A stretch of DNA of 64,000 bases from an uncultured Rhodobiaceae bacterium (GTDB lineage: Bacteria > Pseudomonadota > Alphaproteobacteria > Parvibaculales > Parvibaculaceae), in NCBI GenBank assembly GCA_913057645.1, contig CAJXOU010000003.1, positions 1-64,000 on the forward strand. Reading direction: 5' to 3'. Shown here one piece after another: positions 1 to 64,000 of the stretch (positions are counted from its first letter, which is position 1; the number at the start of each line of letters is the position of its first letter). A program made the position numbers and the translations under genes. Below the pieces are notes generated by a model. That model was not told the DNA's origin. It searched no databases and saw nothing but the letters and a program-made list of their open reading frames with translations.

Positions 1-135
1 CGGCTGGGGGACCGGGGGGCGCTGTGTGGACGGGGGCGTGGGGAGTGGGGAACCAGCAAGCGGGATGTCGCTTGTCTGGCAACTGGAGCCGGTCATTCCA
101 TCTGTTGGTGCCTGCGAGGGGCGGCGGCGGTGGCG
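1..135. other. Anomalous G-rich window edge
   Basis: The first ~110-135 bases are rich in G runs on the given strand and do not continue the ptsP reading frame that enters from the right on the minus strand. None of the three minus frames gives the residues expected after the conserved GEGLVG motif. This looks like a poor-quality or chimeric contig end, but a real rearrangement junction cannot be excluded from sequence alone. No gene can be supported here. Confidence 0.5.
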
Positions 136-380
136 CCGACGAGACCTTCGCCGACGCGGAGCCTGGTCGCGTGGACGGCGGTCGGCTTCAGGCCTTCGGT
201 GGCCGAGAGCTCGAGCTCCTTCGTCCCGTTCATGAGATAGACGGAACACACCTCCGCAACCATGTTGGAGGCGATCAGCACGACGATCTTGTCGAGCCGC
301 TTCTGAGCGCTCTCCGGCTCCGCCATGACCTCGCGCAGCCGACGGAGCAGAATGCGCGGACCACCGACGGAGCCCGGCAT
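93..380 (-). CDS. ptsP: PtsP (nitrogen-PTS enzyme I) N-terminal fragment
   Basis: The 95-residue reading frame matches the start of PtsP, the PEP-protein phosphotransferase of the nitrogen PTS. PtsP autophosphorylates from PEP and passes phosphate to NPr and then EIIANtr. Only the first part of the N-terminal GAF domain is present, including the IASNMVAEVCSVYL and RVGEGLVG segments. After that the frame runs into about 13 unrelated residues and a stop, whereas full PtsP is roughly 750 residues. It lies 61 bp downstream of lysC on the same strand, an order often seen in alphaproteobacteria. The true reading probably continues beyond the window, and the visible stop is likely an artefact of the anomalous edge. 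The family call is confident for residues 1 to about 80 only. Confidence 0.75.
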   Translation of the reverse strand: MPGSVGGPRILLRRLREVMAEPESAQKRLDKIVVLIASNMVAEVCSVYLMNGTKELELSATEGLKPTAVHATRLRVGEGLVGATAAAPRRHQQME

Positions 381-441
381 CAGCTGCGATCCCGTTTGGA
401 GCGGAATTGTGGGCGGAAGAGATTCAAGCGGCCGGCTCCCG

Positions 442-1701
442 TTACTCGGCGTCGAGACCGTAGGCCGTGTGCAGGGCGCGCACGGCCAGTTCCGTATAGT
501 CCGAGGAGATCAGCACACTGACCTTGATCTCGGACGTCGTGATCGCGAGGATGTTGATGCCTTTCTCTGCGAGCGTGCGGAACATGGTCTGCGCGACGCC
601 GGCATGGCTGCGCATGCCGATGCCGATGACGGACACCTTGATGACATTCGTGTCGGTCTTCACTTCCTTGCAGCCGATCTCGGCCTGGGCCTTGCGGATC
701 ACGTCCTCGGCGCGGGCGAGTTCCGCCTGCGGCACCGTGAAGGTCATGTCCGTGCTCTTGCCGTCGTCCGACACGTTCTGGATGATCATGTCGACATTGA
801 TCGAGTTGTCGGCGAGCGGGCCGAAGATGCGCGCGGCGACGCCGGGCTTGTCCTCGACCTTGACGAGCGTCACCTTGGCCTCGTCCTTGGAATAGGCGAT
901 GCCGCTCACGACCTGCTGTTCCACGATTTCATCCTCGTCGCATACAAGAGTACCGGGGCCGTTGCCGCCTGCGCCATAGGCGGCATGCGGCGCATCGGGC
1001 GTATCGAAGCTCGAGCGGACCTGCAGGCGCACCCGGTGAACCATGGCGAGCTCGACGGAACGGGTCTGAAGAACTTTGGCGCCGAGCGACGCCATCTCCA
1101 GCATCTCCTCGTAGCTGATCTTATCAAGCTTTCGGGCCTTCGCAACGATGCGCGGATCCGTCGTATAGACGCCATCGACATCGGTATAGATGTCGCAGAG
1201 ATCCGCGCCGATGGCCGCCGCGATGGCGACCGCGCTCGTGTCGGAACCGCCGCGCCCGAGCGTCGTGATTCTGTTATCGGGGCCGAGCCCCTGGAAACCG
1301 GCGATGACCGCCACCTCGCCGCGTGACAGGCGCGTCACGAGTTCGCTGCCGTCGATCTCGCGAATGCGGGCGGCGCCATGCGCGCTGTCCGTGCGAATCG
1401 GTATCTGCCAGCCGAGCCAGGAGCGCGCGGGGATGCCGATGCGCTGCAACTCGATCGAGAGGAGCGCGATCGTCACCTGCTCGCCGCTCGCGACGATGGT
1501 GTCGTATTCGCGTGCATCGTGGAGCGGCGCCGTTTCGCGCGCCCAGGAAACAAGCTGGTTGGTCGTGCCCGCCATCGCGGAGACGACGACCGCGACCTCG
1601 TGGCCCGCATCGACTTCGCGCTTCACATGGGCGGCAACGTTGCGGATGCGCTCGACATCCGCGACCGACGTTCCGCCGAATTTCATGACCAGTCTGGCCA
1701 T
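442..1701 (-). CDS. lysC: Aspartate kinase
   Basis: Aspartokinase phosphorylates L-aspartate, the first committed step toward lysine, threonine, methionine and diaminopimelate, in the cytoplasm. The 419-residue product starts with the diagnostic KFGGTSV nucleotide-binding motif at residues 6-12. It carries the GRGGSDTSA substrate loop near the middle and ends with two ACT domains (VEDKPGVAARIFG and VIGIGMRSHAGVAQ), so feedback inhibition by lysine and/or threonine is expected. The open frame extends far upstream (692 codons) only because ubiG antisense happens to be open. The start at 1701 fits the family length and puts KFGG at the N-terminus. It is divergent from ubiG and followed by ptsP on the same strand. 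Confidence 0.96.
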   Translation of the reverse strand: MARLVMKFGGTSVADVERIRNVAAHVKREVDAGHEVAVVVSAMAGTTNQLVSWARETAPLHDAREYDTIVASGEQVTIALLSIELQRIGIPARSWLGWQIPIRTDSAHGAARIREIDGSELVTRLSRGEVAVIAGFQGLGPDNRITTLGRGGSDTSAVAIAAAIGADLCDIYTDVDGVYTTDPRIVAKARKLDKISYEEMLEMASLGAKVLQTRSVELAMVHRVRLQVRSSFDTPDAPHAAYGAGGNGPGTLVCDEDEIVEQQVVSGIAYSKDEAKVTLVKVEDKPGVAARIFGPLADNSINVDMIIQNVSDDGKSTDMTFTVPQAELARAEDVIRKAQAEIGCKEVKTDTNVIKVSVIGIGMRSHAGVAQTMFRTLAEKGINILAITTSEIKVSVLISSDYTELAVRALHTAYGLDAE

Positions 1702-1776
1702 CTTCTCTTCCACTCTTCCTGCTCGGGCAAACGCCCGCGTAAACCGGCACGCTGGACCAGACCGGGCCTTACCTTT

Positions 1777-1792
1777 TATATGGCGCCCTATA
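1777..1792. promoter_or_regulatory. Imperfect palindrome between lysC and ubiG
   Basis: A 16-bp near-perfect palindrome, TATATGGCGCCCTATA (14 of 16 positions symmetric), sits in the 216-bp divergent lysC/ubiG intergenic region, about 75 bp upstream of the lysC start. Position and symmetry fit an operator or a promoter element for either gene. No regulator can be named. Confidence 0.3.
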
Positions 1793-1917
1793 ACATGACC
1801 TGGTGAGAGGTGGGCCCGCGCCGCCGGGCGCGGCCATACATACAGGCCCCCGGGCAGAGCCGCAACCGGCGGAAACGGCGGCAAAACCCCTCGAAGACGC
1901 AGGGAAAACCTCGCATA

Positions 1918-2697
1918 ATGGCGGGCATGACAAACAAAAACGCGGGCGCGGGCAGTGCCTCCAGCATCGATCCGGGGGAGATCGCCCGCTTTTCCGCCAT
2001 GGCCGCCGAATGGTGGGACCCGGCGGGCAAGTTCCGCCCGCTCCACAAGTTCAACCCGACCCGGCTGGCCTATATCCGGGACGCGGCGGCAGGCCATTTC
2101 GGCCGCGATCCGAAATCCATGCGGCCCTTCGAGGGCCTGCGCGTCCTCGATATCGGCTGCGGCGGCGGTCTTCTTTCGGAACCCATGGCCCGGCTCGGCG
2201 CGGCGATGGTAAGCGCCGATGCCTCGGAAGAGAACATCGCGACGGCAAGCGTCCATGCCGCCGAACAGGGCCTCGACATCGACTACCGCTGCACGACCGC
2301 CGAAGACCTCGCCGCGGCGGGCGAAACGTTCGACGTCATCCTCAATATGGAAGTGATCGAGCATGTCGCCGATCCCATGTCGTTCCTGACGAATTGCGCC
2401 GGCATGCTGAAGCCCGGCGGACTCATGTTCATCGCGACGCTGAACCGGACGCTGAAGGCGCATGCCTTCGCCATCGTTGGCGCAGAATATGTGCTTGGCT
2501 GGCTGCCGCGCGGGACGCATGACTGGAAGAAATTCATCACCACGCGCGAGATGGAGCGCGGTATCGCGGCGGCGGGGCTGACGCTGAAGGATCTGAGGGG
2601 CGTGAGCTACAATCCGCTGACGGACAGGTGGTCGCTCTCGAACGACACGGATGTCAACTACATGGCGCTGGCGGCAAGGCCCGGCGCGGGGAACTGA
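1918..2697 (+). CDS. ubiG: Ubiquinone biosynthesis O-methyltransferase UbiG
   Basis: UbiG is the SAM-dependent O-methyltransferase that acts twice in ubiquinone synthesis, on the polyprenyl catechol and on demethylubiquinone. The 259-residue product has the UbiG N-terminal signature ([19 protein letters not shown]), the SAM motif [16 protein letters not shown] at about residues 76-90, and the characteristic NMEVIEHV motif. The C-terminal segment THDWKKF is also typical. I chose ATG 1918; the in-frame ATG at 1927 is an alternative. The longer frame back to 1810 reads through non-conserved arginine-rich sequence and is rejected. The next gene starts 17 bp downstream but is functionally unrelated. 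Confidence 0.95.
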
Positions 2698-2714
2698 ACG
2701 GCGGGGATTTTCGC

Positions 2715-3092
2715 ATGACGATGAAGACGAAGCGGCAGCGCGCCGCGGGAACGGCTATTGCTGTCGCGGCTCTGCTGGCGCTGGCGGGCTGCGGCGAGGC
2801 GAAGCAGGAAGCGGCACCCGTGACCCTCGACGAGCGGCAGGCGACGCTCTACGAGCATGCCTGCAAGACCTGCCACGAGGACCCCGCGACCGGCGCGCCG
2901 CGAACGCATGACACGGTGGCCTGGGCACCGCGCATCGCCAAGGGCGAGGACGTGCTTCTCGACAACATCGTCAATGGCTTCAACGGCATGCCGCCGCTCG
3001 GCCAGTGCATCGAATGCGACGCGGACGATTTCATTTCGCTGACCATGTTCATGGCCGCGTCCGCGAGCAACGAAACGGGAGATGCCCAATGA
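2715..3092 (+). CDS. Cytochrome c5-like lipoprotein
   Basis: This 125-residue protein begins with a basic n-region, a hydrophobic stretch and a lipobox (LALAGC, Cys26), so it should be a lipoprotein exported across the inner membrane. A single haem c site CKTCH lies at residues 50-54. The later MPPLG-QCIEC segment resembles the axial-Met region and disulfide of class I cytochromes of the c5 type. Its last four bases overlap the ATG of the following FAD oxidase (ATGA), so the two are translationally coupled. The natural inference is that it accepts electrons from that periplasmic enzyme and passes them to the respiratory chain. The specific partner reaction is inferred, not seen. Confidence 0.85.
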   Translation: MTMKTKRQRAAGTAIAVAALLALAGCGEAKQEAAPVTLDERQATLYEHACKTCHEDPATGAPRTHDTVAWAPRIAKGEDVLLDNIVNGFNGMPPLGQCIECDADDFISLTMFMAASASNETGDAQ

Positions 3093-4480
3093 TGCTGTCA
3101 CGCCGCCGTCTGCTGCATTATGCGGCTTCCGCCTCCGCCCTGGCCGCAACCGGCGCGATCCCCGGCTATGTCGCAAGCGCCTTTGCCGGGGAGGAAAAGC
3201 GCGTCATTCCATGGAAGAACTGGTCGGGCGGGCAAAGCTGCACACCGGCGATGCGCGCCGCACCCGCAAGCGAGGCGGAACTGGCCGACATCGTGACCGG
3301 CAGTGCGGCCCCCGTCCGCGCGGTTGGCGCAGGGCACTCCTTCTCGCCGCTCGTGCCGACGGAAGGAACGCTGCTCTCGCTCGACCGCATGAGCGGCATC
3401 GTCTCCCATGACGCAGCAACGCATCGCGCGACCATACGCGCAGGCACACGCCTCGGCGCGATGGCGGCGGAACTTGCCGACCGGGGCCTCGCCCTCGACA
3501 ACATGCCCGACATCAACAAGCAGACCGTGGCGGGCGCAATCGCGACGGCAACGCACGGGACGGGCGCGGAGCTCGGCTCGCTGTCGAGCTTCGTTACCGA
3601 TTTGCGGCTGATGACAGCATCGGGCGAAACCCTCGCCTGCAATGCGGAGACGAACGCAGAAATCTTCGACGCGGCGCGCGTCTCCGTCGGCGCGCTCGGC
3701 ATCGTGACGCAGGTGACGATGCAGGCCCGGCCACTCTACAAGCTGAAGCGGCGGACCTGGATCGTGCCGGTCGAAGAAATGCTGGAAGCCGCGCCCGAGC
3801 TCTGGAAAAAGCACCGCAATTTCGAATTCTACTACGTGCCCTATTCCGGCATGGCCATCGGCATCACCAACGACGAAACGGACGAGGCGGAAACGCCGGA
3901 GCCCGTGAACGAGGACGACGAAGGCCTGCGCCAGTTGCAGCAATTGCAGGAATGGCTCGGCTGGTCGCCCGCGACGCGGCGCTGGCTGATCCAGACGCTC
4001 ATGGGCGGCATGGAGCCGGAAGAGCGCGTCGACTATTCGCACAAGACGCTCTCGGCGGAGCGCAATGTGCGTTTCAACGAGATGGAATACCACCTGCCGC
4101 GCGAGGCGGGACCGCAGGCGCTGCGCGAGATCATCGACGCCATCGAGGCCAACAATGTGGAAGTCTTCTTCCCGATCGAGTTCCGCACCACGGCACCGGA
4201 CGAGGCGTGGCTCAGCCCCTTCTACCGGCGCGAAAGCTGCTCGATTGCGGTCCACCGCTATCACGAAGAGGACTACACGCCTTACTTCAGCCTGATCGAG
4301 CCGATCTTCCGCAAGCATGACGGCCGCCCGCACTGGGGCAAGCTCAACACGCTGAAGGCGGATGACTTCGCGGCGCTTTATCCGAGGTGGAACGATTTTC
4401 TGGAAGTGCGGGCGGGCCTCGACCCCGAGGGGAAGTTTCTCAATCCTTATTTGAAGGACGTGTTCGGGGTGATGACATAA
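3089..4480 (+). CDS. Tat-exported FAD-linked lactone oxidase/dehydrogenase
   Basis: This 463-residue protein has a twin-arginine-type leader (RRRLLHYAASASALA) with a likely cleavage site after about residue 30. An FAD_binding_4 (PCMH-type) domain follows, with the GAGHSFSPL and ATATHGTGAELGSLS motifs. The C-terminal ALO domain of the D-arabinono-/L-gulono-1,4-lactone oxidase family ends in the typical HWGKLN and FL-NPYL motifs. It would oxidise an aldonolactone or sugar alcohol in the periplasm. Start choice: tandem ATGs at 3089 and 3092, the first forming the ATGA overlap with the upstream cytochrome gene. The natural acceptor may therefore be that cytochrome, which would make it a dehydrogenase rather than an oxygen-using oxidase. 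The substrate cannot be read from sequence. Confidence 0.85.
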   Translation: MMLSRRRLLHYAASASALAATGAIPGYVASAFAGEEKRVIPWKNWSGGQSCTPAMRAAPASEAELADIVTGSAAPVRAVGAGHSFSPLVPTEGTLLSLDRMSGIVSHDAATHRATIRAGTRLGAMAAELADRGLALDNMPDINKQTVAGAIATATHGTGAELGSLSSFVTDLRLMTASGETLACNAETNAEIFDAARVSVGALGIVTQVTMQARPLYKLKRRTWIVPVEEMLEAAPELWKKHRNFEFYYVPYSGMAIGITNDETDEAETPEPVNEDDEGLRQLQQLQEWLGWSPATRRWLIQTLMGGMEPEERVDYSHKTLSAERNVRFNEMEYHLPREAGPQALREIIDAIEANNVEVFFPIEFRTTAPDEAWLSPFYRRESCSIAVHRYHEEDYTPYFSLIEPIFRKHDGRPHWGKLNTLKADDFAALYPRWNDFLEVRAGLDPEGKFLNPYLKDVFGVMT

Positions 4481-4498
4481 CCCGCCCTACCCCTTCGC

Positions 4499-4585
4499 CG
4501 TCATGACCCGCTTCATGCGGGTCATCCATGACTTTCTTTCAATGCCACCAAGACGTGGATGGCCCGGACAAGCCGGGCCATGACG
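4499..4585. repeat. Cruciform double-hairpin intergenic repeat
   Basis: This element lies between two convergent genes and is built of nested inverted repeats. Hairpin 1 is ATGACCCGC-TTCAT-GCGGGTCAT (4503-4525). Hairpin 2 is ATGGCCCGG-ACAAG-CCGGGCCAT (4559-4581). The outer ends CGTCATG and CATGACG (4499-4505 and 4579-4585) are also complementary, so the whole can fold as a cruciform. Very similar palindromic units are scattered between genes in many Hyphomicrobiales genomes (family knowledge). It may also act as a bidirectional transcription barrier between the oxidase gene and the DUF1178 gene. Confidence 0.65.
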
Positions 4586-4609
4586 ATCCTTGAGAGAAAG
4601 GGAGGAGCC

Positions 4610-5050
4610 CTAGTTCGCGCCGCGCCTCGGCGTGATCGGCAGCGGCGCGACTTCGACGCCTTCCTCGATCAGCTCGCGGGCTTCGTCGGGCGTCGCCTCG
4701 CCGTAAATGTCGCGATGTTCCGTCTCGCCGTAATGGATGCGGCGGGCTTCCTCCGCGAAGGCGTCGCCTACATAGTCGCAATTCTCTTCGACATGTTTTT
4801 TCAGCGCGAGCATCATCATGCTCATCTTCTGCGCCATCGCAGCGGGCGTCGAAGGCGCTTCGTCTTGCGACGCGCTCTTGCCGCTGCTCTTTCCAATACT
4901 GGGCGCCATCAAGGCCTTGCGGACAGAAGCGCTGCCGCAATGCGGGCAGAGAACCTCGCCTGCCTCGACCTGCGTATCGAACCCGGCAGAGGACGGAAAC
5001 CAGCCGTCGAACTCATGATCGTGCTCGCAGGCGAGCGCATACCGGATCAT
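4610..5050 (-). CDS. DUF1178 family protein
   Basis: A 146-residue cytoplasmic protein matching DUF1178 (function unknown, widespread in alphaproteobacteria). It opens with MIRYALACEHDHEFDGWF, followed by a CPHCGS zinc-ribbon-like pair around residue 35. A Ser/Ala-rich linker and a helical C-terminal half with HVEENCDYVGDAFAEEARRIHYGE follow, which is the most conserved part of the family. The start at 5050 overlaps the stop of the upstream C-N hydrolase gene by 4 bp (ATGA), so the two are translationally coupled in a glutaredoxin-hydrolase-DUF1178 operon. No reaction can be assigned. Confidence 0.9.
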   Translation of the reverse strand: MIRYALACEHDHEFDGWFPSSAGFDTQVEAGEVLCPHCGSASVRKALMAPSIGKSSGKSASQDEAPSTPAAMAQKMSMMMLALKKHVEENCDYVGDAFAEEARRIHYGETEHRDIYGEATPDEARELIEEGVEVAPLPITPRRGAN

Positions 5051-5910
5051 GACACCTGCCTCACGGAGGGAGAGGCGGGGAGCCCGAAGCCACGATCGTG
5101 ACCGAGGCTCGGCACGCGCTTGCGCGCCTCGGCAATCTTCCCCGTGTCGATTTCGGCGAGGATCACGCCCGGCTCGTCGTGATCCGCTTCCGCAATCACC
5201 TCGCCCCAGGGCGCGACGATGAGGCTGTGGCCATAGGTCTCGCGGCCGCATTCATGCTTGCCGCCCTGCGCGGGCGCGATGACGAAGCAACCCGTCTCGA
5301 TGGCGCGCGCCTTCAGAAGCGTGTGCCAGTGCGCTTCGCCCGTCTGCCGCGTGAAGGCGGCCGGCACGGTCAGAAAATCGGCGCCTGCCTGCGCGAGCGT
5401 GCGATAGAGATGCGGGAAACGGACGTCGTAGCAGACGGTGAGACCGAGACGGCCCCAGGGAAGCCGCGCGAGGATCGCCTCGCGGCCCGGCTCGTAGTTC
5501 CTGCTCTCGCGGTAGCTCTCGCCGCCCGCGAGATCGACATCGAACATGTGGATCTTGTCGTAGCGCGCCGCGACATCGCCCTCCGGCGAAATCAGAAAGG
5601 CGCGGTTCGCAACCTTTTCGTCCGAAAGCCGGATCGGCAGCGAACCGATCAGCAGCCAGATATTCTTCTCCGCCGCGAGCGAACGAAACGCGGGCAAGGC
5701 TTCATCGTCCTTCTCCTCGCGCACCTTGTCGAAAAGGTCCGCCGTCTTCGTGACCAGAAGCGACGTCATTTCCGGCGTCGCGACGAAAGACGCTCCCTTC
5801 GCCGCCGCTTCCGCGATGAGGACGGACGCGGCCGAAATATTCTCCGCTACGCTGCAGGTGCTGCGCATCTGCACACAGGCGGCGGTAAAGGATGTCGATG
5901 AGGCGGTCAT
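5047..5910 (-). CDS. Carbon-nitrogen hydrolase (Nit1/omega-amidase-like)
   Basis: This 287-residue member of the nitrilase superfamily shows all three catalytic residues. The Glu lies in ATPEMTSLL, the Lys in RYDKIHMFDVDL, and the nucleophilic Cys in LTVCYDVRFPHLYR. The sequence is closest in character to the Nit1/YafV-like amidases, several of which hydrolyse deaminated glutathione or omega-amides as metabolite repair. Glutaredoxin lies 4 bp upstream and DUF1178 overlaps its end. That neighbourhood fits a glutathione-linked repair role, but this is inference. The start at 5910 gives a normal family length; the ORF-track extension to 6027 covers the end of grxC in another frame. Confidence 0.88.
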   Translation of the reverse strand: MTASSTSFTAACVQMRSTCSVAENISAASVLIAEAAAKGASFVATPEMTSLLVTKTADLFDKVREEKDDEALPAFRSLAAEKNIWLLIGSLPIRLSDEKVANRAFLISPEGDVAARYDKIHMFDVDLAGGESYRESRNYEPGREAILARLPWGRLGLTVCYDVRFPHLYRTLAQAGADFLTVPAAFTRQTGEAHWHTLLKARAIETGCFVIAPAQGGKHECGRETYGHSLIVAPWGEVIAEADHDEPGVILAEIDTGKIAEARKRVPSLGHDRGFGLPASPSVRQVS

Positions 5911-5914
5911 GAGG

Positions 5915-6172
5915 TCAAGCGGCAAGCATCGGATCGAGCTTGCCGGAGGCGTCGAGCGCATAGAGGTCGTCGCAGCCACCGACATGATCGTCGCCGATGA
6001 ATATCTGCGGCACGGTATGCCGGCCATGCGCGCGGTTCATCATCTCCCGGCGCTTGTCCGCGTCCATGCCGACGTCGATCTCGGTAAAGGAGACGCCCTT
6101 CTTCTGGAGCAGACCCTTGGCCCGATAACAAAAGGGGCAAAGCATGGTCGTGTAGATGGTGACATCCGCCAT
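5915..6172 (-). CDS. grxC: Glutaredoxin 3
   Basis: An 85-residue dithiol glutaredoxin that reduces disulfides and mixed glutathione disulfides using GSH. Visible elements are the CPFC active site at residues 12-15, the TVPQIFIGD cis-proline loop, and the GGCDDLYAL glutathione-binding motif. Length and motifs are those of GrxC. The ATG at 6172 starts MADVTIYTT, and the longer upstream frame has no conserved residues. It lies between comF and the C-N hydrolase on the minus strand and is probably co-transcribed with both. Confidence 0.95.
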   Translation of the reverse strand: MADVTIYTTMLCPFCYRAKGLLQKKGVSFTEIDVGMDADKRREMMNRAHGRHTVPQIFIGDDHVGGCDDLYALDASGKLDPMLAA

Positions 6173-6239
6173 GACGGCTACTCCGGAGTTGAACAAGGGG
6201 ACGGAACGAGGCCCGCCCCGGAAAACAAGAGGCTTTATA

Positions 6240-7013
6240 TCATATAGAAGCCCCGCCCGGCGGAACAACCCGGGCGAGGCAGAGCACGGAAACCTCGCGC
6301 GCGCCGGCCGCGACGAGCACCCGCGCGCAGGATTCCGCCGTGGCGCCGGTCGTCATCACATCGTCGATGAGAACGATATGGCGGTTCCGGACAACGGCTT
6401 CTCCGCCCGGGCCCAGCCGGAACGCGCCGGCGACATTGCGCCGCCGCTGATCGCCCGAAAGGCCGACCTGCGGCCGCGTCGCCCGGACGCGGACCAGCAG
6501 GTCCGGCATGTTGGAGAGACCCGAAAGACCCGCAAACGCCCGGGAAAGCTCCGCCGACTGATTGAAACGGCGTGAAAAGAGCCGGCGCTTGTGCAACGGC
6601 ACCGGGGCGACGATGTCGGCATCGGCGGCGATATCGGCCCCGATGCGCAGAAGCCAGCGGGCAAAGGCTGGCGCGGCCTCCATGCGGTCGGAATATTTGA
6701 AGCGGTGAACAAGCCTGGCGCTCCGGTCGCTGTAGCGCATGACGGCGCGGGCGCGGGCATAGGAGGGCGGGTTCATCAGCGCCGCCGCACTGACGGCACC
6801 CTCCCCTGCCTCGTAGGGAAAGGGAATGCCCGTGACGGCGCACCATGGCCGTTCCATGAAATCGACTTGCGACCAGCAGGGGCCGCAAAGCGCTCCATGC
6901 GCGGAGACGCCGCGCCCGCACCCCAGGCAGAGCGGAGGCAGCGCAATATCGGCAGCACGGGCAAACCCGGCCCGCGTCATGCCGATCCAGTTTCCCAAGC
7001 CTCGAAGTTCCAT
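6240..7013 (-). CDS. comF: ComF family phosphoribosyltransferase-like protein
   Basis: This 257-residue protein has an N-terminal double zinc motif (CLGCGRG and CGPCW) and a C-terminal PRTase fold. The PRPP-binding loop is IVLIDDVMTTGATAE near residue 220. ComF/GntX homologues are linked to DNA uptake during competence in some bacteria and to replication-associated functions in others; the biochemical role in alphaproteobacteria is unsettled. Start 7013 gives the usual length. It is divergent from the methyltransferase gene, with which it forms a conserved alphaproteobacterial pair. Confidence 0.9.
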   Translation of the reverse strand: MELRGLGNWIGMTRAGFARAADIALPPLCLGCGRGVSAHGALCGPCWSQVDFMERPWCAVTGIPFPYEAGEGAVSAAALMNPPSYARARAVMRYSDRSARLVHRFKYSDRMEAAPAFARWLLRIGADIAADADIVAPVPLHKRRLFSRRFNQSAELSRAFAGLSGLSNMPDLLVRVRATRPQVGLSGDQRRRNVAGAFRLGPGGEAVVRNRHIVLIDDVMTTGATAESCARVLVAAGAREVSVLCLARVVPPGGASI

Positions 7014-7084
7014 TGCACCCCCGCTGCCTGCGGGCAAATCCTAGCACGACAAGGCGGAGCTTGCGGGCGCGCCTTGCCGCCACC

Positions 7085-8041
7085 ATGATGCGCGCCATGC
7101 CCGAACCCGGCCCCGGAACCAGTCCCGACCCGAAAATGCGCGTCTTTGACCGCGCCCTGCTGCGCCGCCGCCGCGACCGCGCCGCCGCGTCGTTCGGCGG
7201 CTACGATTTCCTGCTGCGCCGGGCGGGCGAAGACATCGTCGAACGGATCGCCGCCGCCAACCGCGACTTCGAGGTGGCGGCCGATCTTGGCTGCCACCGG
7301 GGAACGCTCGCGCAGGCGGCCGCCGAAGGCGGGCTGCCGCAGGGCAAGATCGGTATGCTTGTCTCGTCCGACATGTCGATGCCGATGCTCGCATCCGCAC
7401 CGGTCCCGCGCGTGGTTGCAGATGAAGAAGCGCTTCCTTTCGCGAATGGAAGCCTGAACCTCGCGACAAGTATCCTGTCTCTGCACTGGGCGAACGACCT
7501 GCCGGGGGCGCTGATCCAGATCCGCCGGGCGCTGAAGCCCGACGGGCTTTTCCTCGGCGCTCTGTTCGGCGGCGAGACACTGACGGAACTGCGCCAGTCT
7601 CTCGCCGAAGCCGAAATCGAAATGGAGGGGGGCCTGAGCCCCCGCGTCTCTCCCTTCGCCGACCTGCGCGACATGGGGAGCCTCCTGCAGCGCGCGGGCT
7701 TCGCGTTGCCGGTCGCCGACACCGACAGGGTGACGGTGCGCTACGCCGATCCTTTGCGGCTGATGGCGGATCTGCGCGGCATGGGCGAGACGAACGCGCT
7801 CACCGAACGGCGGCGGGCGCCGATGCGGCGCGCGACGCTGATGCGCGCGGGCGAAATCTATCGCGAGAAATTCGGACTGCCGGACGGGCGCGTGCCCGCG
7901 ACCTTCGATATCGTCATCGTGACGGGCTGGGCACCGCATGAGAGCCAGCAGAAACCGCTCCGTCCGGGGAGCGCGGAGGCGCGGCTTGCCGATGCGCTCG
8001 GCACCGTGGAGCGCCCGGCGGGCGACAAGACCGGGAGATGA
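7085..8041 (+). CDS. BioC/NDUFAF5-like SAM-dependent methyltransferase
   Basis: A 318-residue class I methyltransferase with motif I [12 protein letters not shown] and the SDMSMPML post-motif. The [26 protein letters not shown] region is typical of the BioC-like clade that also includes NDUFAF5, a complex I assembly factor that hydroxylates an arginine. The C-terminal [22 protein letters not shown] segment is diagnostic of the alphaproteobacterial NDUFAF5-like proteins. Start options are the ATGs at 7085, 7088 and 7097; the longer frame from 7013 lacks conservation. It is convergent with the Flp pilin gene, 3 bp apart. A role in complex I maturation is family knowledge, not visible here. Confidence 0.82.
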   Translation: [318 protein letters not shown]

Positions 8042-8044
8042 AGA

Positions 8045-8224
8045 TCAGCCGGCGAGCGCCGTCGCGACCTTGTTGAAGAGAGAGTCGTTGAGCGCCGTGC
8101 CCGTGGTGCCGACGATGGAGATGATGACGGCGGAAATGCCGGCCACGATCAGCGCATATTCGATTGCGGTTGCGCCCCGTGTGTCGGACCGGAAAGCCCG
8201 AACAAAATTCCCGAAACCCGACAT
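8045..8224 (-). CDS. Flp/Fap-type pilin (59 residues, not in the ORF track)
   Basis: Translating the minus strand gives a 59-residue protein that the ORF track omitted for length. It has a short basic leader, then RGATAIEYALIVAGISAVII, the exact architecture of Flp pilins: Gly before the processing site, Glu and Tyr at +5/+6, then a hydrophobic helix. The C-terminus is LNDSLFNKVATALAG. An AGAGGG ribosome-binding site precedes the ATG. It is 30 bp downstream of mutT and no tad/cpa assembly genes are in the window, so it is an orphan pilin. Export and processing would need a TadV/CpaA prepilin peptidase encoded elsewhere. Confidence 0.9.
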   Translation of the reverse strand: MSGFGNFVRAFRSDTRGATAIEYALIVAGISAVIISIVGTTGTALNDSLFNKVATALAG

Positions 8225-8254
8225 GCCACCCTCTTTTCGTTCGCACGACCTCCC

Positions 8255-8689
8255 TCAGAGGAGATCGCGCAGCACCGCTATCAGCGGCTCATCCGCAGGC
8301 GGCATCGGATAATCCCGAAGCCTGACCGGCGGCACCCAAGTCAGCGCCTGGCCTTCAAGGGGCCTGACCTCCCCCTCCCAGCGCCGGCAGACATAAAGCG
8401 GCATCAGGAGATGGAACCCCTCATAGTCGTGGCTCGCGAAGGTGAGCGGCGCCAGGCACGCCTTCGCGACGTCGATACCGAGTTCTTCCTTCAGTTCCCG
8501 GATCAGGCAGGCCTCGGGTACTTCGCCCTCCTCGACCTTGCCGCCCGGAAACTCCCACAGGCCCGCCAACGGCTTGCCCTCGGGACGCCGGGCGATCAGC
8601 ACCCGGCCATCGGCATCGACAAGCGCGCAGGCAGCGACGAGAAGGAGCCGTTTCGGCCCGCCCGTTCCGCCTTCGCGCTCGTCTGCCAT
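8255..8689 (-). CDS. mutT: 8-oxo-dGTP diphosphatase MutT
   Basis: This 144-residue Nudix hydrolase removes oxidised guanine nucleotides from the pool and so prevents A:T to C:G mutations. The Nudix box is readable as GGKVEEGEVPEACLIRELKEELGI (GX5EX7REUXEEXGU) at about residues 49-71, preceded by GLWEFP, which is characteristic of MutT. Length is normal. It lies downstream of argJ and the parvulin gene on the same strand, and the ppiC-argJ-mutT order next to secA is widely conserved in alphaproteobacteria. Confidence 0.94.
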   Translation of the reverse strand: MADEREGGTGGPKRLLLVAACALVDADGRVLIARRPEGKPLAGLWEFPGGKVEEGEVPEACLIRELKEELGIDVAKACLAPLTFASHDYEGFHLLMPLYVCRRWEGEVRPLEGQALTWVPPVRLRDYPMPPADEPLIAVLRDLL

Positions 8690-8787
8690 GGTCGTGCCTT
8701 CTGGTTAAGGGTTTCACCCGCCGGAGCCTGAAAGGGGCCCGAACGCGCCGGTTCTTCGGATTTTAGTTAAAAATGAGGAAACCGGGA

Positions 8788-10242
8788 TCAGCTTCGATAA
8801 TCCGCATTGATGCGGATGTAGTCGTAGGTGAGATCGCAGGTCCAGACTGTGGCCGAGGACTTGCCGACGCCGACATCGACATCGATGCCGATATCCGAGC
8901 CCTTCATGTGGCGAGCGACGGGTGTTTCGTCGTAACCGGGAACCGCCATGCCGTTCTTCGCGACATCGATCCCGCCGATCCTGATGGTGAGCTTGTCCCT
9001 GTCCGCTGCCTCGCCCGACTTGCCGACCGCCATGACGACGCGACCCCAGTTGGCGTCCTCGCCGGCAATCGCGGTCTTCACCAGCGGCGAATTGGCGATG
9101 GTCATGCCGATTCGCCGCGCCGCCTGATGGCTCTGCGCGCCCGTGACCGCAATGCGGATGAACTTGGTCGCGCCTTCGCCGTCCTTCACCACCTGATGCG
9201 CGAGATCGAGCATCAGATCGTCGAGCGCGGCACGAAATTCGCGCAGACGCGGATCGCCGGCGCGCACGATGGGCGGTTCGTCCTTCATGGCCGCACCCGT
9301 CGCGAAGACCAGCACGCTGTCCGATGTCGAGGTGTCGCTGTCGACCGTGATCGCGTTGAAACTGTCGCGCACGCCGAGCAGCAGCAGTGTCTGCAGGATC
9401 TTTGCCGGGATCGCGGCATCCGTGAAGATGAAGACGAGCATGGTGGCAAGGTCCGGCGCGATCATGCCCGAGCCCTTCGCGATGCCGTTGATCGCAACCT
9501 CGGCGCCGCCGATCCTCACCTTGCGGGTCGCCATCTTCGGATAGGTATCGGTCGTCATGATGGCGCTGGCAGCTTCATCCCACTTGTCCGGCGCGGCGGA
9601 AGCGAGCGCGGCGTCGATACCCTTCACCACCGGCTCCGGGTCCATCGGCTGGCCGATGACGCCGGTCGAGGCGATGAAGACATCCTTCTGGCGGCAATTG
9701 CCTGCCTGCGCGGCCGCGGCGGCCGTCGCCTTGACGGTCGCAACGCCCGCCTTGCCGGTAAAGGCATTGGAATTGCCGGAATTGACGACGAGCATTCGCC
9801 CTTCGCCATTGTCGCCGACATTGTTGCGGCACCATTCGACCGGCGCGGAAGCCGTTTTCGAGGTGGTGAAGACGCCGGCTGCCTGTGTGCCTTCCGCCAT
9901 GCGGACAACGAGAAGATCCGTGCGGCCCTTGTACTTGATGCCCGCCGCCACGGTGCCGAGTTCGACGCCGCCGATGGGCGGAAGCTTCGCGTAAGCCTTC
10001 GGCGCGAGTGGCGAAACCCTGGGCGCGGCCTTCTTCCTTGCCGGCTTCTTCGCGGGCTTGCGGGCCGCTTTCGCGGCTGGCTTTTCAGCGGCCTTCGCCC
10101 TGGCGCGGACGGCTTTCTTCGGCTTCGCGGTCTTGCGCTGGGCGCGCGACGGCTTCGCCTTGCTGCGCGGCTTCGCTTTTGCCTTGCCGCTCGTCTTGCG
10201 CTTCGGTTTCGCCGAAGCCTTCACGCTCTTCTTGACCGCCAT
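8788..10242 (-). CDS. argJ: ArgJ ornithine acetyltransferase with histone-like N-terminal tail
   Basis: ArgJ transfers acetyl from N-acetylornithine to glutamate in the cyclic arginine pathway, and some members also make N-acetylglutamate from acetyl-CoA. The core from about residue 80 is typical: GIKYKGRTDLLVV, NSGNSNAFTGKAG, and the self-cleavage motif GSGMIAPDLATML with the nucleophilic Thr at residue 267. Alpha and beta chains are produced by autoproteolysis before that Thr. Unusual is the first ~75 residues, an almost pure Lys/Ala/Arg/Pro tail (KPKRKTSGKAKAK, KAARKPAKKPARKKA) like bacterial histone H1 homologues. Ordinary ArgJ proteins are about 400-415 residues; this one is 484. An internal start before the core has no obvious support, since no ATG is visible in the tail apart from codon 1. 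Confidence 0.93.
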   Translation of the reverse strand: MAVKKSVKASAKPKRKTSGKAKAKPRSKAKPSRAQRKTAKPKKAVRARAKAAEKPAAKAARKPAKKPARKKAAPRVSPLAPKAYAKLPPIGGVELGTVAAGIKYKGRTDLLVVRMAEGTQAAGVFTTSKTASAPVEWCRNNVGDNGEGRMLVVNSGNSNAFTGKAGVATVKATAAAAAQAGNCRQKDVFIASTGVIGQPMDPEPVVKGIDAALASAAPDKWDEAASAIMTTDTYPKMATRKVRIGGAEVAINGIAKGSGMIAPDLATMLVFIFTDAAIPAKILQTLLLLGVRDSFNAITVDSDTSTSDSVLVFATGAAMKDEPPIVRAGDPRLREFRAALDDLMLDLAHQVVKDGEGATKFIRIAVTGAQSHQAARRIGMTIANSPLVKTAIAGEDANWGRVVMAVGKSGEAADRDKLTIRIGGIDVAKNGMAVPGYDETPVARHMKGSDIGIDVDVGVGKSSATVWTCDLTYDYIRINADYRS

Positions 10243-10274
10243 CCGCCGCTCCGCCTGCCCGCTGTTTCCCTGGA

Positions 10275-11138
10275 TTACTCCTGCGGCACGATCTGCGGGC
10301 GTCCGCCTGAAGGTGCTGCCTCGTCGACGCCGATAATCTCGATCTTTGCCTCGTTGCGCAAACCTTCCATGAGCTTCTGTCCCTCCTGACGCGCGATCTG
10401 ACGGATGATGTCCTCGCGCGCTTCCTCGAAGGACGGCTTCGGGACATCGCGGAATTCGACCAACTTGATCACATGCCAGCCGAACTGGGTCTCGACGGGC
10501 GCCGAAACCTCGCCGGGTTCGAGACCGAAGACGGCATCGCCGAACTGCGGCACCATGTCTTCCTTGCGAAACCAGCCGAGGTCGCCGCCATCGGCGGAGC
10601 TGCCGTCGCGCGAATGCTCCTTCGCGGCATCCTCGAAGCTCTTTCCGTCCGCAATCTCCGCGGCGATCCTGTCTGCCTCTTCCTTCGTTTCGACGAGGAT
10701 GTGCTTTGCGTTCGCTTCCTGCTCGGCGGGCGCGTTCTTCACATTCTCGTCATAGAAGGCGCGAACCGCCTCGTCGGTCACCTTGTCCTGCATGAGCTGG
10801 ACCCAGTAGACGTCGCGCAGCGCCTTCTCGTTGAAATAGTCCTGACGGCGCTTCACGGCCGGATCGTCGTCGACATGCTTTTCCTCCGCGGCAAGCGCCA
10901 CGACACGGCGGTCGATCAGCATGCCAAGAAGGTACTGGAACCGCATTTCCGGCTCGAGCCGCGCCAGCGCCGCTCCCATTTCCTCGTCCGCCATCGCAAT
11001 GTCCGAATAGCTGATCGGCGTGCCGTTGACCCTGGCCACGGTTTCGTCGGCGGCGGCGCTTTCCTCCTGCGCGAATGCGCCCGTGCCGGCAAGAAACGAG
11101 AACGCCAGGGCGGCAAGGACGTGGCGGGAAACGGACAT
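10275..11138 (-). CDS. Parvulin-type periplasmic peptidyl-prolyl isomerase
   Basis: A 287-residue exported protein with a signal peptide (cleavage near AFAQEE) and a helical SurA-N-like region with VNGTPISYSD. The parvulin domain spans about residues 145-245, with the AKHILVETKEEAD and GGDLGWFRKEDMVPQFGDAVF motifs and QFGWHVIKL near its end. It would catalyse proline isomerisation and chaperone secreted or outer-membrane proteins in the periplasm. It is divergent from secA and upstream of argJ on the minus strand. The link with SecA secretion fits its location. It could be named ppiC or prsA-like, but no specific symbol is safe. Confidence 0.9.
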   Translation of the reverse strand: MSVSRHVLAALAFSFLAGTGAFAQEESAAADETVARVNGTPISYSDIAMADEEMGAALARLEPEMRFQYLLGMLIDRRVVALAAEEKHVDDDPAVKRRQDYFNEKALRDVYWVQLMQDKVTDEAVRAFYDENVKNAPAEQEANAKHILVETKEEADRIAAEIADGKSFEDAAKEHSRDGSSADGGDLGWFRKEDMVPQFGDAVFGLEPGEVSAPVETQFGWHVIKLVEFRDVPKPSFEEAREDIIRQIARQEGQKLMEGLRNEAKIEIIGVDEAAPSGGRPQIVPQE

Positions 11139-11434
11139 GAAAGAACCTTCCTTGTGACTTCAGAACCCCGAACCGGGGTGTGGAGGCGGCAAACGGCCTT
11201 CTGCAGGGCCACATCGAGGATAGGCCGGGTGAAAAGGCGGAATTTTGGCGGGCCATAATGACGGCAGGGTCCCGGCCACACAAGCGCCACACACCGGACC
11301 TAGATCGGGACACAAATGGAGCGAATCCGGCGGATTCGCGACACCGCGACGGCTTTCCGCCCGGTCCGCGTTCGATTGACAAGGATGGGACGCCCCCTTA
11401 CATCGGGAGCGCACCGCAAGAGGAATGTGACCTG
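11139..11434. other. Divergent intergenic region, parvulin gene/secA
   Basis: These 296 bp separate the starts of the parvulin gene (minus) and secA (plus), and must hold both promoters. An AGAGGA ribosome-binding site lies before the secA ATG. I see no additional open frame with coding character and no convincing riboswitch. Confidence 0.5.
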
Positions 11435-14161
<2,727 letters not shown>

Positions 14162-14185
14162 CGCGCGCGGCAGCTGCCGGATACA

Positions 14186-14216
14186 AAAAGGGCCGCCCCG
14201 AAGGTGCGGCCCTTTT
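14186..14216 (+). terminator. Rho-independent terminator of secA
   Basis: An 11-bp perfect stem (AAAAGGGCCGC / GCGGCCCTTTT) with a 9-nt loop begins 24 bp after the secA stop, with a T-rich 3' side. Because both arms carry A/T tracts it can work in both directions, ending the convergent MFS gene as well. Confidence 0.88.
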
Positions 14217-14236
14217 CCTTTGTGCCGAAGCTGGCC

Positions 14237-15601
14237 TCAGGCGCGACGACCGTCCGACGCCGCCTTCTTCAGATGATGCCCGGCAAGGAAGTAGTGCGCC
14301 GCCGCCCATATGTTCAGCATTGCCGTGCCGAAGAGCGCCCAGCGCAACGACTGGTTGCCCATGCCCATCGTGTAGTTGAAGAAGTCCGACAGGATGCCGA
14401 CGAATTGCGGACCGAAGCCGAGGCCGATGATGTTGATGATGAAGAGCATCACGGCGGAGGCAAGCGCGCGCTTGGCCGGCGGCGTCAGCGTCTGGATCAT
14501 CGCGAAGGACGGCCCGAGATAGAACGCGCCGAGGAACGAGATCGGCACGTAGAGAACCCAGAGGATCGAAACCGGGTATCCCGCCACATGGAAGGCCGGC
14601 CAGTTGTCCATGAGATAGAAGGCGACGATGAACGGCACCACCAGAACCTTCGCCCAGGCGACGACCCAGGTGTTCCAGCGCACGTCCTTCGCGGCCAGCC
14701 TGTCGGTCAGCCGTCCGCCGAAATAGGCGCCGAAGCCGCCGACAATGCCGACCATCAGGGCGAGAAAGGTCGAGACTTCGCCGATGGACATGCCATGCGT
14801 GCGGATGAGAAAGGCCGGTCCCCACATGACGCCGCCATAGCCGACAAAGGAGGTGATCGTGACACCGCAGACGACATGGCGCGCCGCCGCCGTGTGCCAG
14901 AGATGGTGGAACCCTTCCTTGACGATAACGAGACCCGTCTTGAAGTTGAGCGGCGCGTCGGATTTTTCCGGTGCCATGCCGTCGGCGCCGCCGCGCTCCG
15001 GCTCCTTGAGCGTGAAGCGGACGAGGAGCGCGAGCACAAGGCCCGGCAGACCGACCACGAAGAAGGCGGCGCGCCAGCCGTACCAGACCGCGACCCAGCC
15101 GCCGACCAGAAAACCGATCATCACGCCGAAATAGACGCCGAGCGAATAGATCGCCATCGCGCTGGCACGTTCGTTCGGCGCATACATGTCTGCGATCATC
15201 GAATGGGAAGGCGGGCTCGATCCCGCTTCGCCGACACCGACGCCGATACGCGCGAGCGCGAGCTGCCAGAAATTTCCGGCGAGACCGCAAAGCGCCGTCA
15301 TGCCGCTCCAGATCGCGATCGCCCAGGCGATGATGTTGCGCCGGTTGCCGCGGTCGGCGATGAGGGCGATCGGAATGCCGAGTGTCGCGTAGAAGATCGC
15401 AAAGGCGATGCCTGAGAGAAAGCCGAGCTGCGTGTCGGAAAGAAGGAGATCCGCCTTGATGGGTTCAAGAAGGATTCCCATGATGTTCCGATCGACATGG
15501 CTCGACGTGTAGCCAAGCACGAGGATCATCAGCGCATAGCGTCTGTACCCCGGCGACAGTGTGGCAGGCGTCGCCCCTTTCGCCATTGTGGCTTCGGCCA
15601 T
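14237..15601 (-). CDS. MFS transporter, spinster-like
   Basis: A 454-residue inner-membrane major facilitator with about 12 hydrophobic segments. The loop 2-3 signature is IALIADRGNRRNIIAWAIAIWS, and ARIGVGVGEAGSSPPSHSMIADM after TM4 is typical of the spinster-like/hexuronate-type MFS clade. The translation start at 15601 is backed by a strong GGGGAGAGGGA ribosome-binding site. It is divergent from the tandem epoxide hydrolases with 144 bp between the starts, suggesting shared control and transport of the compound they process. The substrate is unknown. Likely ended by the bidirectional hairpin next to secA. Confidence 0.88.
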   Translation of the reverse strand: MAEATMAKGATPATLSPGYRRYALMILVLGYTSSHVDRNIMGILLEPIKADLLLSDTQLGFLSGIAFAIFYATLGIPIALIADRGNRRNIIAWAIAIWSGMTALCGLAGNFWQLALARIGVGVGEAGSSPPSHSMIADMYAPNERASAMAIYSLGVYFGVMIGFLVGGWVAVWYGWRAAFFVVGLPGLVLALLVRFTLKEPERGGADGMAPEKSDAPLNFKTGLVIVKEGFHHLWHTAAARHVVCGVTITSFVGYGGVMWGPAFLIRTHGMSIGEVSTFLALMVGIVGGFGAYFGGRLTDRLAAKDVRWNTWVVAWAKVLVVPFIVAFYLMDNWPAFHVAGYPVSILWVLYVPISFLGAFYLGPSFAMIQTLTPPAKRALASAVMLFIINIIGLGFGPQFVGILSDFFNYTMGMGNQSLRWALFGTAMLNIWAAAHYFLAGHHLKKAASDGRRA

Positions 15602-15745
15602 TCCCTCTCCCCTCAAATATCTTTTCTTTGGTGCGGCAACTCTACTGGCGCTTGCGGGGCATCGCAATCGGCGCTCCTTGCGATGCCGCGCTCCCCTGCC
15701 ATAATCCCTGCAACCAGAAACGCCCATTCACCCGGAGACATCCAG

Positions 15746-16936
15746 ATGTCCGCAAGCAAGCCCGTTCCCTTCACGGTCGATATTCCGCAAGGGAAACTCG
15801 ACGCGATCCGCACCAAGGTCAGCGCCTATGAGTGGCACGAGATGCCCGAGATAGACCCGGGCGCCGACCGCTGGGCCTATGGCACCGACATGGAATACAT
15901 GCGTGAACTTTGCACCTATTGGACGACGAAGTTCGACTGGCGTGCGGCGGAAAGGAAGCTCAACGCGTTCCCGCAGTTTCATGCCGAGATCGACGGCCAG
16001 AAGGTCCATTTCATCCACGTGAAGGGATCGGGCGAGAAGCCCGAGACCGTTCTCATGACGCATGGCTGGCCGGGCTCGGTGTTCGAGTTCAATGCGGTGA
16101 TCGAGCAGCTGGCGCATCCCGAAAAGTTCGGCGGCAATGCCGAAGAGGGAATGAACCTCGTGGTGCCGTCGCTGCCGGGCTACGGCTTTTCCGGAAAGCC
16201 GAAGAAGCCCATAGGCCCGAAGGGAACCGCTGCGCTCTGGGACAAGCTGATGCGGGAGGTGCTCGGCTACGAGACCTATATCGCACAGGGCGGCGACTGG
16301 GGCTCGGTCGTCTCGGGCTGGCTCGCCTACGAGCATTCCGTGACGAAGGGCGGCGGCTGCAAGGCCGTGCATCTCAACATGTATGGCGTGAGGCCCGCGG
16401 CTCTCCCGGAAACCGAAGAGGAAAAGCAATGGGCGGCGGGCGCCGCCATGACCTTCGAACTGGAAAGCGCCTATCTCCGGCTTCAGATGACGAAGCCGCA
16501 GACGCTTTCCTACGGCATGATGGATAGTCCCGTGGGCGCGGCTGCCTGGATCGTCGAAAAGTTCAACGGCTGGTCGGACCGGCGCGGCCCCGACGGCAAG
16601 GAGCACATCGAAAACGCCTATACCAAGGACCAGTTGCTGACCAACGTGATGATTTATCTCGTCACCGGAACCTTCAACACGGCCACCTGGTTCTACCGGG
16701 GCATGTTCGAGGAAGGCGGCACCAGCATGGCACCGGGAACGAAGGTCGACGTCCCTACGGGCATCGCGAACTTTCCGAAGGAGTTTCTCGTCTTCCCGCC
16801 GCGCAGCATGGTGGAGAAGGGATACAACATCGTGCGCTGGAGCGACTTCGAGCATGGCGGTCATTTCGCGGCACTTGAAACCGGTGACGTCTTTGCGGAC
16901 GACGTCCGCGCCTTCGTCAACCAGGTGAAAGGCTGA
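15746..16936 (+). CDS. Epoxide hydrolase (EHN-type), copy 1
   Basis: A 396-residue alpha/beta hydrolase with the N-terminal EHN domain (FTVDIPQGKLDAIRTKV). It has the oxyanion motif HGWPGS, the nucleophile Asp184 in GGDWGS and the catalytic His373 in HGGHFAALE. Such enzymes open epoxides to diols through an aspartyl ester intermediate in the cytoplasm. The start ATG 15746 follows a GGAGA site, and the longer ORF-track frame overlaps the divergent MFS gene. Copy 2 follows after 5 bp, so the pair is a tandem duplication. The substrate might be a terpene or fatty acid epoxide, but this cannot be read from sequence. Confidence 0.92.
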   Translation: MSASKPVPFTVDIPQGKLDAIRTKVSAYEWHEMPEIDPGADRWAYGTDMEYMRELCTYWTTKFDWRAAERKLNAFPQFHAEIDGQKVHFIHVKGSGEKPETVLMTHGWPGSVFEFNAVIEQLAHPEKFGGNAEEGMNLVVPSLPGYGFSGKPKKPIGPKGTAALWDKLMREVLGYETYIAQGGDWGSVVSGWLAYEHSVTKGGGCKAVHLNMYGVRPAALPETEEEKQWAAGAAMTFELESAYLRLQMTKPQTLSYGMMDSPVGAAAWIVEKFNGWSDRRGPDGKEHIENAYTKDQLLTNVMIYLVTGTFNTATWFYRGMFEEGGTSMAPGTKVDVPTGIANFPKEFLVFPPRSMVEKGYNIVRWSDFEHGGHFAALETGDVFADDVRAFVNQVKG

Positions 16937-16941
16937 AGGCC

Positions 16942-18165
16942 ATGACCCATCGCATCGTGCCCGCCGATCCGTTTTCGATCCATGTCCCCGATGCCGAGAT
17001 CGAAGACCTGAAACGGAGGCTGCAACGCACGCGCTTTCCGAACGAACCGCTCGGCAACGAACACTGGGAATACGGTACGAGCCTTCCCTATATGGAGCGG
17101 CTCGTCGAATACTGGCGTGACGATTTCGACTGGCGCGCCGCCGAAGCGAACCTCAACCGCTTTCCGCAATACCGCGCAACGCTGACCGACGACGAGGGCG
17201 AGGATCACACGATCCACTTCATCTACGAGCGGGGCTCGGGCGACAATCCCGTGCCGCTGATTCTCACCCATGGCTGGCCGTCGACCTTCCGGGAATTCCT
17301 CGACGTCGTTGATCCACTCGCGCATCCGGAGAAATACGGGAAACCCGGACCGGCATTCGACGTGATCGTGCCATCGCTGATGGGCTACGGATTTTCCTCG
17401 CTGCCGAGGAAGCCCATCGGCCCTGGCGCCATTGCCGATCTCTGGCACCGGCTGATGACGGAGGTCCTCGGCTACGACCGCTATGCGGCGGAGGCAGGCG
17501 ACTGGGGGAGTTTCGTCACGTCGCGTCTCGCGCTTCAGCATTCGGACGCCGTGATGGGCATTCATCTGACGATGCTGCCGCTCCGGCCACATCTCAAGCA
17601 TGAGAGCCAGCCACCGGTAACGGAAGAGGAAGGCCACTGGATCGCGAAGATGCAGAAGTGGTGGCGACAGGAAGAAGGCTATCGTTCGATCCAGTCGACG
17701 AAGCCGATGGCGCTCGCGTTTGCCGTGATGGACAGTCCTGCCGGTCTCGCCGGCTGGCTCGCCGACAAATATTATCGCCTCGGCGATACCGACAAGACCG
17801 AGACGATGGAAGGCATGATCGCGCGCTTTCCCTTCGATCACATTCTCACCCAGTTTTCGATCTACTGGTTTACCGGAACGATCAATTCGGCGAACACGCT
17901 CTACAAGGCGGGGCCCGCCGAGGGAACGGGGCTTCTGAAGCCCGGAGAAAAAGTGACGGTGCCGACCGCTTATTCGGAGTATCCGATCGACGTGTTGCCG
18001 GATACGCCGCGCTCATGGGCGGAACGCGGATACAACATCGTACGCTGGCGCATGATGGACCGCGGCGGTCATTTCGCGGCGATGGAAGAGCCTGAACTCT
18101 TCGCCGACGACGTGCGCGATGCATTTCACGAAATGGGAATCACGGAAGGAACAAAAGCCGGATGA
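16942..18165 (+). CDS. Epoxide hydrolase (EHN-type), copy 2
   Basis: This 407-residue paralogue of the preceding gene has the same order of elements: EHN domain (FSIHVPDAEIEDLKRRL), HGWPST oxyanion motif, nucleophile Asp187 in AGDWGSF and catalytic His377 in RGGHFAAME. The two copies share architecture but differ clearly in sequence, so the duplication is not recent. Its stop overlaps the start of the downstream SLC13-type transporter (ATGA). Different substrate scope or chirality is plausible but unproven. Confidence 0.92.
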   Translation: MTHRIVPADPFSIHVPDAEIEDLKRRLQRTRFPNEPLGNEHWEYGTSLPYMERLVEYWRDDFDWRAAEANLNRFPQYRATLTDDEGEDHTIHFIYERGSGDNPVPLILTHGWPSTFREFLDVVDPLAHPEKYGKPGPAFDVIVPSLMGYGFSSLPRKPIGPGAIADLWHRLMTEVLGYDRYAAEAGDWGSFVTSRLALQHSDAVMGIHLTMLPLRPHLKHESQPPVTEEEGHWIAKMQKWWRQEEGYRSIQSTKPMALAFAVMDSPAGLAGWLADKYYRLGDTDKTETMEGMIARFPFDHILTQFSIYWFTGTINSANTLYKAGPAEGTGLLKPGEKVTVPTAYSEYPIDVLPDTPRSWAERGYNIVRWRMMDRGGHFAAMEEPELFADDVRDAFHEMGITEGTKAG

Positions 18166-19937
18166 CCCTCGACCAGGGGCTTGCCTTCGGCATCCTGTTC
18201 ATGGCGCTGGTGCTTTTCGCATCGGGCAAGCTCCGCCATGACATCGTTGCCCTGATTTCGCTCGTCGCCGTATCGCTGGCAGGCCTTGTCAAACCGACGG
18301 AAATCCTCTCCGGCTTCGGCCATCCGGCGGTGATAACCGTAGCCGCGGTTCTGGTCGTTTCGGAAGCGCTGCGCAGCTCGGGGCTCGTCGATGTGGTTGT
18401 GCGGCGCATCCTGCCCCTGACAAAGACGACAACCGGCCATATCGGCATCCTGACGGGCGTGGTCGCCGTGGCTTCCTCTTTCATGAACAATGTCGGCGCG
18501 CTTGCAATCATGCTGCCCGTCGTGCTCGCGACAGCCGCCGAACGCGGACGTCCGCCCGCCATGTTGCTCATGCCCATCGCCTTCGGCTCGATGCTCGGCG
18601 GCATGATGACGATGATCGGCACTCCGCCCAACATCATCATCGCAAGCTTTCGCCGCTCCTATGCCGACGAACCCTTCGGCATGTTCGATTTCGCCTGGGT
18701 GGGCCTGCCTGTTGCCGTGATCGGCATTCTCTTCATCGCGCTCGGTGCCTGGCGCCTCATCCCGCGCGAGAGAAAGGGCGGCGTCTCGCCGGAAGACATG
18801 TTCAGCCTCGAGGAATATGTGATCGAGGTGCGCGTCGGCGAAAAGAGCCCGCTGATCGGCAGGCGCATCGCGCATATGGAGGAAGCCGCGGGCGAAGACA
18901 TCGTGATTGCCGCCCGTGTGCGCGAGGATGGTCAGATTTACGAGCCGGAAAGCTGGCAACCTGTGGAGCCGAACGATCTCTTTATCCTGCGTGCGGACCC
19001 GGCCGATCTCACCGAGTTCCTCAACAATCAGGGGCTGGAGCTCGTAGGCTCGAACGGCGAAAGCCGAGCCGACATCACGAGTACGGACCTGAAGCTGATG
19101 GAAGCGATCGTCGGTCCGAATTCACCGCTTATCGGCTTTGGGCCGCGCACATTGACGCGACTGGCGCAGGACAACTTCCATCTCTTCGCGGTGGCGCGGC
19201 GGGGCGAACCTATTGGCGGGCGGCTGCATAATGTCCGCTTCCAGACAGGCGACGTACTGCTGCTGCAGACGCGCGAGGGACCGGACCTGCAACTGCCCCC
19301 GGAGCTCGGGCTGCTGCCTCTCCCCGAACGCGGATTGAAGCTCGGGGGCGCGAGACGTCTAGGCACCGCCTTCACCATCTTCGGCGGCGCGATAGCCCTG
19401 TCGATGGCGGGCGTGATGCCGATCGGCGTCGCCTTCCTCGCCGCGATCGTCCTTTATGTAATTACCGGCATCCTGCCACTCCGCGATCTCTACCGTCACA
19501 TAGACTGGCCGGTCATCGTGCTGCTGGGCGCAATGATCCCCGTCGGCCAGGCCCTGCAGAATACGGGCTCCGATACACTTATCGCCGAGAGCATCGCAGG
19601 CATGGCAGACGCACTGCCGCTATGGGCGCTCATCGCAGTGCTGCTTGTCGTCACCATGGTTCTGACAGACGTCATCAACAACGCGGCAACGGCGCTCATC
19701 ATGGCACCGATCTCGATTGCCATAGCCCAGGCACTGGGCGCCAACCCGGATGCCTTCCTGATGACGGTCGCCATTGGTGCGAGTTGCTCGTTCCTGACGC
19801 CCATCGGACATCAGTCGAACACGCTGGTCATGGGCCCGGGAGGCTACAGATTTTCGGACTACTGGCGGCTCGGCCTGCCGCTCGAGATCGTGGTGACACT
19901 GGTCTCTGTGCCGGCAATCCTGTTCTTCTGGGGCTGA
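18162..19937 (+). CDS. SLC13/DASS-type transporter with two RCK_C domains
   Basis: A 591-residue membrane protein of the ion transporter superfamily. An N-terminal half of about 5 membrane segments carries SSFMNNVGALAIMLPV and MTMIGTPPNIIIAS. Two cytoplasmic TrkA-C (RCK_C) domains lie at about residues 215-290 and 300-370. A C-terminal half repeats the fold with TDVINNAATALIMAPI and TPIGHQSNTLVMGPGGY. This organisation is standard for bacterial Na+/sulfate or dicarboxylate symporters of the YfbS/SLC13 kind. It is translationally coupled to the epoxide hydrolase gene (ATGA). It could move an organic acid linked to that pathway or sulfate; sequence alone does not decide. Confidence 0.88.
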   Translation: MTLDQGLAFGILFMALVLFASGKLRHDIVALISLVAVSLAGLVKPTEILSGFGHPAVITVAAVLVVSEALRSSGLVDVVVRRILPLTKTTTGHIGILTGVVAVASSFMNNVGALAIMLPVVLATAAERGRPPAMLLMPIAFGSMLGGMMTMIGTPPNIIIASFRRSYADEPFGMFDFAWVGLPVAVIGILFIALGAWRLIPRERKGGVSPEDMFSLEEYVIEVRVGEKSPLIGRRIAHMEEAAGEDIVIAARVREDGQIYEPESWQPVEPNDLFILRADPADLTEFLNNQGLELVGSNGESRADITSTDLKLMEAIVGPNSPLIGFGPRTLTRLAQDNFHLFAVARRGEPIGGRLHNVRFQTGDVLLLQTREGPDLQLPPELGLLPLPERGLKLGGARRLGTAFTIFGGAIALSMAGVMPIGVAFLAAIVLYVITGILPLRDLYRHIDWPVIVLLGAMIPVGQALQNTGSDTLIAESIAGMADALPLWALIAVLLVVTMVLTDVINNAATALIMAPISIAIAQALGANPDAFLMTVAIGASCSFLTPIGHQSNTLVMGPGGYRFSDYWRLGLPLEIVVTLVSVPAILFFWG

Positions 19938-19947
19938 AAGCAGACGC

Positions 19948-20472
19948 TCAGCCCGGCGTCCCCGCACCGATATCGATCCATGTCGTGTCTTCGTATCCGA
20001 GAATCTCGTATGGCCCCGGATCATAGGCAACGGGTTCGAGCGCGCCGAAATAGGAAAGGATCATCCAGCGGCCGGAGTGGCGATGAAACATCGGCAATGT
20101 CAGGACTTCGGCCCTGTCGACCATGTTGTCGCGGCGGCTGCGAATGATGTTCCATCGCCCGCAGGGGCATGAAATCTGGGCCTGGATGAGCTTGATGTAG
20201 TCGGGCCGGACCTGCGGCAGAATAAGATCGAGAGCGTTCTTGCCGGTGGGATCGAAACCCATCGCACGGCAAACGGCGGTGCCTGTGAGGCGCTGCAGGA
20301 TAAGATCTTCGGAAACGACTTCGAGGATCGTTACGGCCGGCATAAGGGCCGCGATGCGCGCCGGGTTAAATTCGCTCCGGTCCGGCACGATGCCGGTTTT
20401 CGGCAGGCTGTCCCAGTAACCAAAGAACGTTTTGGCACCGGCGGTCTGGAGCACATCGGGCTCGGCAAGCAT
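19948..20472 (-). CDS. PAS_5 family protein (alphaproteobacterial PAS)
   Basis: A 174-residue protein matching the PAS_5 family (DUF1488-independent, mostly alphaproteobacterial). The core readable elements are FFGYWDSL, FNPARIAALMPAVTILEV, ILQRLTGTAVCRAMGFDPTG and GRWMILSYFGALEP. There is no output domain, so it is likely a small signalling or sensory protein, or it could bind a ligand. It ends 11 bp from the SLC13-type gene in convergent orientation and lies 98 bp from accA on the same strand. Function unknown. Confidence 0.82.
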   Translation of the reverse strand: MLAEPDVLQTAGAKTFFGYWDSLPKTGIVPDRSEFNPARIAALMPAVTILEVVSEDLILQRLTGTAVCRAMGFDPTGKNALDLILPQVRPDYIKLIQAQISCPCGRWNIIRSRRDNMVDRAEVLTLPMFHRHSGRWMILSYFGALEPVAYDPGPYEILGYEDTTWIDIGAGTPG

Positions 20473-20570
20473 GGAGTTGTTCCCGCCAGTTACGAAAACG
20501 AGACGTTCGACTTCGTTCTAGGCGGGCATGCTTAATGTTCGATGAATCCCGGTATTCCGGAAAATATAGC

Positions 20571-21530
20571 TCAGGAAAGGCCGAGCCGTCCCATGGCGAG
20601 GAACTTCTCGCGGCGAACCCGGCGAATGGAATCCGCATCGAGCTTTTCGAGCCCCTTGAGCTCTTCCGCAATCGCGTCGCCTGTTTCCTTGATCATCTGC
20701 TGCCGCTCGCGATGGGCACCGCCCGTGGGTTCCGGCAGGATGCGGTCGATCACGCCAAGTTCCTTGAGATGCTGCGCGGTGATCTTCATCGCGGTCGCCG
20801 CATCCTTCGCCTTGTCGGAACTGCGCCAGAGAATGGAAGACGCTCCCTCCGGCGAGATCACGCTGTAGATCGAATGCTCGAGCATCAGCACGCGGTTGCC
20901 ACAAGCAATGCCGATGGCCCCGCCGGACATGCCCTCACCGATGATGACCGAAATAAGCGGCACGCCGAGCGACAGGCAGCGATCCGTCGAGCGCGCAATC
21001 GCTTCGGCGACGCTGCGCTCTTCGCTTTCCATGCCGGGATAGGCGCCGGAGGTATCGGCAAGCGTGACGACGGGAATGCCGAAGCGCTCGGCAAGTGTCA
21101 TCAGCCGGATCGCCTTGCGGTAGCCTTCAGGGCGAGCCATACCGAAATTGTGCTTGATGCGGCTCTGCGTGTCCGAGCCCTTCTCGTGCCCGATAAACAT
21201 CACCGATCGGCCACGGAAACGGCCGAGCCCGCCGACGATAGCTGAATCTTCACCATAAAGCCGGTCGCCCGCGAGCGGCGTGAAGTCTTCCGCCAGCCGC
21301 TCGACATAGTCGAGGAAATGGGGCCGCGCCGGATGACGCGCTACCTGCACCTTCTGCCAGGGCGTGAGCGAGGCATAGGTTTCCTTCAGAAGCTGCGACG
21401 CTTTGAGCTCGAGTTTGGAGACTTCATCGCCAATGCTGACTGACGGGTCTTCCTGTGCGAGGAGCTTCAGCTCCTGCACCTTACCCTCCAGTTCCGCTAT
21501 CGGTTTCTCGAAATCGAGATAGGTGTGCAT
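20571..21530 (-). CDS. accA: Acetyl-CoA carboxylase carboxyltransferase subunit alpha
   Basis: The 319-residue product is the alpha subunit of the carboxyltransferase, which with AccD transfers CO2 from carboxybiotin to acetyl-CoA to start fatty acid synthesis. Visible motifs are DFEKPIAELEGKVQEL at the N-terminus, GMARPEGYRKAIRLM, DTSGAYPGMESEERSVAEAIA and SVISPEGASSILWR. The start at 21530 gives MHTYLDFEKPI, the normal N-terminus; the 445-codon open frame upstream is non-conserved. It is divergent from the ECF41 module with 232 bp between the starts. Confidence 0.97.
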   Translation of the reverse strand: MHTYLDFEKPIAELEGKVQELKLLAQEDPSVSIGDEVSKLELKASQLLKETYASLTPWQKVQVARHPARPHFLDYVERLAEDFTPLAGDRLYGEDSAIVGGLGRFRGRSVMFIGHEKGSDTQSRIKHNFGMARPEGYRKAIRLMTLAERFGIPVVTLADTSGAYPGMESEERSVAEAIARSTDRCLSLGVPLISVIIGEGMSGGAIGIACGNRVLMLEHSIYSVISPEGASSILWRSSDKAKDAATAMKITAQHLKELGVIDRILPEPTGGAHRERQQMIKETGDAIAEELKGLEKLDADSIRRVRREKFLAMGRLGLS

Positions 21531-21695
21531 CGCGCTCCGGCAGCTCCCGCACGGCCGCGAAAGCGGACCCGGCGAACGAACCTCTTTGGGGGTCCGTTGT
21601 TGGCAAGTGCGCGGCACACTGACCCGCCCCCGCCTCCTTGTCAACCGGCGCTGCCCCCAAAGGTAAATGGCGGAATCCTGCGCTTCTCGGGCCGG

Positions 21696-21722
21696 TGTCA
21701 CAAAACCGGAACCTGCCTCGTC
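21696..21722 (+). promoter_or_regulatory. Predicted ECF41-type promoter
   Basis: The sequence TGTCACA (21696-21702), a 16-bp spacer and CGTC (21719-21722) match the published ECF41 consensus (a TGTCACA -35 and CGTC -10) exactly in both elements. It lies 40 bp upstream of the first gene of a three-gene operon whose last gene is an ECF41 sigma factor. Autoregulation is therefore predicted. Confidence 0.8.
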
Positions 21723-21762
21723 TTGAAGGGGAAGTCCTTGTTCAGACAGACAGGAGGTTCCG

Positions 21763-22185
21763 ATGACGGATCTCGCCTTGCCGAAATACAAAAGCCCTCC
21801 GCTGAGAACCGCAGCTCTCGCCATCTGGGGTCTGCTCTCGTTCGGAAATGCGCTCTGGATGCTCGCGGACCCTGCAGGCTGGTACGCCAGCATCGACGGG
21901 GTTCCCAATACCGGTCCCTACAACCATCATTTCGTGCGGGATATCGGCGTCGCCTACCTGACCCTCGCGCTGCTCGTCGCGGGTGCAATCCGCTGGCCGG
22001 GCGCGGCAGTTCCGCTGCTTTCCGCCGTCACGCTTTATCTCACTCTGCACGCCTTGCTGCATGTCTGGGACATCGCGGCTGCGCGTCTTCCCGCCGAGCA
22101 CCTCCTTGTGGATCTGCCGGGCGTCTTTGCTCCTCCCTTCATTTCGGCGTTGCTTACCTGGTGGGCCAGGCCGGCCCGTTTCTGA
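21763..22185 (+). CDS. Small integral membrane protein of the ECF41 module
   Basis: A 140-residue protein with four predicted membrane spans (near residues 16-35, 55-78, 82-102 and 118-136). It has no recognised catalytic motif. The sequence FVRDIGVAYLTLALL and the ALLHVWDIAAARL loop recall small DoxX/DUF4345-like membrane proteins, but I do not assign it to a family with confidence. It is the first gene after the predicted ECF41 promoter and lies 21 bp before the carboxymuconolactone decarboxylase-like gene, so it should be a target of the sigma factor. Confidence 0.75.
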   Translation: MTDLALPKYKSPPLRTAALAIWGLLSFGNALWMLADPAGWYASIDGVPNTGPYNHHFVRDIGVAYLTLALLVAGAIRWPGAAVPLLSAVTLYLTLHALLHVWDIAAARLPAEHLLVDLPGVFAPPFISALLTWWARPARF

Positions 22186-22206
22186 CCCTCTGCACAGGAG
22201 ACAATC

Positions 22207-22758
22207 ATGTTCGGATTTCTCGCCCGCCGTCTCATCGACATGCAGGAACGGGTGACCGGGTCGAGCGCGGACTATGCGCGCGACCTCCATGCCGGCTCGC
22301 CCGCCGCTTTCTGGCGCTTCACGATCTCCATGATGTCGTCGCGCTACGTGAAGAGATTGCCCCCCGAAGTCTACTGTGTCGCCGGCCTGGCCGCCCTGCG
22401 GTCGGAGGATTGCGGCCCCTGTGTCCAGATCGGCGTCAACCTCGCCCTCGCGCAAGGCATCTCGCCGGCTGTCGTGCGCGCTGCCGCAACAGGCGATATC
22501 GAATCGCTCAGCGAAGAGAATCGCTTGGCCTTCGAATTTGCCCGGGCGGTCGCGACGCGCGACTTTCGCGCCGAAGAGTTGCGTCCCATGATCGAGAGAA
22601 ACTGGGGCAAGGCCGGACTGGCCGAACTGGCGCTCGAGATTGCGAGCGTGCGGGCTTATCCGGCAATGAAGCGTGCTTTGGGATATGGTCAGTCCTGCCA
22701 GCGCGTCGTCATCGAAGGTGAAGTGGCCGACGCGCGCCCAAGAGAGGCAGCGGCATGA
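22207..22758 (+). CDS. Carboxymuconolactone decarboxylase/AhpD-like protein
   Basis: A 183-residue alpha-helical protein with the AhpD/CMD core. The CxxC pair lies in SEDCGPCVQIGVN at residues 69-72, followed by ALAQGISPAVVRAAATGD. The redox-active CxxC and preceding acidic residue are those of AhpD-like peroxidase adaptor proteins, so a thiol-based role in detoxification is more likely than true decarboxylase activity. CMD-family genes are the classic genomic partners of ECF41 sigma factors. Its stop overlaps the sigma-factor start (ATGA), so levels are coupled. Confidence 0.85.
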   Translation: MFGFLARRLIDMQERVTGSSADYARDLHAGSPAAFWRFTISMMSSRYVKRLPPEVYCVAGLAALRSEDCGPCVQIGVNLALAQGISPAVVRAAATGDIESLSEENRLAFEFARAVATRDFRAEELRPMIERNWGKAGLAELALEIASVRAYPAMKRALGYGQSCQRVVIEGEVADARPREAAA

Positions 22759-23654
22759 AAGCGACAACGAGGCAAGAGGGAAAGGACGAGATTTTCGAGT
22801 GCCACCGCGCTCGGGTCTTTTCCGTCGCCTATCGCATCCTCGGCTCGGTAGCGGACGCCGAGGATGTCGTGCAGGACGCCTGGCTGCGCTGGCGGAACAC
22901 CGACACGTCCGGCATCCAGAACCCCGAAGCATGGCTTGTGACGACGGTTGCCCGGCTCGCCATCGACCAGCTTCGCAGTGCCCGCGCCAGACGGGAAACC
23001 TATGTCGGTCCGTGGCTGCCGGAACCGATCGTTGAGCTTGCGAGCGCGAGCGAGACGACGCCTGAGGAGCGCCTGTCGCTGGCCGACGACATCTCGATGG
23101 CGCTGCTGCACATGCTGGAACGGCTTGCGCCGGAAGAACGCGCGGCGTTCCTGCTACATGACGCTTTCGACTATGGCTATGGTGAGCTGGCCGCGCTTCT
23201 CGGCAAATCGGAAGCGGCCTGCCGCCAGACGGTGAGCCGCGCCCGCAAGCGCGTGAAAGACGCTCACCCGCGTTTCGATACCAGTGCAACGGAACATCGC
23301 CGCCTTGCGGCGGCCTTCAGCAGCGCGATCTCGGCTGCCGACCCCAGGGCACTGATCGAGTGTTTCAGCGAAGACGTGGTGTTCTATTCAGACGGCGGCG
23401 GCAAGGCGATTGCCGCCTTGAACCCGCTTTACGGACCGGACCACGTGACGCGCTTCCTGATAGGCATCCTGAAGAAGCGGCCGGAAAACTTTGCCGTGCA
23501 GCCCGCAACGGTGAACGGATTGCCGGGATTTCTGATGACGGAAGGAGAAGGCCGGGTTCATTCGGCTCTGAGCTTCGGCGTCAGCGACGGCCGCATCTCC
23601 GCACTCTACATGATCCGCAATCCGGACAAGCTGCAGCACACGGACCTGCGTTAG
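22755..23654 (+). CDS. ECF41 RNA polymerase sigma factor with SnoaL-like C-terminal domain
   Basis: This 299-residue extracytoplasmic-function sigma factor has sigma2 (RVFSVAYRILGSVADAEDVVQDAWLRW) and sigma4 (LLHMLERLAPEERAAFLLHDAFDYGY) regions. A fused ~110-residue SnoaL/NTF2-like domain replaces the usual anti-sigma factor. All three hallmark ECF41 motifs are readable: WLPEP at residues 87-91, DGGGK at 213-217 and NPDKL at 289-293. In studied members the extension both activates and restrains the sigma factor. The gene closes the operon headed by a matching promoter. Its TAG stop shares bases with the xerD stop on the other strand. Confidence 0.95.
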   Translation: MKATTRQEGKDEIFECHRARVFSVAYRILGSVADAEDVVQDAWLRWRNTDTSGIQNPEAWLVTTVARLAIDQLRSARARRETYVGPWLPEPIVELASASETTPEERLSLADDISMALLHMLERLAPEERAAFLLHDAFDYGYGELAALLGKSEAACRQTVSRARKRVKDAHPRFDTSATEHRRLAAAFSSAISAADPRALIECFSEDVVFYSDGGGKAIAALNPLYGPDHVTRFLIGILKKRPENFAVQPATVNGLPGFLMTEGEGRVHSALSFGVSDGRISALYMIRNPDKLQHTDLR

Positions 23655-24610
23655 GACGCTTTGCCCTTCTTCGCGAGCGGATGATGCGTCTGCACCAGTT
23701 CCTTCAGCCGCTCGTCAAGCACATGCGTATAAATCTGCGTCGTCGAGATATCGGCATGGCCCAGCATCTGCTGGACGGCGCGCAGATCGGCGCCGTTGGC
23801 GAGGAGATGGCTCGCAAAGGCATGACGCAGCGTGTGCGGCGAGACGCGCGTCGGGTCGAGACCCGCGGCAACCGCAAGGTCCTTCAGAAGCTGGGCGAAA
23901 CGATGCCGCGTGAGATGGCCCTGCCGGCCGCGCGAAGGAAAAAGCCAGGGCGAAACATGGTCCCCAAGCCGCATCGAGCGGAGCGGCAGATAGGCGTCGA
24001 TCGCAGCGCGCGCCGTTTCCGACAAGGGTACGAGCCGTTCGCGGCCACCCTTGCCGCTCACCGCAAGGAACCGTTCCTCGCCCCGCACGGCCGAAAGCGG
24101 CAACCCGACAAGCTCCGAGACGCGGAGGCCGGTCGCATAGAGCACTTCCATCAGACAGACGAGCCGGGCCCGCTTGTAGGCAAGTACCGCTTCTTCCTGC
24201 GTCCGTCCGTCTTCTGCGCGCTGCGCGGCGGCAAGAAGCGCATCGACCTCCTCGACCGTGAGCGTTTTCGGCAACGGGCGCGCGCGTCGCGGCCCTTCGA
24301 TAGATCCGCACGGGTCGTCCGCACGAACGCCTTCCGCGAAAAGGAAACCGTGAAATTGCCGAATGGCGGAAAGCCGGCGGGCGGCAGTCGAGGCAGAGAG
24401 TCCCTGTTCGGAGAGCCCTTCGAGATAATCGCGAACGTCACGTGTCGTCGCACCGCTCTGGTCCCGGCCCCGCGTGGCCAGAAAGGCGGAAAAGTCTTTC
24501 AGGTCGCGTTCATAGGCATCGAGCGTGTTGCGTGCCGCACCACGCTCGGCGCTCAGCATTTCCAGAAAGGCTTCGAGATGATGCCCGCGCTCCTGAGACT
24601 TCTTCGACAT
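23651..24610 (-). CDS. xerD: Tyrosine recombinase XerD
   Basis: This 319-residue site-specific recombinase, with XerC, resolves chromosome dimers at dif under FtsK control. It has the SAM-like N-terminal DNA-binding domain (FLEMLSAERGAARNTLDAYERDL). The catalytic residues are Arg in TGLRVSELVGL, Lys in GKGGRERLVPL, His-x-x-Arg in SPHTLRHAFASHLL, His in LGHADISTTQIY, and Tyr294 as nucleophile. Length and motifs fit XerD rather than a phage integrase. The start at 24610 (MSKKSQERGHH) is favoured over the 386-codon open frame. It lies 19 bp downstream of the exported protein gene. Confidence 0.93.
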   Translation of the reverse strand: MSKKSQERGHHLEAFLEMLSAERGAARNTLDAYERDLKDFSAFLATRGRDQSGATTRDVRDYLEGLSEQGLSASTAARRLSAIRQFHGFLFAEGVRADDPCGSIEGPRRARPLPKTLTVEEVDALLAAAQRAEDGRTQEEAVLAYKRARLVCLMEVLYATGLRVSELVGLPLSAVRGEERFLAVSGKGGRERLVPLSETARAAIDAYLPLRSMRLGDHVSPWLFPSRGRQGHLTRHRFAQLLKDLAVAAGLDPTRVSPHTLRHAFASHLLANGADLRAVQQMLGHADISTTQIYTHVLDERLKELVQTHHPLAKKGKAS

Positions 24611-24629
24611 GTAACTCACCCGTTTGAAC

Positions 24630-26609
24630 TCAACCACGTCCGGCGTTGCTTCGCGCCATGAGCGCTTCAAGTGCGAGACGCCGGGCCTCGCTTTCGAGAT
24701 TGACCGCCTTGAGACTTGCAACTGCTTGTGCCGAAGCCCGCGGATGAACCGTACCCGGTCCTTTCTGTCCGATGGCATCGAGCGAAAGAAGAACCGTCTC
24801 ACCGACGGCATTCTTCTGGCCTGCCGCCTGAAGGCGGTTCAGCAAGGCTTCCGGAGGCACATCGCCCGTCAGCGCTCCGCGTGCATCCAGCAACGCGTCC
24901 CATACGGCGGGCGTGAGCTGAAAGCCGAGCGCTTCGAGCATCATGGCTTCGCTTGCCGCATAGAGCTGCGTCGCCTTCACGCCCGATTTGAGGTCGGAAA
25001 CGATTTCCGCCGACGTTTTCTCGCTATCGAAGGACTGCGGTGACCCGCCGGAAACGCGCATGAGCCCGGTCAGTTCCCTCGTGTCACGACCCAGCATCTG
25101 CCCGCCGGAAGAAATCAACGACAGCCAGTCCTGCGCGCGAGACCGCTCACCGATCGCAATGAAGGCGCGGGCGGCAGCGGGCGCGAGAGGCCTCAGCGCA
25201 TCGGACGGCACCATGCGGTCGAGCTCGGGGTAAAGCGCTTCCACTGTCGGATAATAGAGGCCCGCGGATTCCGCCGTGGCAAAGGCAAGCTTGAAGAGAT
25301 GAATGCGTTCGTCGGCAGCGGCCGCCATGCCGATCGACTGAAAGATCATCGCACGGCGCAACGAGGACGACTCCGGAATGTCCGAAGTGAGAAGCCCTGC
25401 CATCTGTTCAGGCGTAAAGCTTGGCTTACGGTAGAAGGCCGCAAGATCGCGGCCGTCGAGCAGGCCATAGGCCGCAGCGCGCTCGGCGGCAGCAACTTTC
25501 ATCTCATCCGAGACCGACGGATCGGCAAGCATCGATTGCAGCAGCGCAGGCTCGACAATCTCCACCGCATTTTCCGGTAATTCGCGATCTGCAAGCCGGT
25601 AGAAGGCGGTGTCGACAATAGTGAGCTTGTTCGGCTCGGGCGCCCTGAGCGTTATCCCCGCCGCCGCTTCGCTCGCAAGCGAATAGAACAAGGCATCATC
25701 CATGCCTTCTTCCCGCGCGAGATCGAGCGTCAGGCTCGCAATTTCCGTATTGCCCGCCGCAATCTGGCAATAGGCGCTGAGCTTGACGGAGAACGCTGCC
25801 ATTGCGTCATGAGCGGGATCGTTGCCAGGCGGAATATCCTTCAGCGCGTCGCAAGCGAGCCGGTCGTCTCCCTGTGCAAGAGCCGCCCGTGCGATACCCG
25901 CGGCAACAGCCGGGCCTCGCTCATTGCCGACCGTTGCGCCGAGGTCGAGCGCGGCCTGCGTCTGTCCGGCCGCAATCAGCCGATTGAGCCTTATGGCAAG
26001 CAGCGATACGCCGCCACTCGCCCCTTCCGGCGGCTGCGCGCCTGTGAGGAGAAGACGCCGGGCGAGATCGTTCATGACGGGTGAGCGAGCGGGAACAGGA
26101 AGACGCGACAGATAGCGGTCGATATCGGCGCGAGACGCTCCCTGCCACATGTCTGTGCCGAGGCCGCCTTGCTGCGCACTGATGAGCCCCGCGGTCGACG
26201 CATCAACGCCCGTAAGCGTTCCGATCTGGATGCCGCTGTTGTCCTGGCCCGGCACCGCGCTCAGCATGCGAACGCTGGGCTCGCTCGCTCGCTTGCCGGC
26301 GGGAAAGAACTGCGAAGGCCCTGCGGGCTCCTCCGCCTGCGGCATGCCGGACGAAGGCGTGGTCGCGCCATAGCCCGGCGGCACGATGCGGCGCGGACCG
26401 GCCTCGCCCGCAGGCGCGAGATTGGCGGAGGACGACGAATCGGATTTCAGGCTCTCCGGCACAGGCCCGGACGGCTGCATGCCGGTGGGCGCCTGAAGCA
26501 TGTTCGCTTCCTGAGCGACAACCGGCGCACCGGACAGGGCAAACGAGGCGATGAGCGCGAAGCCGGCGGCGGCGAACCGCCCTTCCGACTTAACGCGGAA
26601 ACTGGTCAT
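24630..26609 (-). CDS. Large exported protein of unknown function
   Basis: A 659-residue protein with a clear signal peptide (FAAAGFALIASFALSGAPVVAQE). A ~120-residue Pro/Ser/Gly-rich disordered region follows, then a long alpha-helical part made of short repeat-like helices (for example ARRLLLTGAQPP, AGIARAALAQGDDRLACDAL). That part resembles a TPR/Sel1-like or superhelical scaffold, but no family is recognised. The start ATG 26609 lies inside the upstream 47-residue gene (20-bp overlap), and the larger ORF-track frame is not supported. It sits between aroK (divergent) and xerD. A periplasmic scaffold or envelope role is a guess. Confidence 0.75.
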   Translation of the reverse strand: MTSFRVKSEGRFAAAGFALIASFALSGAPVVAQEANMLQAPTGMQPSGPVPESLKSDSSSSANLAPAGEAGPRRIVPPGYGATTPSSGMPQAEEPAGPSQFFPAGKRASEPSVRMLSAVPGQDNSGIQIGTLTGVDASTAGLISAQQGGLGTDMWQGASRADIDRYLSRLPVPARSPVMNDLARRLLLTGAQPPEGASGGVSLLAIRLNRLIAAGQTQAALDLGATVGNERGPAVAAGIARAALAQGDDRLACDALKDIPPGNDPAHDAMAAFSVKLSAYCQIAAGNTEIASLTLDLAREEGMDDALFYSLASEAAAGITLRAPEPNKLTIVDTAFYRLADRELPENAVEIVEPALLQSMLADPSVSDEMKVAAAERAAAYGLLDGRDLAAFYRKPSFTPEQMAGLLTSDIPESSSLRRAMIFQSIGMAAAADERIHLFKLAFATAESAGLYYPTVEALYPELDRMVPSDALRPLAPAAARAFIAIGERSRAQDWLSLISSGGQMLGRDTRELTGLMRVSGGSPQSFDSEKTSAEIVSDLKSGVKATQLYAASEAMMLEALGFQLTPAVWDALLDARGALTGDVPPEALLNRLQAAGQKNAVGETVLLSLDAIGQKGPGTVHPRASAQAVASLKAVNLESEARRLALEALMARSNAGRG

Positions 26610-26733
26610 CTGGGAGAACCTTCTCCACTGTCTGGACCTGCGGCACGACCGACTGGTCCAGATAAAAAAGCCCACCCGCAAATGCAGCCACGAGAATGAC
26701 GGCAACGGCGAGAAAGCTGGTAGCACGGCTCAT
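26590..26733 (-). CDS. 47-residue single-span membrane protein
   Basis: A short protein with an N-terminal membrane helix (FLAVAVILVAAFAGGLFYL) and a periplasmic-side tail ending VEKVLPDDQFPR. This tail motif recurs in small proteins next to aroK in other alphaproteobacteria as I remember them. The ATG at 26733 (MSRATSFLAV) is preferred over the 66-codon frame starting at 26790, which adds a charged N-terminus before the hydrophobic segment. It overlaps the start of the 659-residue exported protein by 20 bp, strongly suggesting coupled translation and a shared function in the envelope. Confidence 0.72.
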   Translation of the reverse strand: MSRATSFLAVAVILVAAFAGGLFYLDQSVVPQVQTVEKVLPDDQFPR

Positions 26734-26883
26734 GATTCTTCCTTCTTCTGGGTCTTCGCGGGACCCTTCGGGTTCATGCCGCCGGGACAATTCATCAGCA
26801 TTAGGCCCCGGTTGCGGCGAAATTTGGGCGCGACGACACGCCCCGAAAGGCTTATCTACAGGTCCAGCCAGGCTGCAACCATG

Positions 26884-26898
26884 TTAACAATCGTTTAC
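26884..26898 (+). promoter_or_regulatory. Possible CtrA-like site
   Basis: The 15-mer TTAACAATCGTTTAC matches the CtrA consensus TTAA-N7-TTAA at seven of eight fixed positions. It lies 109 bp upstream of aroK and about 150 bp upstream of the divergent 47-residue protein gene. A single near-match in a 64-kb window may be chance. Confidence 0.25.
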
Positions 26899-27006
26899 GA
26901 TGCCGCATCTGCGGCGAATATCGGGTCGCGAGACTAGGCCAACAAGGTTAATGCCACCAGAACCGGTCGGAACGCCCGGAGCCCTGCGAGGAGAGAGAGC
27001 GGATCG

Positions 27007-27609
27007 ATGATAGCGGAACCGGAAGCAGGCGAACGACTCGCCCCCGTGCCCGCGGCCGAACGCTCCATCGTGCTTGTCGGACTGATGGGTGCAGGCAAGA
27101 CGACTGTGGGCCGCCGGCTGGCGCGCCGCCTCGACCTTGCCTTCGTGGACGCCGACGCCGAAATAGAGGAAGCAGCGGGCGAAACCATCCCCGAGATCTT
27201 CGAGCGCCGGGGCGAGGCGGCTTTTCGTGCCGGCGAACGGCGCGTGATCGCACGGCTTCTCTCGGGGCCGCCGCAGGTTCTCGCAACCGGCGGGGGCGCC
27301 TACATGGATCCCGTCACACGAGCGAATATCGCCGCGCGCGGCATATCGATATGGCTGAAAGCGGATCTCGACATCCTGATGAAACGCGTCGGCAAACGCG
27401 GCGACCGCCCTCTGCTTCAGAACGGCGATCCACGCGCGACGATGCAGCGGCTGATGGAAGAGCGCTATCCGGTATATGCCGAGGCGGACATTACGATCGA
27501 AAGCCTCGAAGGGCCGCACGACACGATCGTCGAAACCATTGTCGAGAGGCTGAAAGAGTTCCGCACGGCCGACGCCATGCAGGATCACGCCGGGCAGGAT
27601 CATGACTGA
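27007..27609 (+). CDS. aroK: Shikimate kinase
   Basis: The 200-residue product phosphorylates shikimate at the 3-hydroxyl in aromatic amino acid synthesis. Motifs are the Walker [16 protein letters not shown] at about residues 24-38, the [11 protein letters not shown] shikimate-binding aspartates, RAGERRVI, the [10 protein letters not shown] loop and the LID RPLLQ segment. Length is slightly above the usual 175 residues owing to a ~20-residue N-terminal extension, as in many alphaproteobacteria. It overlaps aroB by 8 bp, forming the standard aroKB operon. Confidence 0.96.
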
Positions 27610-28720
27610 CACGACACGCAAGGTGACCGTCGAGCTCGGTGATCGCGCATACGATATTCTCGTCGGACCGGGGCTGATCGCGAATGCGGGCAACCATCTC
27701 AAACCGCTTTTGCGGCGGCAGCGCGTTGCCATCGTGACCGATGAAATCGTCGCCGGGCTTCACTTGCCCGAACTCGAAAGAAGTCTCGATGGCGCTGGCA
27801 TTCGCCATTCGGCAATCCGCCTCGCACCGGGCGAGAGCACGAAGTCCTTTGCCGAACTCGAGAAACTTACGGAGTGGCTTCTCGGCGAAGGTATCGAGCG
27901 CGGCGATCTCGTCATCGCGCTCGGCGGCGGCGTCATCGGCGACTTGACCGGCTTTGCGGCGGCAATCCTGCGTCGCGGCGTCGACTTCGCGCAGATTCCG
28001 ACAACCCTGCTCTCTCAGGTCGACAGCTCGGTCGGCGGCAAGACCGGCATCAATACGAAACAGGGCAAGAACCTCGCGGGCGCCTTCCACCAGCCCCGCC
28101 TGGTCCTGGCCGACACGGACGCGCTGGCAACGCTTCCCATGCGCGAATTCCTCGCAGGCTATGCCGAAGTGGTGAAATACGGGCTGATCGGCGACCGCGA
28201 CTTTTTCGACTGGCTCGAGGCCAATCTCGATCGCCTGAAGGAAGGCGATGTCGAAGCCCGCATCCACGCCATCGTGAAGAGCTGCGAGGCAAAGGCCGCG
28301 ACCGTCGCCGCGGACGAGCGCGAAGGCGGCGTACGCGCGCTGCTCAATCTCGGACACACTTTCGGCCACGCCCTTGAAGCGGCAACGGGTTTCTCCAGCC
28401 GGCTCGTTCATGGCGAGGGCGTTGCCGTCGGCATGGCGCTCGCTTTCGATCTGTCGGTGCGGCTCGGCCTCTGCTCCGGGCAGGACGCCGAGCGCGTCCG
28501 CAACCACCTCGCGCGCGCCGGGCTGCCCTCGCGCCTTGCCGACGTTCCGGGCACCCTGCCCGACGCGGACGGCCTGATCGCACTGATGGGACAGGACAAG
28601 AAAGTGGTCGACGGCAAGCTGACCTTCATTCTTGCGCGTGGCATCGGCGAGGCCTTCATTACCCGCGACGTCGATACCGACGCGCTGCGCGCACTGCTGC
28701 GGGAGAGGGAGCCCGCCTGA
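27602..28720 (+). CDS. aroB: 3-dehydroquinate synthase
   Basis: The 372-residue product converts DAHP to 3-dehydroquinate, the second step of the shikimate pathway, using NAD and a divalent metal. Diagnostic stretches are [15 protein letters not shown] (NAD-binding), [51 protein letters not shown] and the metal-binding histidines in [12 protein letters not shown] and [11 protein letters not shown]. The start overlaps the aroK end. The downstream gene begins 2 bp after its stop. Confidence 0.97.
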
Positions 28721-28721
28721 C

Positions 28722-30014
28722 ATGCTGTCCTTTGGCCTTGGCGTCATTCTCGGTGCAATCGTCCTGTTGCTGCTATTCTCGGCTTTCTTCTCCGGTTCGG
28801 AGACGGCACTGACGGCCGCTTCACGCGCCCGCATGCACCACCTCGCGGAAGAAGGAAACAAGCGCGCCCGCACCGTATTGAGACTCACGGAAGACCGGGA
28901 ACGCCTCATCGGAGCAATCCTGCTCGGCAACAATCTCGTCAATATTCTCGCTTCCGCGCTTGCAACGAGCCTCTTCCTCGCACTCTTCGGCGATGCAGGC
29001 GTTGTCTACGCAACGCTGGTGATGACGGCCGTCGTTCTGATCTTCGCAGAAGTCGCGCCGAAGACCTTCGCGATCACCAATACGGACCGGGTCGCGCTCG
29101 CCGTATCGCGGCCGTTGCGCCTCATCACGGTTCTGTTCGGTCCGGTGACGGCAGCCGTCCAGTTCATCGTCCGTCATACGTTTCGCGTGTTCGGACTCAA
29201 TGTCGACGATTCGCAGCAGGTTCTCTCCGCGCACGAGGAACTGCGCGGCGCGATCAACCTTCACCATCACGAGGGAAGCGTGGTGAAGATCGACCGGGAC
29301 ATGCTCGGCGGCATTCTCGACCTGCGCGACCTCGAGGTCAGCGACATCATGGTCCACCGCAAGAACATCGTCATGATCGACGCCGGCCAGAAGAACAGCG
29401 ACATCATCTCGCAGGCACTCGCAAGCCCACACACACGCATACCGCTATGGCGCGACGAGCAGGAGAACATTGTCGGTATCCTGCACGCAAAGGATCTGCT
29501 GCGCGCGCTTTCCGGAGCGAACTGGCAGCCGGACACCATCGACATCCTGTCAATCGCGATCAAACCCTGGTTTGTGCCCGACACCACCACGTTGCAGGAC
29601 CAGCTGAATGCCTTCCTGCGTCAGAAGACGCATTTCGCTCTCGTCGTCGACGAGTACGGTGCCTTGATGGGCCTCATCACGCTTGAGGATATTCTCGAGG
29701 AAATCGTTGGCGACATTTCGGACGAACACGACATCGACGTCGCGGGCGTGCGCGCGCAGCCCGATGGTTCGGTCGTCGTGAACGGCTCCGTTCCCATTCG
29801 CGACCTGAACCGCGCCTTCGACTGGTCGCTGCCGGACGACGAAGCGACCACCATCGCCGGGCTCGTCATTCATGAAGCAAGGACCATTCCCGAAATCGGG
29901 CAAGTCTTCACATTTCACGATTTTCGTTTCGAAATCCTGCGCCGGCACCGCAATCAGATATCCCAGATCCGGATCAGCACCGTTCGCAGCACGAAAGCGG
30001 GAGCGGCAGAATAG
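28722..30014 (+). CDS. CNNM/CorC-type membrane protein (hemolysin family)
   Basis: A 430-residue protein with an N-terminal CNNM (DUF21) membrane domain: GVILGAIVLLLLFSAFFSGSETALTA, LGNNLVNILASA and EVAPKTFAIT. A pair of CBS domains follows at about residues 205-330 (MVHRKNIVMID, THFALVVDEYGALMGLITLEDILEEIVGDI). The C-terminal CorC_HlyC domain runs from about residue 345 to the end. Proteins of this class act in Mg2+/Co2+ efflux or regulation; the hemolysin label is historical. The start ATG 28722 lies 2 bp after aroB, and the earlier ORF-track start lies inside aroB. It is probably transcribed from the aroKB promoter. Confidence 0.92.
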   Translation: MLSFGLGVILGAIVLLLLFSAFFSGSETALTAASRARMHHLAEEGNKRARTVLRLTEDRERLIGAILLGNNLVNILASALATSLFLALFGDAGVVYATLVMTAVVLIFAEVAPKTFAITNTDRVALAVSRPLRLITVLFGPVTAAVQFIVRHTFRVFGLNVDDSQQVLSAHEELRGAINLHHHEGSVVKIDRDMLGGILDLRDLEVSDIMVHRKNIVMIDAGQKNSDIISQALASPHTRIPLWRDEQENIVGILHAKDLLRALSGANWQPDTIDILSIAIKPWFVPDTTTLQDQLNAFLRQKTHFALVVDEYGALMGLITLEDILEEIVGDISDEHDIDVAGVRAQPDGSVVVNGSVPIRDLNRAFDWSLPDDEATTIAGLVIHEARTIPEIGQVFTFHDFRFEILRRHRNQISQIRISTVRSTKAGAAE

Positions 30015-30017
30015 AAC

Positions 30018-30302
30018 TCAGGCGGAGCGGCCATCCGCTTCGTCGGGGGCCAGGGCTTTCATCGAAAGCGCGTGTATGGGATTGCCCATCTCGTCCTTGA
30101 GGGCGGATGTGATGAGCCGTTGCCGCTCGACGCGCGAGCGGCCGGCAAACCGGCCAGCCACGACCGTGACCCGGAAATGGGTTTCCCCTTCCGGGCGATG
30201 TCCGGCATGGCCCTTGTGAAGATGCGATTCATCCACAATCTCCAGCCTCTCGGGAGAGAGAGCCTCTTCGAGTTTGCGGCGAATGATATCCGCGACCGAC
30301 AT
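30018..30302 (-). CDS. bolA: BolA family protein
   Basis: A 94-residue BolA-type protein. It has the class II KH-like fold sequence LEIVDESHLHKGHAGH, then THFRVTVVAGRFAGRSRVERQRLI and MGNPIHALSMKALAPDE. The conserved C-terminal IHALSMKALAP motif and a histidine suited to [2Fe-2S] binding with a monothiol glutaredoxin are present. BolA proteins act in iron homeostasis and the stress response. The start at 30302 is supported by family length. It is divergent from the dnaJ-cobS-cobT cluster and tail-to-tail with the CNNM gene. Confidence 0.92.
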   Translation of the reverse strand: MSVADIIRRKLEEALSPERLEIVDESHLHKGHAGHRPEGETHFRVTVVAGRFAGRSRVERQRLITSALKDEMGNPIHALSMKALAPDEADGRSA

Positions 30303-30385
30303 GAATGGTTCCGTAGCTCTATTCGTTAACCCGAACGGCGCCATGCTTCCTTGTTTTGCAGGCCGAGCCAACCCATAATTTGACC

Positions 30386-31075
30386 GTGAAACTGAGTTCG
30401 AAATATTTCGATTCGATCCGGATCGCCCCGCGCAAGCAGCGTGGCGTGGAACAGCCTCCGCATGTCCGGCGCATGAAGCGCGAGGAAAAGCCGAAGACGT
30501 GCGAGTGGGCCGGTTGCCGCGAGACCGGCACGTTCCGGGCACCGCGCGCAAATGCCTCAGGCGGCAGCGGAGGCCCGCTCGATGTGGGTGCCAATGGACA
30601 ATATGTATGGTTCTGCGAGGTCCATATCCGCGAGTTCAATCGGAGCTATGATTTTTTCAAGGGCATGAGCGATGCGGACGTGGCTGCCTTCCAGCGCGAG
30701 GCCCTGACGGGCCACCGGCCGACCTGGAATCTGGGGGTCAACGCCGCCAAGGCCGCCTTTGGCGCGCCTTTCGCGTCCCGGATGCGGCAGGATTCGCCTT
30801 TTCGCGACGCCTTTGGCTTTTTTGACGAAGGCCCGGATCCGAACGCCCGCGAACGGCCGGAAACGCGGCGGAAGCCTCGTGTATTGGAGCAACAGGCACT
30901 CGATACGCTCGATCTGCCGGCCTCCGCGTCCTTGAATGAGATCAAGGCACGGTATAAGGAACTGGTAAAAAGGCACCACCCGGACGCAAATGGCGGGGAC
31001 AGGTCTGCCGAGGAGCGTCTGCGCAAGGTCATTCAGGCCTACGATTACCTCCGGAAAAGCGGCTTCTGCTCATAG
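30386..31075 (+). CDS. C-terminal J-domain protein (DnaJ-like)
   Basis: A 229-residue protein whose J domain is at the C-terminus (about residues 165-229) with the HPD motif in KRHHPDANGGD. The N-terminal part has a probable zinc-binding patch (CEWAGCRETG and later WFCEVHIREFN), then a variable region. It would stimulate an Hsp70 ATPase as a cochaperone. I chose the GTG at 30386 (VKLSSKYFDSIRI) because homologues begin at this motif; the ORF-track start is a TTG at 30356 without a ribosome-binding site. It lies 138 bp before cobS. The bolA-dnaJ-cobS-cobT order is common in alphaproteobacteria. Confidence 0.85.
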   Translation: MKLSSKYFDSIRIAPRKQRGVEQPPHVRRMKREEKPKTCEWAGCRETGTFRAPRANASGGSGGPLDVGANGQYVWFCEVHIREFNRSYDFFKGMSDADVAAFQREALTGHRPTWNLGVNAAKAAFGAPFASRMRQDSPFRDAFGFFDEGPDPNARERPETRRKPRVLEQQALDTLDLPASASLNEIKARYKELVKRHHPDANGGDRSAEERLRKVIQAYDYLRKSGFCS

Positions 31076-31213
31076 GCGGCGGCGGCAAAGGCAGGCCAGG
31101 AAGATCGTCCATCCGGGCGGTACGCAGCCCGGAAACGTGCGTCGCGTTCACATTCACGGAGCCGGCCGTCAAAGGCCGGTACTGAACCTCTTAAGTACGG
31201 AAGTAGGCCAAGG

Positions 31214-32209
31214 ATGAGCTTCGAAGCGAGAAACGGCATGTCGGAGAATCTCCCGGACAAGAAAGTGTCCGTTCGCGAGACGTTCAAGATCGATATGGAC
31301 ATGGAAGTTCCGGCATTTTCGGAGCCGAACGAGTACGTGCCCGACTTCGACCCCGACTATCTGTTCGACAAGGACACGACGCTCGCGCTGCTTGCAGGTT
31401 TCGCCTTCAATCGCCGCGTCATCGTTCAGGGCTATCACGGGACCGGCAAGTCGACCCATATCGAGCAGGTCGCCGCCCGTCTCAACTGGCCGTGCATCCG
31501 CATCAACCTCGACAGCCATATCAGCCGTATCGATCTCGTCGGCAAGGACGCGATCGTGCTGAAGGAAGGCAAGCAGGTAACCGAATTCCGCGAAGGCATC
31601 CTTCCCTGGGCGCTGCAGCATCCCGTCGCGCTCGTCTTCGACGAATACGACGCAGGCCGTCCGGACGTCATGTTCGTGATCCAGCGTGTGCTCGAAGCCT
31701 CGGGCAAACTGACCCTGCTCGACCAGAACCGCGTCATCCGCCCGCACCCGGCGTTCCGTCTGTTCGCGACGGCGAACACGGTCGGCCTCGGCGACACCTC
31801 GGGCCTCTACCACGGCACGCAGCAGATCAACCAGGGCCAGATGGACCGCTGGAACATCGTGACCACGCTGAACTACCTCCCGCATGCGGAGGAAGTGAAC
31901 ATCATGCTCTCGAAGATGAAGAGCTTCGACACGGAAGAAGGCCGCAAGCAGATCGCCGCGATGGTCCGCGTCGCCGACCTCACCCGGTCGGCCTTCATCA
32001 ATGGCGACATATCGACCGTGATGAGCCCGCGCACCGTGCTCACATGGGCAGAGAATGCGCGCATTTTCGGCGGCGATGTCGGTTTCGCCTTCCGCGTCAC
32101 CTTCCTCAACAAGTGCGACGAACTGGAACGCGCGACGGTTGCCGAATTCTATCAGCGCTGCTTTGGTGAAGACCTGCCGGACTCGGCTGCAAACATCAAG
32201 GTCGCCTGA
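31214..32209 (+). CDS. cobS: CobS, AAA+ subunit of aerobic cobaltochelatase
   Basis: The 331-residue MoxR-type AAA+ ATPase partners with CobT to drive Co2+ insertion into hydrogenobyrinic acid diamide by CobN. Walker A is GYHGTGKST at about residues 75-83, Walker B is LVFDEYDAG near residue 140, and [20 protein letters not shown] is the sensor-1/pre-sensor region typical of CobS. The length matches family norms. CobT follows after 74 bp on the same strand. No other cob gene is nearby. Confidence 0.95.
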
Positions 32210-32283
32210 GAGGGCGCACCCGACCGCTCCAGCGGGCATTGAACCCGGCAAAGCCCGGTGAGTAACGGACGATTGAACAAGGC

Positions 32284-34206
32284 ATGAAGTCCAAGGAAAG
32301 CCCCGTCGAACCGTTCAAGCGTGCGCTCAGCATGACCATGCGCACGATTGCCGAGCAGCCGGAGCTGAACGTCACCTTCGGAACGGAAGCACCGGGCCTT
32401 CGCGGCCTGCGCGCGCGCTTGCCTATGCCGAGCCGCACGCTGCCGCCCGAAGAGGCGGCCCAGGTACGTGGCGTATCGGACGCCTACGCCCTGCGTCTCG
32501 CCCACCACGATGAGAAGTTGAACGCAAACCTGCAGCCGGAAGGCGGCAATGCGCTCGCCGTATTCGACGCGGTGGAACAGGCACGCTGTGAAGCAATCGG
32601 CGCCAACCAGATGGAAGGCATGTCGCAGAACCTCACAGCTGCGCTCGAACAGCGCTGCGCGGCACGCGGCTACGATCGCATAACCTCCCGCGAAGAAGCA
32701 CCGCTTTCAGAAGCGGTCGCGATGATGGTTCGCGAGAAGCTGACCGGCAAGGCCCCACCACCGTCGGCCCGGAAACTCGTCGATCAGTGGCGTTCCTGGA
32801 TCGAGGAAAAGGCCGGTCCGGACATCGAGCGCCTTCAGGACGTTATTGAAGACCAGGCCGCCTTTGCACGTGCGACCCGCGACATACTTGTCGACCTCGA
32901 CATGGGCGATGAGCTCGGCGAGGCGCCGGATCAGTCGTCGGAGGACGCCGACGAGCAGGAAGGCGACAGCGAACAGAATTCCGACGAAAGCCAGTCCGGC
33001 GAAGCCGAACAGCCGGACGGCGCGTCTGCCGAGCAGGTCGAGTATTCGGAAGGTGAAGGCGAGGAAGGCGACGAACAGACGGTCGAGGTCGAAGCCGACG
33101 ACATGCCGATGGACGGCGACGCGGACGAGACGAGCGAGGGCAACCAGCCCTGGCGGCCGAACCAGCAGGGCGACGACCGCAACAGACAGCCCTCCTACAA
33201 GATTTTCACGCAGCAGTTCGACGAGACGATTGCCGCCGAGGATCTTTGCGACCTGGAGGAACTTTCGCGGCTGCGGCAGTATCTCGATCAGCAGCTGCAG
33301 CAGATGCAGGGTGTCGTTTCCAGGCTCGCGAACAAGCTGCAACGCCGATTGCTCGCGCAGCAGAACCGGACCTGGGAATTCGACCTTGAGGAAGGTATTC
33401 TTGATGCTGCGCGCCTTACGCGCGCCGTCGTCGACCCGACCCTGCCGCTCGCCTACAAGGTCGAGCACGAAATGGATTTCCGCGACACGGTCGTGACGCT
33501 GCTGCTCGACAATTCCGGTTCGATGCGCGGTCGGCCGATCACGGTCGCCGCCATGTGCGCGGACATTCTCGCGCGAACGCTGGAGCGCTGCGCGGTCAAG
33601 GTCGAAATCCTGGGCTTCACGACGCGGGCCTGGAAGGGTGGACAATCACGCGAACGCTGGCTCGCGGACGGCAAACCGGCTCAGCCCGGCCGCCTGAACG
33701 ACCTCCGCCACATCATCTACAAGTCGGCCGACAGCCCCTGGCGGCGCGCGCGGCGCAACCTCGGGCTCATGATGCGCGAAGGCCTGCTGAAGGAGAACAT
33801 CGACGGCGAGGCATTGATCTGGGCCCATAACCGGCTGCTTGGCCGGCCGGAGCAGCGCCGCATCCTGATGGTCATTTCGGATGGCGCGCCCGTCGACGAT
33901 TCGACGCTCTCCGTGAATGCGGGCAACTATCTCGAAAAGCATCTGCGGAGTGTCATCGAGCAAATCGAGACGCGCTCGCCCGTCGAGCTGATCGCAATCG
34001 GCATCGGCCATGATGTGACCCGCTACTATCGCCGTGCCGTCACGATTGTGGATGCGGAACAGCTTGGTGGCGCAATGACCGAGAAACTCGCCGAACTCTT
34101 CGACGATGAAACGACGATGCGGCGCGGGCAGATCAAGGCGCGTGGCCAGGGAACGCAGGCACGGCAGCCGATGTCGCCACGCGGTGCGGCAAAAGCCATT
34201 CGCTAG
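32284..34206 (+). CDS. cobT: CobT, VWA subunit of aerobic cobaltochelatase
   Basis: This 640-residue partner of CobS has a helical N-terminal region and a strongly acidic low-complexity linker around residues 210-300 (many Glu/Asp/Gln, e.g. [18 protein letters not shown]). A C-terminal von Willebrand A domain carries the MIDAS motif DNSGSMRG at residues 409-416 and [23 protein letters not shown] binds a divalent metal and mediates contact with CobN in the chelatase. Its stop overlaps the stop of the convergent regulator by 4 bp. Together with CobS and the J-protein it forms the cluster. Confidence 0.95.
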
Positions 34207-34829
34207 ACATCTTTTGGGGCGATCCGGTAAGAGCAGCGGCGACCGCCATCGAGCAGATAGTCCGCCCGTTCGATTTCCACGTCCGGCCCGAGTACCATTC
34301 GGAAAGTGAAGAGTTCCGAACGGCAAAAGCCCTGACAGGCGGCTGCTGCCGTACAGACCGGGCAATGGTCCTCGATCAGCAGGAAGTTCTCTCCCTCGCG
34401 CTCGACCCGCGCCATGTAACCTTCCGAAGTCCGGATCGCCGCCAGCGCTTCGACACGTTCGAGCAGCCGCGCTTTTCCCTCCACCGCCTTTTCATAAGTG
34501 AGTCGCATGTCGCGCTCGCGTTCGGCGATGAGCCTGTCGAGTCCTTCCTCGCCGAAGACGCGGCGGATGTCGCCGATCATCTTCGCGGTAAGTTCGGCAT
34601 GCGCATCCGGAAACCGCGCATGCCCCCTGTCGGTAAGCTGCCAGAACTTTCGCGGACGGCCGACGCCCTCGACACGATCGTATTTCTCGACAAGCCCCTC
34701 GCGCACAAGCATGTCGAGATGGCGGCGCGCGCCCATACCTGTCATGGACAGCGACGCGCCGAGCATGTCCGCCGTCTGAGCACCATTGCGCTTGAGCAGA
34801 TGAAGAATATGGTCCGCTGTCTTGTGCAT
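34203..34829 (-). CDS. SufR-like iron-sulfur transcriptional regulator
   Basis: A 208-residue regulator with an N-terminal winged HTH ([41 protein letters not shown]). The C-terminal half ends in a cysteine cluster [14 protein letters not shown] followed by C-terminal SYRIAP. This is the arrangement of SufR and related [4Fe-4S] regulators, so DNA binding is probably modulated by iron or redox. The ATG at 34829 (MHKTADHIL) is favoured; the ATG at 34850 would add seven residues. It is divergent from an MFS pump, with an AT-rich spacer that holds an inverted repeat, suggesting direct control of both. Confidence 0.85.
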
Positions 34830-34858
34830 GCGCCTATTCTGCCACACCATCTTAATTT

Positions 34859-34873
34859 ATCAACTTTATTGAT
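34859..34873. promoter_or_regulatory. Inverted repeat ATCAA-N5-TTGAT, probable operator
   Basis: A 15-bp inverted repeat ATCAACTTTATTGAT lies in an AT-rich island (about 34850-34950) between the divergent SufR-like gene and the MFS gene. A second palindrome, CTTAATTAAG, lies close by. Both are good operator candidates for the adjacent regulator. The AT content contrasts sharply with the surrounding DNA. Confidence 0.5.
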
Positions 34874-34979
34874 TATAAAATAAACCAGTAAAATCAAAAG
34901 CTTAATTAAGAAATCAAGAAGCGCTGCTTTTTATAAGCGATATAGATTATTTATCGGACACACCACTGGATGCGCCGTC

Positions 34980-36170
34980 ATGTCCGACCCTGCTCCCTCC
35001 TTTACGGCCCTGCGCCCTCGCCACAAGCGAAGCCTTGCCGCCGCCATCGTTTCGATGGGCATGGTGAACCTCGCGATGGGGATAGCCTTTCCGTTGACGG
35101 CTCTCATTCTCGCGCGGCAGGGCGTCGAGCCGGGAATGATCGGACTTTCGACCGCCGCGCAGGCAGCCCCGGTCTTCGTGATCTCACCGTTTGCGGCTCG
35201 CATCATGCGCCGCTTCGGTCCAGCGGACGTGATGATCTTCGGCTTGCTGCTCGCCGGCATCTCTTTCGTGTTGATGGCGCTCTACCCGAATCTTCTCGCC
35301 TGGTTTCCCCTCCGCTTTCTCCTCGGATCGGCGGCAACGCTTCTCTGGGCGACGAGCGAGGCCTGGATCAATTCCCTCGCGGAAGATGAAAAGCGCGGGC
35401 GTGTCATCGGCGTCTATAGCGCCGCTGCCGCTGCAGGCTTCGCTTCCGGCCCGATGCTGCTTGTCCTCATCGGAACGGACGTTACCCCGTTCCATTTCGG
35501 CGCGGCCCTTCTCTTCGTCGCCGCGGCGGTGGTCGCAACGGCGGATCGCAGCCGCACCTATTTCGGAGAGGGCGGTTCCACCACTTCCGCCATGTGGAAA
35601 CTGGTTTTCATCGCGCCGGCAGCATTGCTCGCAAACTTCTTCTTTGCCGCAGCCGAAGACTCTCTCGTTACCTTCTTTCCGCTCTACGCCATACGCACCG
35701 GCATGTCGGAAGATTCGAGCCTCACGCTTCTGACGATAGCCGCTCTCGGCGCCATCGTAACGCAGCCGCTTATCGGCATCATCGCCGACAGGATGAATCG
35801 TCTCGATCTCCTGACCGGTCTCGTTGCCGCGACGCTTGGGGGTTATCTCCTCTTGCCTTTCGTAATGCCGGCAGCCATCGCAACCGGCGTTACTCTCTTT
35901 CTCGTTGTGGGCCTCGCCAACGGCATATTCACGCTCGCTATGGTGCTCGTCGGTGAGCGCTTTCGTGGCGCGGAGCTTGCGGGCGCAAGCGCGTTCACGA
36001 CCGCCATGTGGGGAACAGGCGCTCTGATCGGCGCACCGATGTCTGGCGTCGCAATGGAGCTATGGGATCCGCACGGCCTCATTGCTGCTGTCGTTCTGAT
36101 ATTTCTGGCCTATCTCCCCTTCCCGGTGATAGCCCGCCTCCGCGCCAGAAAATCGGATGCGGAACAATAA
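34980..36170 (+). CDS. MFS transporter
   Basis: A 396-residue inner-membrane carrier of the major facilitator superfamily, with about 12 spans. The first half has VSMGMVNLAMGIAFPLTALIL and a loop RIMRRFGPADVMIFGLLLAG. The second half has PLIGIIADRMNRLDLLTG. It resembles the YcaD/YfcJ-like MFS group. It starts about 100 bp after an AT-rich control region facing the SufR-like regulator, so it may be induced on iron or redox stress as an efflux system. Substrate unknown. MATE follows on the same strand after 73 bp. Confidence 0.87.
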   Translation: MSDPAPSFTALRPRHKRSLAAAIVSMGMVNLAMGIAFPLTALILARQGVEPGMIGLSTAAQAAPVFVISPFAARIMRRFGPADVMIFGLLLAGISFVLMALYPNLLAWFPLRFLLGSAATLLWATSEAWINSLAEDEKRGRVIGVYSAAAAAGFASGPMLLVLIGTDVTPFHFGAALLFVAAAVVATADRSRTYFGEGGSTTSAMWKLVFIAPAALLANFFFAAAEDSLVTFFPLYAIRTGMSEDSSLTLLTIAALGAIVTQPLIGIIADRMNRLDLLTGLVAATLGGYLLLPFVMPAAIATGVTLFLVVGLANGIFTLAMVLVGERFRGAELAGASAFTTAMWGTGALIGAPMSGVAMELWDPHGLIAAVVLIFLAYLPFPVIARLRARKSDAEQ

Positions 36171-36243
36171 AAAGAAGACTTGAGCTTCGTGGCGGCGGGA
36201 ATATTCTGCGCGGCTTTTCCTTTGCCAACGGCAATGACCGAAA

Positions 36244-37656
36244 ATGTCCGCAGAGCAAGCATCTATGGGAACGGGCCGTCACCTCTGGGTTGCAGAAGCC
36301 AGAGCAACGCTTGCGCTTGCCTGGCCCTTGATCGCAACCAACCTTGCCCAGGTCGCGATCAATGCAACGGACGTCATCATGATGGGGTGGCTCGGCCCGG
36401 AAGCTCTCGCCTCCGGGGCGCTCGGCTCAAACCTCTACTTTGCGGTGATGATCTTCGGTATCGGCGTGGTGACGGCGGCGGCACCGATGGCATCGGCCGA
36501 ACTGAGGCGGCGCAGCCATTCCGTTCGCGACGTGCGCCGCACCATCCGGCAGGCGTTCTGGGCGGCGGCAACGCTTTGCCTGCCATTCTGGCTCCTGATC
36601 TGGCAGACGGAACCTCTCCTGATTTTACTCGGTCAGGAACCGGCGCTCGCCGCACATGCGGCCTCCTACACGCGCGCAATGCAATGGGCTTTGCTGCCGA
36701 CATTCCTCTATGTCGTGCTGCGCATCTTCATCTCTGCGCTGGAACGACCGCGCTGGGCGCTGATGATCGGCGGGCTGGCAATCCCGTTCAACGCCTTCGC
36801 GAACTGGTGCCTCATGTTCGGCAACCTCGGCATGCCCGCACTTGGCCTTCAGGGAGCCGGGGTCGGCAGCGTACTCACGGGCTTTTTCATGCTGGGAGCC
36901 CTGGCACTCGTCGTCGTTACCGACCGTCGTTTCCGGCGCTATCATCTGTTCGGCCGCTTCTGGCGCGCCGACTGGTCACGCTACCGCGAACTCTGGCGTC
37001 TCGGCCTGCCGATCGGCATGACGCTCGCCTTCGAGGTAATGGTGTTCAACGCGGCCGTTCTGCTGATGGGATTGTTCGGCGCGACGGCCCTCGCCGCGCA
37101 TTCAATCGCGCTGCAGATTGCCGCCGTCTCATTCATGGTGCCGCTCGGCTTCTCCCAGGCTGTGACAGTGCGCGTCGGTCGCGCATTGGGTGCCGGCGAT
37201 CGCGATGCCATAACCCGGGCTGGCTGGACGCCGCTGGTGATGGGCGTGACCTTCATGGCGGTCATGGCGCTAGTAATGATCCTCTTTCCCTACACGCTGA
37301 TCGGCGTCTTTCTCGACCGGAATGTTCCGGAAAACACAAACGTCATACGCATGGCCGTGTCGTTTCTCGCCATAGCCGCTCTCTTCCAGGTCTTCGACGG
37401 CGCGCAGGCGATAGCGGCGGGAATGCTGCGCGGCCTGCAGGACACACGTGTGCCGATGGTCTATGCCGGCATCGGCTACTGGGCCGTCGGCCTGAGTTTC
37501 GGCGTTCTACTCGCGTTTCCCTATGAAATGGAGGGCGTCGGCATATGGCTCGGCCTTGCGACCGGGCTCGCGGCGGTATCCGTCATGATGATCTTCCGGT
37601 GGCAGCGGCGCGAAAGGCTGGGGCTCGACCGGCCACTCTGGCAGGACCGGTCCTGA
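36244..37656 (+). CDS. MATE family efflux transporter (NorM-like)
   Basis: This 470-residue protein has 12 hydrophobic segments in two similar halves and the MATE signature regions (IATNLAQVAINATDVIMMGWLGPEALA; LRGLQDTRVPMVYAGIGYW). It would export cationic drugs, metabolites or dyes in exchange for Na+ or H+. The start ATG 36244 is the second candidate after an in-frame extension, and the sequence MSAEQASMGTGRHLW is acceptable. It follows the MFS gene by 73 bp and may be co-transcribed with it. Confidence 0.92.
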   Translation: MSAEQASMGTGRHLWVAEARATLALAWPLIATNLAQVAINATDVIMMGWLGPEALASGALGSNLYFAVMIFGIGVVTAAAPMASAELRRRSHSVRDVRRTIRQAFWAAATLCLPFWLLIWQTEPLLILLGQEPALAAHAASYTRAMQWALLPTFLYVVLRIFISALERPRWALMIGGLAIPFNAFANWCLMFGNLGMPALGLQGAGVGSVLTGFFMLGALALVVVTDRRFRRYHLFGRFWRADWSRYRELWRLGLPIGMTLAFEVMVFNAAVLLMGLFGATALAAHSIALQIAAVSFMVPLGFSQAVTVRVGRALGAGDRDAITRAGWTPLVMGVTFMAVMALVMILFPYTLIGVFLDRNVPENTNVIRMAVSFLAIAALFQVFDGAQAIAAGMLRGLQDTRVPMVYAGIGYWAVGLSFGVLLAFPYEMEGVGIWLGLATGLAAVSVMMIFRWQRRERLGLDRPLWQDRS

Positions 37657-37769
37657 TGCGCCCGGCCGGCATTCCCTTGTGCCGCATGAACACCCCGATA
37701 TGATGCCCGCACTCGCTTGCACCGCCACCGAAGAGCGGCCGCAAGGCACGATGAAGAGGGGTATCCGAA

Positions 37770-38918
37770 TTGAGTATCGCACGCGCCGTTTGCGTGTTCA
37801 TGGCCTGCATCGTCGCGACCGCGGCTATTCCGATTGCCGCATTGCCCGTCCTCGCGGCCGATAGCGTCGAGTTCACGACATCACAACTCATCTGGAACCC
37901 CGAGGACCGCACGGAAACGAAGACAGGCGCCCTGACCTGGGAAGGGGGCATTGAAATCTCGTCGTCCGATCCAGAATTTGGTGGCTGGTCGGGATTGGCG
38001 ATCAGTCCAGACGGATCGGCATTGCTCGCAGTCTCGGACGAAGGCCGATGGCTCACCGCCATCCTCCTCTACGATGAACGGGGACGATTGTCGGGACTGG
38101 CCGAAGCGAAAATCTCACCCATGCTCGGCCTTGACGGTCAACCGATCTCCGGCAAGGCGCTGGGCGACGCAGAAAGCCTTGTCATCGATTCCGGAAAATC
38201 GGAAACACTGTTAGGCAATGCCTATGTCGGCTTCGAACGAGCGCACAGAATATGGCGCTACGACCTCGAAAAATCGGGAGCTGGCGCAAAGCCCGAACAA
38301 TTGCTGACCCAGAGACATTTCGGCCGCTTGAACCTGAACGCGGGTATCGAGTCACTCGAACTTCTGCCGCCCTCCAACGGAAGCGGCGAACCACGGCTCA
38401 TGGCCATCACCGAAGAGACGCTCGATCCGCGCGGAAACATCAAGGCATTCATTGCGGACGGCCATGACATATCCTGGTTCGCGATCGAACCGCGCGAACC
38501 TTACAAGCCGACCGACATGGCGCGTCTCCCGAACGGCGACATTCTGCTGCTCGAACGCCGCTTCTCGATGTTGGCGGGCGTCGGCATGCAGCTTCGCCGC
38601 ATTGCCGCTGACGACATCAAGCCGGACGCCATCGTGGATGGCGAGGTGCTGGTGGATGTCGGCCAGCGCTATTCGATCGACAACATGGAAGGGATTGCCG
38701 TCCGCGAAGGCGAGAATGGTGACCTGCTCGTCTACATGATCTCGGACAACAATTTCAACGCGCTGCAGCGGACATTGCTACTGATGTTCCGTTTGCCGGG
38801 CGAAGGCACGAAACCGGCGCTGCCCGGCCGGTCGTCTACGCTCCCCCAAATCCCGGAAGCGGGCGCACCGTTCGGCGAAGCAGATAAGTCGGAAGAAGCT
38901 GTGCAAGAGCCCAGCTGA
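37770..38918 (+). CDS. Phytase/esterase-like exported protein
   Basis: This 382-residue protein has an N-terminal signal peptide (cleavage near VLAADSVEF). It then matches the esterase-like activity of phytase family (PF13449), a beta-propeller-like fold. Readable elements are FGGWSGLAISPDGSALLAVSDEGRWLTA, EALGDAESL and NMEGIAVREGENGDLLVYMISDNNFN. It would act in the periplasm on phosphate esters or similar substrates. The start is TTG 37770 with an AAGAGGGG ribosome-binding site. Its 3' end overlaps the convergent membrane protein gene by 83 bp. Confidence 0.83.
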   Translation: MSIARAVCVFMACIVATAAIPIAALPVLAADSVEFTTSQLIWNPEDRTETKTGALTWEGGIEISSSDPEFGGWSGLAISPDGSALLAVSDEGRWLTAILLYDERGRLSGLAEAKISPMLGLDGQPISGKALGDAESLVIDSGKSETLLGNAYVGFERAHRIWRYDLEKSGAGAKPEQLLTQRHFGRLNLNAGIESLELLPPSNGSGEPRLMAITEETLDPRGNIKAFIADGHDISWFAIEPREPYKPTDMARLPNGDILLLERRFSMLAGVGMQLRRIAADDIKPDAIVDGEVLVDVGQRYSIDNMEGIAVREGENGDLLVYMISDNNFNALQRTLLLMFRLPGEGTKPALPGRSSTLPQIPEAGAPFGEADKSEEAVQEPS

Positions 38919-39516
38919 ACTGGATCGCCGCCTCCACCAGCAGTCGTCCGCCAAGCTGTGCATCCCACACCAGCGCCGGCCGCGTGTTGAAAGCGACGGC
39001 AAATGCCGTCCCCCCGAGGAACGCAGCAAGGAACGGTGCCTTCCACCAGGGAATGCCGCGCAGCCAGTCAAAGAACAGGATGTTCACAAGCTGGCCGAGC
39101 GCCATTGCACCCACGAACGAAGCCGCAAGCGCATAGGGTGCGATTTGCCGTTCGAAATCCGCGATGAGGCCTTCCCGGAGGCCCCATGCGACGGCGCCGC
39201 CGATGAACAGCCAGGCAAGCAGGGCCGCCGTCAGGGCGAGAGCGGCGCCATAGCGGCGGCTGGTCAGATTCAGGATGAAGAAGACCAGCGGAAGCAGAAG
39301 AATGCCCCAATTCAGCCAGTCCGACGGATCGAGCAACGGATCGATGGAGGCAAGAAAGCCAAACTCGGGCGCAGGCTCGTCTCTCAGGCAGAATGCCGCC
39401 AGAAACGCCGAGCAGAGCGCCACAACCGGCAGGATCAGCCTGACAAGCGCCGTGACGAACCGGGAAACCATCCCCGGCCGGCTCACCGGCACCCGATCGA
39501 TCCCCCTATCAAGCAT
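38836..39516 (-). CDS. Multi-span membrane protein, function unknown
   Basis: A 226-residue protein with about six hydrophobic segments and several Trp/Phe-rich helices (FLNLTSRRYGAALALTAALLAWLFIGGAVAWGL; FFDWLRGIPWWKAPFLAAFLGGTAFAVAF). No family is recognised. The ATG at 39516 has a GGGGG site about 7 bp upstream. The C-terminus reads into the 3' end of the phytase-like gene on the other strand (83-bp overlap). It is transcribed in the direction away from rpmB, after a terminator, so it is probably a single unit. Confidence 0.7.
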   Translation of the reverse strand: MLDRGIDRVPVSRPGMVSRFVTALVRLILPVVALCSAFLAAFCLRDEPAPEFGFLASIDPLLDPSDWLNWGILLLPLVFFILNLTSRRYGAALALTAALLAWLFIGGAVAWGLREGLIADFERQIAPYALAASFVGAMALGQLVNILFFDWLRGIPWWKAPFLAAFLGGTAFAVAFNTRPALVWDAQLGGRLLVEAAIQFSWALAQLLPTYLLRRTVRPLPGFGGA

Positions 39517-39618
39517 GTTTACGCCCCCAATTACCCGCCGGGCTGAAGTCTAGCGAGCCACTGCACCAGTCGAAAGGCCGGTACCCGAATTTCGGAAATC
39601 TGGGTAAATGCCAACAAA

Positions 39619-39642
39619 AAAGGCGGCCAGAAGGCCGCCTTT
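39619..39642 (-). terminator. Rho-independent terminator of rpmB
   Basis: A perfect 10-bp stem (AAAGGCGGCC / GGCCGCCTTT) with the loop AGAA is followed, reading on the minus strand, by a T run (39613-39620 as A on plus). It lies about 20 bp after the rpmB stop. Confidence 0.88.
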
Positions 39643-39662
39643 CCCGCGAAATCCGAAATAAC

Positions 39663-39953
39663 TCAGGCTGCAGCCGTCTGCACCTTGGCAATTTCCCGCT
39701 TGAGCTTCAGCGCGCGCGACGAAAGCTGCGCATCGGAGGCCTTCAGCAAAAAGGGGTCGAGGCCACCATTATGCTCCACGGAGCGAAGCGCATACGCTGA
39801 GATGCGCAGGCTGACCTGCCGGCCGAGCGCGTCGCTGATGAGCGTGACTTGGCAGAGATTCGGCAGGAACCGGCGACGCGTCTTGCGGTTCGCATGGCTC
39901 ACATTGTTGCCGGACATCACGGCTTTGCCGGAGAGTTCGCAGCGGCGGGACAT
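39663..39953 (-). CDS. rpmB: 50S ribosomal protein L28
   Basis: The 96-residue ribosomal protein L28 of the large subunit. It starts [34 protein letters not shown], the diagnostic L28 N-terminus, and contains [21 protein letters not shown]. The ORF-track extension to 40046 is upstream leader. The operon is monocistronic: a consensus promoter lies upstream and a strong terminator downstream. Confidence 0.98.
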
Positions 39954-40018
39954 AAGGTTTTCCTTCGAAATACGAGGGGGCCGCCGCAGAGAACCGCGCA
40001 GCCCGGACAGGCGGGCAC

Positions 40019-40046
40019 GTATAAAAGGCCCCGCACGGCCCGTCAA
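40019..40046 (-). promoter_or_regulatory. Sigma-70-type promoter of rpmB
   Basis: On the minus strand TTGACG (40046-40041), a 16-bp spacer and TTATAC (40024-40019) form a near-consensus housekeeping promoter. It points toward rpmB with a leader of about 60 nt. Strength is what a ribosomal protein gene needs. The meaB stop at 40064 is just upstream. Confidence 0.75.
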
Positions 40047-40063
40047 GGCCCGAAAACACTGCT

Positions 40064-41104
40064 CTAGCCGCCTTTTGTGTCACCGAGAACGAGACCGAGA
40101 AGCCGGCGGGCCGCTGCGGTGGGTGTGGCACGGCCTTCCGCAACGTCGCTCTCCAGTTCCGGGATAAGCTTGGCCGCCCTGCCATCTGCCTTGAGGGCCG
40201 CGAAGAGCCCCTCGCGGAGCTCGGTCCACATCCATGCCCGGGCCTGCGCAGCGCGCAGGCGGGTCAGCTCACCTGCCCCGGCCAGGGCATCGTGATGCTC
40301 GCAGGCGGCTTTCCATACGGCGGCGAGACCCTCCCCCTTGAGGGCAGAGGCAAGCAGCACGCTGGGTGTCCAGGCGGCATTTTTCGGCCGCATCAGATGA
40401 AGCGCCGTCTTGTACTCCAACTGAGCGCGGCGGGCAGCGGGAATGAGGTCGCCATCGGCCTTGTTGACCACAATGAGGTCGGCAAGCTCCATGATGCCGC
40501 GCTTGATGCCCTGCAATTCGTCGCCCCCACCGGGGGACAGCAGCAGGACAAACATGTCGACCATATCGGCGACCGCCGTCTCGGACTGGCCGACACCCAC
40601 TGTTTCGATGAGGACGACATCGTAGCCCGCGGCTTCGGTAAGCAGCATCGCCTCGCGTGTCCGGCGCGCGACGCCGCCAAGCGTACCGCCGGAGGGCGAT
40701 GGACGGATAAAGGCGTTCGGATCGCGCGCGAGAAGTTCCATGCGCGTCTTGTCACCCAGGATCGATCCACCGGTACGAGCCGAGGAAGGATCGATCGCCA
40801 GCACGGCGACCTTGTGCCCCTCGCCGGTCAGGTACTGGCCAAAAGCCTCCGTAAAGGTCGATTTCCCGACCCCCGGTGCGCCCGAGAGCCCAAGCCGGAC
40901 TGCCTTGCCGGTCTCCGGAAGCAGTTCGGCCAGAAGCGCCTGTGCAACCTCCTGATGGTCGGTGCGAGACGATTCGACAAGCGTTATGGCCCGCGCCAGC
41001 GCGGTCCGGCTTCCCTCGCGAATGCCAGCCGCCAGTTGCCTTGCATCCGGGAGCCCTCTGTTGAGAGCCCGGCGCTGGGCGTGCTTTTTCTCTGTTCCGC
41101 TCAT
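40064..41104 (-). CDS. meaB: MeaB, G-protein chaperone of methylmalonyl-CoA mutase
   Basis: This 346-residue P-loop GTPase of the MeaB/ArgK family guards methylmalonyl-CoA mutase, preventing loading of inactive cofactor and assisting cobalamin delivery. Walker A is [19 protein letters not shown]. Further motifs are [32 protein letters not shown] and [10 protein letters not shown] (guanine specificity NKAD). The start at 41104 ([12 protein letters not shown]) is the usual N-terminus; the longer frame is antisense to the DUF3108 gene region. The mutase itself lies 1.5 kb away on the same strand. Confidence 0.95.
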
Positions 41105-41249
41105 CCTCCCAGTTGCATACTTGGCTGGACCTGCCTCGTCCAGCCCTCGTGGAGGACATGGAAAGCACGGCATGGCGCCATTCAGCGCCGGTTCAGCTTG
41201 CAGGCGGGAAAGTCGCTGGATTTCTGTGGAAACGACGGGAGCGGTGGCT

Positions 41250-42125
41250 ATGCCTTCGACCTTCAAGGACCGCAATGGATACCGGGCGTTGGCCGCGCTG
41301 GCCGTGTGCCTTGCGCTCGCTGCCGGAGCTTCCACGCCGGGCGTGGCAACGCCCGTGCCCCTGGAGCGAACCGAACCCTCGCCCGATCTTCGAGCCGACT
41401 ACACCGTGTATGTCGGCGGCCTGATCGTCGCCGAAGGTTCGATGAGCGCCACGCTGGAGGGCGAGGACTACTTTCTGAAGAATGAACTCGGCTCCGCTGG
41501 CCTTCCCGGCAAGTTCTGGAACGCGCGATGGACGATGACCAGCGAAGGCCGCATCGTCGATGATGCGCTGCGTCCAAGCCGGTTCGCCTTCAGTGCCTGG
41601 GAAAAGAACGAAACCAAGAAACGCGAGATTCTCTACGACGATCGCGGTGTTCCGACACTTTCCTTCGATCCACCCCTTCCGGAGGCGGAAATTGAAAAAA
41701 CACCTCCCGACGAGCGCCGGAATACCCTCGATCCGGTAAGCGCTTTCCTGCTTCCCGTAGTCGCAGACGGGAATCCGTGCGACAGGAGCATTCCCGTCTT
41801 CGACGGCAAGCGCCGCTACGACCTGCATCTTGTCTTCGACAGGGGAGACGAGCTGACGACGCGAGACAACGGCTATAGCGGCGTGGCGATCCGCTGCAAG
41901 GTTCGCGTCCAGCCAAGAACCGGTCTTGACCGCGCGAAGCTGACCACCATGCTGCAACGCCGGGACGACACCTTCATATGGCTCGCGCCCGTCAGCGGCG
42001 GGAGATTGTACATCCCCGTTCGCGTTCAGATGCGGACGCCTGTTGGCGGTGCCGTTCTCGATGTCGTGAAACTTCGCCGATACGCAGCGAAGAACGTTTC
42101 CGCCGCAGCGACGGCGGCAGAATAG
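41250..42125 (+). CDS. DUF3108 periplasmic protein
   Basis: This 291-residue protein has a signal peptide ([21 protein letters not shown]) and the DUF3108 core: [66 protein letters not shown]. The family is widespread in Proteobacteria, folds as a beta-barrel/beta-sandwich, and has no known function. It is flanked by meaB (divergent, 145 bp) and a small conserved gene (convergent, 7 bp). The start at 41250 is the M of [12 protein letters not shown]. Confidence 0.85.
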
Positions 42126-42132
42126 GGACGCG

Positions 42133-42366
42133 TTACTTGCGGCCGACCTGTCGGCTGACTTCGCTGTGGAGAGCACGCAGGCGCTTCACCAGATCGTCTT
42201 CCTGCGTCGTCCCCGCAGTTTCGATCTCCTGCAACAGGCTCTCGAGACGCGACGCCAGCATGCCGTAATAGGCCTTCTGCCTGCCATCCATGTTCTCGCC
42301 GTCTGCCTCGATGGCATCCGTCATGCGGCTGCGCTTCGGGCGCAACAAATCTTCCTCGGTGCTCAT
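42133..42366 (-). CDS. Small conserved hypothetical, helical, 77 residues
   Basis: A short protein rich in charged helix-forming residues (MDGRQKAYYGMLASRLESLLQEIETAG, DDLVKRLRALHSEVSRQVGR) with no signal peptide or membrane span. The ATG 42366 has a GGAGGT site just 3 bp upstream, so I favour it over the ATG at 42390 in the track. It is convergent with the DUF3108 gene, 7 bp apart. No function suggested; a coiled-coil or protein-binding role would fit the composition. Confidence 0.55.
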   Translation of the reverse strand: MSTEEDLLRPKRSRMTDAIEADGENMDGRQKAYYGMLASRLESLLQEIETAGTTQEDDLVKRLRALHSEVSRQVGRK

Positions 42367-42650
42367 GGCACCTCCGCAGATCTCGCTCATGTTGAATCCA
42401 TGTAGGGCAGCCGCGTTTTCCCGGTTTCCTGACGGGAGGGCACGACTTGCCGGACAGAGCCCATAGGCGGCGCTCGGAGATCGTTGAGCGGCACGCGTGC
42501 AATGCCCATCGGCTCTATGGCCGAATGCTTGCGCGGTGAAATAGTCCGGCGTGTGCGCGGTTGCAATAGCGGCGCGGCTTCAGCGCGCTTTTGACGCACA
42601 CAAAGACCGAAATCTGTGCAGTTTCGATGCCTGCCGATTTGTCAGGCAGA
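42367..42650. other. Intergenic region upstream of the small helical protein
   Basis: These 284 bp lie between the mcm stop and the start of the 77-residue gene, all on the minus strand. The GGAGGT ribosome-binding site of the latter falls at its low end. Two open frames in the ORF track (42387-42599 and 42515-42745) have no coding character. I see no clear terminator for mcm, though a termination signal is expected here. Confidence 0.45.
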
Positions 42651-44807
<2,157 letters not shown>

Positions 44808-45110
44808 CTCGCCTCTAACTCGCGGAATTGCCGGCAAATTCAAGCGTCGAGCATAGCACGCCGCGCTTCCGGCCCAAAAAACCGCGCGGAGTATCCGGGA
44901 AGGCGGCAGTGCGGTCAAACCTCCGGATGGGTGGGGCTCAAAGCCGTTTGTTCCCTTGCGTCAGCATCTTGCCGCTTATGCTGGTCGCCGCGCGCCGCAT
45001 ATCCTACGGTATCGGCGCTTCGAGGATCGTGGGCCCGGTGAAATGCGTGGGCCACGTGTTGGGGGGAACGGCCACCGGCTGATGGCCGGGAAGAAAATTC
45101 AGAGGGATGT
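44808..45110. other. Divergent intergenic region, mcm/Sel1 lipoprotein
   Basis: The 303 bp between the divergent mcm start and lipoprotein start hold both promoters. An AGAGGG ribosome-binding site precedes the lipoprotein ATG. I see no small ORF with coding features and no inverted repeat of note. Confidence 0.45.
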
Positions 45111-45809
45111 ATGTCTTTAAGCAAGATTCAGGTGAAATTTCCACGCCTCGCGATCTCCATCGTCTGTGTCGCAGCCCTGGCGCTGACCGCCTGCAGCGGT
45201 GGGGGGGCGGCTCGCAAACGGGACGCCGACGGGCGTGTTTTACCGACGCTCGCGGAGCAGGACCCATCGGGAACGCTCTATGCGAAATCCGTGAGCATGG
45301 CCGCGAACGGCGAATGCGACGACGAAACGATGAACGTGCTGACCTGCTTCGCATATCGTGGCCATGGATACGAAGGCGCGCAGACGGCTCTCGGACAATG
45401 CGAAATCGTGCTCGGCAATCCATCTGAGGGCGTCGAATGGATAAGGCGGGCGGCAAACAGCGGCTGGCCTGAGGCGCAGAAAACTCTGGCCCAACTCTAC
45501 GTCCGTGGCGAAGCAATCGACCGGGATGCCGTTGAGGGAGCGAAGTGGGCAAAACTCTACACCCGCAATCCGAGTCTTCTCTCTCTCGGCGTGCAGCCCG
45601 ACACGTCGATCGTGGAGGAATTTCGTGGTTCGCTGACGAGCGAACAGATCGCCCTTGCTGACCGGCGAGCTCAATCCTGGGTGCCCAAATACTGGACCCC
45701 CACCACGGAAATCGACCGCAATGTGAAGCGCAGTTGCGAGGTGGAAGGCCGCCGTCCGCCGCCCAGCCGCAAGGATTTGCCGCTCGCAACGATGCCGAAC
45801 CCCTACTAA
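45111..45809 (+). CDS. Lipoprotein with Sel1-like repeat
   Basis: A 232-residue exported lipoprotein with a lipobox (ALALTACSG, Cys28). A Sel1-like helical repeat is readable as GVEWIRRAANSGWPEAQKTLAQLYVRGEAIDRDAVEGAKWAKLY around residues 105-150, which is about one full repeat plus part of another. The C-terminus is Pro/Arg-rich. Sel1 proteins typically mediate protein interactions in the envelope. The start ATG 45111 has an AGAGGG site; an overlapping frame from 45107 is not supported. A strong terminator lies about 20 bp downstream. Confidence 0.8.
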   Translation: MSLSKIQVKFPRLAISIVCVAALALTACSGGGAARKRDADGRVLPTLAEQDPSGTLYAKSVSMAANGECDDETMNVLTCFAYRGHGYEGAQTALGQCEIVLGNPSEGVEWIRRAANSGWPEAQKTLAQLYVRGEAIDRDAVEGAKWAKLYTRNPSLLSLGVQPDTSIVEEFRGSLTSEQIALADRRAQSWVPKYWTPTTEIDRNVKRSCEVEGRRPPPSRKDLPLATMPNPY

Positions 45810-45831
45810 AGGGCAGAAAACAGCCATTCAA

Positions 45832-45864
45832 GGCCCCGCCCGGCCCGCCGGGCGGGGCCATTTT
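45832..45864 (+). terminator. Rho-independent terminator after the Sel1 lipoprotein gene
   Basis: A perfect 12-bp GC stem (GGCCCCGCCCGG / CCGGGCGGGGCC) with the loop CCCG is followed by ATTTT. It starts 23 bp after the lipoprotein stop. It may also insulate the histidine kinase gene that begins 100 bp later. Confidence 0.85.
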
Positions 45865-45902
45865 GGTCCGAATGCCTGAAATCTCCGTTCAGGGAAACTT
45901 TA

Positions 45903-45958
45903 CCTCCCCAAGATAAACCCGATACCGGGTGGGGTTCTAACCTGGGGGAGGAGACCCC
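45903..45958 (+). promoter_or_regulatory. Two-state leader that can mask the histidine kinase ribosome-binding site
   Basis: The leader just upstream of the histidine kinase can fold two ways. In one, CCTCCCC (45903-45909) pairs with GGGGAGG (45945-45951) and AACCC (45916-45920) pairs with GGGTT (45932-45936), hiding the Shine-Dalgarno GGAGGAG. In the other, GGGG (45945-45948) pairs with CCCC (45955-45958) and the AGGAGA lies in the loop. The two states exclude each other, so translation could be switched by a ligand, temperature or protein. This is inferred from base complementarity only. Confidence 0.4.
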
Positions 45959-45964
45959 GTCGCG

Positions 45965-48343
45965 ATGCCCGGCACGAGCATCAACACCGAAGAGTGGCAC
46001 AAAAGCCCGGGAGACGAGCCGCGGGGCGACAGACCCGAGCCGGCCGCTGGACGCAATTCGGCTGTCCGCCGCGAGTTCTACCGCACCATCATGCATTCGT
46101 ACCGCGCGCTGCCGATCTTCTTTCCGGCGGTCTCTGCGGCGATAGCCTTCTCCTTCGTATCGGCACACCCGGCAATCGTCGTGATTGCCTGGTGGCTCGC
46201 GATCGTGGCGATCCACATCGAATACGCGTTCTTTCAAAGGCGCTTCTTCGCGTCCGACGGAGAAACGGTCGACACGGAGAGCTGGATACGCTCGACCGCG
46301 ATCCGCTACTGGCTGATGAACCTCATCTGGCTCGGCATGTTCCCGCTCTTCTGGAATGCCGGCGGCGAAATGCAGAATTTCGCCATCCTCATGATCTTCG
46401 TCGTCCATGTGGTCATGTCCTCCCAGACGGCATTCCACATCGTCTCGATCCTTGTTTCGGTAACCCTTCCCATCATGACGGCCGTCATTGCCGTCTGCGT
46501 AACAAGTTTCGAACCAGCTTACGTGGCACTCGGCCTCGGATGCATCCCGACCTATCTCTATTTGCTTCGGATCGCTCAGCATCAGCGCACGGCCGCCGTC
46601 GAAACACTCGGCCTTCGATTCCACAACGCGGACCTGATCCGCGATCTCGGCCACGCACGCGACCTTTCCGAAGCGGCACGGCAACGAGTCGAGGAAGCCA
46701 ACGACCAACTCCGCCGCCGCGAGCATCACTTTCGGGCTCTGGTCGAAAACGCGTTCGACGTTGTGCTCGTGACCGACGAGAAGGCAATCATCCAGTACGC
46801 CTCCCCCGCTGCGAGCAAGCTCGGCCTCTCGCCGGACGCGCTGATTGGCATGAATAGCCTCGACTTCCTGACCAACGAACAAAAGAATGAAATTGTCGGC
46901 GACGCAGCCAGCCTGGACAGAAAAATACCGGCGCGCAGCTACGAACTTGTCGTGCCGAGATATGAAGGCCGCACGATCTGGATCGAGGCGACGCTCACCA
47001 ACCTGCTCGACGATGAAAACGTGCGCGGTTATGTGATCAACCTTCGCGACATAACGGAACGCAAGCGCGCCGAGACCGAGCAGCGCAATCAGTTTCAGGT
47101 TCTTCAGGCGCTTGCCACCGGAGAATCTCTGACCGAAGTGATGTCGCGCCTTGCTCTCGGAGCGGAGGAGGCAAATCCGGGCGCGCGCGCGGCCGTGTTC
47201 CTGCTCGACAGCGAAGACGATCTCGTAATCTGCGCCGCACCTCACCTTCCCGACGGTTTCGATGCCTGGGTTTCCGGCTTCTGGGCGGAACACCGCACTC
47301 GTGGTTTCGGAAAGCTGGCCCTCTCGGGCAGGAGGGTCGTGACAACCGACCTTCAGGACGAACGGCACGGGAAGGATTTTTCCGCCTACATGCGCAAGGC
47401 GGACATTCAGACGCTCTGGTTTCAACCTATCGTTTCCCACAACGACCGGGTGATCGGGGCATTCGCACTGTACTTCCCCTTCGCCAACGAGCCTGGCAAA
47501 TGGGAGGACGAATACCTCCTCGGCATCGCACATCTTTCCAGCATCGCCATTGAGCGGCGGCGTTCGGAAGAGAACCTGCGACAGGCGACAGAAGCCGCTG
47601 AACTCGCAAACCGTGCGAAAACGAAGTTCCTCGCCAATATGAGTCACGAACTGCGAACACCATTGAACGCCATCATCGGCTTTTCCGAAATCATGCGGCA
47701 GCAGATGTTCGGTCCGCTCGGAGCCGACCGCTACCGCGAATATACAAACGACATCCATGACAGTGGTCGGCACCTGCTGAACGTCATCGACGACATCCTC
47801 GACATTTCGAAGATCGAGGCCGGCCGCTACGCGCTGGAAGACGAGGAAATCGACCTCGGATCGGTGCTGCGCTGGTCGGTGGAAATGATGCGGGCCCGCA
47901 CGCTCGACAAGCGGCAGATCGTTTCGCTTCAGCTACCCGATGAAATGCCGCATCTGAGAGCCGATCAGCGAGCCATGCGCCAGATAATGCTGAATCTGCT
48001 CTCGAATGCCGCGAAGTTCACGCCGGTCGACGGCAGGATCATACTTTCCTCAGCGATAACGGAGACGGGCGACATATGCATTTCCGTCAGCGACGACGGC
48101 ATCGGCATCCCGCCCGACAAGCTCGAAGAAGTGCTCGAGCCCTTCGGTCAGGTTGACGATACCAATGCACGTCAGCATGGCGGCACGGGACTTGGTCTGC
48201 CAATCACGAAATCGCTCATTGAAATGCACGGCGGCAGCTTCCGCATCGAAAGTACGCTGGGCGAAGGCACCACGGCGATCATGACGCTGCCGGGCTGGCG
48301 TCTGACGTGGAAGGATGGAAACGAAAAGACCGCCGCAGGTTGA
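45965..48343 (+). CDS. Membrane sensor histidine kinase (PAS-GAF-HisKA-HATPase)
   Basis: A 792-residue two-component sensor. Order of parts: a cytoplasmic head; about six membrane spans over residues 45-190 (FFPAVSAAIAFSFVS, AIVVIAWWLAIVAIHIEY, WLMNLIWLGMFPLF); a coiled coil; a PAS domain at about 260-370 (DVVLVTDEKAIIQYASPAASKLGL); and a GAF domain at about 385-520. HisKA carries MSHELRTPLNAIIGFSE with His561, and the HATPase domain carries NLLSNAAKFTPVDG, DDGIGIPPDKLEEVLEPFGQ and GGTGLGLPITKSL. It lacks a receiver domain and no response regulator gene is adjacent. The family resembles alphaproteobacterial PleC/DivJ/PdhS-like kinases of the cell cycle. Signal and target unknown. Confidence 0.92.
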   Translation: MPGTSINTEEWHKSPGDEPRGDRPEPAAGRNSAVRREFYRTIMHSYRALPIFFPAVSAAIAFSFVSAHPAIVVIAWWLAIVAIHIEYAFFQRRFFASDGETVDTESWIRSTAIRYWLMNLIWLGMFPLFWNAGGEMQNFAILMIFVVHVVMSSQTAFHIVSILVSVTLPIMTAVIAVCVTSFEPAYVALGLGCIPTYLYLLRIAQHQRTAAVETLGLRFHNADLIRDLGHARDLSEAARQRVEEANDQLRRREHHFRALVENAFDVVLVTDEKAIIQYASPAASKLGLSPDALIGMNSLDFLTNEQKNEIVGDAASLDRKIPARSYELVVPRYEGRTIWIEATLTNLLDDENVRGYVINLRDITERKRAETEQRNQFQVLQALATGESLTEVMSRLALGAEEANPGARAAVFLLDSEDDLVICAAPHLPDGFDAWVSGFWAEHRTRGFGKLALSGRRVVTTDLQDERHGKDFSAYMRKADIQTLWFQPIVSHNDRVIGAFALYFPFANEPGKWEDEYLLGIAHLSSIAIERRRSEENLRQATEAAELANRAKTKFLANMSHELRTPLNAIIGFSEIMRQQMFGPLGADRYREYTNDIHDSGRHLLNVIDDILDISKIEAGRYALEDEEIDLGSVLRWSVEMMRARTLDKRQIVSLQLPDEMPHLRADQRAMRQIMLNLLSNAAKFTPVDGRIILSSAITETGDICISVSDDGIGIPPDKLEEVLEPFGQVDDTNARQHGGTGLGLPITKSLIEMHGGSFRIESTLGEGTTAIMTLPGWRLTWKDGNEKTAAG

Positions 48344-48357
48344 ACTGCGAGCGGCCT
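48330..48357 (+). terminator. Possible terminator after the histidine kinase gene
   Basis: A hairpin can form at the 3' end of the kinase gene: CCGC and GCAG pair with CTGC and GCGG, with a one- to two-base bulge, followed by CCTTT. It overlaps the last codons and stop, and faces the convergent acyl-CoA dehydrogenase gene. Confidence 0.4.
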
Positions 48358-48378
48358 TTCGCTATCGCGGGCGCGATA

Positions 48379-49671
48379 TTATTCCGCGGCCTTGGCCGGG
48401 CGGTTGGCACCGATGAAACCGAAAAGATGCCCGCCCACCTTGCGCATCTGAATCTCTTCCGAACCTTCGGTGATGCGGTAGCGCCTGTGATGCCGGTAGA
48501 TATGCTCGAAGGGCTTGTGCCGCGAATACCCGATCGCGCCATGCACCTGTATCGCCAGATCAGCAGCCTGGCAGACGAGTCGGTTCGCTCTGTAGTTGCA
48601 CATCGAAACCTTGTCGGAAAGATATTTAGCGACGTCGGGCTTCGACATCTGATCCATCTCCCAGGCCGTCTTGTAGATGAAGTTGCGGATCATCTCACAC
48701 TCGGTATGCGCTTCGATCAACGGAAACTGTATCGCCTGGTTTGACGCGAGCGGCTTGCCGAACGGCTTTCTCTGCTTGGCATAAGCAACGCTTTCATCGA
48801 TGCAGAATTGCGCGGCACCGACGCCGGAGGCGGCCTGCCGGATCCGGTTCTCGTGGACGAAGTGCTGTGCAAGTTCGAGCCCGCGCTCCGGATCGCCGAG
48901 ATAGGAGCCTTCGGGCACCCACACATCGGTGAAGGACACGCGCGGATGGTCGGTCGGCATGTTGAAGGTCCAGAGATATTCCTCGATCTTCACGCCGGGC
49001 GTATCGACGGGCACGATGAAGCAGGTGATGCCGAGCGCGTCGCCAGCTTTCCCGCTGGTCCGCGCGAAAACGAAGTCATGCGTCGCCACATGCATGCCTG
49101 TGTTCCACATCTTGGCGCCGTTGATCAGCCAACCGTCGACGCCATCACGCTTTTCGCGCTTCGCGGTCGTTTCCATCCAGGTGGCGTCGGACCCGTGATC
49201 CGGCTCGGTAAGACCGAAAGCGACGCGGACCGAACCGTCGAGAGATCCCGGAATGAATTTCTTCTTCTGTTCGTCCGTTCCGAAGTCGCGAAACATGAGA
49301 ACGGTCGGAAAATTTCCGACCACCGACGTCTCGTTCTGAAGATCGTTGTGAAGGCCGAGACCCTTGGCTGCCAGGTGATCCCGAATGACCGCCATGCCCA
49401 GATTGGTACCATCCTTGCCGCCATATTCCTTCGGCAAGGCGTAGCGCAAATGCCCTGCCTTGTCGGCGAGCTTGCGCATCTCGCCAAGCAGTGCCTCCCA
49501 GTCATGACGCGGCAGGCCCTGATTGTCCCAGTCTGTCCTCGCATGTTCCCGGCGGTGATCGAAGAAGCGCTCATTGTCGTCACGCGCCTGAAGCGGCTTG
49601 ATTTCCTTCTCGATGAAGTCGTCGAGTACGGCGAGATAGTCGGTAATTTCCTTGGGGATTCTGAAATCCAT
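48379..49671 (-). CDS. Acyl-CoA dehydrogenase
   Basis: A 430-residue FAD-dependent enzyme that oxidises acyl-CoA to trans-2-enoyl-CoA and passes electrons to ETF. Readable regions are VAFGLTEPDHGSDATWMETTA (FAD/substrate), WLINGAKMWNTGMHVATHDFVFART, FNMPTDHPRVSFTDVWVPEGSYLG, and the C-terminal VHGAIGYSRHKPFEHIYRHHRRYRITEGSEEIQ, with the catalytic base probably Glu402. Family details resemble the long/branched-chain-like ACAD11/FadE group. The start at 49671 is MDFRIPKEITDYL, a typical N-terminus. It is divergent from the helicase gene. Confidence 0.93.
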   Translation of the reverse strand: MDFRIPKEITDYLAVLDDFIEKEIKPLQARDDNERFFDHRREHARTDWDNQGLPRHDWEALLGEMRKLADKAGHLRYALPKEYGGKDGTNLGMAVIRDHLAAKGLGLHNDLQNETSVVGNFPTVLMFRDFGTDEQKKKFIPGSLDGSVRVAFGLTEPDHGSDATWMETTAKREKRDGVDGWLINGAKMWNTGMHVATHDFVFARTSGKAGDALGITCFIVPVDTPGVKIEEYLWTFNMPTDHPRVSFTDVWVPEGSYLGDPERGLELAQHFVHENRIRQAASGVGAAQFCIDESVAYAKQRKPFGKPLASNQAIQFPLIEAHTECEMIRNFIYKTAWEMDQMSKPDVAKYLSDKVSMCNYRANRLVCQAADLAIQVHGAIGYSRHKPFEHIYRHHRRYRITEGSEEIQMRKVGGHLFGFIGANRPAKAAE

Positions 49672-50027
49672 GACGGTGCCTCCCTGCTTCTCCCTCGGGT
49701 CCGTCTACCGCCCCGGGGAGATTTTTACGATGTCGATGCCCGACACTATAGACTCCGGTCCAGTCTCGGAAAGAGCGCGAAACGACCCATGCCGATGACG
49801 CCCGCCGCGACGTTGGGGAAGGCCGAACAAAAACTTGCGTTAACGGTTTGTCCGCTTAAGCCGTTGACCAGACACAACATTTAGCCGTGAACGAAGCCGG
49901 AAAACAGGACGGTCACCGATTCGGACCCGGTTCGTTCGCCCAATATTCCATTCCTTAACTCCGTGCCGGTTAACGGCACCCGGGCCTTGCTTCAGCCGGG
50001 TTTTGCGTCGAAGGTGCGCTCCGGAAC
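49672..50027. other. Divergent intergenic region, acyl-CoA dehydrogenase/helicase
   Basis: The 356 bp hold two copies of GTTAACGG (near 49838 and 49970). The second is part of an inverted repeat GTGCCG-GTTAA-CGGCAC close to the helicase start. They could be binding sites of a common regulator. No protein-coding sequence can be supported, and neither promoter is clearly recognisable. Confidence 0.4.
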
Positions 50028-53009
50028 ATGAGTACCCCACCCCCTCAGAACACCGCTGGACACATCCGCGACGGCATCGCTGAACGCCGCCGCATCACCG
50101 CCGTTCTCGGTCCCACCAACACCGGCAAGACCCACCTCGCCATCGAGCGGATGATGGGACACGAGACCGGCATGATCGGCCTGCCGCTCCGGCTCCTTGC
50201 CCGCGAAGTCTACGACAGGGTCGTGAAGGTCAAGGGCAGCCGCGCGGTGGCTCTCATCACGGGCGAGGAAAAGATCCTGCCCGCCTCTGCCCGCTATTTC
50301 GTCTGCACGGTCGAGGCGATGCCGCTCGAACGCGAGGTCGACTTCCTCGCCGTCGATGAGATCCAGCTCGCCGCCGACCGTGAACGCGGACACACATTCA
50401 CCGACCGCCTTCTCCGCGCCCGCGGCCATTCGGAAACCATGATGCTCGGCTCCGAAACTGCGCGCGGCCTCATCCAGAAGTTGCTGCCCGGCACGCACTT
50501 CATCAATCGGCCGCGCTTTTCCGAGCTGTCATGGACGGGCTCGAAGAAGATCACGCGATTGCCGCGCCGCTCTGCCATCGTCGCCTTTTCTGCCGACCAG
50601 GTTTATGCCATCGCCGAACTCATCCGCCGTCAGCGAGGCGGAGCCGCAGTGGTTATGGGTGCGCTGAGCCCCCGCACCCGCAATGCCCAGGTTGCTCTGT
50701 ACCAGTCGGGTGATGTCGATTTTCTGGTAGCAACCGATGCCATCGGCATGGGGCTCAACATGGACGTCGATCACGTCGCTTTTGCCTCAACCCAGAAGTT
50801 CGACGGTAGACAGCATCGTTCGCTGCGGGTATCGGAGCTCGCCCAGATCGCCGGACGCGCGGGACGGCACATGAACAACGGCACTTTCGGCATCACCGGC
50901 GACGCCGCGGCCCTCTCCGAGGAAACCGTGTCATCAATAGAGAACCACCGGTTCGAGCCCGAACGCGTGTTCCAGTGGCGCAACCCGCATCTGGAGTTCG
51001 GCAGCATCGGAAAGTTGATGCGAAGCCTCGAGACGCCGCCGGAGCGCGCTGGCCTCGCGCGCGCGCCTGCAGCAGACGATCTCGAGGCCCTGACGCGCAT
51101 GGTGCGCGATCCCGAGGTCGAGGCCCTCGCGCGCAACCCAGATGCGATCCGGAAGCTGTGGGAAGTCGCGCAGGTCCCCGACTTCCGCAAAACGCTTGCA
51201 AGCGAACACGCGACGCTGCTGGGCAGGCTCTATCTTTTCCTTATGGGAAGGGGCAGCGACAGCGCGTCCCGTATTCCCGACGACTGGATTGGCCGGCAAA
51301 TCGGGACGCTGGATCGTTCGGATGGCGACATCGACGTGCTGGCCACCCGCCTGGCGCATATGCGCACCTGGACCTATGTGGCGAACCGGGCCGACTGGCT
51401 TCACAATCCTGCGCATTGGCAGGAGCGCGCGCGTGCGATAGAGGATAAGCTGTCTGACGCGCTCCATGAGCGATTGACGCAACGGTTCGTCGACCGGCGC
51501 ACCAGCGTATTGATGAAACGTCTGCGCCAGAACGAGGATTTTATGGCGGCTGTGAATGGCGATGGTGAGGTTCTGGTCGAAGGCGAGTATGTCGGCCGGC
51601 TGGAAGGTTTTGTGTTCGTACCCGATCCGAGGGCCGAAGGTGAACAAGGCCGCATTCTGAGATCGGCGGCTGACCAGGCGCTGGCGCCGGAGATAGCCGC
51701 GCGGGCCCAGAAGCTCGTGACCGCGCCCGATGCCGACATCTCCCTCTCCGAACACGGGCGGATCGTTTGGGCGGGCCATCCGGTCGCCGAGCTCAAGGGC
51801 AGCGAAAATATTCTGCAGCCGCGCGTGGAACTCATCGCCGGCGAGGAACTGAACGGTCCGGCGCGCGAAAGCGTACAGGCCCGCCTCGACGCATGGCTCA
51901 AGATGCATGTGGCAAATGCACTTGGACCTCTCGTTTCGCTGCGCGATGCGACCGACATCGAAGGGCTGGCGCGCGGCGTTGCTTTTCAGCTGGTCGAAAA
52001 TCTCGGCGCGCTCCGGCGCGAACAGGTCGCGGAGGACATTCGCACCCTTGATCAGGAGGCCCGCGGCCAGCTTCGCAAGCACGGAGTGCGGTTCGGCGCT
52101 TATTCCGTTTTCATGCCGGCACTGCTGAAACCGGCGCCGGCACGGTTGAAACTCATACTCTGGACCTTGTCGAGAAAAGGCGCGGACGACCCCTTCGCGG
52201 ATCTTCCTCCCGCGCCCGCTCCCGGCCTGACATCGGTTCCCGCCGAACCAGATGCGCCGGAAGAGTTCTACGGGGCCCTCGGTTTTCGCGTTTGCGGAAC
52301 ACGTGCGGTTCGCCTCGACATGCTGGAGCGGGTTGCCGACATGATCCGCCCGATCATCGCCGCCCGCACATACAATGGCGGCTTCATCGTCACACCGGAC
52401 ATGATGTCGCTTGTCGGCTGTTCGGGAGAGGAATTCGCCGGACTGCTGCGCGGGCTTGGCTACCGCCTGCAGGTCGAGAAGATCGTGCCGCCCAGGCCGG
52501 TCGCGGTCGAACCCGCGGAAGAAACGTCAGTCGCGACAGAAGCCCCCACCTCTTCCGCAGCCGATGCACCAGCGGAAGAAGGAGCAGCCGCAGAAACGAC
52601 TGATGCCGGCTCGGTCTCCGTGGAAACGGTTGTCTCCGATGAGGCAGTTGCTGCCGGACAACCCGCCGACACGGCATCGCTCGAGGAACAGGCGATGCCG
52701 TCAGCGCATACCGGGGACGAAACAGCGGCGGAAGCCGCCCCCGCAACAGAAGAAGCCGTTGAAATGGAGGTCTGGCGGCCGTCCCGGCGGCGGCACGGCG
52801 GCGGCAAACATGCCGAACGCAAACCGCGCCGCGAGAAGCGCAATGAGGACGGTGGCTCGCGGAACCGCAAGGACGAAAAGCAACCGCGCCGGAACACCCG
52901 CCCCGAGCAACGGAGCGACGCAAAACGAAAGCCGCAGGAACGCAAGCCGGATCCGGACTCGCCCTTCGCCGCCCTGGCCGTGCTTAAAGAGCGCGGCCGC
53001 GGCAACTGA
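50028..53009 (+). CDS. SUV3-like superfamily II RNA helicase
   Basis: A 993-residue helicase whose core is the SUV3 type, a family known from mitochondrial RNA degradosomes. Walker A is GPTNTGKT at residues 28-35, motif II is DEIQ at 110-113, and the motifs VAFSADQVYAIAELIRRQRGGAAVVMGALSPRTRNAQVALYQ and LVATDAIGMGLNMDVDHVAFAS are family-typical. It then has a long helical middle and a Glu/Ala-rich acidic, then Arg/Lys-rich disordered tail (about residues 830-993). Such tails often bind RNA or partners. The gene precedes an Hsp15 RNA-binding gene by 5 bp, so an RNA-processing unit is likely. The exact role in this organism is not known. Confidence 0.9.
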   Translation: MSTPPPQNTAGHIRDGIAERRRITAVLGPTNTGKTHLAIERMMGHETGMIGLPLRLLAREVYDRVVKVKGSRAVALITGEEKILPASARYFVCTVEAMPLEREVDFLAVDEIQLAADRERGHTFTDRLLRARGHSETMMLGSETARGLIQKLLPGTHFINRPRFSELSWTGSKKITRLPRRSAIVAFSADQVYAIAELIRRQRGGAAVVMGALSPRTRNAQVALYQSGDVDFLVATDAIGMGLNMDVDHVAFASTQKFDGRQHRSLRVSELAQIAGRAGRHMNNGTFGITGDAAALSEETVSSIENHRFEPERVFQWRNPHLEFGSIGKLMRSLETPPERAGLARAPAADDLEALTRMVRDPEVEALARNPDAIRKLWEVAQVPDFRKTLASEHATLLGRLYLFLMGRGSDSASRIPDDWIGRQIGTLDRSDGDIDVLATRLAHMRTWTYVANRADWLHNPAHWQERARAIEDKLSDALHERLTQRFVDRRTSVLMKRLRQNEDFMAAVNGDGEVLVEGEYVGRLEGFVFVPDPRAEGEQGRILRSAADQALAPEIAARAQKLVTAPDADISLSEHGRIVWAGHPVAELKGSENILQPRVELIAGEELNGPARESVQARLDAWLKMHVANALGPLVSLRDATDIEGLARGVAFQLVENLGALRREQVAEDIRTLDQEARGQLRKHGVRFGAYSVFMPALLKPAPARLKLILWTLSRKGADDPFADLPPAPAPGLTSVPAEPDAPEEFYGALGFRVCGTRAVRLDMLERVADMIRPIIAARTYNGGFIVTPDMMSLVGCSGEEFAGLLRGLGYRLQVEKIVPPRPVAVEPAEETSVATEAPTSSAADAPAEEGAAAETTDAGSVSVETVVSDEAVAAGQPADTASLEEQAMPSAHTGDETAAEAAPATEEAVEMEVWRPSRRRHGGGKHAERKPRREKRNEDGGSRNRKDEKQPRRNTRPEQRSDAKRKPQERKPDPDSPFAALAVLKERGRGN

Positions 53010-53014
53010 CTCCC

Positions 53015-53398
53015 GTGAACGATGTCGCTGGACAGCCGGGTCAGCGGATCGACCGCTGGCTCTGGTACGCGCGCTTTCTGAAAAGCCGCTCACTCGCCGG
53101 CAGCTTCGTCCAGACGGGCCGTATCAGGGTCAACGGCGAACGAATCTCCCGGGCGAGCCGTCTTGTACGGCCGGGCGACGTTCTCACCTTCCCTCTGGGT
53201 CCCCATATCAGGGTCGTCAAAGTCGTTGCAGCGGGCACCCGCCGAGGCCCCGCGCCGGAGGCGCAGCAACTCTATGAAGATCTCGATCCTCCGGCCGATC
53301 GGTCGGAAGCAGAACCGCACCGGAACGCAGATGCCGATACCGGCAGACCCACCAAGAAAGAACGCAGGGCAATTGTCGCGCTGAAACGCGGGCAATAA
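53015..53398 (+). CDS. hslR: S4-domain RNA-binding heat shock protein Hsp15
   Basis: A 127-residue protein with an N-terminal S4 domain (RIDRWLWYARFLKSRSLAGSFVQTGRIRVNGERI) and a basic C-terminal tail. Hsp15 binds free 50S subunits with stalled nascent chains and helps in their rescue. The start is GTG 53015, with the helicase stop 5 bp upstream, so the two are co-transcribed. Family length is typical. The S4 motif and the C-terminal KKERRAIVALKRGQ match known Hsp15-type proteins. Confidence 0.88.
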   Translation: MNDVAGQPGQRIDRWLWYARFLKSRSLAGSFVQTGRIRVNGERISRASRLVRPGDVLTFPLGPHIRVVKVVAAGTRRGPAPEAQQLYEDLDPPADRSEAEPHRNADADTGRPTKKERRAIVALKRGQ

Positions 53399-53454
53399 AT
53401 CACAATTTTTCTTGTAGTTGAATACGTCTCCCGCATCGTGTAGGTAGAATTAAC

Positions 53455-53919
53455 ATGCTGACGACACTCAAATCCTTCCTGCTCGGCACGCCGGAAGAGC
53501 GGCTCGAAGAAGCGGACGATCTGCAGGTTGCGGTCGTCGCCCTGCTGATCCGGGCAGCCACATCCGACGCCGAATTCGGCACCGAGGAACGAGATGCGAT
53601 CCGCCGGATCGCAGCGGAATACTTCGGGCTTTCAGCCGAAGAAGTATCGTCCCTCGTTGCGGCCGCCGAGGGAGAGGAAGCCGAGACCCTGGATCTGCAC
53701 CGCTGGACTCAGTCGATCAAGCAGGCCTACAGCGAAGAGGAACGTGTCGGCCTGATCGAAAAAATGTGGGAAGTCGTCTATGCGGATGGTGTTCTCGATG
53801 ACTACGAAGCCAACTTGTTGCGGCGCGTCGCGGGCCTGATATACGTTCCCGACCGCCAGTCCGGAGAAGCGCGCCAGCGCGTGATCAACCGGCTTGGAAT
53901 ACCGCCCCGGAAAGACTGA
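53455..53919 (+). CDS. TerB-like tellurite resistance family protein
   Basis: A 154-residue all-helical protein matching TerB/DUF533-like families. It carries two EADD/DAEF-like acidic motifs (LLIRAATSDAEFGTEERDAIRRIA and VVYADGVLDDYEANLLRRVAGLI) that in TerB coordinate divalent metal. Such proteins are membrane-associated stress factors, and tellurite resistance is not implied by homology alone. It lies 56 bp after hslR and 64 bp before fdxA, all on the plus strand, so the set may be one transcript. Confidence 0.85.
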   Translation: MLTTLKSFLLGTPEERLEEADDLQVAVVALLIRAATSDAEFGTEERDAIRRIAAEYFGLSAEEVSSLVAAAEGEEAETLDLHRWTQSIKQAYSEEERVGLIEKMWEVVYADGVLDDYEANLLRRVAGLIYVPDRQSGEARQRVINRLGIPPRKD

Positions 53920-53983
53920 TTTGCGTTCGGGGAACCCCGATTGAAGTGCGGACCGTTCTCGCGCCGTACGACTGGAGAGTGCG

Positions 53984-54322
53984 ATGACCTATATCGTGAC
54001 CGAAGCCTGTATTCGCTGCAAATACATGGATTGCGTCGAAGTTTGCCCCGTCGATTGTTTCTACGAGGGCGACAACATGCTGGTCATCCACCCCGACGAA
54101 TGCATCGATTGCGGCGTCTGCGAACCCGAATGCCCGGCCGAAGCCATCAAGCCCGACACCGAACCGGGGCTCGAGAAATGGCTGGAACTGAACACCGAAT
54201 ACGCCAGCAAATGGCCGAATATAACGATCAAGCGCGATCCGCCCCCCGATGCGGACGACTGGCAAGGCGTAAGCGGCAAGTTTGAAGAGCACTTCAGCCC
54301 GGAAGCCGGCGAGGGAGATTGA
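53984..54322 (+). CDS. fdxA: Ferredoxin FdxA, 7Fe type
   Basis: A 112-residue ferredoxin with two cluster motifs. [21 protein letters not shown] ligates a [3Fe-4S]/[4Fe-4S] pair together with [16 protein letters not shown]. The pattern is that of seven-iron bacterial ferredoxins. It would carry electrons to redox partners in the cytoplasm. The alphaproteobacterial type C-terminus ([19 protein letters not shown]) is readable. It is located downstream of terB and upstream of carD, which lies 549 bp further on. Confidence 0.95.
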
Positions 54323-54871
54323 CGCCCTCAGCGGGGGTCGCCGGATAGCGGTTAACCGGAAAAAGACGCAGGAATCTGCGAAGAAACCGACCTATCCCCC
54401 TGTGATAACTGTCCTTTTCGTAGCCCGCCTTCCAAAGACGGGGTTTTTGTGCTATATATGTCGCATAGACAAATTCCGCGAATACCACGCGCACCTGACC
54501 GAAAGATGTATCTCTCGTCCGAATGCGCAAGGGGTGTTTAACCTGTCTCCGGCCTGCGGCTCGAAATCTCGGGATGCTGGCCGAAAATCTGATGGTGCCA
54601 GAAGCCCTGGACAGAGATCGGCTTGATGTATCCGGTGCGTATGAGCCGGTGGCCGCTTTCGACATGTCAGTTCGGTGTCATCAGCTAAAGGCCGGTCTTC
54701 TGGTCGATGACTGAGCATCGGAGCCGGTAGCGGCTCCGGCGAGGTTGCTCGACGGTCCGGCGATGGACAGGCCAGGAAGCAGTCGCGGGCGTGCAATGCG
54801 AAGCCGGTGAGGAAGGCATGGAGCCTTCTTTCGGCCTTTGGAACTTAGAAAGGCTGGGTACAGGAAAGACG
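54323..54871. other. Non-coding region between fdxA and carD
   Basis: This 549-bp stretch holds no supportable gene. It contains the probable fdxA terminator and an AT-rich tract GTGCTATATATGTCGC, a candidate -10 region for carD. The open frame 54523-54714 starts in this region but has no homologue-like pattern and is not called. The length of the leader before carD is notable and would leave room for regulation. Confidence 0.5.
54424..54448 (+). terminator. Probable rho-independent terminator after fdxA
   Basis: An imperfect 8-bp stem, CCCGCCTT paired with AAGACGGG (one C-A mismatch), a short CCA-type loop, and then GTTTTT. It lies about 100 bp after the fdxA stop. Confidence 0.5.
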
Positions 54872-55930
54872 ATGGCGAGCAAAACGACGAAGACACCCAA
54901 GTCCAAACCGGCAGCGTCGAAGTCCTCGAAGTCGAAGGCCAAAACGGTAAAGCCGGCGGCGAAGACGACGCGCGCAAAGGCAGCGACCGCCAAGACCAAG
55001 GCGACGAAGTCGGCTCCGAAGACCAAGGCCGCTGCGAAGCCGGCGGCGAAGAAGGCCAAGGCTCCGGCGAAGCCCGCAAAAACGAAGGCGGCGGCCGCAA
55101 AGCCTGCAGCCAAGGCGGCTCCGAAGCCGAAGGCCAAGGCCGCTCCGGCCAAACCCGCGGCAAAGAAGAAGGCGCCCGAAAAGAAGGTTGCGCCGAAACC
55201 TGCTTCGAAGACAGCCGGAACGAAGCCGAGCAACGCGGCCAGCAAGCTGATGGCCGCCGCGAAGAGCCGTGCCGAACAGGCGCGTACGACCACGGAAGCG
55301 AAAACCGCGAAGCAGCCTGCACCTGCAAAGGCAGCCAAGGCCGAAGCCCCGAAGGCGAAAAGCGAGCCGGCGAAGCCCGCCGCGCCGCGACCCAACTTCA
55401 AGGCGAAGGAATTCGTGGTGTACCCGGCTCACGGCGTCGGCCAGATCCTGGAGATCGAGGAACAGGAAGTGGCGGGCCACAGGCTCGAGCTTTTCGTCAT
55501 CAACTTCGACAAGGAGAAGATGACACTGCGTGTTCCCACCAACAAGGCAGGTGCGGTCGGCATGCGAAAACTGTCCGATTCCAATGTCGTGGATTCCGCC
55601 CTGGAAACGCTGCGGGGTCGCGCGCGCATCAAGCGCACCATGTGGAGCCGCCGTGCGCAGGAATATGAAGCCAAGATAAATTCCGGCGATCTCATCTCGA
55701 TCGCCGAAGTTGTCCGCGATCTCTATCGCTCGGAGCGCCAGCCGGAACAGTCCTATTCCGAACGCCAGCTCTACGAGGCTGCCCTGGATCGCATGGCTCG
55801 CGAAGTCGCCGCCGTCGAACGGATCGGCGAGGATGCGGCGATAGAGCGGGTCGAACAGGCGCTGCAGGATACCGGCAAGCGCGGAGAGAAGACCCCGAAG
55901 TCCGACGACGAGGCCAGCGAAGCAGCCTGA
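54872..55930 (+). CDS. carD: CarD-type transcription regulator with long Lys/Ala-rich tail
   Basis: The C-terminal ~175 residues form a CarD_CdnL_TRCF protein. The RNAP-interacting Tudor-like part starts with FKAKEFVVYPAHGVGQILEIEEQEVAG at residue 175, and is followed by the helical DNA-binding part. CarD/CdnL binds RNAP beta and stabilises open complexes at rRNA and other promoters. The first ~173 residues are almost entirely Lys, Ala, Pro, Ser and Thr (KPAAKKAKAPAKPAKTKAA), resembling eukaryotic histone H1 tails and bacterial Lys/Ala-rich proteins such as AlgP. Ordinary CarD proteins in this class are about 170 residues. I chose ATG 54872, which begins this tail; an internal start near residue 170 would make a normal CarD but no ATG was chosen there. 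Confidence 0.92.
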   Translation: MASKTTKTPKSKPAASKSSKSKAKTVKPAAKTTRAKAATAKTKATKSAPKTKAAAKPAAKKAKAPAKPAKTKAAAAKPAAKAAPKPKAKAAPAKPAAKKKAPEKKVAPKPASKTAGTKPSNAASKLMAAAKSRAEQARTTTEAKTAKQPAPAKAAKAEAPKAKSEPAKPAAPRPNFKAKEFVVYPAHGVGQILEIEEQEVAGHRLELFVINFDKEKMTLRVPTNKAGAVGMRKLSDSNVVDSALETLRGRARIKRTMWSRRAQEYEAKINSGDLISIAEVVRDLYRSERQPEQSYSERQLYEAALDRMAREVAAVERIGEDAAIERVEQALQDTGKRGEKTPKSDDEASEAA

Positions 55931-55956
55931 TTGCCTTGACGGAACGTCATCAACGG

Positions 55957-55984
55957 AAGCCCGGCTCTCGAGCCGGGCTTTTTT
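55957..55984 (+). terminator. Rho-independent terminator of carD
   Basis: A perfect 10-bp stem AAGCCCGGCT / AGCCGGGCTT with the loop CTCG is followed by a T run, starting 27 bp after the carD stop. It separates carD from rpoH. Confidence 0.92.
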
Positions 55985-56119
55985 GTTTCGAAACGGCACC
56001 GGCGACAGAACGGAACGTTTTTTCCCGCTCCGAGTTGAAATCAGAGGGAGACGAAGCGAACGCGATCTCGCGCCAGATGCGGAAAATCAGGCGCTTTCTC
56101 GAACAAGCGGGGTGAACAG

Positions 56120-57013
56120 ATGGCTTATATGGACACTCCAGAAACACAGCGGGCAAACCGCCGTTTCATGAAACAGGCGATGACGGTTCCCCTGCTCGAC
56201 GAGGACAGGGAATTCGAGCTCGCTCGCCGCTGGAAGGAAAACCGTGACGAGCAGGCCCTGCATGAGCTGACACAGGCCTACATGCGTCTCGTCATTTCTC
56301 TTGCGACCCGCTTCCGCAACTACGGCCTGCCCTATGGCGACCTCATGCAGGAAGGCAATGTCGGCCTCATGCAGGCGGCCGCCCGCTTCGAACCGGAACG
56401 GGGCGTCCGCTTCTCGACCTATGCAAGCTGGTGGATTCGCGCCGCGATACAGGACTACATCCTGCGCAACTGGTCGATTGTACGTACCGGCACCACCGCC
56501 GCGCACAAGTCGCTCTTCTTCAACCTTCGCAGACTGCGGGCGCTGATCGCGAACGGCACCCGGCAGAATCTGACCGAGGAAGATCGCATCTTCATCGCGA
56601 AACGGCTCGGTGTCGGAACCGTCGACGTGGCGGCAATCGACGCGCGTCTGATGGCCGGAGACCGCTCTCTCAACGCTCCCGTCGGCGACGCCTCCAACGA
56701 AAGCGCGGTGGAGTGGCAGGACCTCCTGACTTGCGAGCGCCCGCTTCCAGACGAAGAAGTGATGGAAACGCACGACAGCGCACAGAGATCACAGTGGATC
56801 GAGGATGCTCTTGAGAGCCTCAATGAGCGCGAATTGACGATCATTCGGGAGCGGCGGCTGCAGGACAATGCGGTGACCCTCGAAACGCTCGGGACTCGCC
56901 TCGGCATTTCGAAGGAACGCGTGAGGCAGATCGAACATGCCGCACTGCGGAAGCTGCGGGACGCATTGCTGGACAAGGTTCCCGACCCCGAAGAGGCGGG
57001 TCTCCTCGCCTGA
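56120..57013 (+). CDS. rpoH: RNA polymerase sigma factor RpoH family
   Basis: This 297-residue heat-shock type sigma factor of the sigma-32 group has region 2 (DLMQEGNVGLMQAAARFEPERGVRFSTYASWWIRAAIQDYILRNWSIVRTG) and the RpoH-box-like AHKSLFFNLRRLRALI. Region 4 reads TLETLGTRLGISKERVRQIEHAALRKLR. Alphaproteobacteria usually carry two RpoH paralogues. The RpoH box here deviates from the canonical QRKLFFNLR, favouring the second type (RpoH2-like), which often responds to oxidative and photo-oxidative stress. It lies next to carD, an RNAP-associated regulator. Start ATG 56120. Confidence 0.9.
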   Translation: MAYMDTPETQRANRRFMKQAMTVPLLDEDREFELARRWKENRDEQALHELTQAYMRLVISLATRFRNYGLPYGDLMQEGNVGLMQAAARFEPERGVRFSTYASWWIRAAIQDYILRNWSIVRTGTTAAHKSLFFNLRRLRALIANGTRQNLTEEDRIFIAKRLGVGTVDVAAIDARLMAGDRSLNAPVGDASNESAVEWQDLLTCERPLPDEEVMETHDSAQRSQWIEDALESLNERELTIIRERRLQDNAVTLETLGTRLGISKERVRQIEHAALRKLRDALLDKVPDPEEAGLLA

Positions 57014-57020
57014 AGAGCGC

Positions 57021-58493
57021 CTAGTCTGAAACGATCTTGAAACGCTCGCCGGCCGAAACGCGCTGGCCGGGTTCCAGCCCGTTCAGCACGCGAAACCGGT
57101 CCGCCTGAAACTCTGAGTGAACCATGCGTGATGCGAGCGTGCCGATATTGTCGCCAGCCCTTGCGGTGACGATCCGTATCCGCAAGGGTTTCACGGCGCG
57201 CGCTTCGGCTGCGGAAATCTTCCGGAAACTCAACACCATCTCGCGCATCGCCGAATCGTACTGCTGGCCCGCCTGCGGCAGCGTCCCCGTAAGGAAGCGG
57301 TATACGCGATCCTCCGAGAACTCGATGACGACAAGCCGTGCGTTGTAGTCGCCGATCTTCGTCGTGGCGGTCGCGGCTTTCATACCGTTCACGGTGAAAC
57401 GTTCAAGGCCGCCGAGCCGCACACCCTGTGCCCACTCATTCGCCAGGTACTGACCGATCTCCATGCCGGCGGCCTTCCTGCCCGCATCGAATTTTGCAAC
57501 GCTGCGTTGCGGGCCCTGGATCGCCACCGCAGACGGTGCATTCATCACCGTGAAGCCCGGAGGGGCTTCGAAGGAGAAACGGAGGACGGGGTGAATGAAC
57601 GTGCGGTCGCGGACGACGCCTTCGGAAGGATCGTCCCCATAGAGCATGCCGTCGATCGCCGAGAGATACGCGTCGCGGGAACGGGCCCGCCCGGACGGCG
57701 GCGCGCCCGTGTCCTGCGCGTGCCGTCTCGCTGCCGCAACCCGTTCAGGTGTTGCCGGATGGCTTGAAAGCCAGTTGTTCTGCGAAGCGTCATGCGCAGC
57801 ACCGGCCATCTTCGCCTCAAGCTGGTCCTGGGCGTTCATCGAGTGCAGGAAATCGGCTGCGGCATAGGGGTCGTATCCGGCATTTGCGAGATACCGGACG
57901 CCCAGCATGTCCGCTTCGTATTCCTGGTCTCGCGAATAGCTGGCGAGGAATCCCTGGCCGCCAAGCCCGACAACCTGGTTGACCGCGCTGCTGCCTACGA
58001 CCGCACCGAGAACCGCGCCCAGAACCGATGTTCCGAGGGCCGCCGTCTGCCGCTGTGCGGAGTGCCGCGCAGCAACATGGCCGATTTCGTGTCCGATGAC
58101 GCCTGCGAGTTCCGCCTCGTCGTTGACCAGGGCCATCAGCCCGCGCGTGACGTAGACATAGCCGCCGGGCAGCGCGAACGCGTTGACGACGGGGCTGTCG
58201 AGCACCGTGACGCGGTAGGGATTGCTCGGCTGGTTCGTCGCCCGGACGATGCGCGCCGTTACCCCGGCAACGTAGGCGCCGAGCTTCTCATCGTCATATG
58301 CGCCGCCATAGGCTTCGAGAATTTTCGGATGCGCTTCGGCGCCCGCCTTCGCCTCCTGTGCGGAAGACATCAGCGGTGCGATTTGCCTTTCGCCTGTCGC
58401 CGGATTGGTCGTGCAAGCGGCAAGCACCAGCCCTGCGGAGACAAGCGGCAAGGCAGAGGAGAAAAGCTTCTTCAACAACACGGAAACAGACAC
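57021..58493 (-). CDS. M48 metalloprotease lipoprotein with LysM
   Basis: A 490-residue exported protein. The N-terminal signal ends in a lipobox (LVLAAC, Cys27). The M48 peptidase domain has the zinc motif HEIGH (His135-Glu136-His139) and SRDQEYEADMLGVRYL, supplying the third ligand. The C-terminal ~60 residues form a LysM-like peptidoglycan binder (RAGDNIGTLASRMVHSEFQADRFRVLNGL). The class includes BepA-like outer-membrane quality-control proteases. The start is GTG 58493, backed by a perfect GAGGA site 5 bp upstream; the longer ORF-track version is not supported. Tail-to-tail with rpoH. Confidence 0.9.
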   Translation of the reverse strand: MSVSVLLKKLFSSALPLVSAGLVLAACTTNPATGERQIAPLMSSAQEAKAGAEAHPKILEAYGGAYDDEKLGAYVAGVTARIVRATNQPSNPYRVTVLDSPVVNAFALPGGYVYVTRGLMALVNDEAELAGVIGHEIGHVAARHSAQRQTAALGTSVLGAVLGAVVGSSAVNQVVGLGGQGFLASYSRDQEYEADMLGVRYLANAGYDPYAAADFLHSMNAQDQLEAKMAGAAHDASQNNWLSSHPATPERVAAARRHAQDTGAPPSGRARSRDAYLSAIDGMLYGDDPSEGVVRDRTFIHPVLRFSFEAPPGFTVMNAPSAVAIQGPQRSVAKFDAGRKAAGMEIGQYLANEWAQGVRLGGLERFTVNGMKAATATTKIGDYNARLVVIEFSEDRVYRFLTGTLPQAGQQYDSAMREMVLSFRKISAAEARAVKPLRIRIVTARAGDNIGTLASRMVHSEFQADRFRVLNGLEPGQRVSAGERFKIVSD

Positions 58494-58542
58494 CAGGATC
58501 CTCGATTTCGTTCCGGTACGCCCGGCTATCCGCACGGCGGAA

Positions 58543-59442
58543 CTAGTTATTCCGTTCCAGCAACTCGATCTCCTCGGGATGGGTCGCGGAAATCTCCGGT
58601 CCATTGTACCGGTCCACCCAGCCGCGCACGCGAATCCTCTGCCCCGAAAGCACAGATGCCGCCTCGTCGTCCGTGGAAAGGAGAGACGACCACGGCTCAT
58701 GCTCCAGAAAGAGCCTAGCGTTCTTGTCGTTCACTGTCACCGTGAAGTCCTCCCGGTAGTCGTCGCCGAAGTTGAGATAGATGCGCCCACGCACCAGCGC
58801 TGCGGAAGAAATCTCTCCTTCAACGAGTTCGAACCGGCCGACACGTTCGCCAAGAAGCGCTTCGTTCGAAGCGTCGCGAATGTCGTAGAAGGGGTCCTGC
58901 CAGATTTCGAGACCGGCCCTTCGCGCGCTTCGCTCCGCTTCCAGAAGTTCCGAAGCACATGCCCTGTTGTCCGGGAATGTGTAGACGCGGGCGAGTCCGG
59001 CGCGAAGCATTTCCCGCTGCAGCCACAACGCTTCCTGTCCCTGCCCCGCAAAGACATGAGCGAGGATACGGCCATGCCTGTCGATGCGGGCCCCGCCATA
59101 TTTCAAGGTAATCGTCTTGCTGGCGAGGAAAGCGGCAAGAGCCTGCCGTGCCTCCTCCGCTTTCGGCCAGGGCTCGAAGCCCGCGCGGCCAAGGGGCAGC
59201 TTCGGGGCCTGAATGCCGGTCAGACGAACTTCCCGGCCATCGTCGAGCAGAAGCGTGTCCCCGTCGATCACATCTTCGACCTGCAGACCTTCCTCTCCGG
59301 TTTCGAGATCGCATTCCGCCGCGCGCCCTGTCGCAGGAGAGAGCATCGGCAGCAAGAGCACGGAGAACCATGCCGCAATCGCCAGGCATCGCGATGGCGG
59401 CCGGCGCCGAAGCGCGGCAGCAGCCGAAGACATGCCATTCAC
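58543..59442 (-). CDS. Staphylococcal-nuclease-like exported protein
   Basis: A 299-residue protein with a signal peptide (CLAIAAWFSVLLLPMLSPATGRAAE) and an SNase domain (VIDGDTLLLDDGREVRLTGIQAPKLP and GRILAHVFAGQGQEALWLQREMLRAGLARVY). A ~110-residue C-terminal OB-like extension follows. The Arg and Asp pattern of the thermonuclease fold is partly kept, but activity cannot be confirmed. It would work in the periplasm or outside the cell. It is separated from the M48 gene by 49 bp on the same strand and from the LuxR-type regulator by 14 bp, so they probably form a small operon. Confidence 0.85.
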   Translation of the reverse strand: MNGMSSAAAALRRRPPSRCLAIAAWFSVLLLPMLSPATGRAAECDLETGEEGLQVEDVIDGDTLLLDDGREVRLTGIQAPKLPLGRAGFEPWPKAEEARQALAAFLASKTITLKYGGARIDRHGRILAHVFAGQGQEALWLQREMLRAGLARVYTFPDNRACASELLEAERSARRAGLEIWQDPFYDIRDASNEALLGERVGRFELVEGEISSAALVRGRIYLNFGDDYREDFTVTVNDKNARLFLEHEPWSSLLSTDDEAASVLSGQRIRVRGWVDRYNGPEISATHPEEIELLERNN

Positions 59443-59456
59443 TGCATACGGATCGC

Positions 59457-60107
59457 TCAGGCCGTCCCCCCGGGTCGTGAAGCTTCGGTTCTCAAGGCGA
59501 TGATCGCCGCCTCGGTGCGATTGCGCACGCCGAGCGTTTGCAGGATCGCGTTGACGTGGAGCTTGACGGTCGCAATCGAAATTCCGAGAACCCGCGCAAT
59601 CTCCTGATTGGAACGGCCTTTCCCGATCTCGGCGAGCACTTCCTTCTGGCGGGGTGTCAGCTTCTGGTGACTTGCCGCAGCAAAGGACTGGGAGGACTCC
59701 GGCAGGCCGTCCGCCTGCGCCGTCAGCAATATGTCGGGCACATACCGTCCCCCCATTTCCACGAGCCTGAGGGCGCTCTCGACGAGGTTGATGCCGATAT
59801 TTTTCGGAATGAACCCCGCAGCCCCGAGATCCATGATGTCGCGAATGAAACCGGACGACACGCGATCGCTGAAGACAACCACCCTGGCTTCCGTCGCGGA
59901 GAGAAAGTCCTCAAGCACCGCGATATCGGCAGGCGCCGCCGGACTGCCAATATCGATCAGAATCAGGTCCGAAGCACTCGGGTCGGCCCCGTTGCCGGCG
60001 CGCGGAGGGCAGACAACACGCACACTCCCGGCGGGATAGAGCCGGTTCGCGATTGACGACAGCCCCTCGCAAAAGATCGGCTGTTCGCCGGTCACGAGTA
60101 CACGCAT
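59457..60107 (-). CDS. LuxR/NarL-type response regulator
   Basis: A 216-residue two-domain protein. The N-terminal part is a receiver-like domain with candidate phosphoacceptor Asp52 in LILIDIGSP and conserved Lys102 in GFIPKN. The usual acidic pair at the N-terminus is replaced by GEQP, so phosphorylation may be altered. The C-terminal LuxR HTH has LTPRQKEVLAEIGKGRSNQEIARVLGISIATVKLHVNAILQTLGVRNRTEA. The phosphodonor is unknown and no histidine kinase is adjacent. It is the first gene of the minus-strand set that leads to the nuclease-like and M48 genes. Confidence 0.88.
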   Translation of the reverse strand: MRVLVTGEQPIFCEGLSSIANRLYPAGSVRVVCPPRAGNGADPSASDLILIDIGSPAAPADIAVLEDFLSATEARVVVFSDRVSSGFIRDIMDLGAAGFIPKNIGINLVESALRLVEMGGRYVPDILLTAQADGLPESSQSFAAASHQKLTPRQKEVLAEIGKGRSNQEIARVLGISIATVKLHVNAILQTLGVRNRTEAAIIALRTEASRPGGTA

Positions 60108-60369
60108 TTACCCCTCCCCCGCATGGACATCGCGCCGCCGGCCCCTGCAGAACCAGAGCTCCCGCGATCCGGACAGGCCCGGCTTCGGTGGATAGAATCG
60201 ATATCAACCTTTGAGCGTACAGCTAAATATTTAGGGCCATTTGCGCGCCGGGGCAAAGGCCGCCCGGGGGAACGCTGCTCTCCGGAGATTGCAGGCACGC
60301 GGCGGCTGACGTAGGTTTCGCGGCGCGGCGCGCTTTCCGGCGGGCTGCGCCATTGCCATTGCGTCTTGT

Positions 60370-60446
60370 GACCCCGTAGCTCAGCAGGATAGAGCATCAG
60401 ATTCCTAATCTGAGGGTCGCGCGTTCGAATCGCGCCGGGGTCACCA
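60370..60446 (+). tRNA. tRNA-Arg (anticodon CCT)
   Basis: A 77-nt cloverleaf is readable. The acceptor GACCCCG pairs with CGGGGTC, the D-arm follows TAGCTCAGC, and the anticodon stem TCAGA pairs with TCTGA around the loop TTCCTAA (anticodon CCT, reading AGG). The T-stem GCGCG/CGCGC carries TTCGAAT, and CCA is encoded (60444-60446). It lies between a LuxR-type regulator and a phage-type repressor gene. tRNA genes are frequent integration sites, but no duplicated 3' end was seen. Confidence 0.95.
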
Positions 60447-60770
60447 CTCACATGTTCGATGCGGCCGAAGTCCTCCTCGCGCGCACGGAGCGGGCGCCCC
60501 GGCTTGTCGCGCCCAAGCCGGAGCGAGACGCACTCACCAACCGGATGTCGCAAATGGCGCAAGGGTTGCTCCACTGGTATAACTTTGTTGGTACCTGCTA
60601 AACCCAAAATACAAAGATATCTTTGCATATGTCAACAAGAAATCTTGGCGCCGGGGCATAGCCACCGTGACCGCCCCGTTGCACAGGAAAACCCGCCGGA
60701 ATGTGCCGGAAATCCCTCGATCTGAGGATCGGTCCGTACCGGGACGGTATCCCGACGCGGGTGATTTCTC
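60447..60770. other. Leader region of the S24-family repressor gene
   Basis: The 324 bp between tRNA-Arg and the repressor GTG hold no supportable gene. An AT-rich island lies near 60570-60650 with a perfect palindrome. Two overlapping open frames on either strand have no coding character. It is probably the promoter/operator region of the repressor. Confidence 0.5.
60612..60625. promoter_or_regulatory. Perfect 14-bp palindrome CAAAGATATCTTTG
   Basis: A perfect inverted repeat lies in the AT-rich part of the leader 145 bp upstream of the repressor start. Symmetry, location and low GC favour an operator for the adjacent HTH protein, which would then repress itself. Confidence 0.55.
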
Positions 60771-61493
60771 GTGACGGTCGCGGCGCGCCTGGTCCAGATA
60801 CGCCGATTTCTTGGTCTTTCGCAGAAGGACATGGGCAAGCGAGTCGGCGTCTCGGGAACGACCTGGCAGAACTACGAGCTCGAAAACGCATCGCCAAATG
60901 CGCATGTGCTCGCGCATCTGTCGGGCGAAGGCTTCGACATGAACTGGGTGCTGACCGGCCAGGGCGACATGAGGGGCGGCACGCCGAAGCTGGAAACGAA
61001 GGAGGCGGGCTTCTCCGAACTCGGACCCCGCGAACTGGCGCGCGACGAGATCGGCGGCGCGGGCCGGCATGTGCTGGTGCCGCGGCTGACGCTCCGGACG
61101 CTCGAGGGAGAGACGGGCGGGCGGCTGACCGTCGAGGAGCGGACCATGCTCGACACGATCTCGTTCCGCCGCGACTTCATCGAACGGGACCTGAAGACCG
61201 GAACGACGACCCTCGTCGCGGTCGAAATGCCGGACGACGCGATGCAGCCGACCTTCAATGCGGGCGACATCCTTCTCGCCGACACCTCGGACCCGCAACT
61301 GCGCGGCAGCGGTGTTTACGTCTTCGCGAGCGGCGGCGCGCTGATGGTGAAGCGGCTGCAGATGAAACTCGATGGCGGCCTGACCGTTTCAAGCGACAAT
61401 GCCGAGCGCTACCCGCCCGAAGAGATTGAGCGCGACGCCCTCGACAGGGTAAAGATCGTCGGCCGCGTGATCTGGCGCGGCGGACGCCTCTGA
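60771..61493 (+). CDS. XRE-S24 phage-type repressor lacking the catalytic serine
   Basis: A 240-residue protein with an N-terminal XRE helix-turn-helix (LGLSQKDMGKRVGVSGTTWQNYE). The middle segment NWVLTGQGDM is known from many phage-like repressors. A C-terminal S24 (LexA/CI-type) domain follows at about residues 145-235. In this fold the Ser-Lys dyad is 37 residues apart. Here the Ser position reads Ala157 (MPDDAMQPTF, expected DSM) and Lys194 (MVKRLQ) is intact. Self-cleavage should therefore be impossible, making it a non-inducible repressor. Start GTG 60771. It lies beside tRNA-Arg without other phage genes. Confidence 0.85.
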   Translation: MTVAARLVQIRRFLGLSQKDMGKRVGVSGTTWQNYELENASPNAHVLAHLSGEGFDMNWVLTGQGDMRGGTPKLETKEAGFSELGPRELARDEIGGAGRHVLVPRLTLRTLEGETGGRLTVEERTMLDTISFRRDFIERDLKTGTTTLVAVEMPDDAMQPTFNAGDILLADTSDPQLRGSGVYVFASGGALMVKRLQMKLDGGLTVSSDNAERYPPEEIERDALDRVKIVGRVIWRGGRL

Positions 61494-61516
61494 CGAAACC
61501 GGAACCGCGCGCCACG

Positions 61517-62491
61517 ATGAAGAACCCGTCTCCCCTTGCCGCCGATGCGAAACGCATCCTCGTCATCAAGCATGGCGCCTTCGGCGACGTGATCCAGGCG
61601 GAAGGCGCATTGCACGACATCCGCGAGAACCACCCGGACGCCCATATCGCGGTGCTGACCATGCCCGCCTATCGCGCGCTGCTCGCACGCTGCCCGTATC
61701 TCGACGAGGTGATGGTGGACGAACGCGCGCCGCGCTGGCGCCTCGACAGGATGCTTGCGCTCAGGAAGCGGCTCCGCGACGCGAAGTTCGACATGGTCTA
61801 CGACCTGCAGAACTCGAAGCGCACCGCCTTCTACCATCGCTGGATGCTGAGCGACCGCCGCTGGTCCGGCACGGCGAAAGGATGCAGCCATCCGCACCGC
61901 GCCGAGGAGCCGAAGAAGATCCGGACACTCGACCGTCTCGCCGGGCAGCTCGAAGATGCGGGCCTCACGATACGGCACACGCGAAAGCCCGACGTCTCAT
62001 GGCTCGCGGACGATGTGACGGCGCTGCTCGAAAAGGCGCATGTGATGCGCTCCTATATCGTGCTGGTGCCGGGCTGCTCCGCGCGCCACCCGCAGAAGCG
62101 CTGGCCGCATTACGGCGCGCTCGCGGAGAAACTGATCGATGCGGGATACACCATCGTGATGGCGCCGGGCCCGGACGAGATGGAGCTTGCGCGCACGATC
62201 CCCGGCATCCGCCTGACCGACACGCATGGACTGCTCACCTGGTACGAGCTTGCGGGCGTCTTCAAGCGCGCGCTCTTCGTCGTCGGCAACGACACGGGGC
62301 CGAGCCACCTCGCCGCGCATATCGGCACGCAGGGCCTCGCCCTCTTCGGCAACTACTCGCCGGCCGAGCGCACCGGCATCATCCGCGAGAATTTCGGCGT
62401 GATCGAGGTGGAAGACCTCGCCGCCCTTCCCGTCGAGCGCGTGTTCGACGAAGTGACGCGGCGGATCGAGGCTCACTCGAATTCGGTGTAG
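61517..62491 (+). CDS. GT9 glycosyltransferase (heptosyltransferase-like)
   Basis: A 324-residue GT-B glycosyltransferase of family 9 (ADP-heptose:LPS type). The N-terminal segment RILVIKHGAFGDVIQAEGALHDIRENHPDAHI is diagnostic. The nucleotide-sugar site lies in VVGNDTGPSHLAAHIGTQGLALFGNYSPAERTGI at about residues 250-290. It should add a sugar to lipopolysaccharide core or a related envelope glycan at the cytoplasmic face. Start ATG 61517. It lies 23 bp after the repressor gene, and its 3' end overlaps the convergent DUF6165 gene by 19 bp. The exact acceptor is unknown. Confidence 0.9.
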   Translation: MKNPSPLAADAKRILVIKHGAFGDVIQAEGALHDIRENHPDAHIAVLTMPAYRALLARCPYLDEVMVDERAPRWRLDRMLALRKRLRDAKFDMVYDLQNSKRTAFYHRWMLSDRRWSGTAKGCSHPHRAEEPKKIRTLDRLAGQLEDAGLTIRHTRKPDVSWLADDVTALLEKAHVMRSYIVLVPGCSARHPQKRWPHYGALAEKLIDAGYTIVMAPGPDEMELARTIPGIRLTDTHGLLTWYELAGVFKRALFVVGNDTGPSHLAAHIGTQGLALFGNYSPAERTGIIRENFGVIEVEDLAALPVERVFDEVTRRIEAHSNSV

Positions 62492-62883
62492 GACTTTTCT
62501 TCGACGATGGCCGAACCGGTGAGGAGATTGATCTCCTTCTTGAGCGCGGCGCGCTTGTCGTTCTGCTTGTAGACGGAGCGCGCGAGCTCGACGAAGGCGG
62601 CGCCGAAATCCTTGTCCGCCTCGCACTGGCGGATGTCGTCCTCGATCACCCAGAGCGCTTCGTTGACGGATTTGAGCTCGCCTTCGAGGCGGCGCATCTC
62701 CGCGCTGTCCTCGAGGTTCGCGTTGCGCGCGTCTTCGAGTACGGCAAGTTCGTGACGGACATTGGCGAGCTTCGCCGCGTCCGACATCCGCTCCGACTTG
62801 ATGCGCAGGATGGTGATCTTGTCGATCAGTTCGCCTGGGCCGACCTCGATCATGACGGGCTTGGCGTCTTGCTTCTGTGACAT
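62473..62883 (-). CDS. DUF6165 family protein
   Basis: A 136-residue, highly charged alpha-helical protein matching DUF6165. It carries MIEVGPGELIDKITILRIKSERM, ALWVIEDDIRQCEADKDFGAAFVELARSVY and NDKRAALKKEINLLTGS. No enzymatic motif is present. The gene often neighbours GT9-type glycosyltransferases (family knowledge), which fits the convergent GT9 gene here. The start at 62883 (MSQKQDAKPV) is chosen over the 157-codon frame. Its function is unknown; a role in glycan synthesis is only suggested by context. Confidence 0.85.
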   Translation of the reverse strand: MSQKQDAKPVMIEVGPGELIDKITILRIKSERMSDAAKLANVRHELAVLEDARNANLEDSAEMRRLEGELKSVNEALWVIEDDIRQCEADKDFGAAFVELARSVYKQNDKRAALKKEINLLTGSAIVEEKSYTEFE

Positions 62884-63032
62884 GGAGGCTCCGGCGTGGC
62901 GGTTCTGAACCCGCTCCCTATAGCGCAAAGGGAGCGCCCGTGTCATCTCGCGTGCAATTCGTTAACGCCGTTTGGAAGAAACGCTTGCGCGGGCGCGGCC
63001 GCCCTCCGAAAATCGCGCCCTGACCGAAGCCG

Positions 63033-63386
63033 ATGAATGCGAGGCCGATGTCCCTGATCTCCAGACTGCTGGACCATTTGCGCTCGAGCGACATGCCCGA
63101 GGAGCGCCATGCCGCGCGCGCCTCCGCGCCCGTGCTGATGGTCGAGATCGGCGGCTATGCGCACAAGGCGCGCGACTGGTCGGCGGGCGGCGCCTGCATC
63201 GAAGGCTTCGCGGAAGCGGTGGCGATCGGAAACATTCTGAGCGGACATCTCTACTGGGCGGGCGACAACCGCCGGCTCGGCTTCGCGGCCGAAGTGATGC
63301 GCCTCGATCCGGGCGGCGCGCTGGCGCTCAGATGGCTCGACCTGCCGCTCGCGATCCAGCAGGAAATGGAAGCGCAGATCGGCTGA
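63033..63386 (+). CDS. PilZ domain protein
   Basis: A 117-residue protein with a single PilZ domain. The c-di-GMP-binding RxxxR is readable in EERHAARASA (RHAAR), followed by DWSAGGACIEG, the DxSxxG motif. It could therefore bind c-di-GMP and act as a small effector of motility or envelope functions. The start is ATG 63033 or 63048 (MSLISRLL); I kept the first. It is isolated between the DUF6165 gene and an enoyl-CoA hydratase gene. Confidence 0.8.
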   Translation: MNARPMSLISRLLDHLRSSDMPEERHAARASAPVLMVEIGGYAHKARDWSAGGACIEGFAEAVAIGNILSGHLYWAGDNRRLGFAAEVMRLDPGGALALRWLDLPLAIQQEMEAQIG

Positions 63387-63460
63387 GCCCGCCGCTGCGT
63401 CAGTTGCGCGCGCTTTCCCAGGCGCTAGGCTCTCCCCAAACGAAACCGAGGGAGAGAGAC

Positions 63461-64000
63461 ATGACCGGCTACAAGACGCTCATCGTGAAGAAGGAAGGCG
63501 CGGTCGACTGGCTGACGCTGAACCGGCCCGACGCGCTGAATGCGATGAATCCCGAACTCGTGGACGAGCTGCAGGACTATTTCGGAAGGCTCTACACGGA
63601 TCATTCGGTCCGCATCGTCGTCATCAGGGGCGCGGGCCGCGCCTTCTGCGCCGGACTCGACCTCAAGGACCGCTCGAACCGCGACGACAGCGCGACGAGC
63701 GGCAGCCCGCAGGCGGGGCTCGTTTCCCAGCGCCGCATCAGCGAGATCGTGATGCGCATGCGCCGCTGCCCGCAGGCGATCATCAGCCTTGTGCACGGAC
63801 CGGCCTGCGGCGGCGGCTTCGCGCTGGCGCTCGCATCCGACATCCGGATCGCAGGCAAGAGCGCGCGCATGAACGCCGCCTTCATCCGCATCGGCCTGTC
63901 CGCCTGCGATATCGGCGTGAGCTACTTCCTGCCGCGCCTCGTCGGCGTCACGATTGCATCGGAACTGATGATGACGGGCCGCTTCATCAATGCGGACCGC
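63461..64000 (+). CDS. Enoyl-CoA hydratase/isomerase family, 3' end outside the window
   Basis: The first 180 codons of a crotonase-fold enzyme run to the window edge, without a stop, so the ORF track omits it. Readable motifs are WLTLNRPDALNAMN at the N-terminus, GAGRAFCAGLDLKD (oxyanion-hole segment) and HGPACGGGFALALASDIRIAGKSARMNAAFIRIGLSACDIGVSYFLPR. The start ATG 63461 has a GGAGAGAG ribosome-binding site. It hydrates or isomerises an enoyl-CoA in fatty acid or other acyl-CoA metabolism; the exact substrate cannot be read. Confidence 0.9.
   Translation, partial: MTGYKTLIVKKEGAVDWLTLNRPDALNAMNPELVDELQDYFGRLYTDHSVRIVVIRGAGRAFCAGLDLKDRSNRDDSATSGSPQAGLVSQRRISEIVMRMRRCPQAIISLVHGPACGGGFALALASDIRIAGKSARMNAAFIRIGLSACDIGVSYFLPRLVGVTIASELMMTGRFINADR

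Follow-up and report, generated by a model that had tools for sequence, protein, structure and literature searches.

At positions 60771..61493 on the forward strand of the window, that is, the whole 64-kb stretch of DNA that was analysed, lies a gene for an XRE-S24 protein. We read it, at a probability of about 0.62, as a domesticated phage-type CI/LexA-like repressor which exerts negative autoregulation on an operon of its own gene and a GT9 glycosyltransferase gene, and from which self-cleavage has been lost repeatedly. Locus conservation, residue changes, operator conservation and the absence of other operator copies were computed, and from these we infer binding, repression, co-transcription with GT9 and loss of cleavage. 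In the proposed course of events, a phage-type CI/LexA-like repressor would have become a fixed chromosomal gene of Parvibaculum, inherited vertically between tRNA-Arg(CCT) and GT9. The protein would most likely dimerise through its S24 domain and, as dimers, bind up to three sites in the gene's own promoter, and this binding would keep the S24 gene and GT9 at a set level. With RecA-stimulated self-cleavage no longer needed, the catalytic Ser and Lys would have decayed repeatedly, along with a Gly close by and the Ala-Gly motif, while the HTH, the fold and the operators were retained. The protein is probably a permanent self-regulator and not a damage-triggered switch.

Genomic Context and Inheritance of the S24 Gene

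The gene has a GTG start and a TGA stop and encodes 240 amino acids, in which Pfam profiles place HTH_19 at residues 5-63 and Peptidase_S24 at residues 130-234, both above the cut-off (51.7 bits for PF00717, with a cut-off of 23.3). To its left lies tRNA-Arg with anticodon CCT (60370..60446, forward strand; ARAGORN), as in 15 of the 15 genomes with the S24 gene. To its right, 23 bp 3' of the gene and on the same strand, begins the gene of a GT9 (heptosyltransferase-family) glycosyltransferase (61517..62491; PF01075, E=4e-25). It directly follows the S24 gene in every genome carrying the latter, and is its probable operon partner, with which it would be co-transcribed. Two reverse-strand genes are found further out. 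One (62473-62946) encodes a DUF6165 protein, whose function is not known, and is convergent with GT9, overlapping its 3' end. The other (59457-60107), upstream of tRNA-Arg, encodes a LuxR-type regulator with a GerE match and no Pfam receiver match, the receiver part of which looks degenerate.

Full-length S24 orthologues at the tRNA-Arg locus were found in 15 of the 27 genomes of the genus Parvibaculum that were searched, most of which are metagenome assemblies; the source genome is counted among the 15. The 14 relatives are 45-92% identical to the source protein (63-92% in 13 of them, 45% in P. indicum) and share the order tRNA-Arg, a 71-bp promoter/operator block, S24 gene and GT9. In P. indicum, which has tRNA-Arg on the left as well, the block has diverged and holds inverted repeats of its own, e.g., ACCAAATTATTTTGGT. 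Several genomes of the genus lack the S24 gene, and in several others GT9 sits in other settings, so the tRNA-S24-GT9 arrangement is confined to one part of the genus. One genome (G008; L044, about 1300-1470) carries a natural deletion which joins the end of the second putative operator (O2, described below) to about codon 188; the third operator (O3) and the gene up to that codon are gone, and the promoter, O2 and GT9 are intact. Since most of the gene was deleted with promoter and GT9 left in place, it is dispensable in that genome. In another genome (G004, L049), a different small ORF (MDVWKGKPRSSNKRSILKTISWRTTASLDTFFIAWLVTG...) is situated between tRNA-Arg and GT9, where other species have the S24 gene.

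The sequence-only reading had seen here a domesticated regulator, perhaps left over from an element once integrated at tRNA-Arg. The idea of domestication agrees with the presence of the gene at one and the same locus in a large part of the genus and with the purifying selection acting on it. Values of dN/dS range from 0.04 to 0.27 (0.04-0.18 in close pairs, 0.21 and 0.27 in two wider pairs) and are lowest in the HTH part, so the gene is not a dying one. The proposed origin found no support: there is no att-like duplication, as no second copy of the tRNA-Arg 3' end exists within 3 mismatches in the 64-kb window, and no integrase or other phage gene lies beside the S24 gene, which is adjoined by the tRNA, GT9 and DUF6165. 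The gap from the tRNA to the S24 start is only 324 bp, and GT9 comes directly after the gene. A prophage scar was rejected on three grounds, the missing att duplication, the missing phage genes and the shared locus across much of the genus. Judged from these sequence comparisons, the S24 gene is a shared, vertically inherited chromosomal gene.

Putative Promoter and Operators

The 71-bp block (60578..60648, forward strand) has a mean column identity of 84% across 13 orthologues, with many invariant positions. Conserved alignment columns, read by eye, point to a promoter of the S24-GT9 operon at 60554..60583 on the forward strand, with a -35 box ATGGCG (TTGGCG in several relatives), an 18-bp spacer and a -10 box TATAAC at 60578-60583; this putative promoter is absent from the list produced by a consensus scan. 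Three putative operator sites follow. O1 (60583..60588, forward strand), adjoining the -10 box, would be a half-site only, CTTTGT, which reads ACAAAG on the other strand. O2, in the middle, is a perfect 14-bp palindrome, CAAAGATATCTTTG (60612..60625), and O3 is an imperfect inverted repeat, CAAGA-AA-TCTTG (CAAGAAATCTTG; 60636..60647). O2 and O3 differ in the spacing of their half-sites. Their centres are 23 bp apart here and 21.5 bp apart in P. indicum, or about two helical turns, as would be fitting for dimers cooperating on one face of the DNA.

The tRNA-Arg and the perfect palindrome had both been remarked upon from the sequence alone, and both are present at 60370-60446 and 60612-60625. 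The accompanying suggestion that the palindrome is an operator has gained credibility from its conservation together with the gene. Being conserved in the orthologues, O2 is not a product of chance; it is also the only site within 2 mismatches in the 64 kb, where 0.05 were expected. A search of the genome for further copies had been suggested, and no other exact one was found: O2 is the sole exact site in 3.75 Mb. Across the genus, a sequence model of the block recovered one copy per genome, restricted to those that carry the S24 gene, together with a partial match in the truncated G008. Neither this model nor single-site pattern searches with O2 and O3 revealed a second target shared within the genus beyond the S24 gene's own promoter; a single loose match, ACAAGAAATATTTG, lies at C27:2603. 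Such motif searches may have missed a weak regulon whose sites are degenerate.

The reverse strand carries a promoter-like sequence, TTGACA-N18-TATTTT, which spans O2 (60606..60635; 10/12 matches, 0.2 expected in shuffles) and is conserved in the orthologues. It could serve as another promoter that fires in the opposing direction, or be operator sequence only. A divergent gene under its control was considered and rejected, as the ORF that starts inside the block is not conserved.

Fold and Repeated Loss of the Cleavage Residues

The AlphaFold2 model of the protein has a mean pLDDT of 75, with the linker below 50. Searched against the PDB, it matches the structures of 186 CI, LexA and lambda CI, that of phage 186 CI being the best. 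The C-terminal domain superposes on S24-fold domains, that of phage 186 CI included, with TM-scores of 0.7-0.8, and whole-chain superpositions are poor because the HTH and S24 domains have no fixed mutual orientation. Most likely, the S24 domain has been kept for dimerisation only.

The absence of the catalytic Ser had been noticed at the outset, with Ala157 in its place and Lys194 kept 37 residues further on, and a family profile alignment agrees. It aligns the contexts of Ala157 (..MPDDAMQPT..) and Lys194 (..LMVKRLQ..) with ..GDSM.. and ..VKKLQ.. of UmuD', which makes residue 157 (codon GCG, 61239..61241, forward strand) the nucleophile position and residue 194 (codon AAG, 61350..61352, forward strand) that of the general base. 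A neighbouring Ser might have supplied the nucleophile instead; none is found near residue 157 in this alignment. In LexA, the substitution S119A abolishes self-cleavage. By analogy, Ala157 alone means that the protein of the source genome should not cleave.

Among the 15 proteins, Ala157 was found in nine and Ser in the other six, including the closest sister (G024, 92% identical), which has TCG where the source genome has GCG; a check for the Ala in orthologues had been suggested, and only part of the genus shares it. Position 194 is Arg in 8/15. Taken together, residues 157 and 194 are A/K in the source protein and L008, S/K in L002, L004, L005, L009 and L011 (5/15 with both residues), S/R in L010, and A/R in L003, L006, L007 and L012-L015. 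Parsimony on the protein tree, on which the ancestral state was reconstructed across some weakly supported branches, requires at least four changes at 157 and at least four at 194, and by our own count five losses of Ser157 if Ser cannot be regained. Ala157 is one of several independent losses and not a fixed feature of the regulator.

The cleavage site itself also appears to have changed. Codons 115-116 (61113..61118, forward strand) encode Thr-Gly where viral relatives, in the alignment, have their Ala-Gly cleavage dipeptide, and Ala-Gly stands at this position in 4/15 orthologues. The loop concerned is about 3 residues longer; it is the part aligned with the least certainty and is modelled with low confidence. 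Only the protein of G025 (L004) combines Ser, Lys and Ala-Gly. Some members of the genus may therefore still have a cleavable protein, namely the five with Ser and Lys, of which that protein also has the dipeptide. An outgroup of 35 proteins (33 viral, 2 chromosomal) has the Ser, the Lys, the Gly two residues before the Ser and the motif Gly throughout, and the motif Ala in 89%. Eight columns are invariant in the outgroup: W59, L61, G63 and M158 stay fixed in Parvibaculum, and G116, G155, S157 and K194 vary. These four varying columns are the only cleavage-related ones of the eight.

The LexA of the host is canonical, with Ser, Lys and Ala-Gly all kept. A third S24 protein of the genome (L225, contig C1) consists of HTH and S24 domains with Ser and Lys intact. 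With these two proteins present, SOS control is independent of the XRE-S24 gene.

Alternative Explanations

The repressor, non-inducible in the sequence-only reading, could still be a regulated switch that is inactivated by an antirepressor or a ligand and not by self-cleavage, like 186 CI with Tum or the Gifsy repressors. In fold it comes closest to 186 CI, there are precedents for antirepressors acting on repressors that do not cleave (PMC3121763), and the conserved reverse-strand promoter-like sequence overlaps O2; however, no conserved small gene adjoins, so an antirepressor would need to be encoded elsewhere, and we regard this explanation as unlikely. A gene in decay without function might likewise account for the losses in the dyad, the internal deletion in G008 and the absence of the gene from several genomes of the genus. 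This is extremely improbable given dN/dS values of 0.04-0.27, open frames in 15 genomes and a strongly conserved operator.

Phage immunity, raised in the sequence-only reading, would have the protein silence incoming phages or prophages that bear the same operators. Related viral proteins do exist, up to 33% identical over their full length (27% for phage D3 CI), and phage switches typically have operators made up of several sites. Yet the viral contigs searched contain neither the operator array nor, in a search with this single protein, a close relative; their exact 15-mer matches to O2 are, by our own estimate, at chance level for so large a collection, and the S24 gene is not inside an element. 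Immunity is therefore very unlikely. Just as low is the probability of a master repressor of gene transfer agent (GTA) activators (gafA/gafYZ) after the manner of RogA, itself an alphaproteobacterial HTH-S24-like repressor without cleavage residues (PMC9632790). The genome does carry DUF6456 (GafA-like) genes, but a sequence search of the surroundings of the DUF6456 loci yielded no operator-like site, and one of these loci has another XRE gene in divergent orientation next to it. Moreover, the RogA sites, GGAA-N4-TTCC, are unlike O2 and O3, and RogA has 213 amino acids. As a separate observation, the locus L228 (contig C172), with a DUF6456/DnaA-domain-IV-like (GafA-like) gene and a divergent XRE gene, is where a RogA-like GTA regulator of this genome would sooner be sought.

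Implications

The S24 repressors known to have lost self-cleavage are single cases. At this locus, S/K, S/R, A/K and A/R forms of one orthologue stand on the same operator in close species, and these natural orthologues make the order and the consequences of cleavage loss directly testable. The findings further indicate that a GT9 glycosyltransferase has a regulator which is as yet unstudied. In a more far-reaching version, which we consider quite unlikely, the repressor-GT9 operon would answer a new signal (a ligand, a partner or a phage antirepressor) and make surface glycosylation switchable, and the genus would have been caught midway in the conversion of a cleavable to a non-cleavable repressor, with several independent intermediates.

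Comparison With Known Systems

The phage S24 CI repressors (D3 CI, PHROG 4) have the same HTH-S24 layout and are homologous over the full length, but Ser and Lys are present in every one of the aligned viral relatives, and Ala-Gly in most. CI of coliphage 186, the best fold match, is about 16% identical in the fold alignment and, unlike the XRE-S24 protein, is a phage gene product with a partner antirepressor. The 186 repressor is inactivated by bound Tum, and the Gifsy repressors are non-cleavable and removed by antirepressors (PMC3121763).

Among chromosomal regulators, RogA of Caulobacter crescentus (CCNA_00080) represses gafYZ via GGAA-N4-TTCC and is missing key cleavage residues (PMC9632790). 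Both it and the present protein are alphaproteobacterial HTH + S24-like repressors with such residues missing; compared by description, they differ in that the strong sites here, ACAA-type palindromes, are found only at the gene's own promoter, and in that the neighbour is GT9. LexA of Synechocystis sp. PCC 6803 no longer has the Ala-Gly site or the Ser of the dyad, and the genes it regulates are non-SOS genes (PMC4759255). It resembles the source protein as an S24-fold repressor without Ala-Gly and dyad Ser, but it has a LexA-type DNA-binding domain and a broad regulon, in contrast to the XRE-type domain and apparently single target here, where cleavage loss varies among species of one genus. 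The XRE-S24 protein joins the known non-cleavable repressors and is distinctive in its mixture of intact and lost catalytic sites at one locus and in its GT9 partner.
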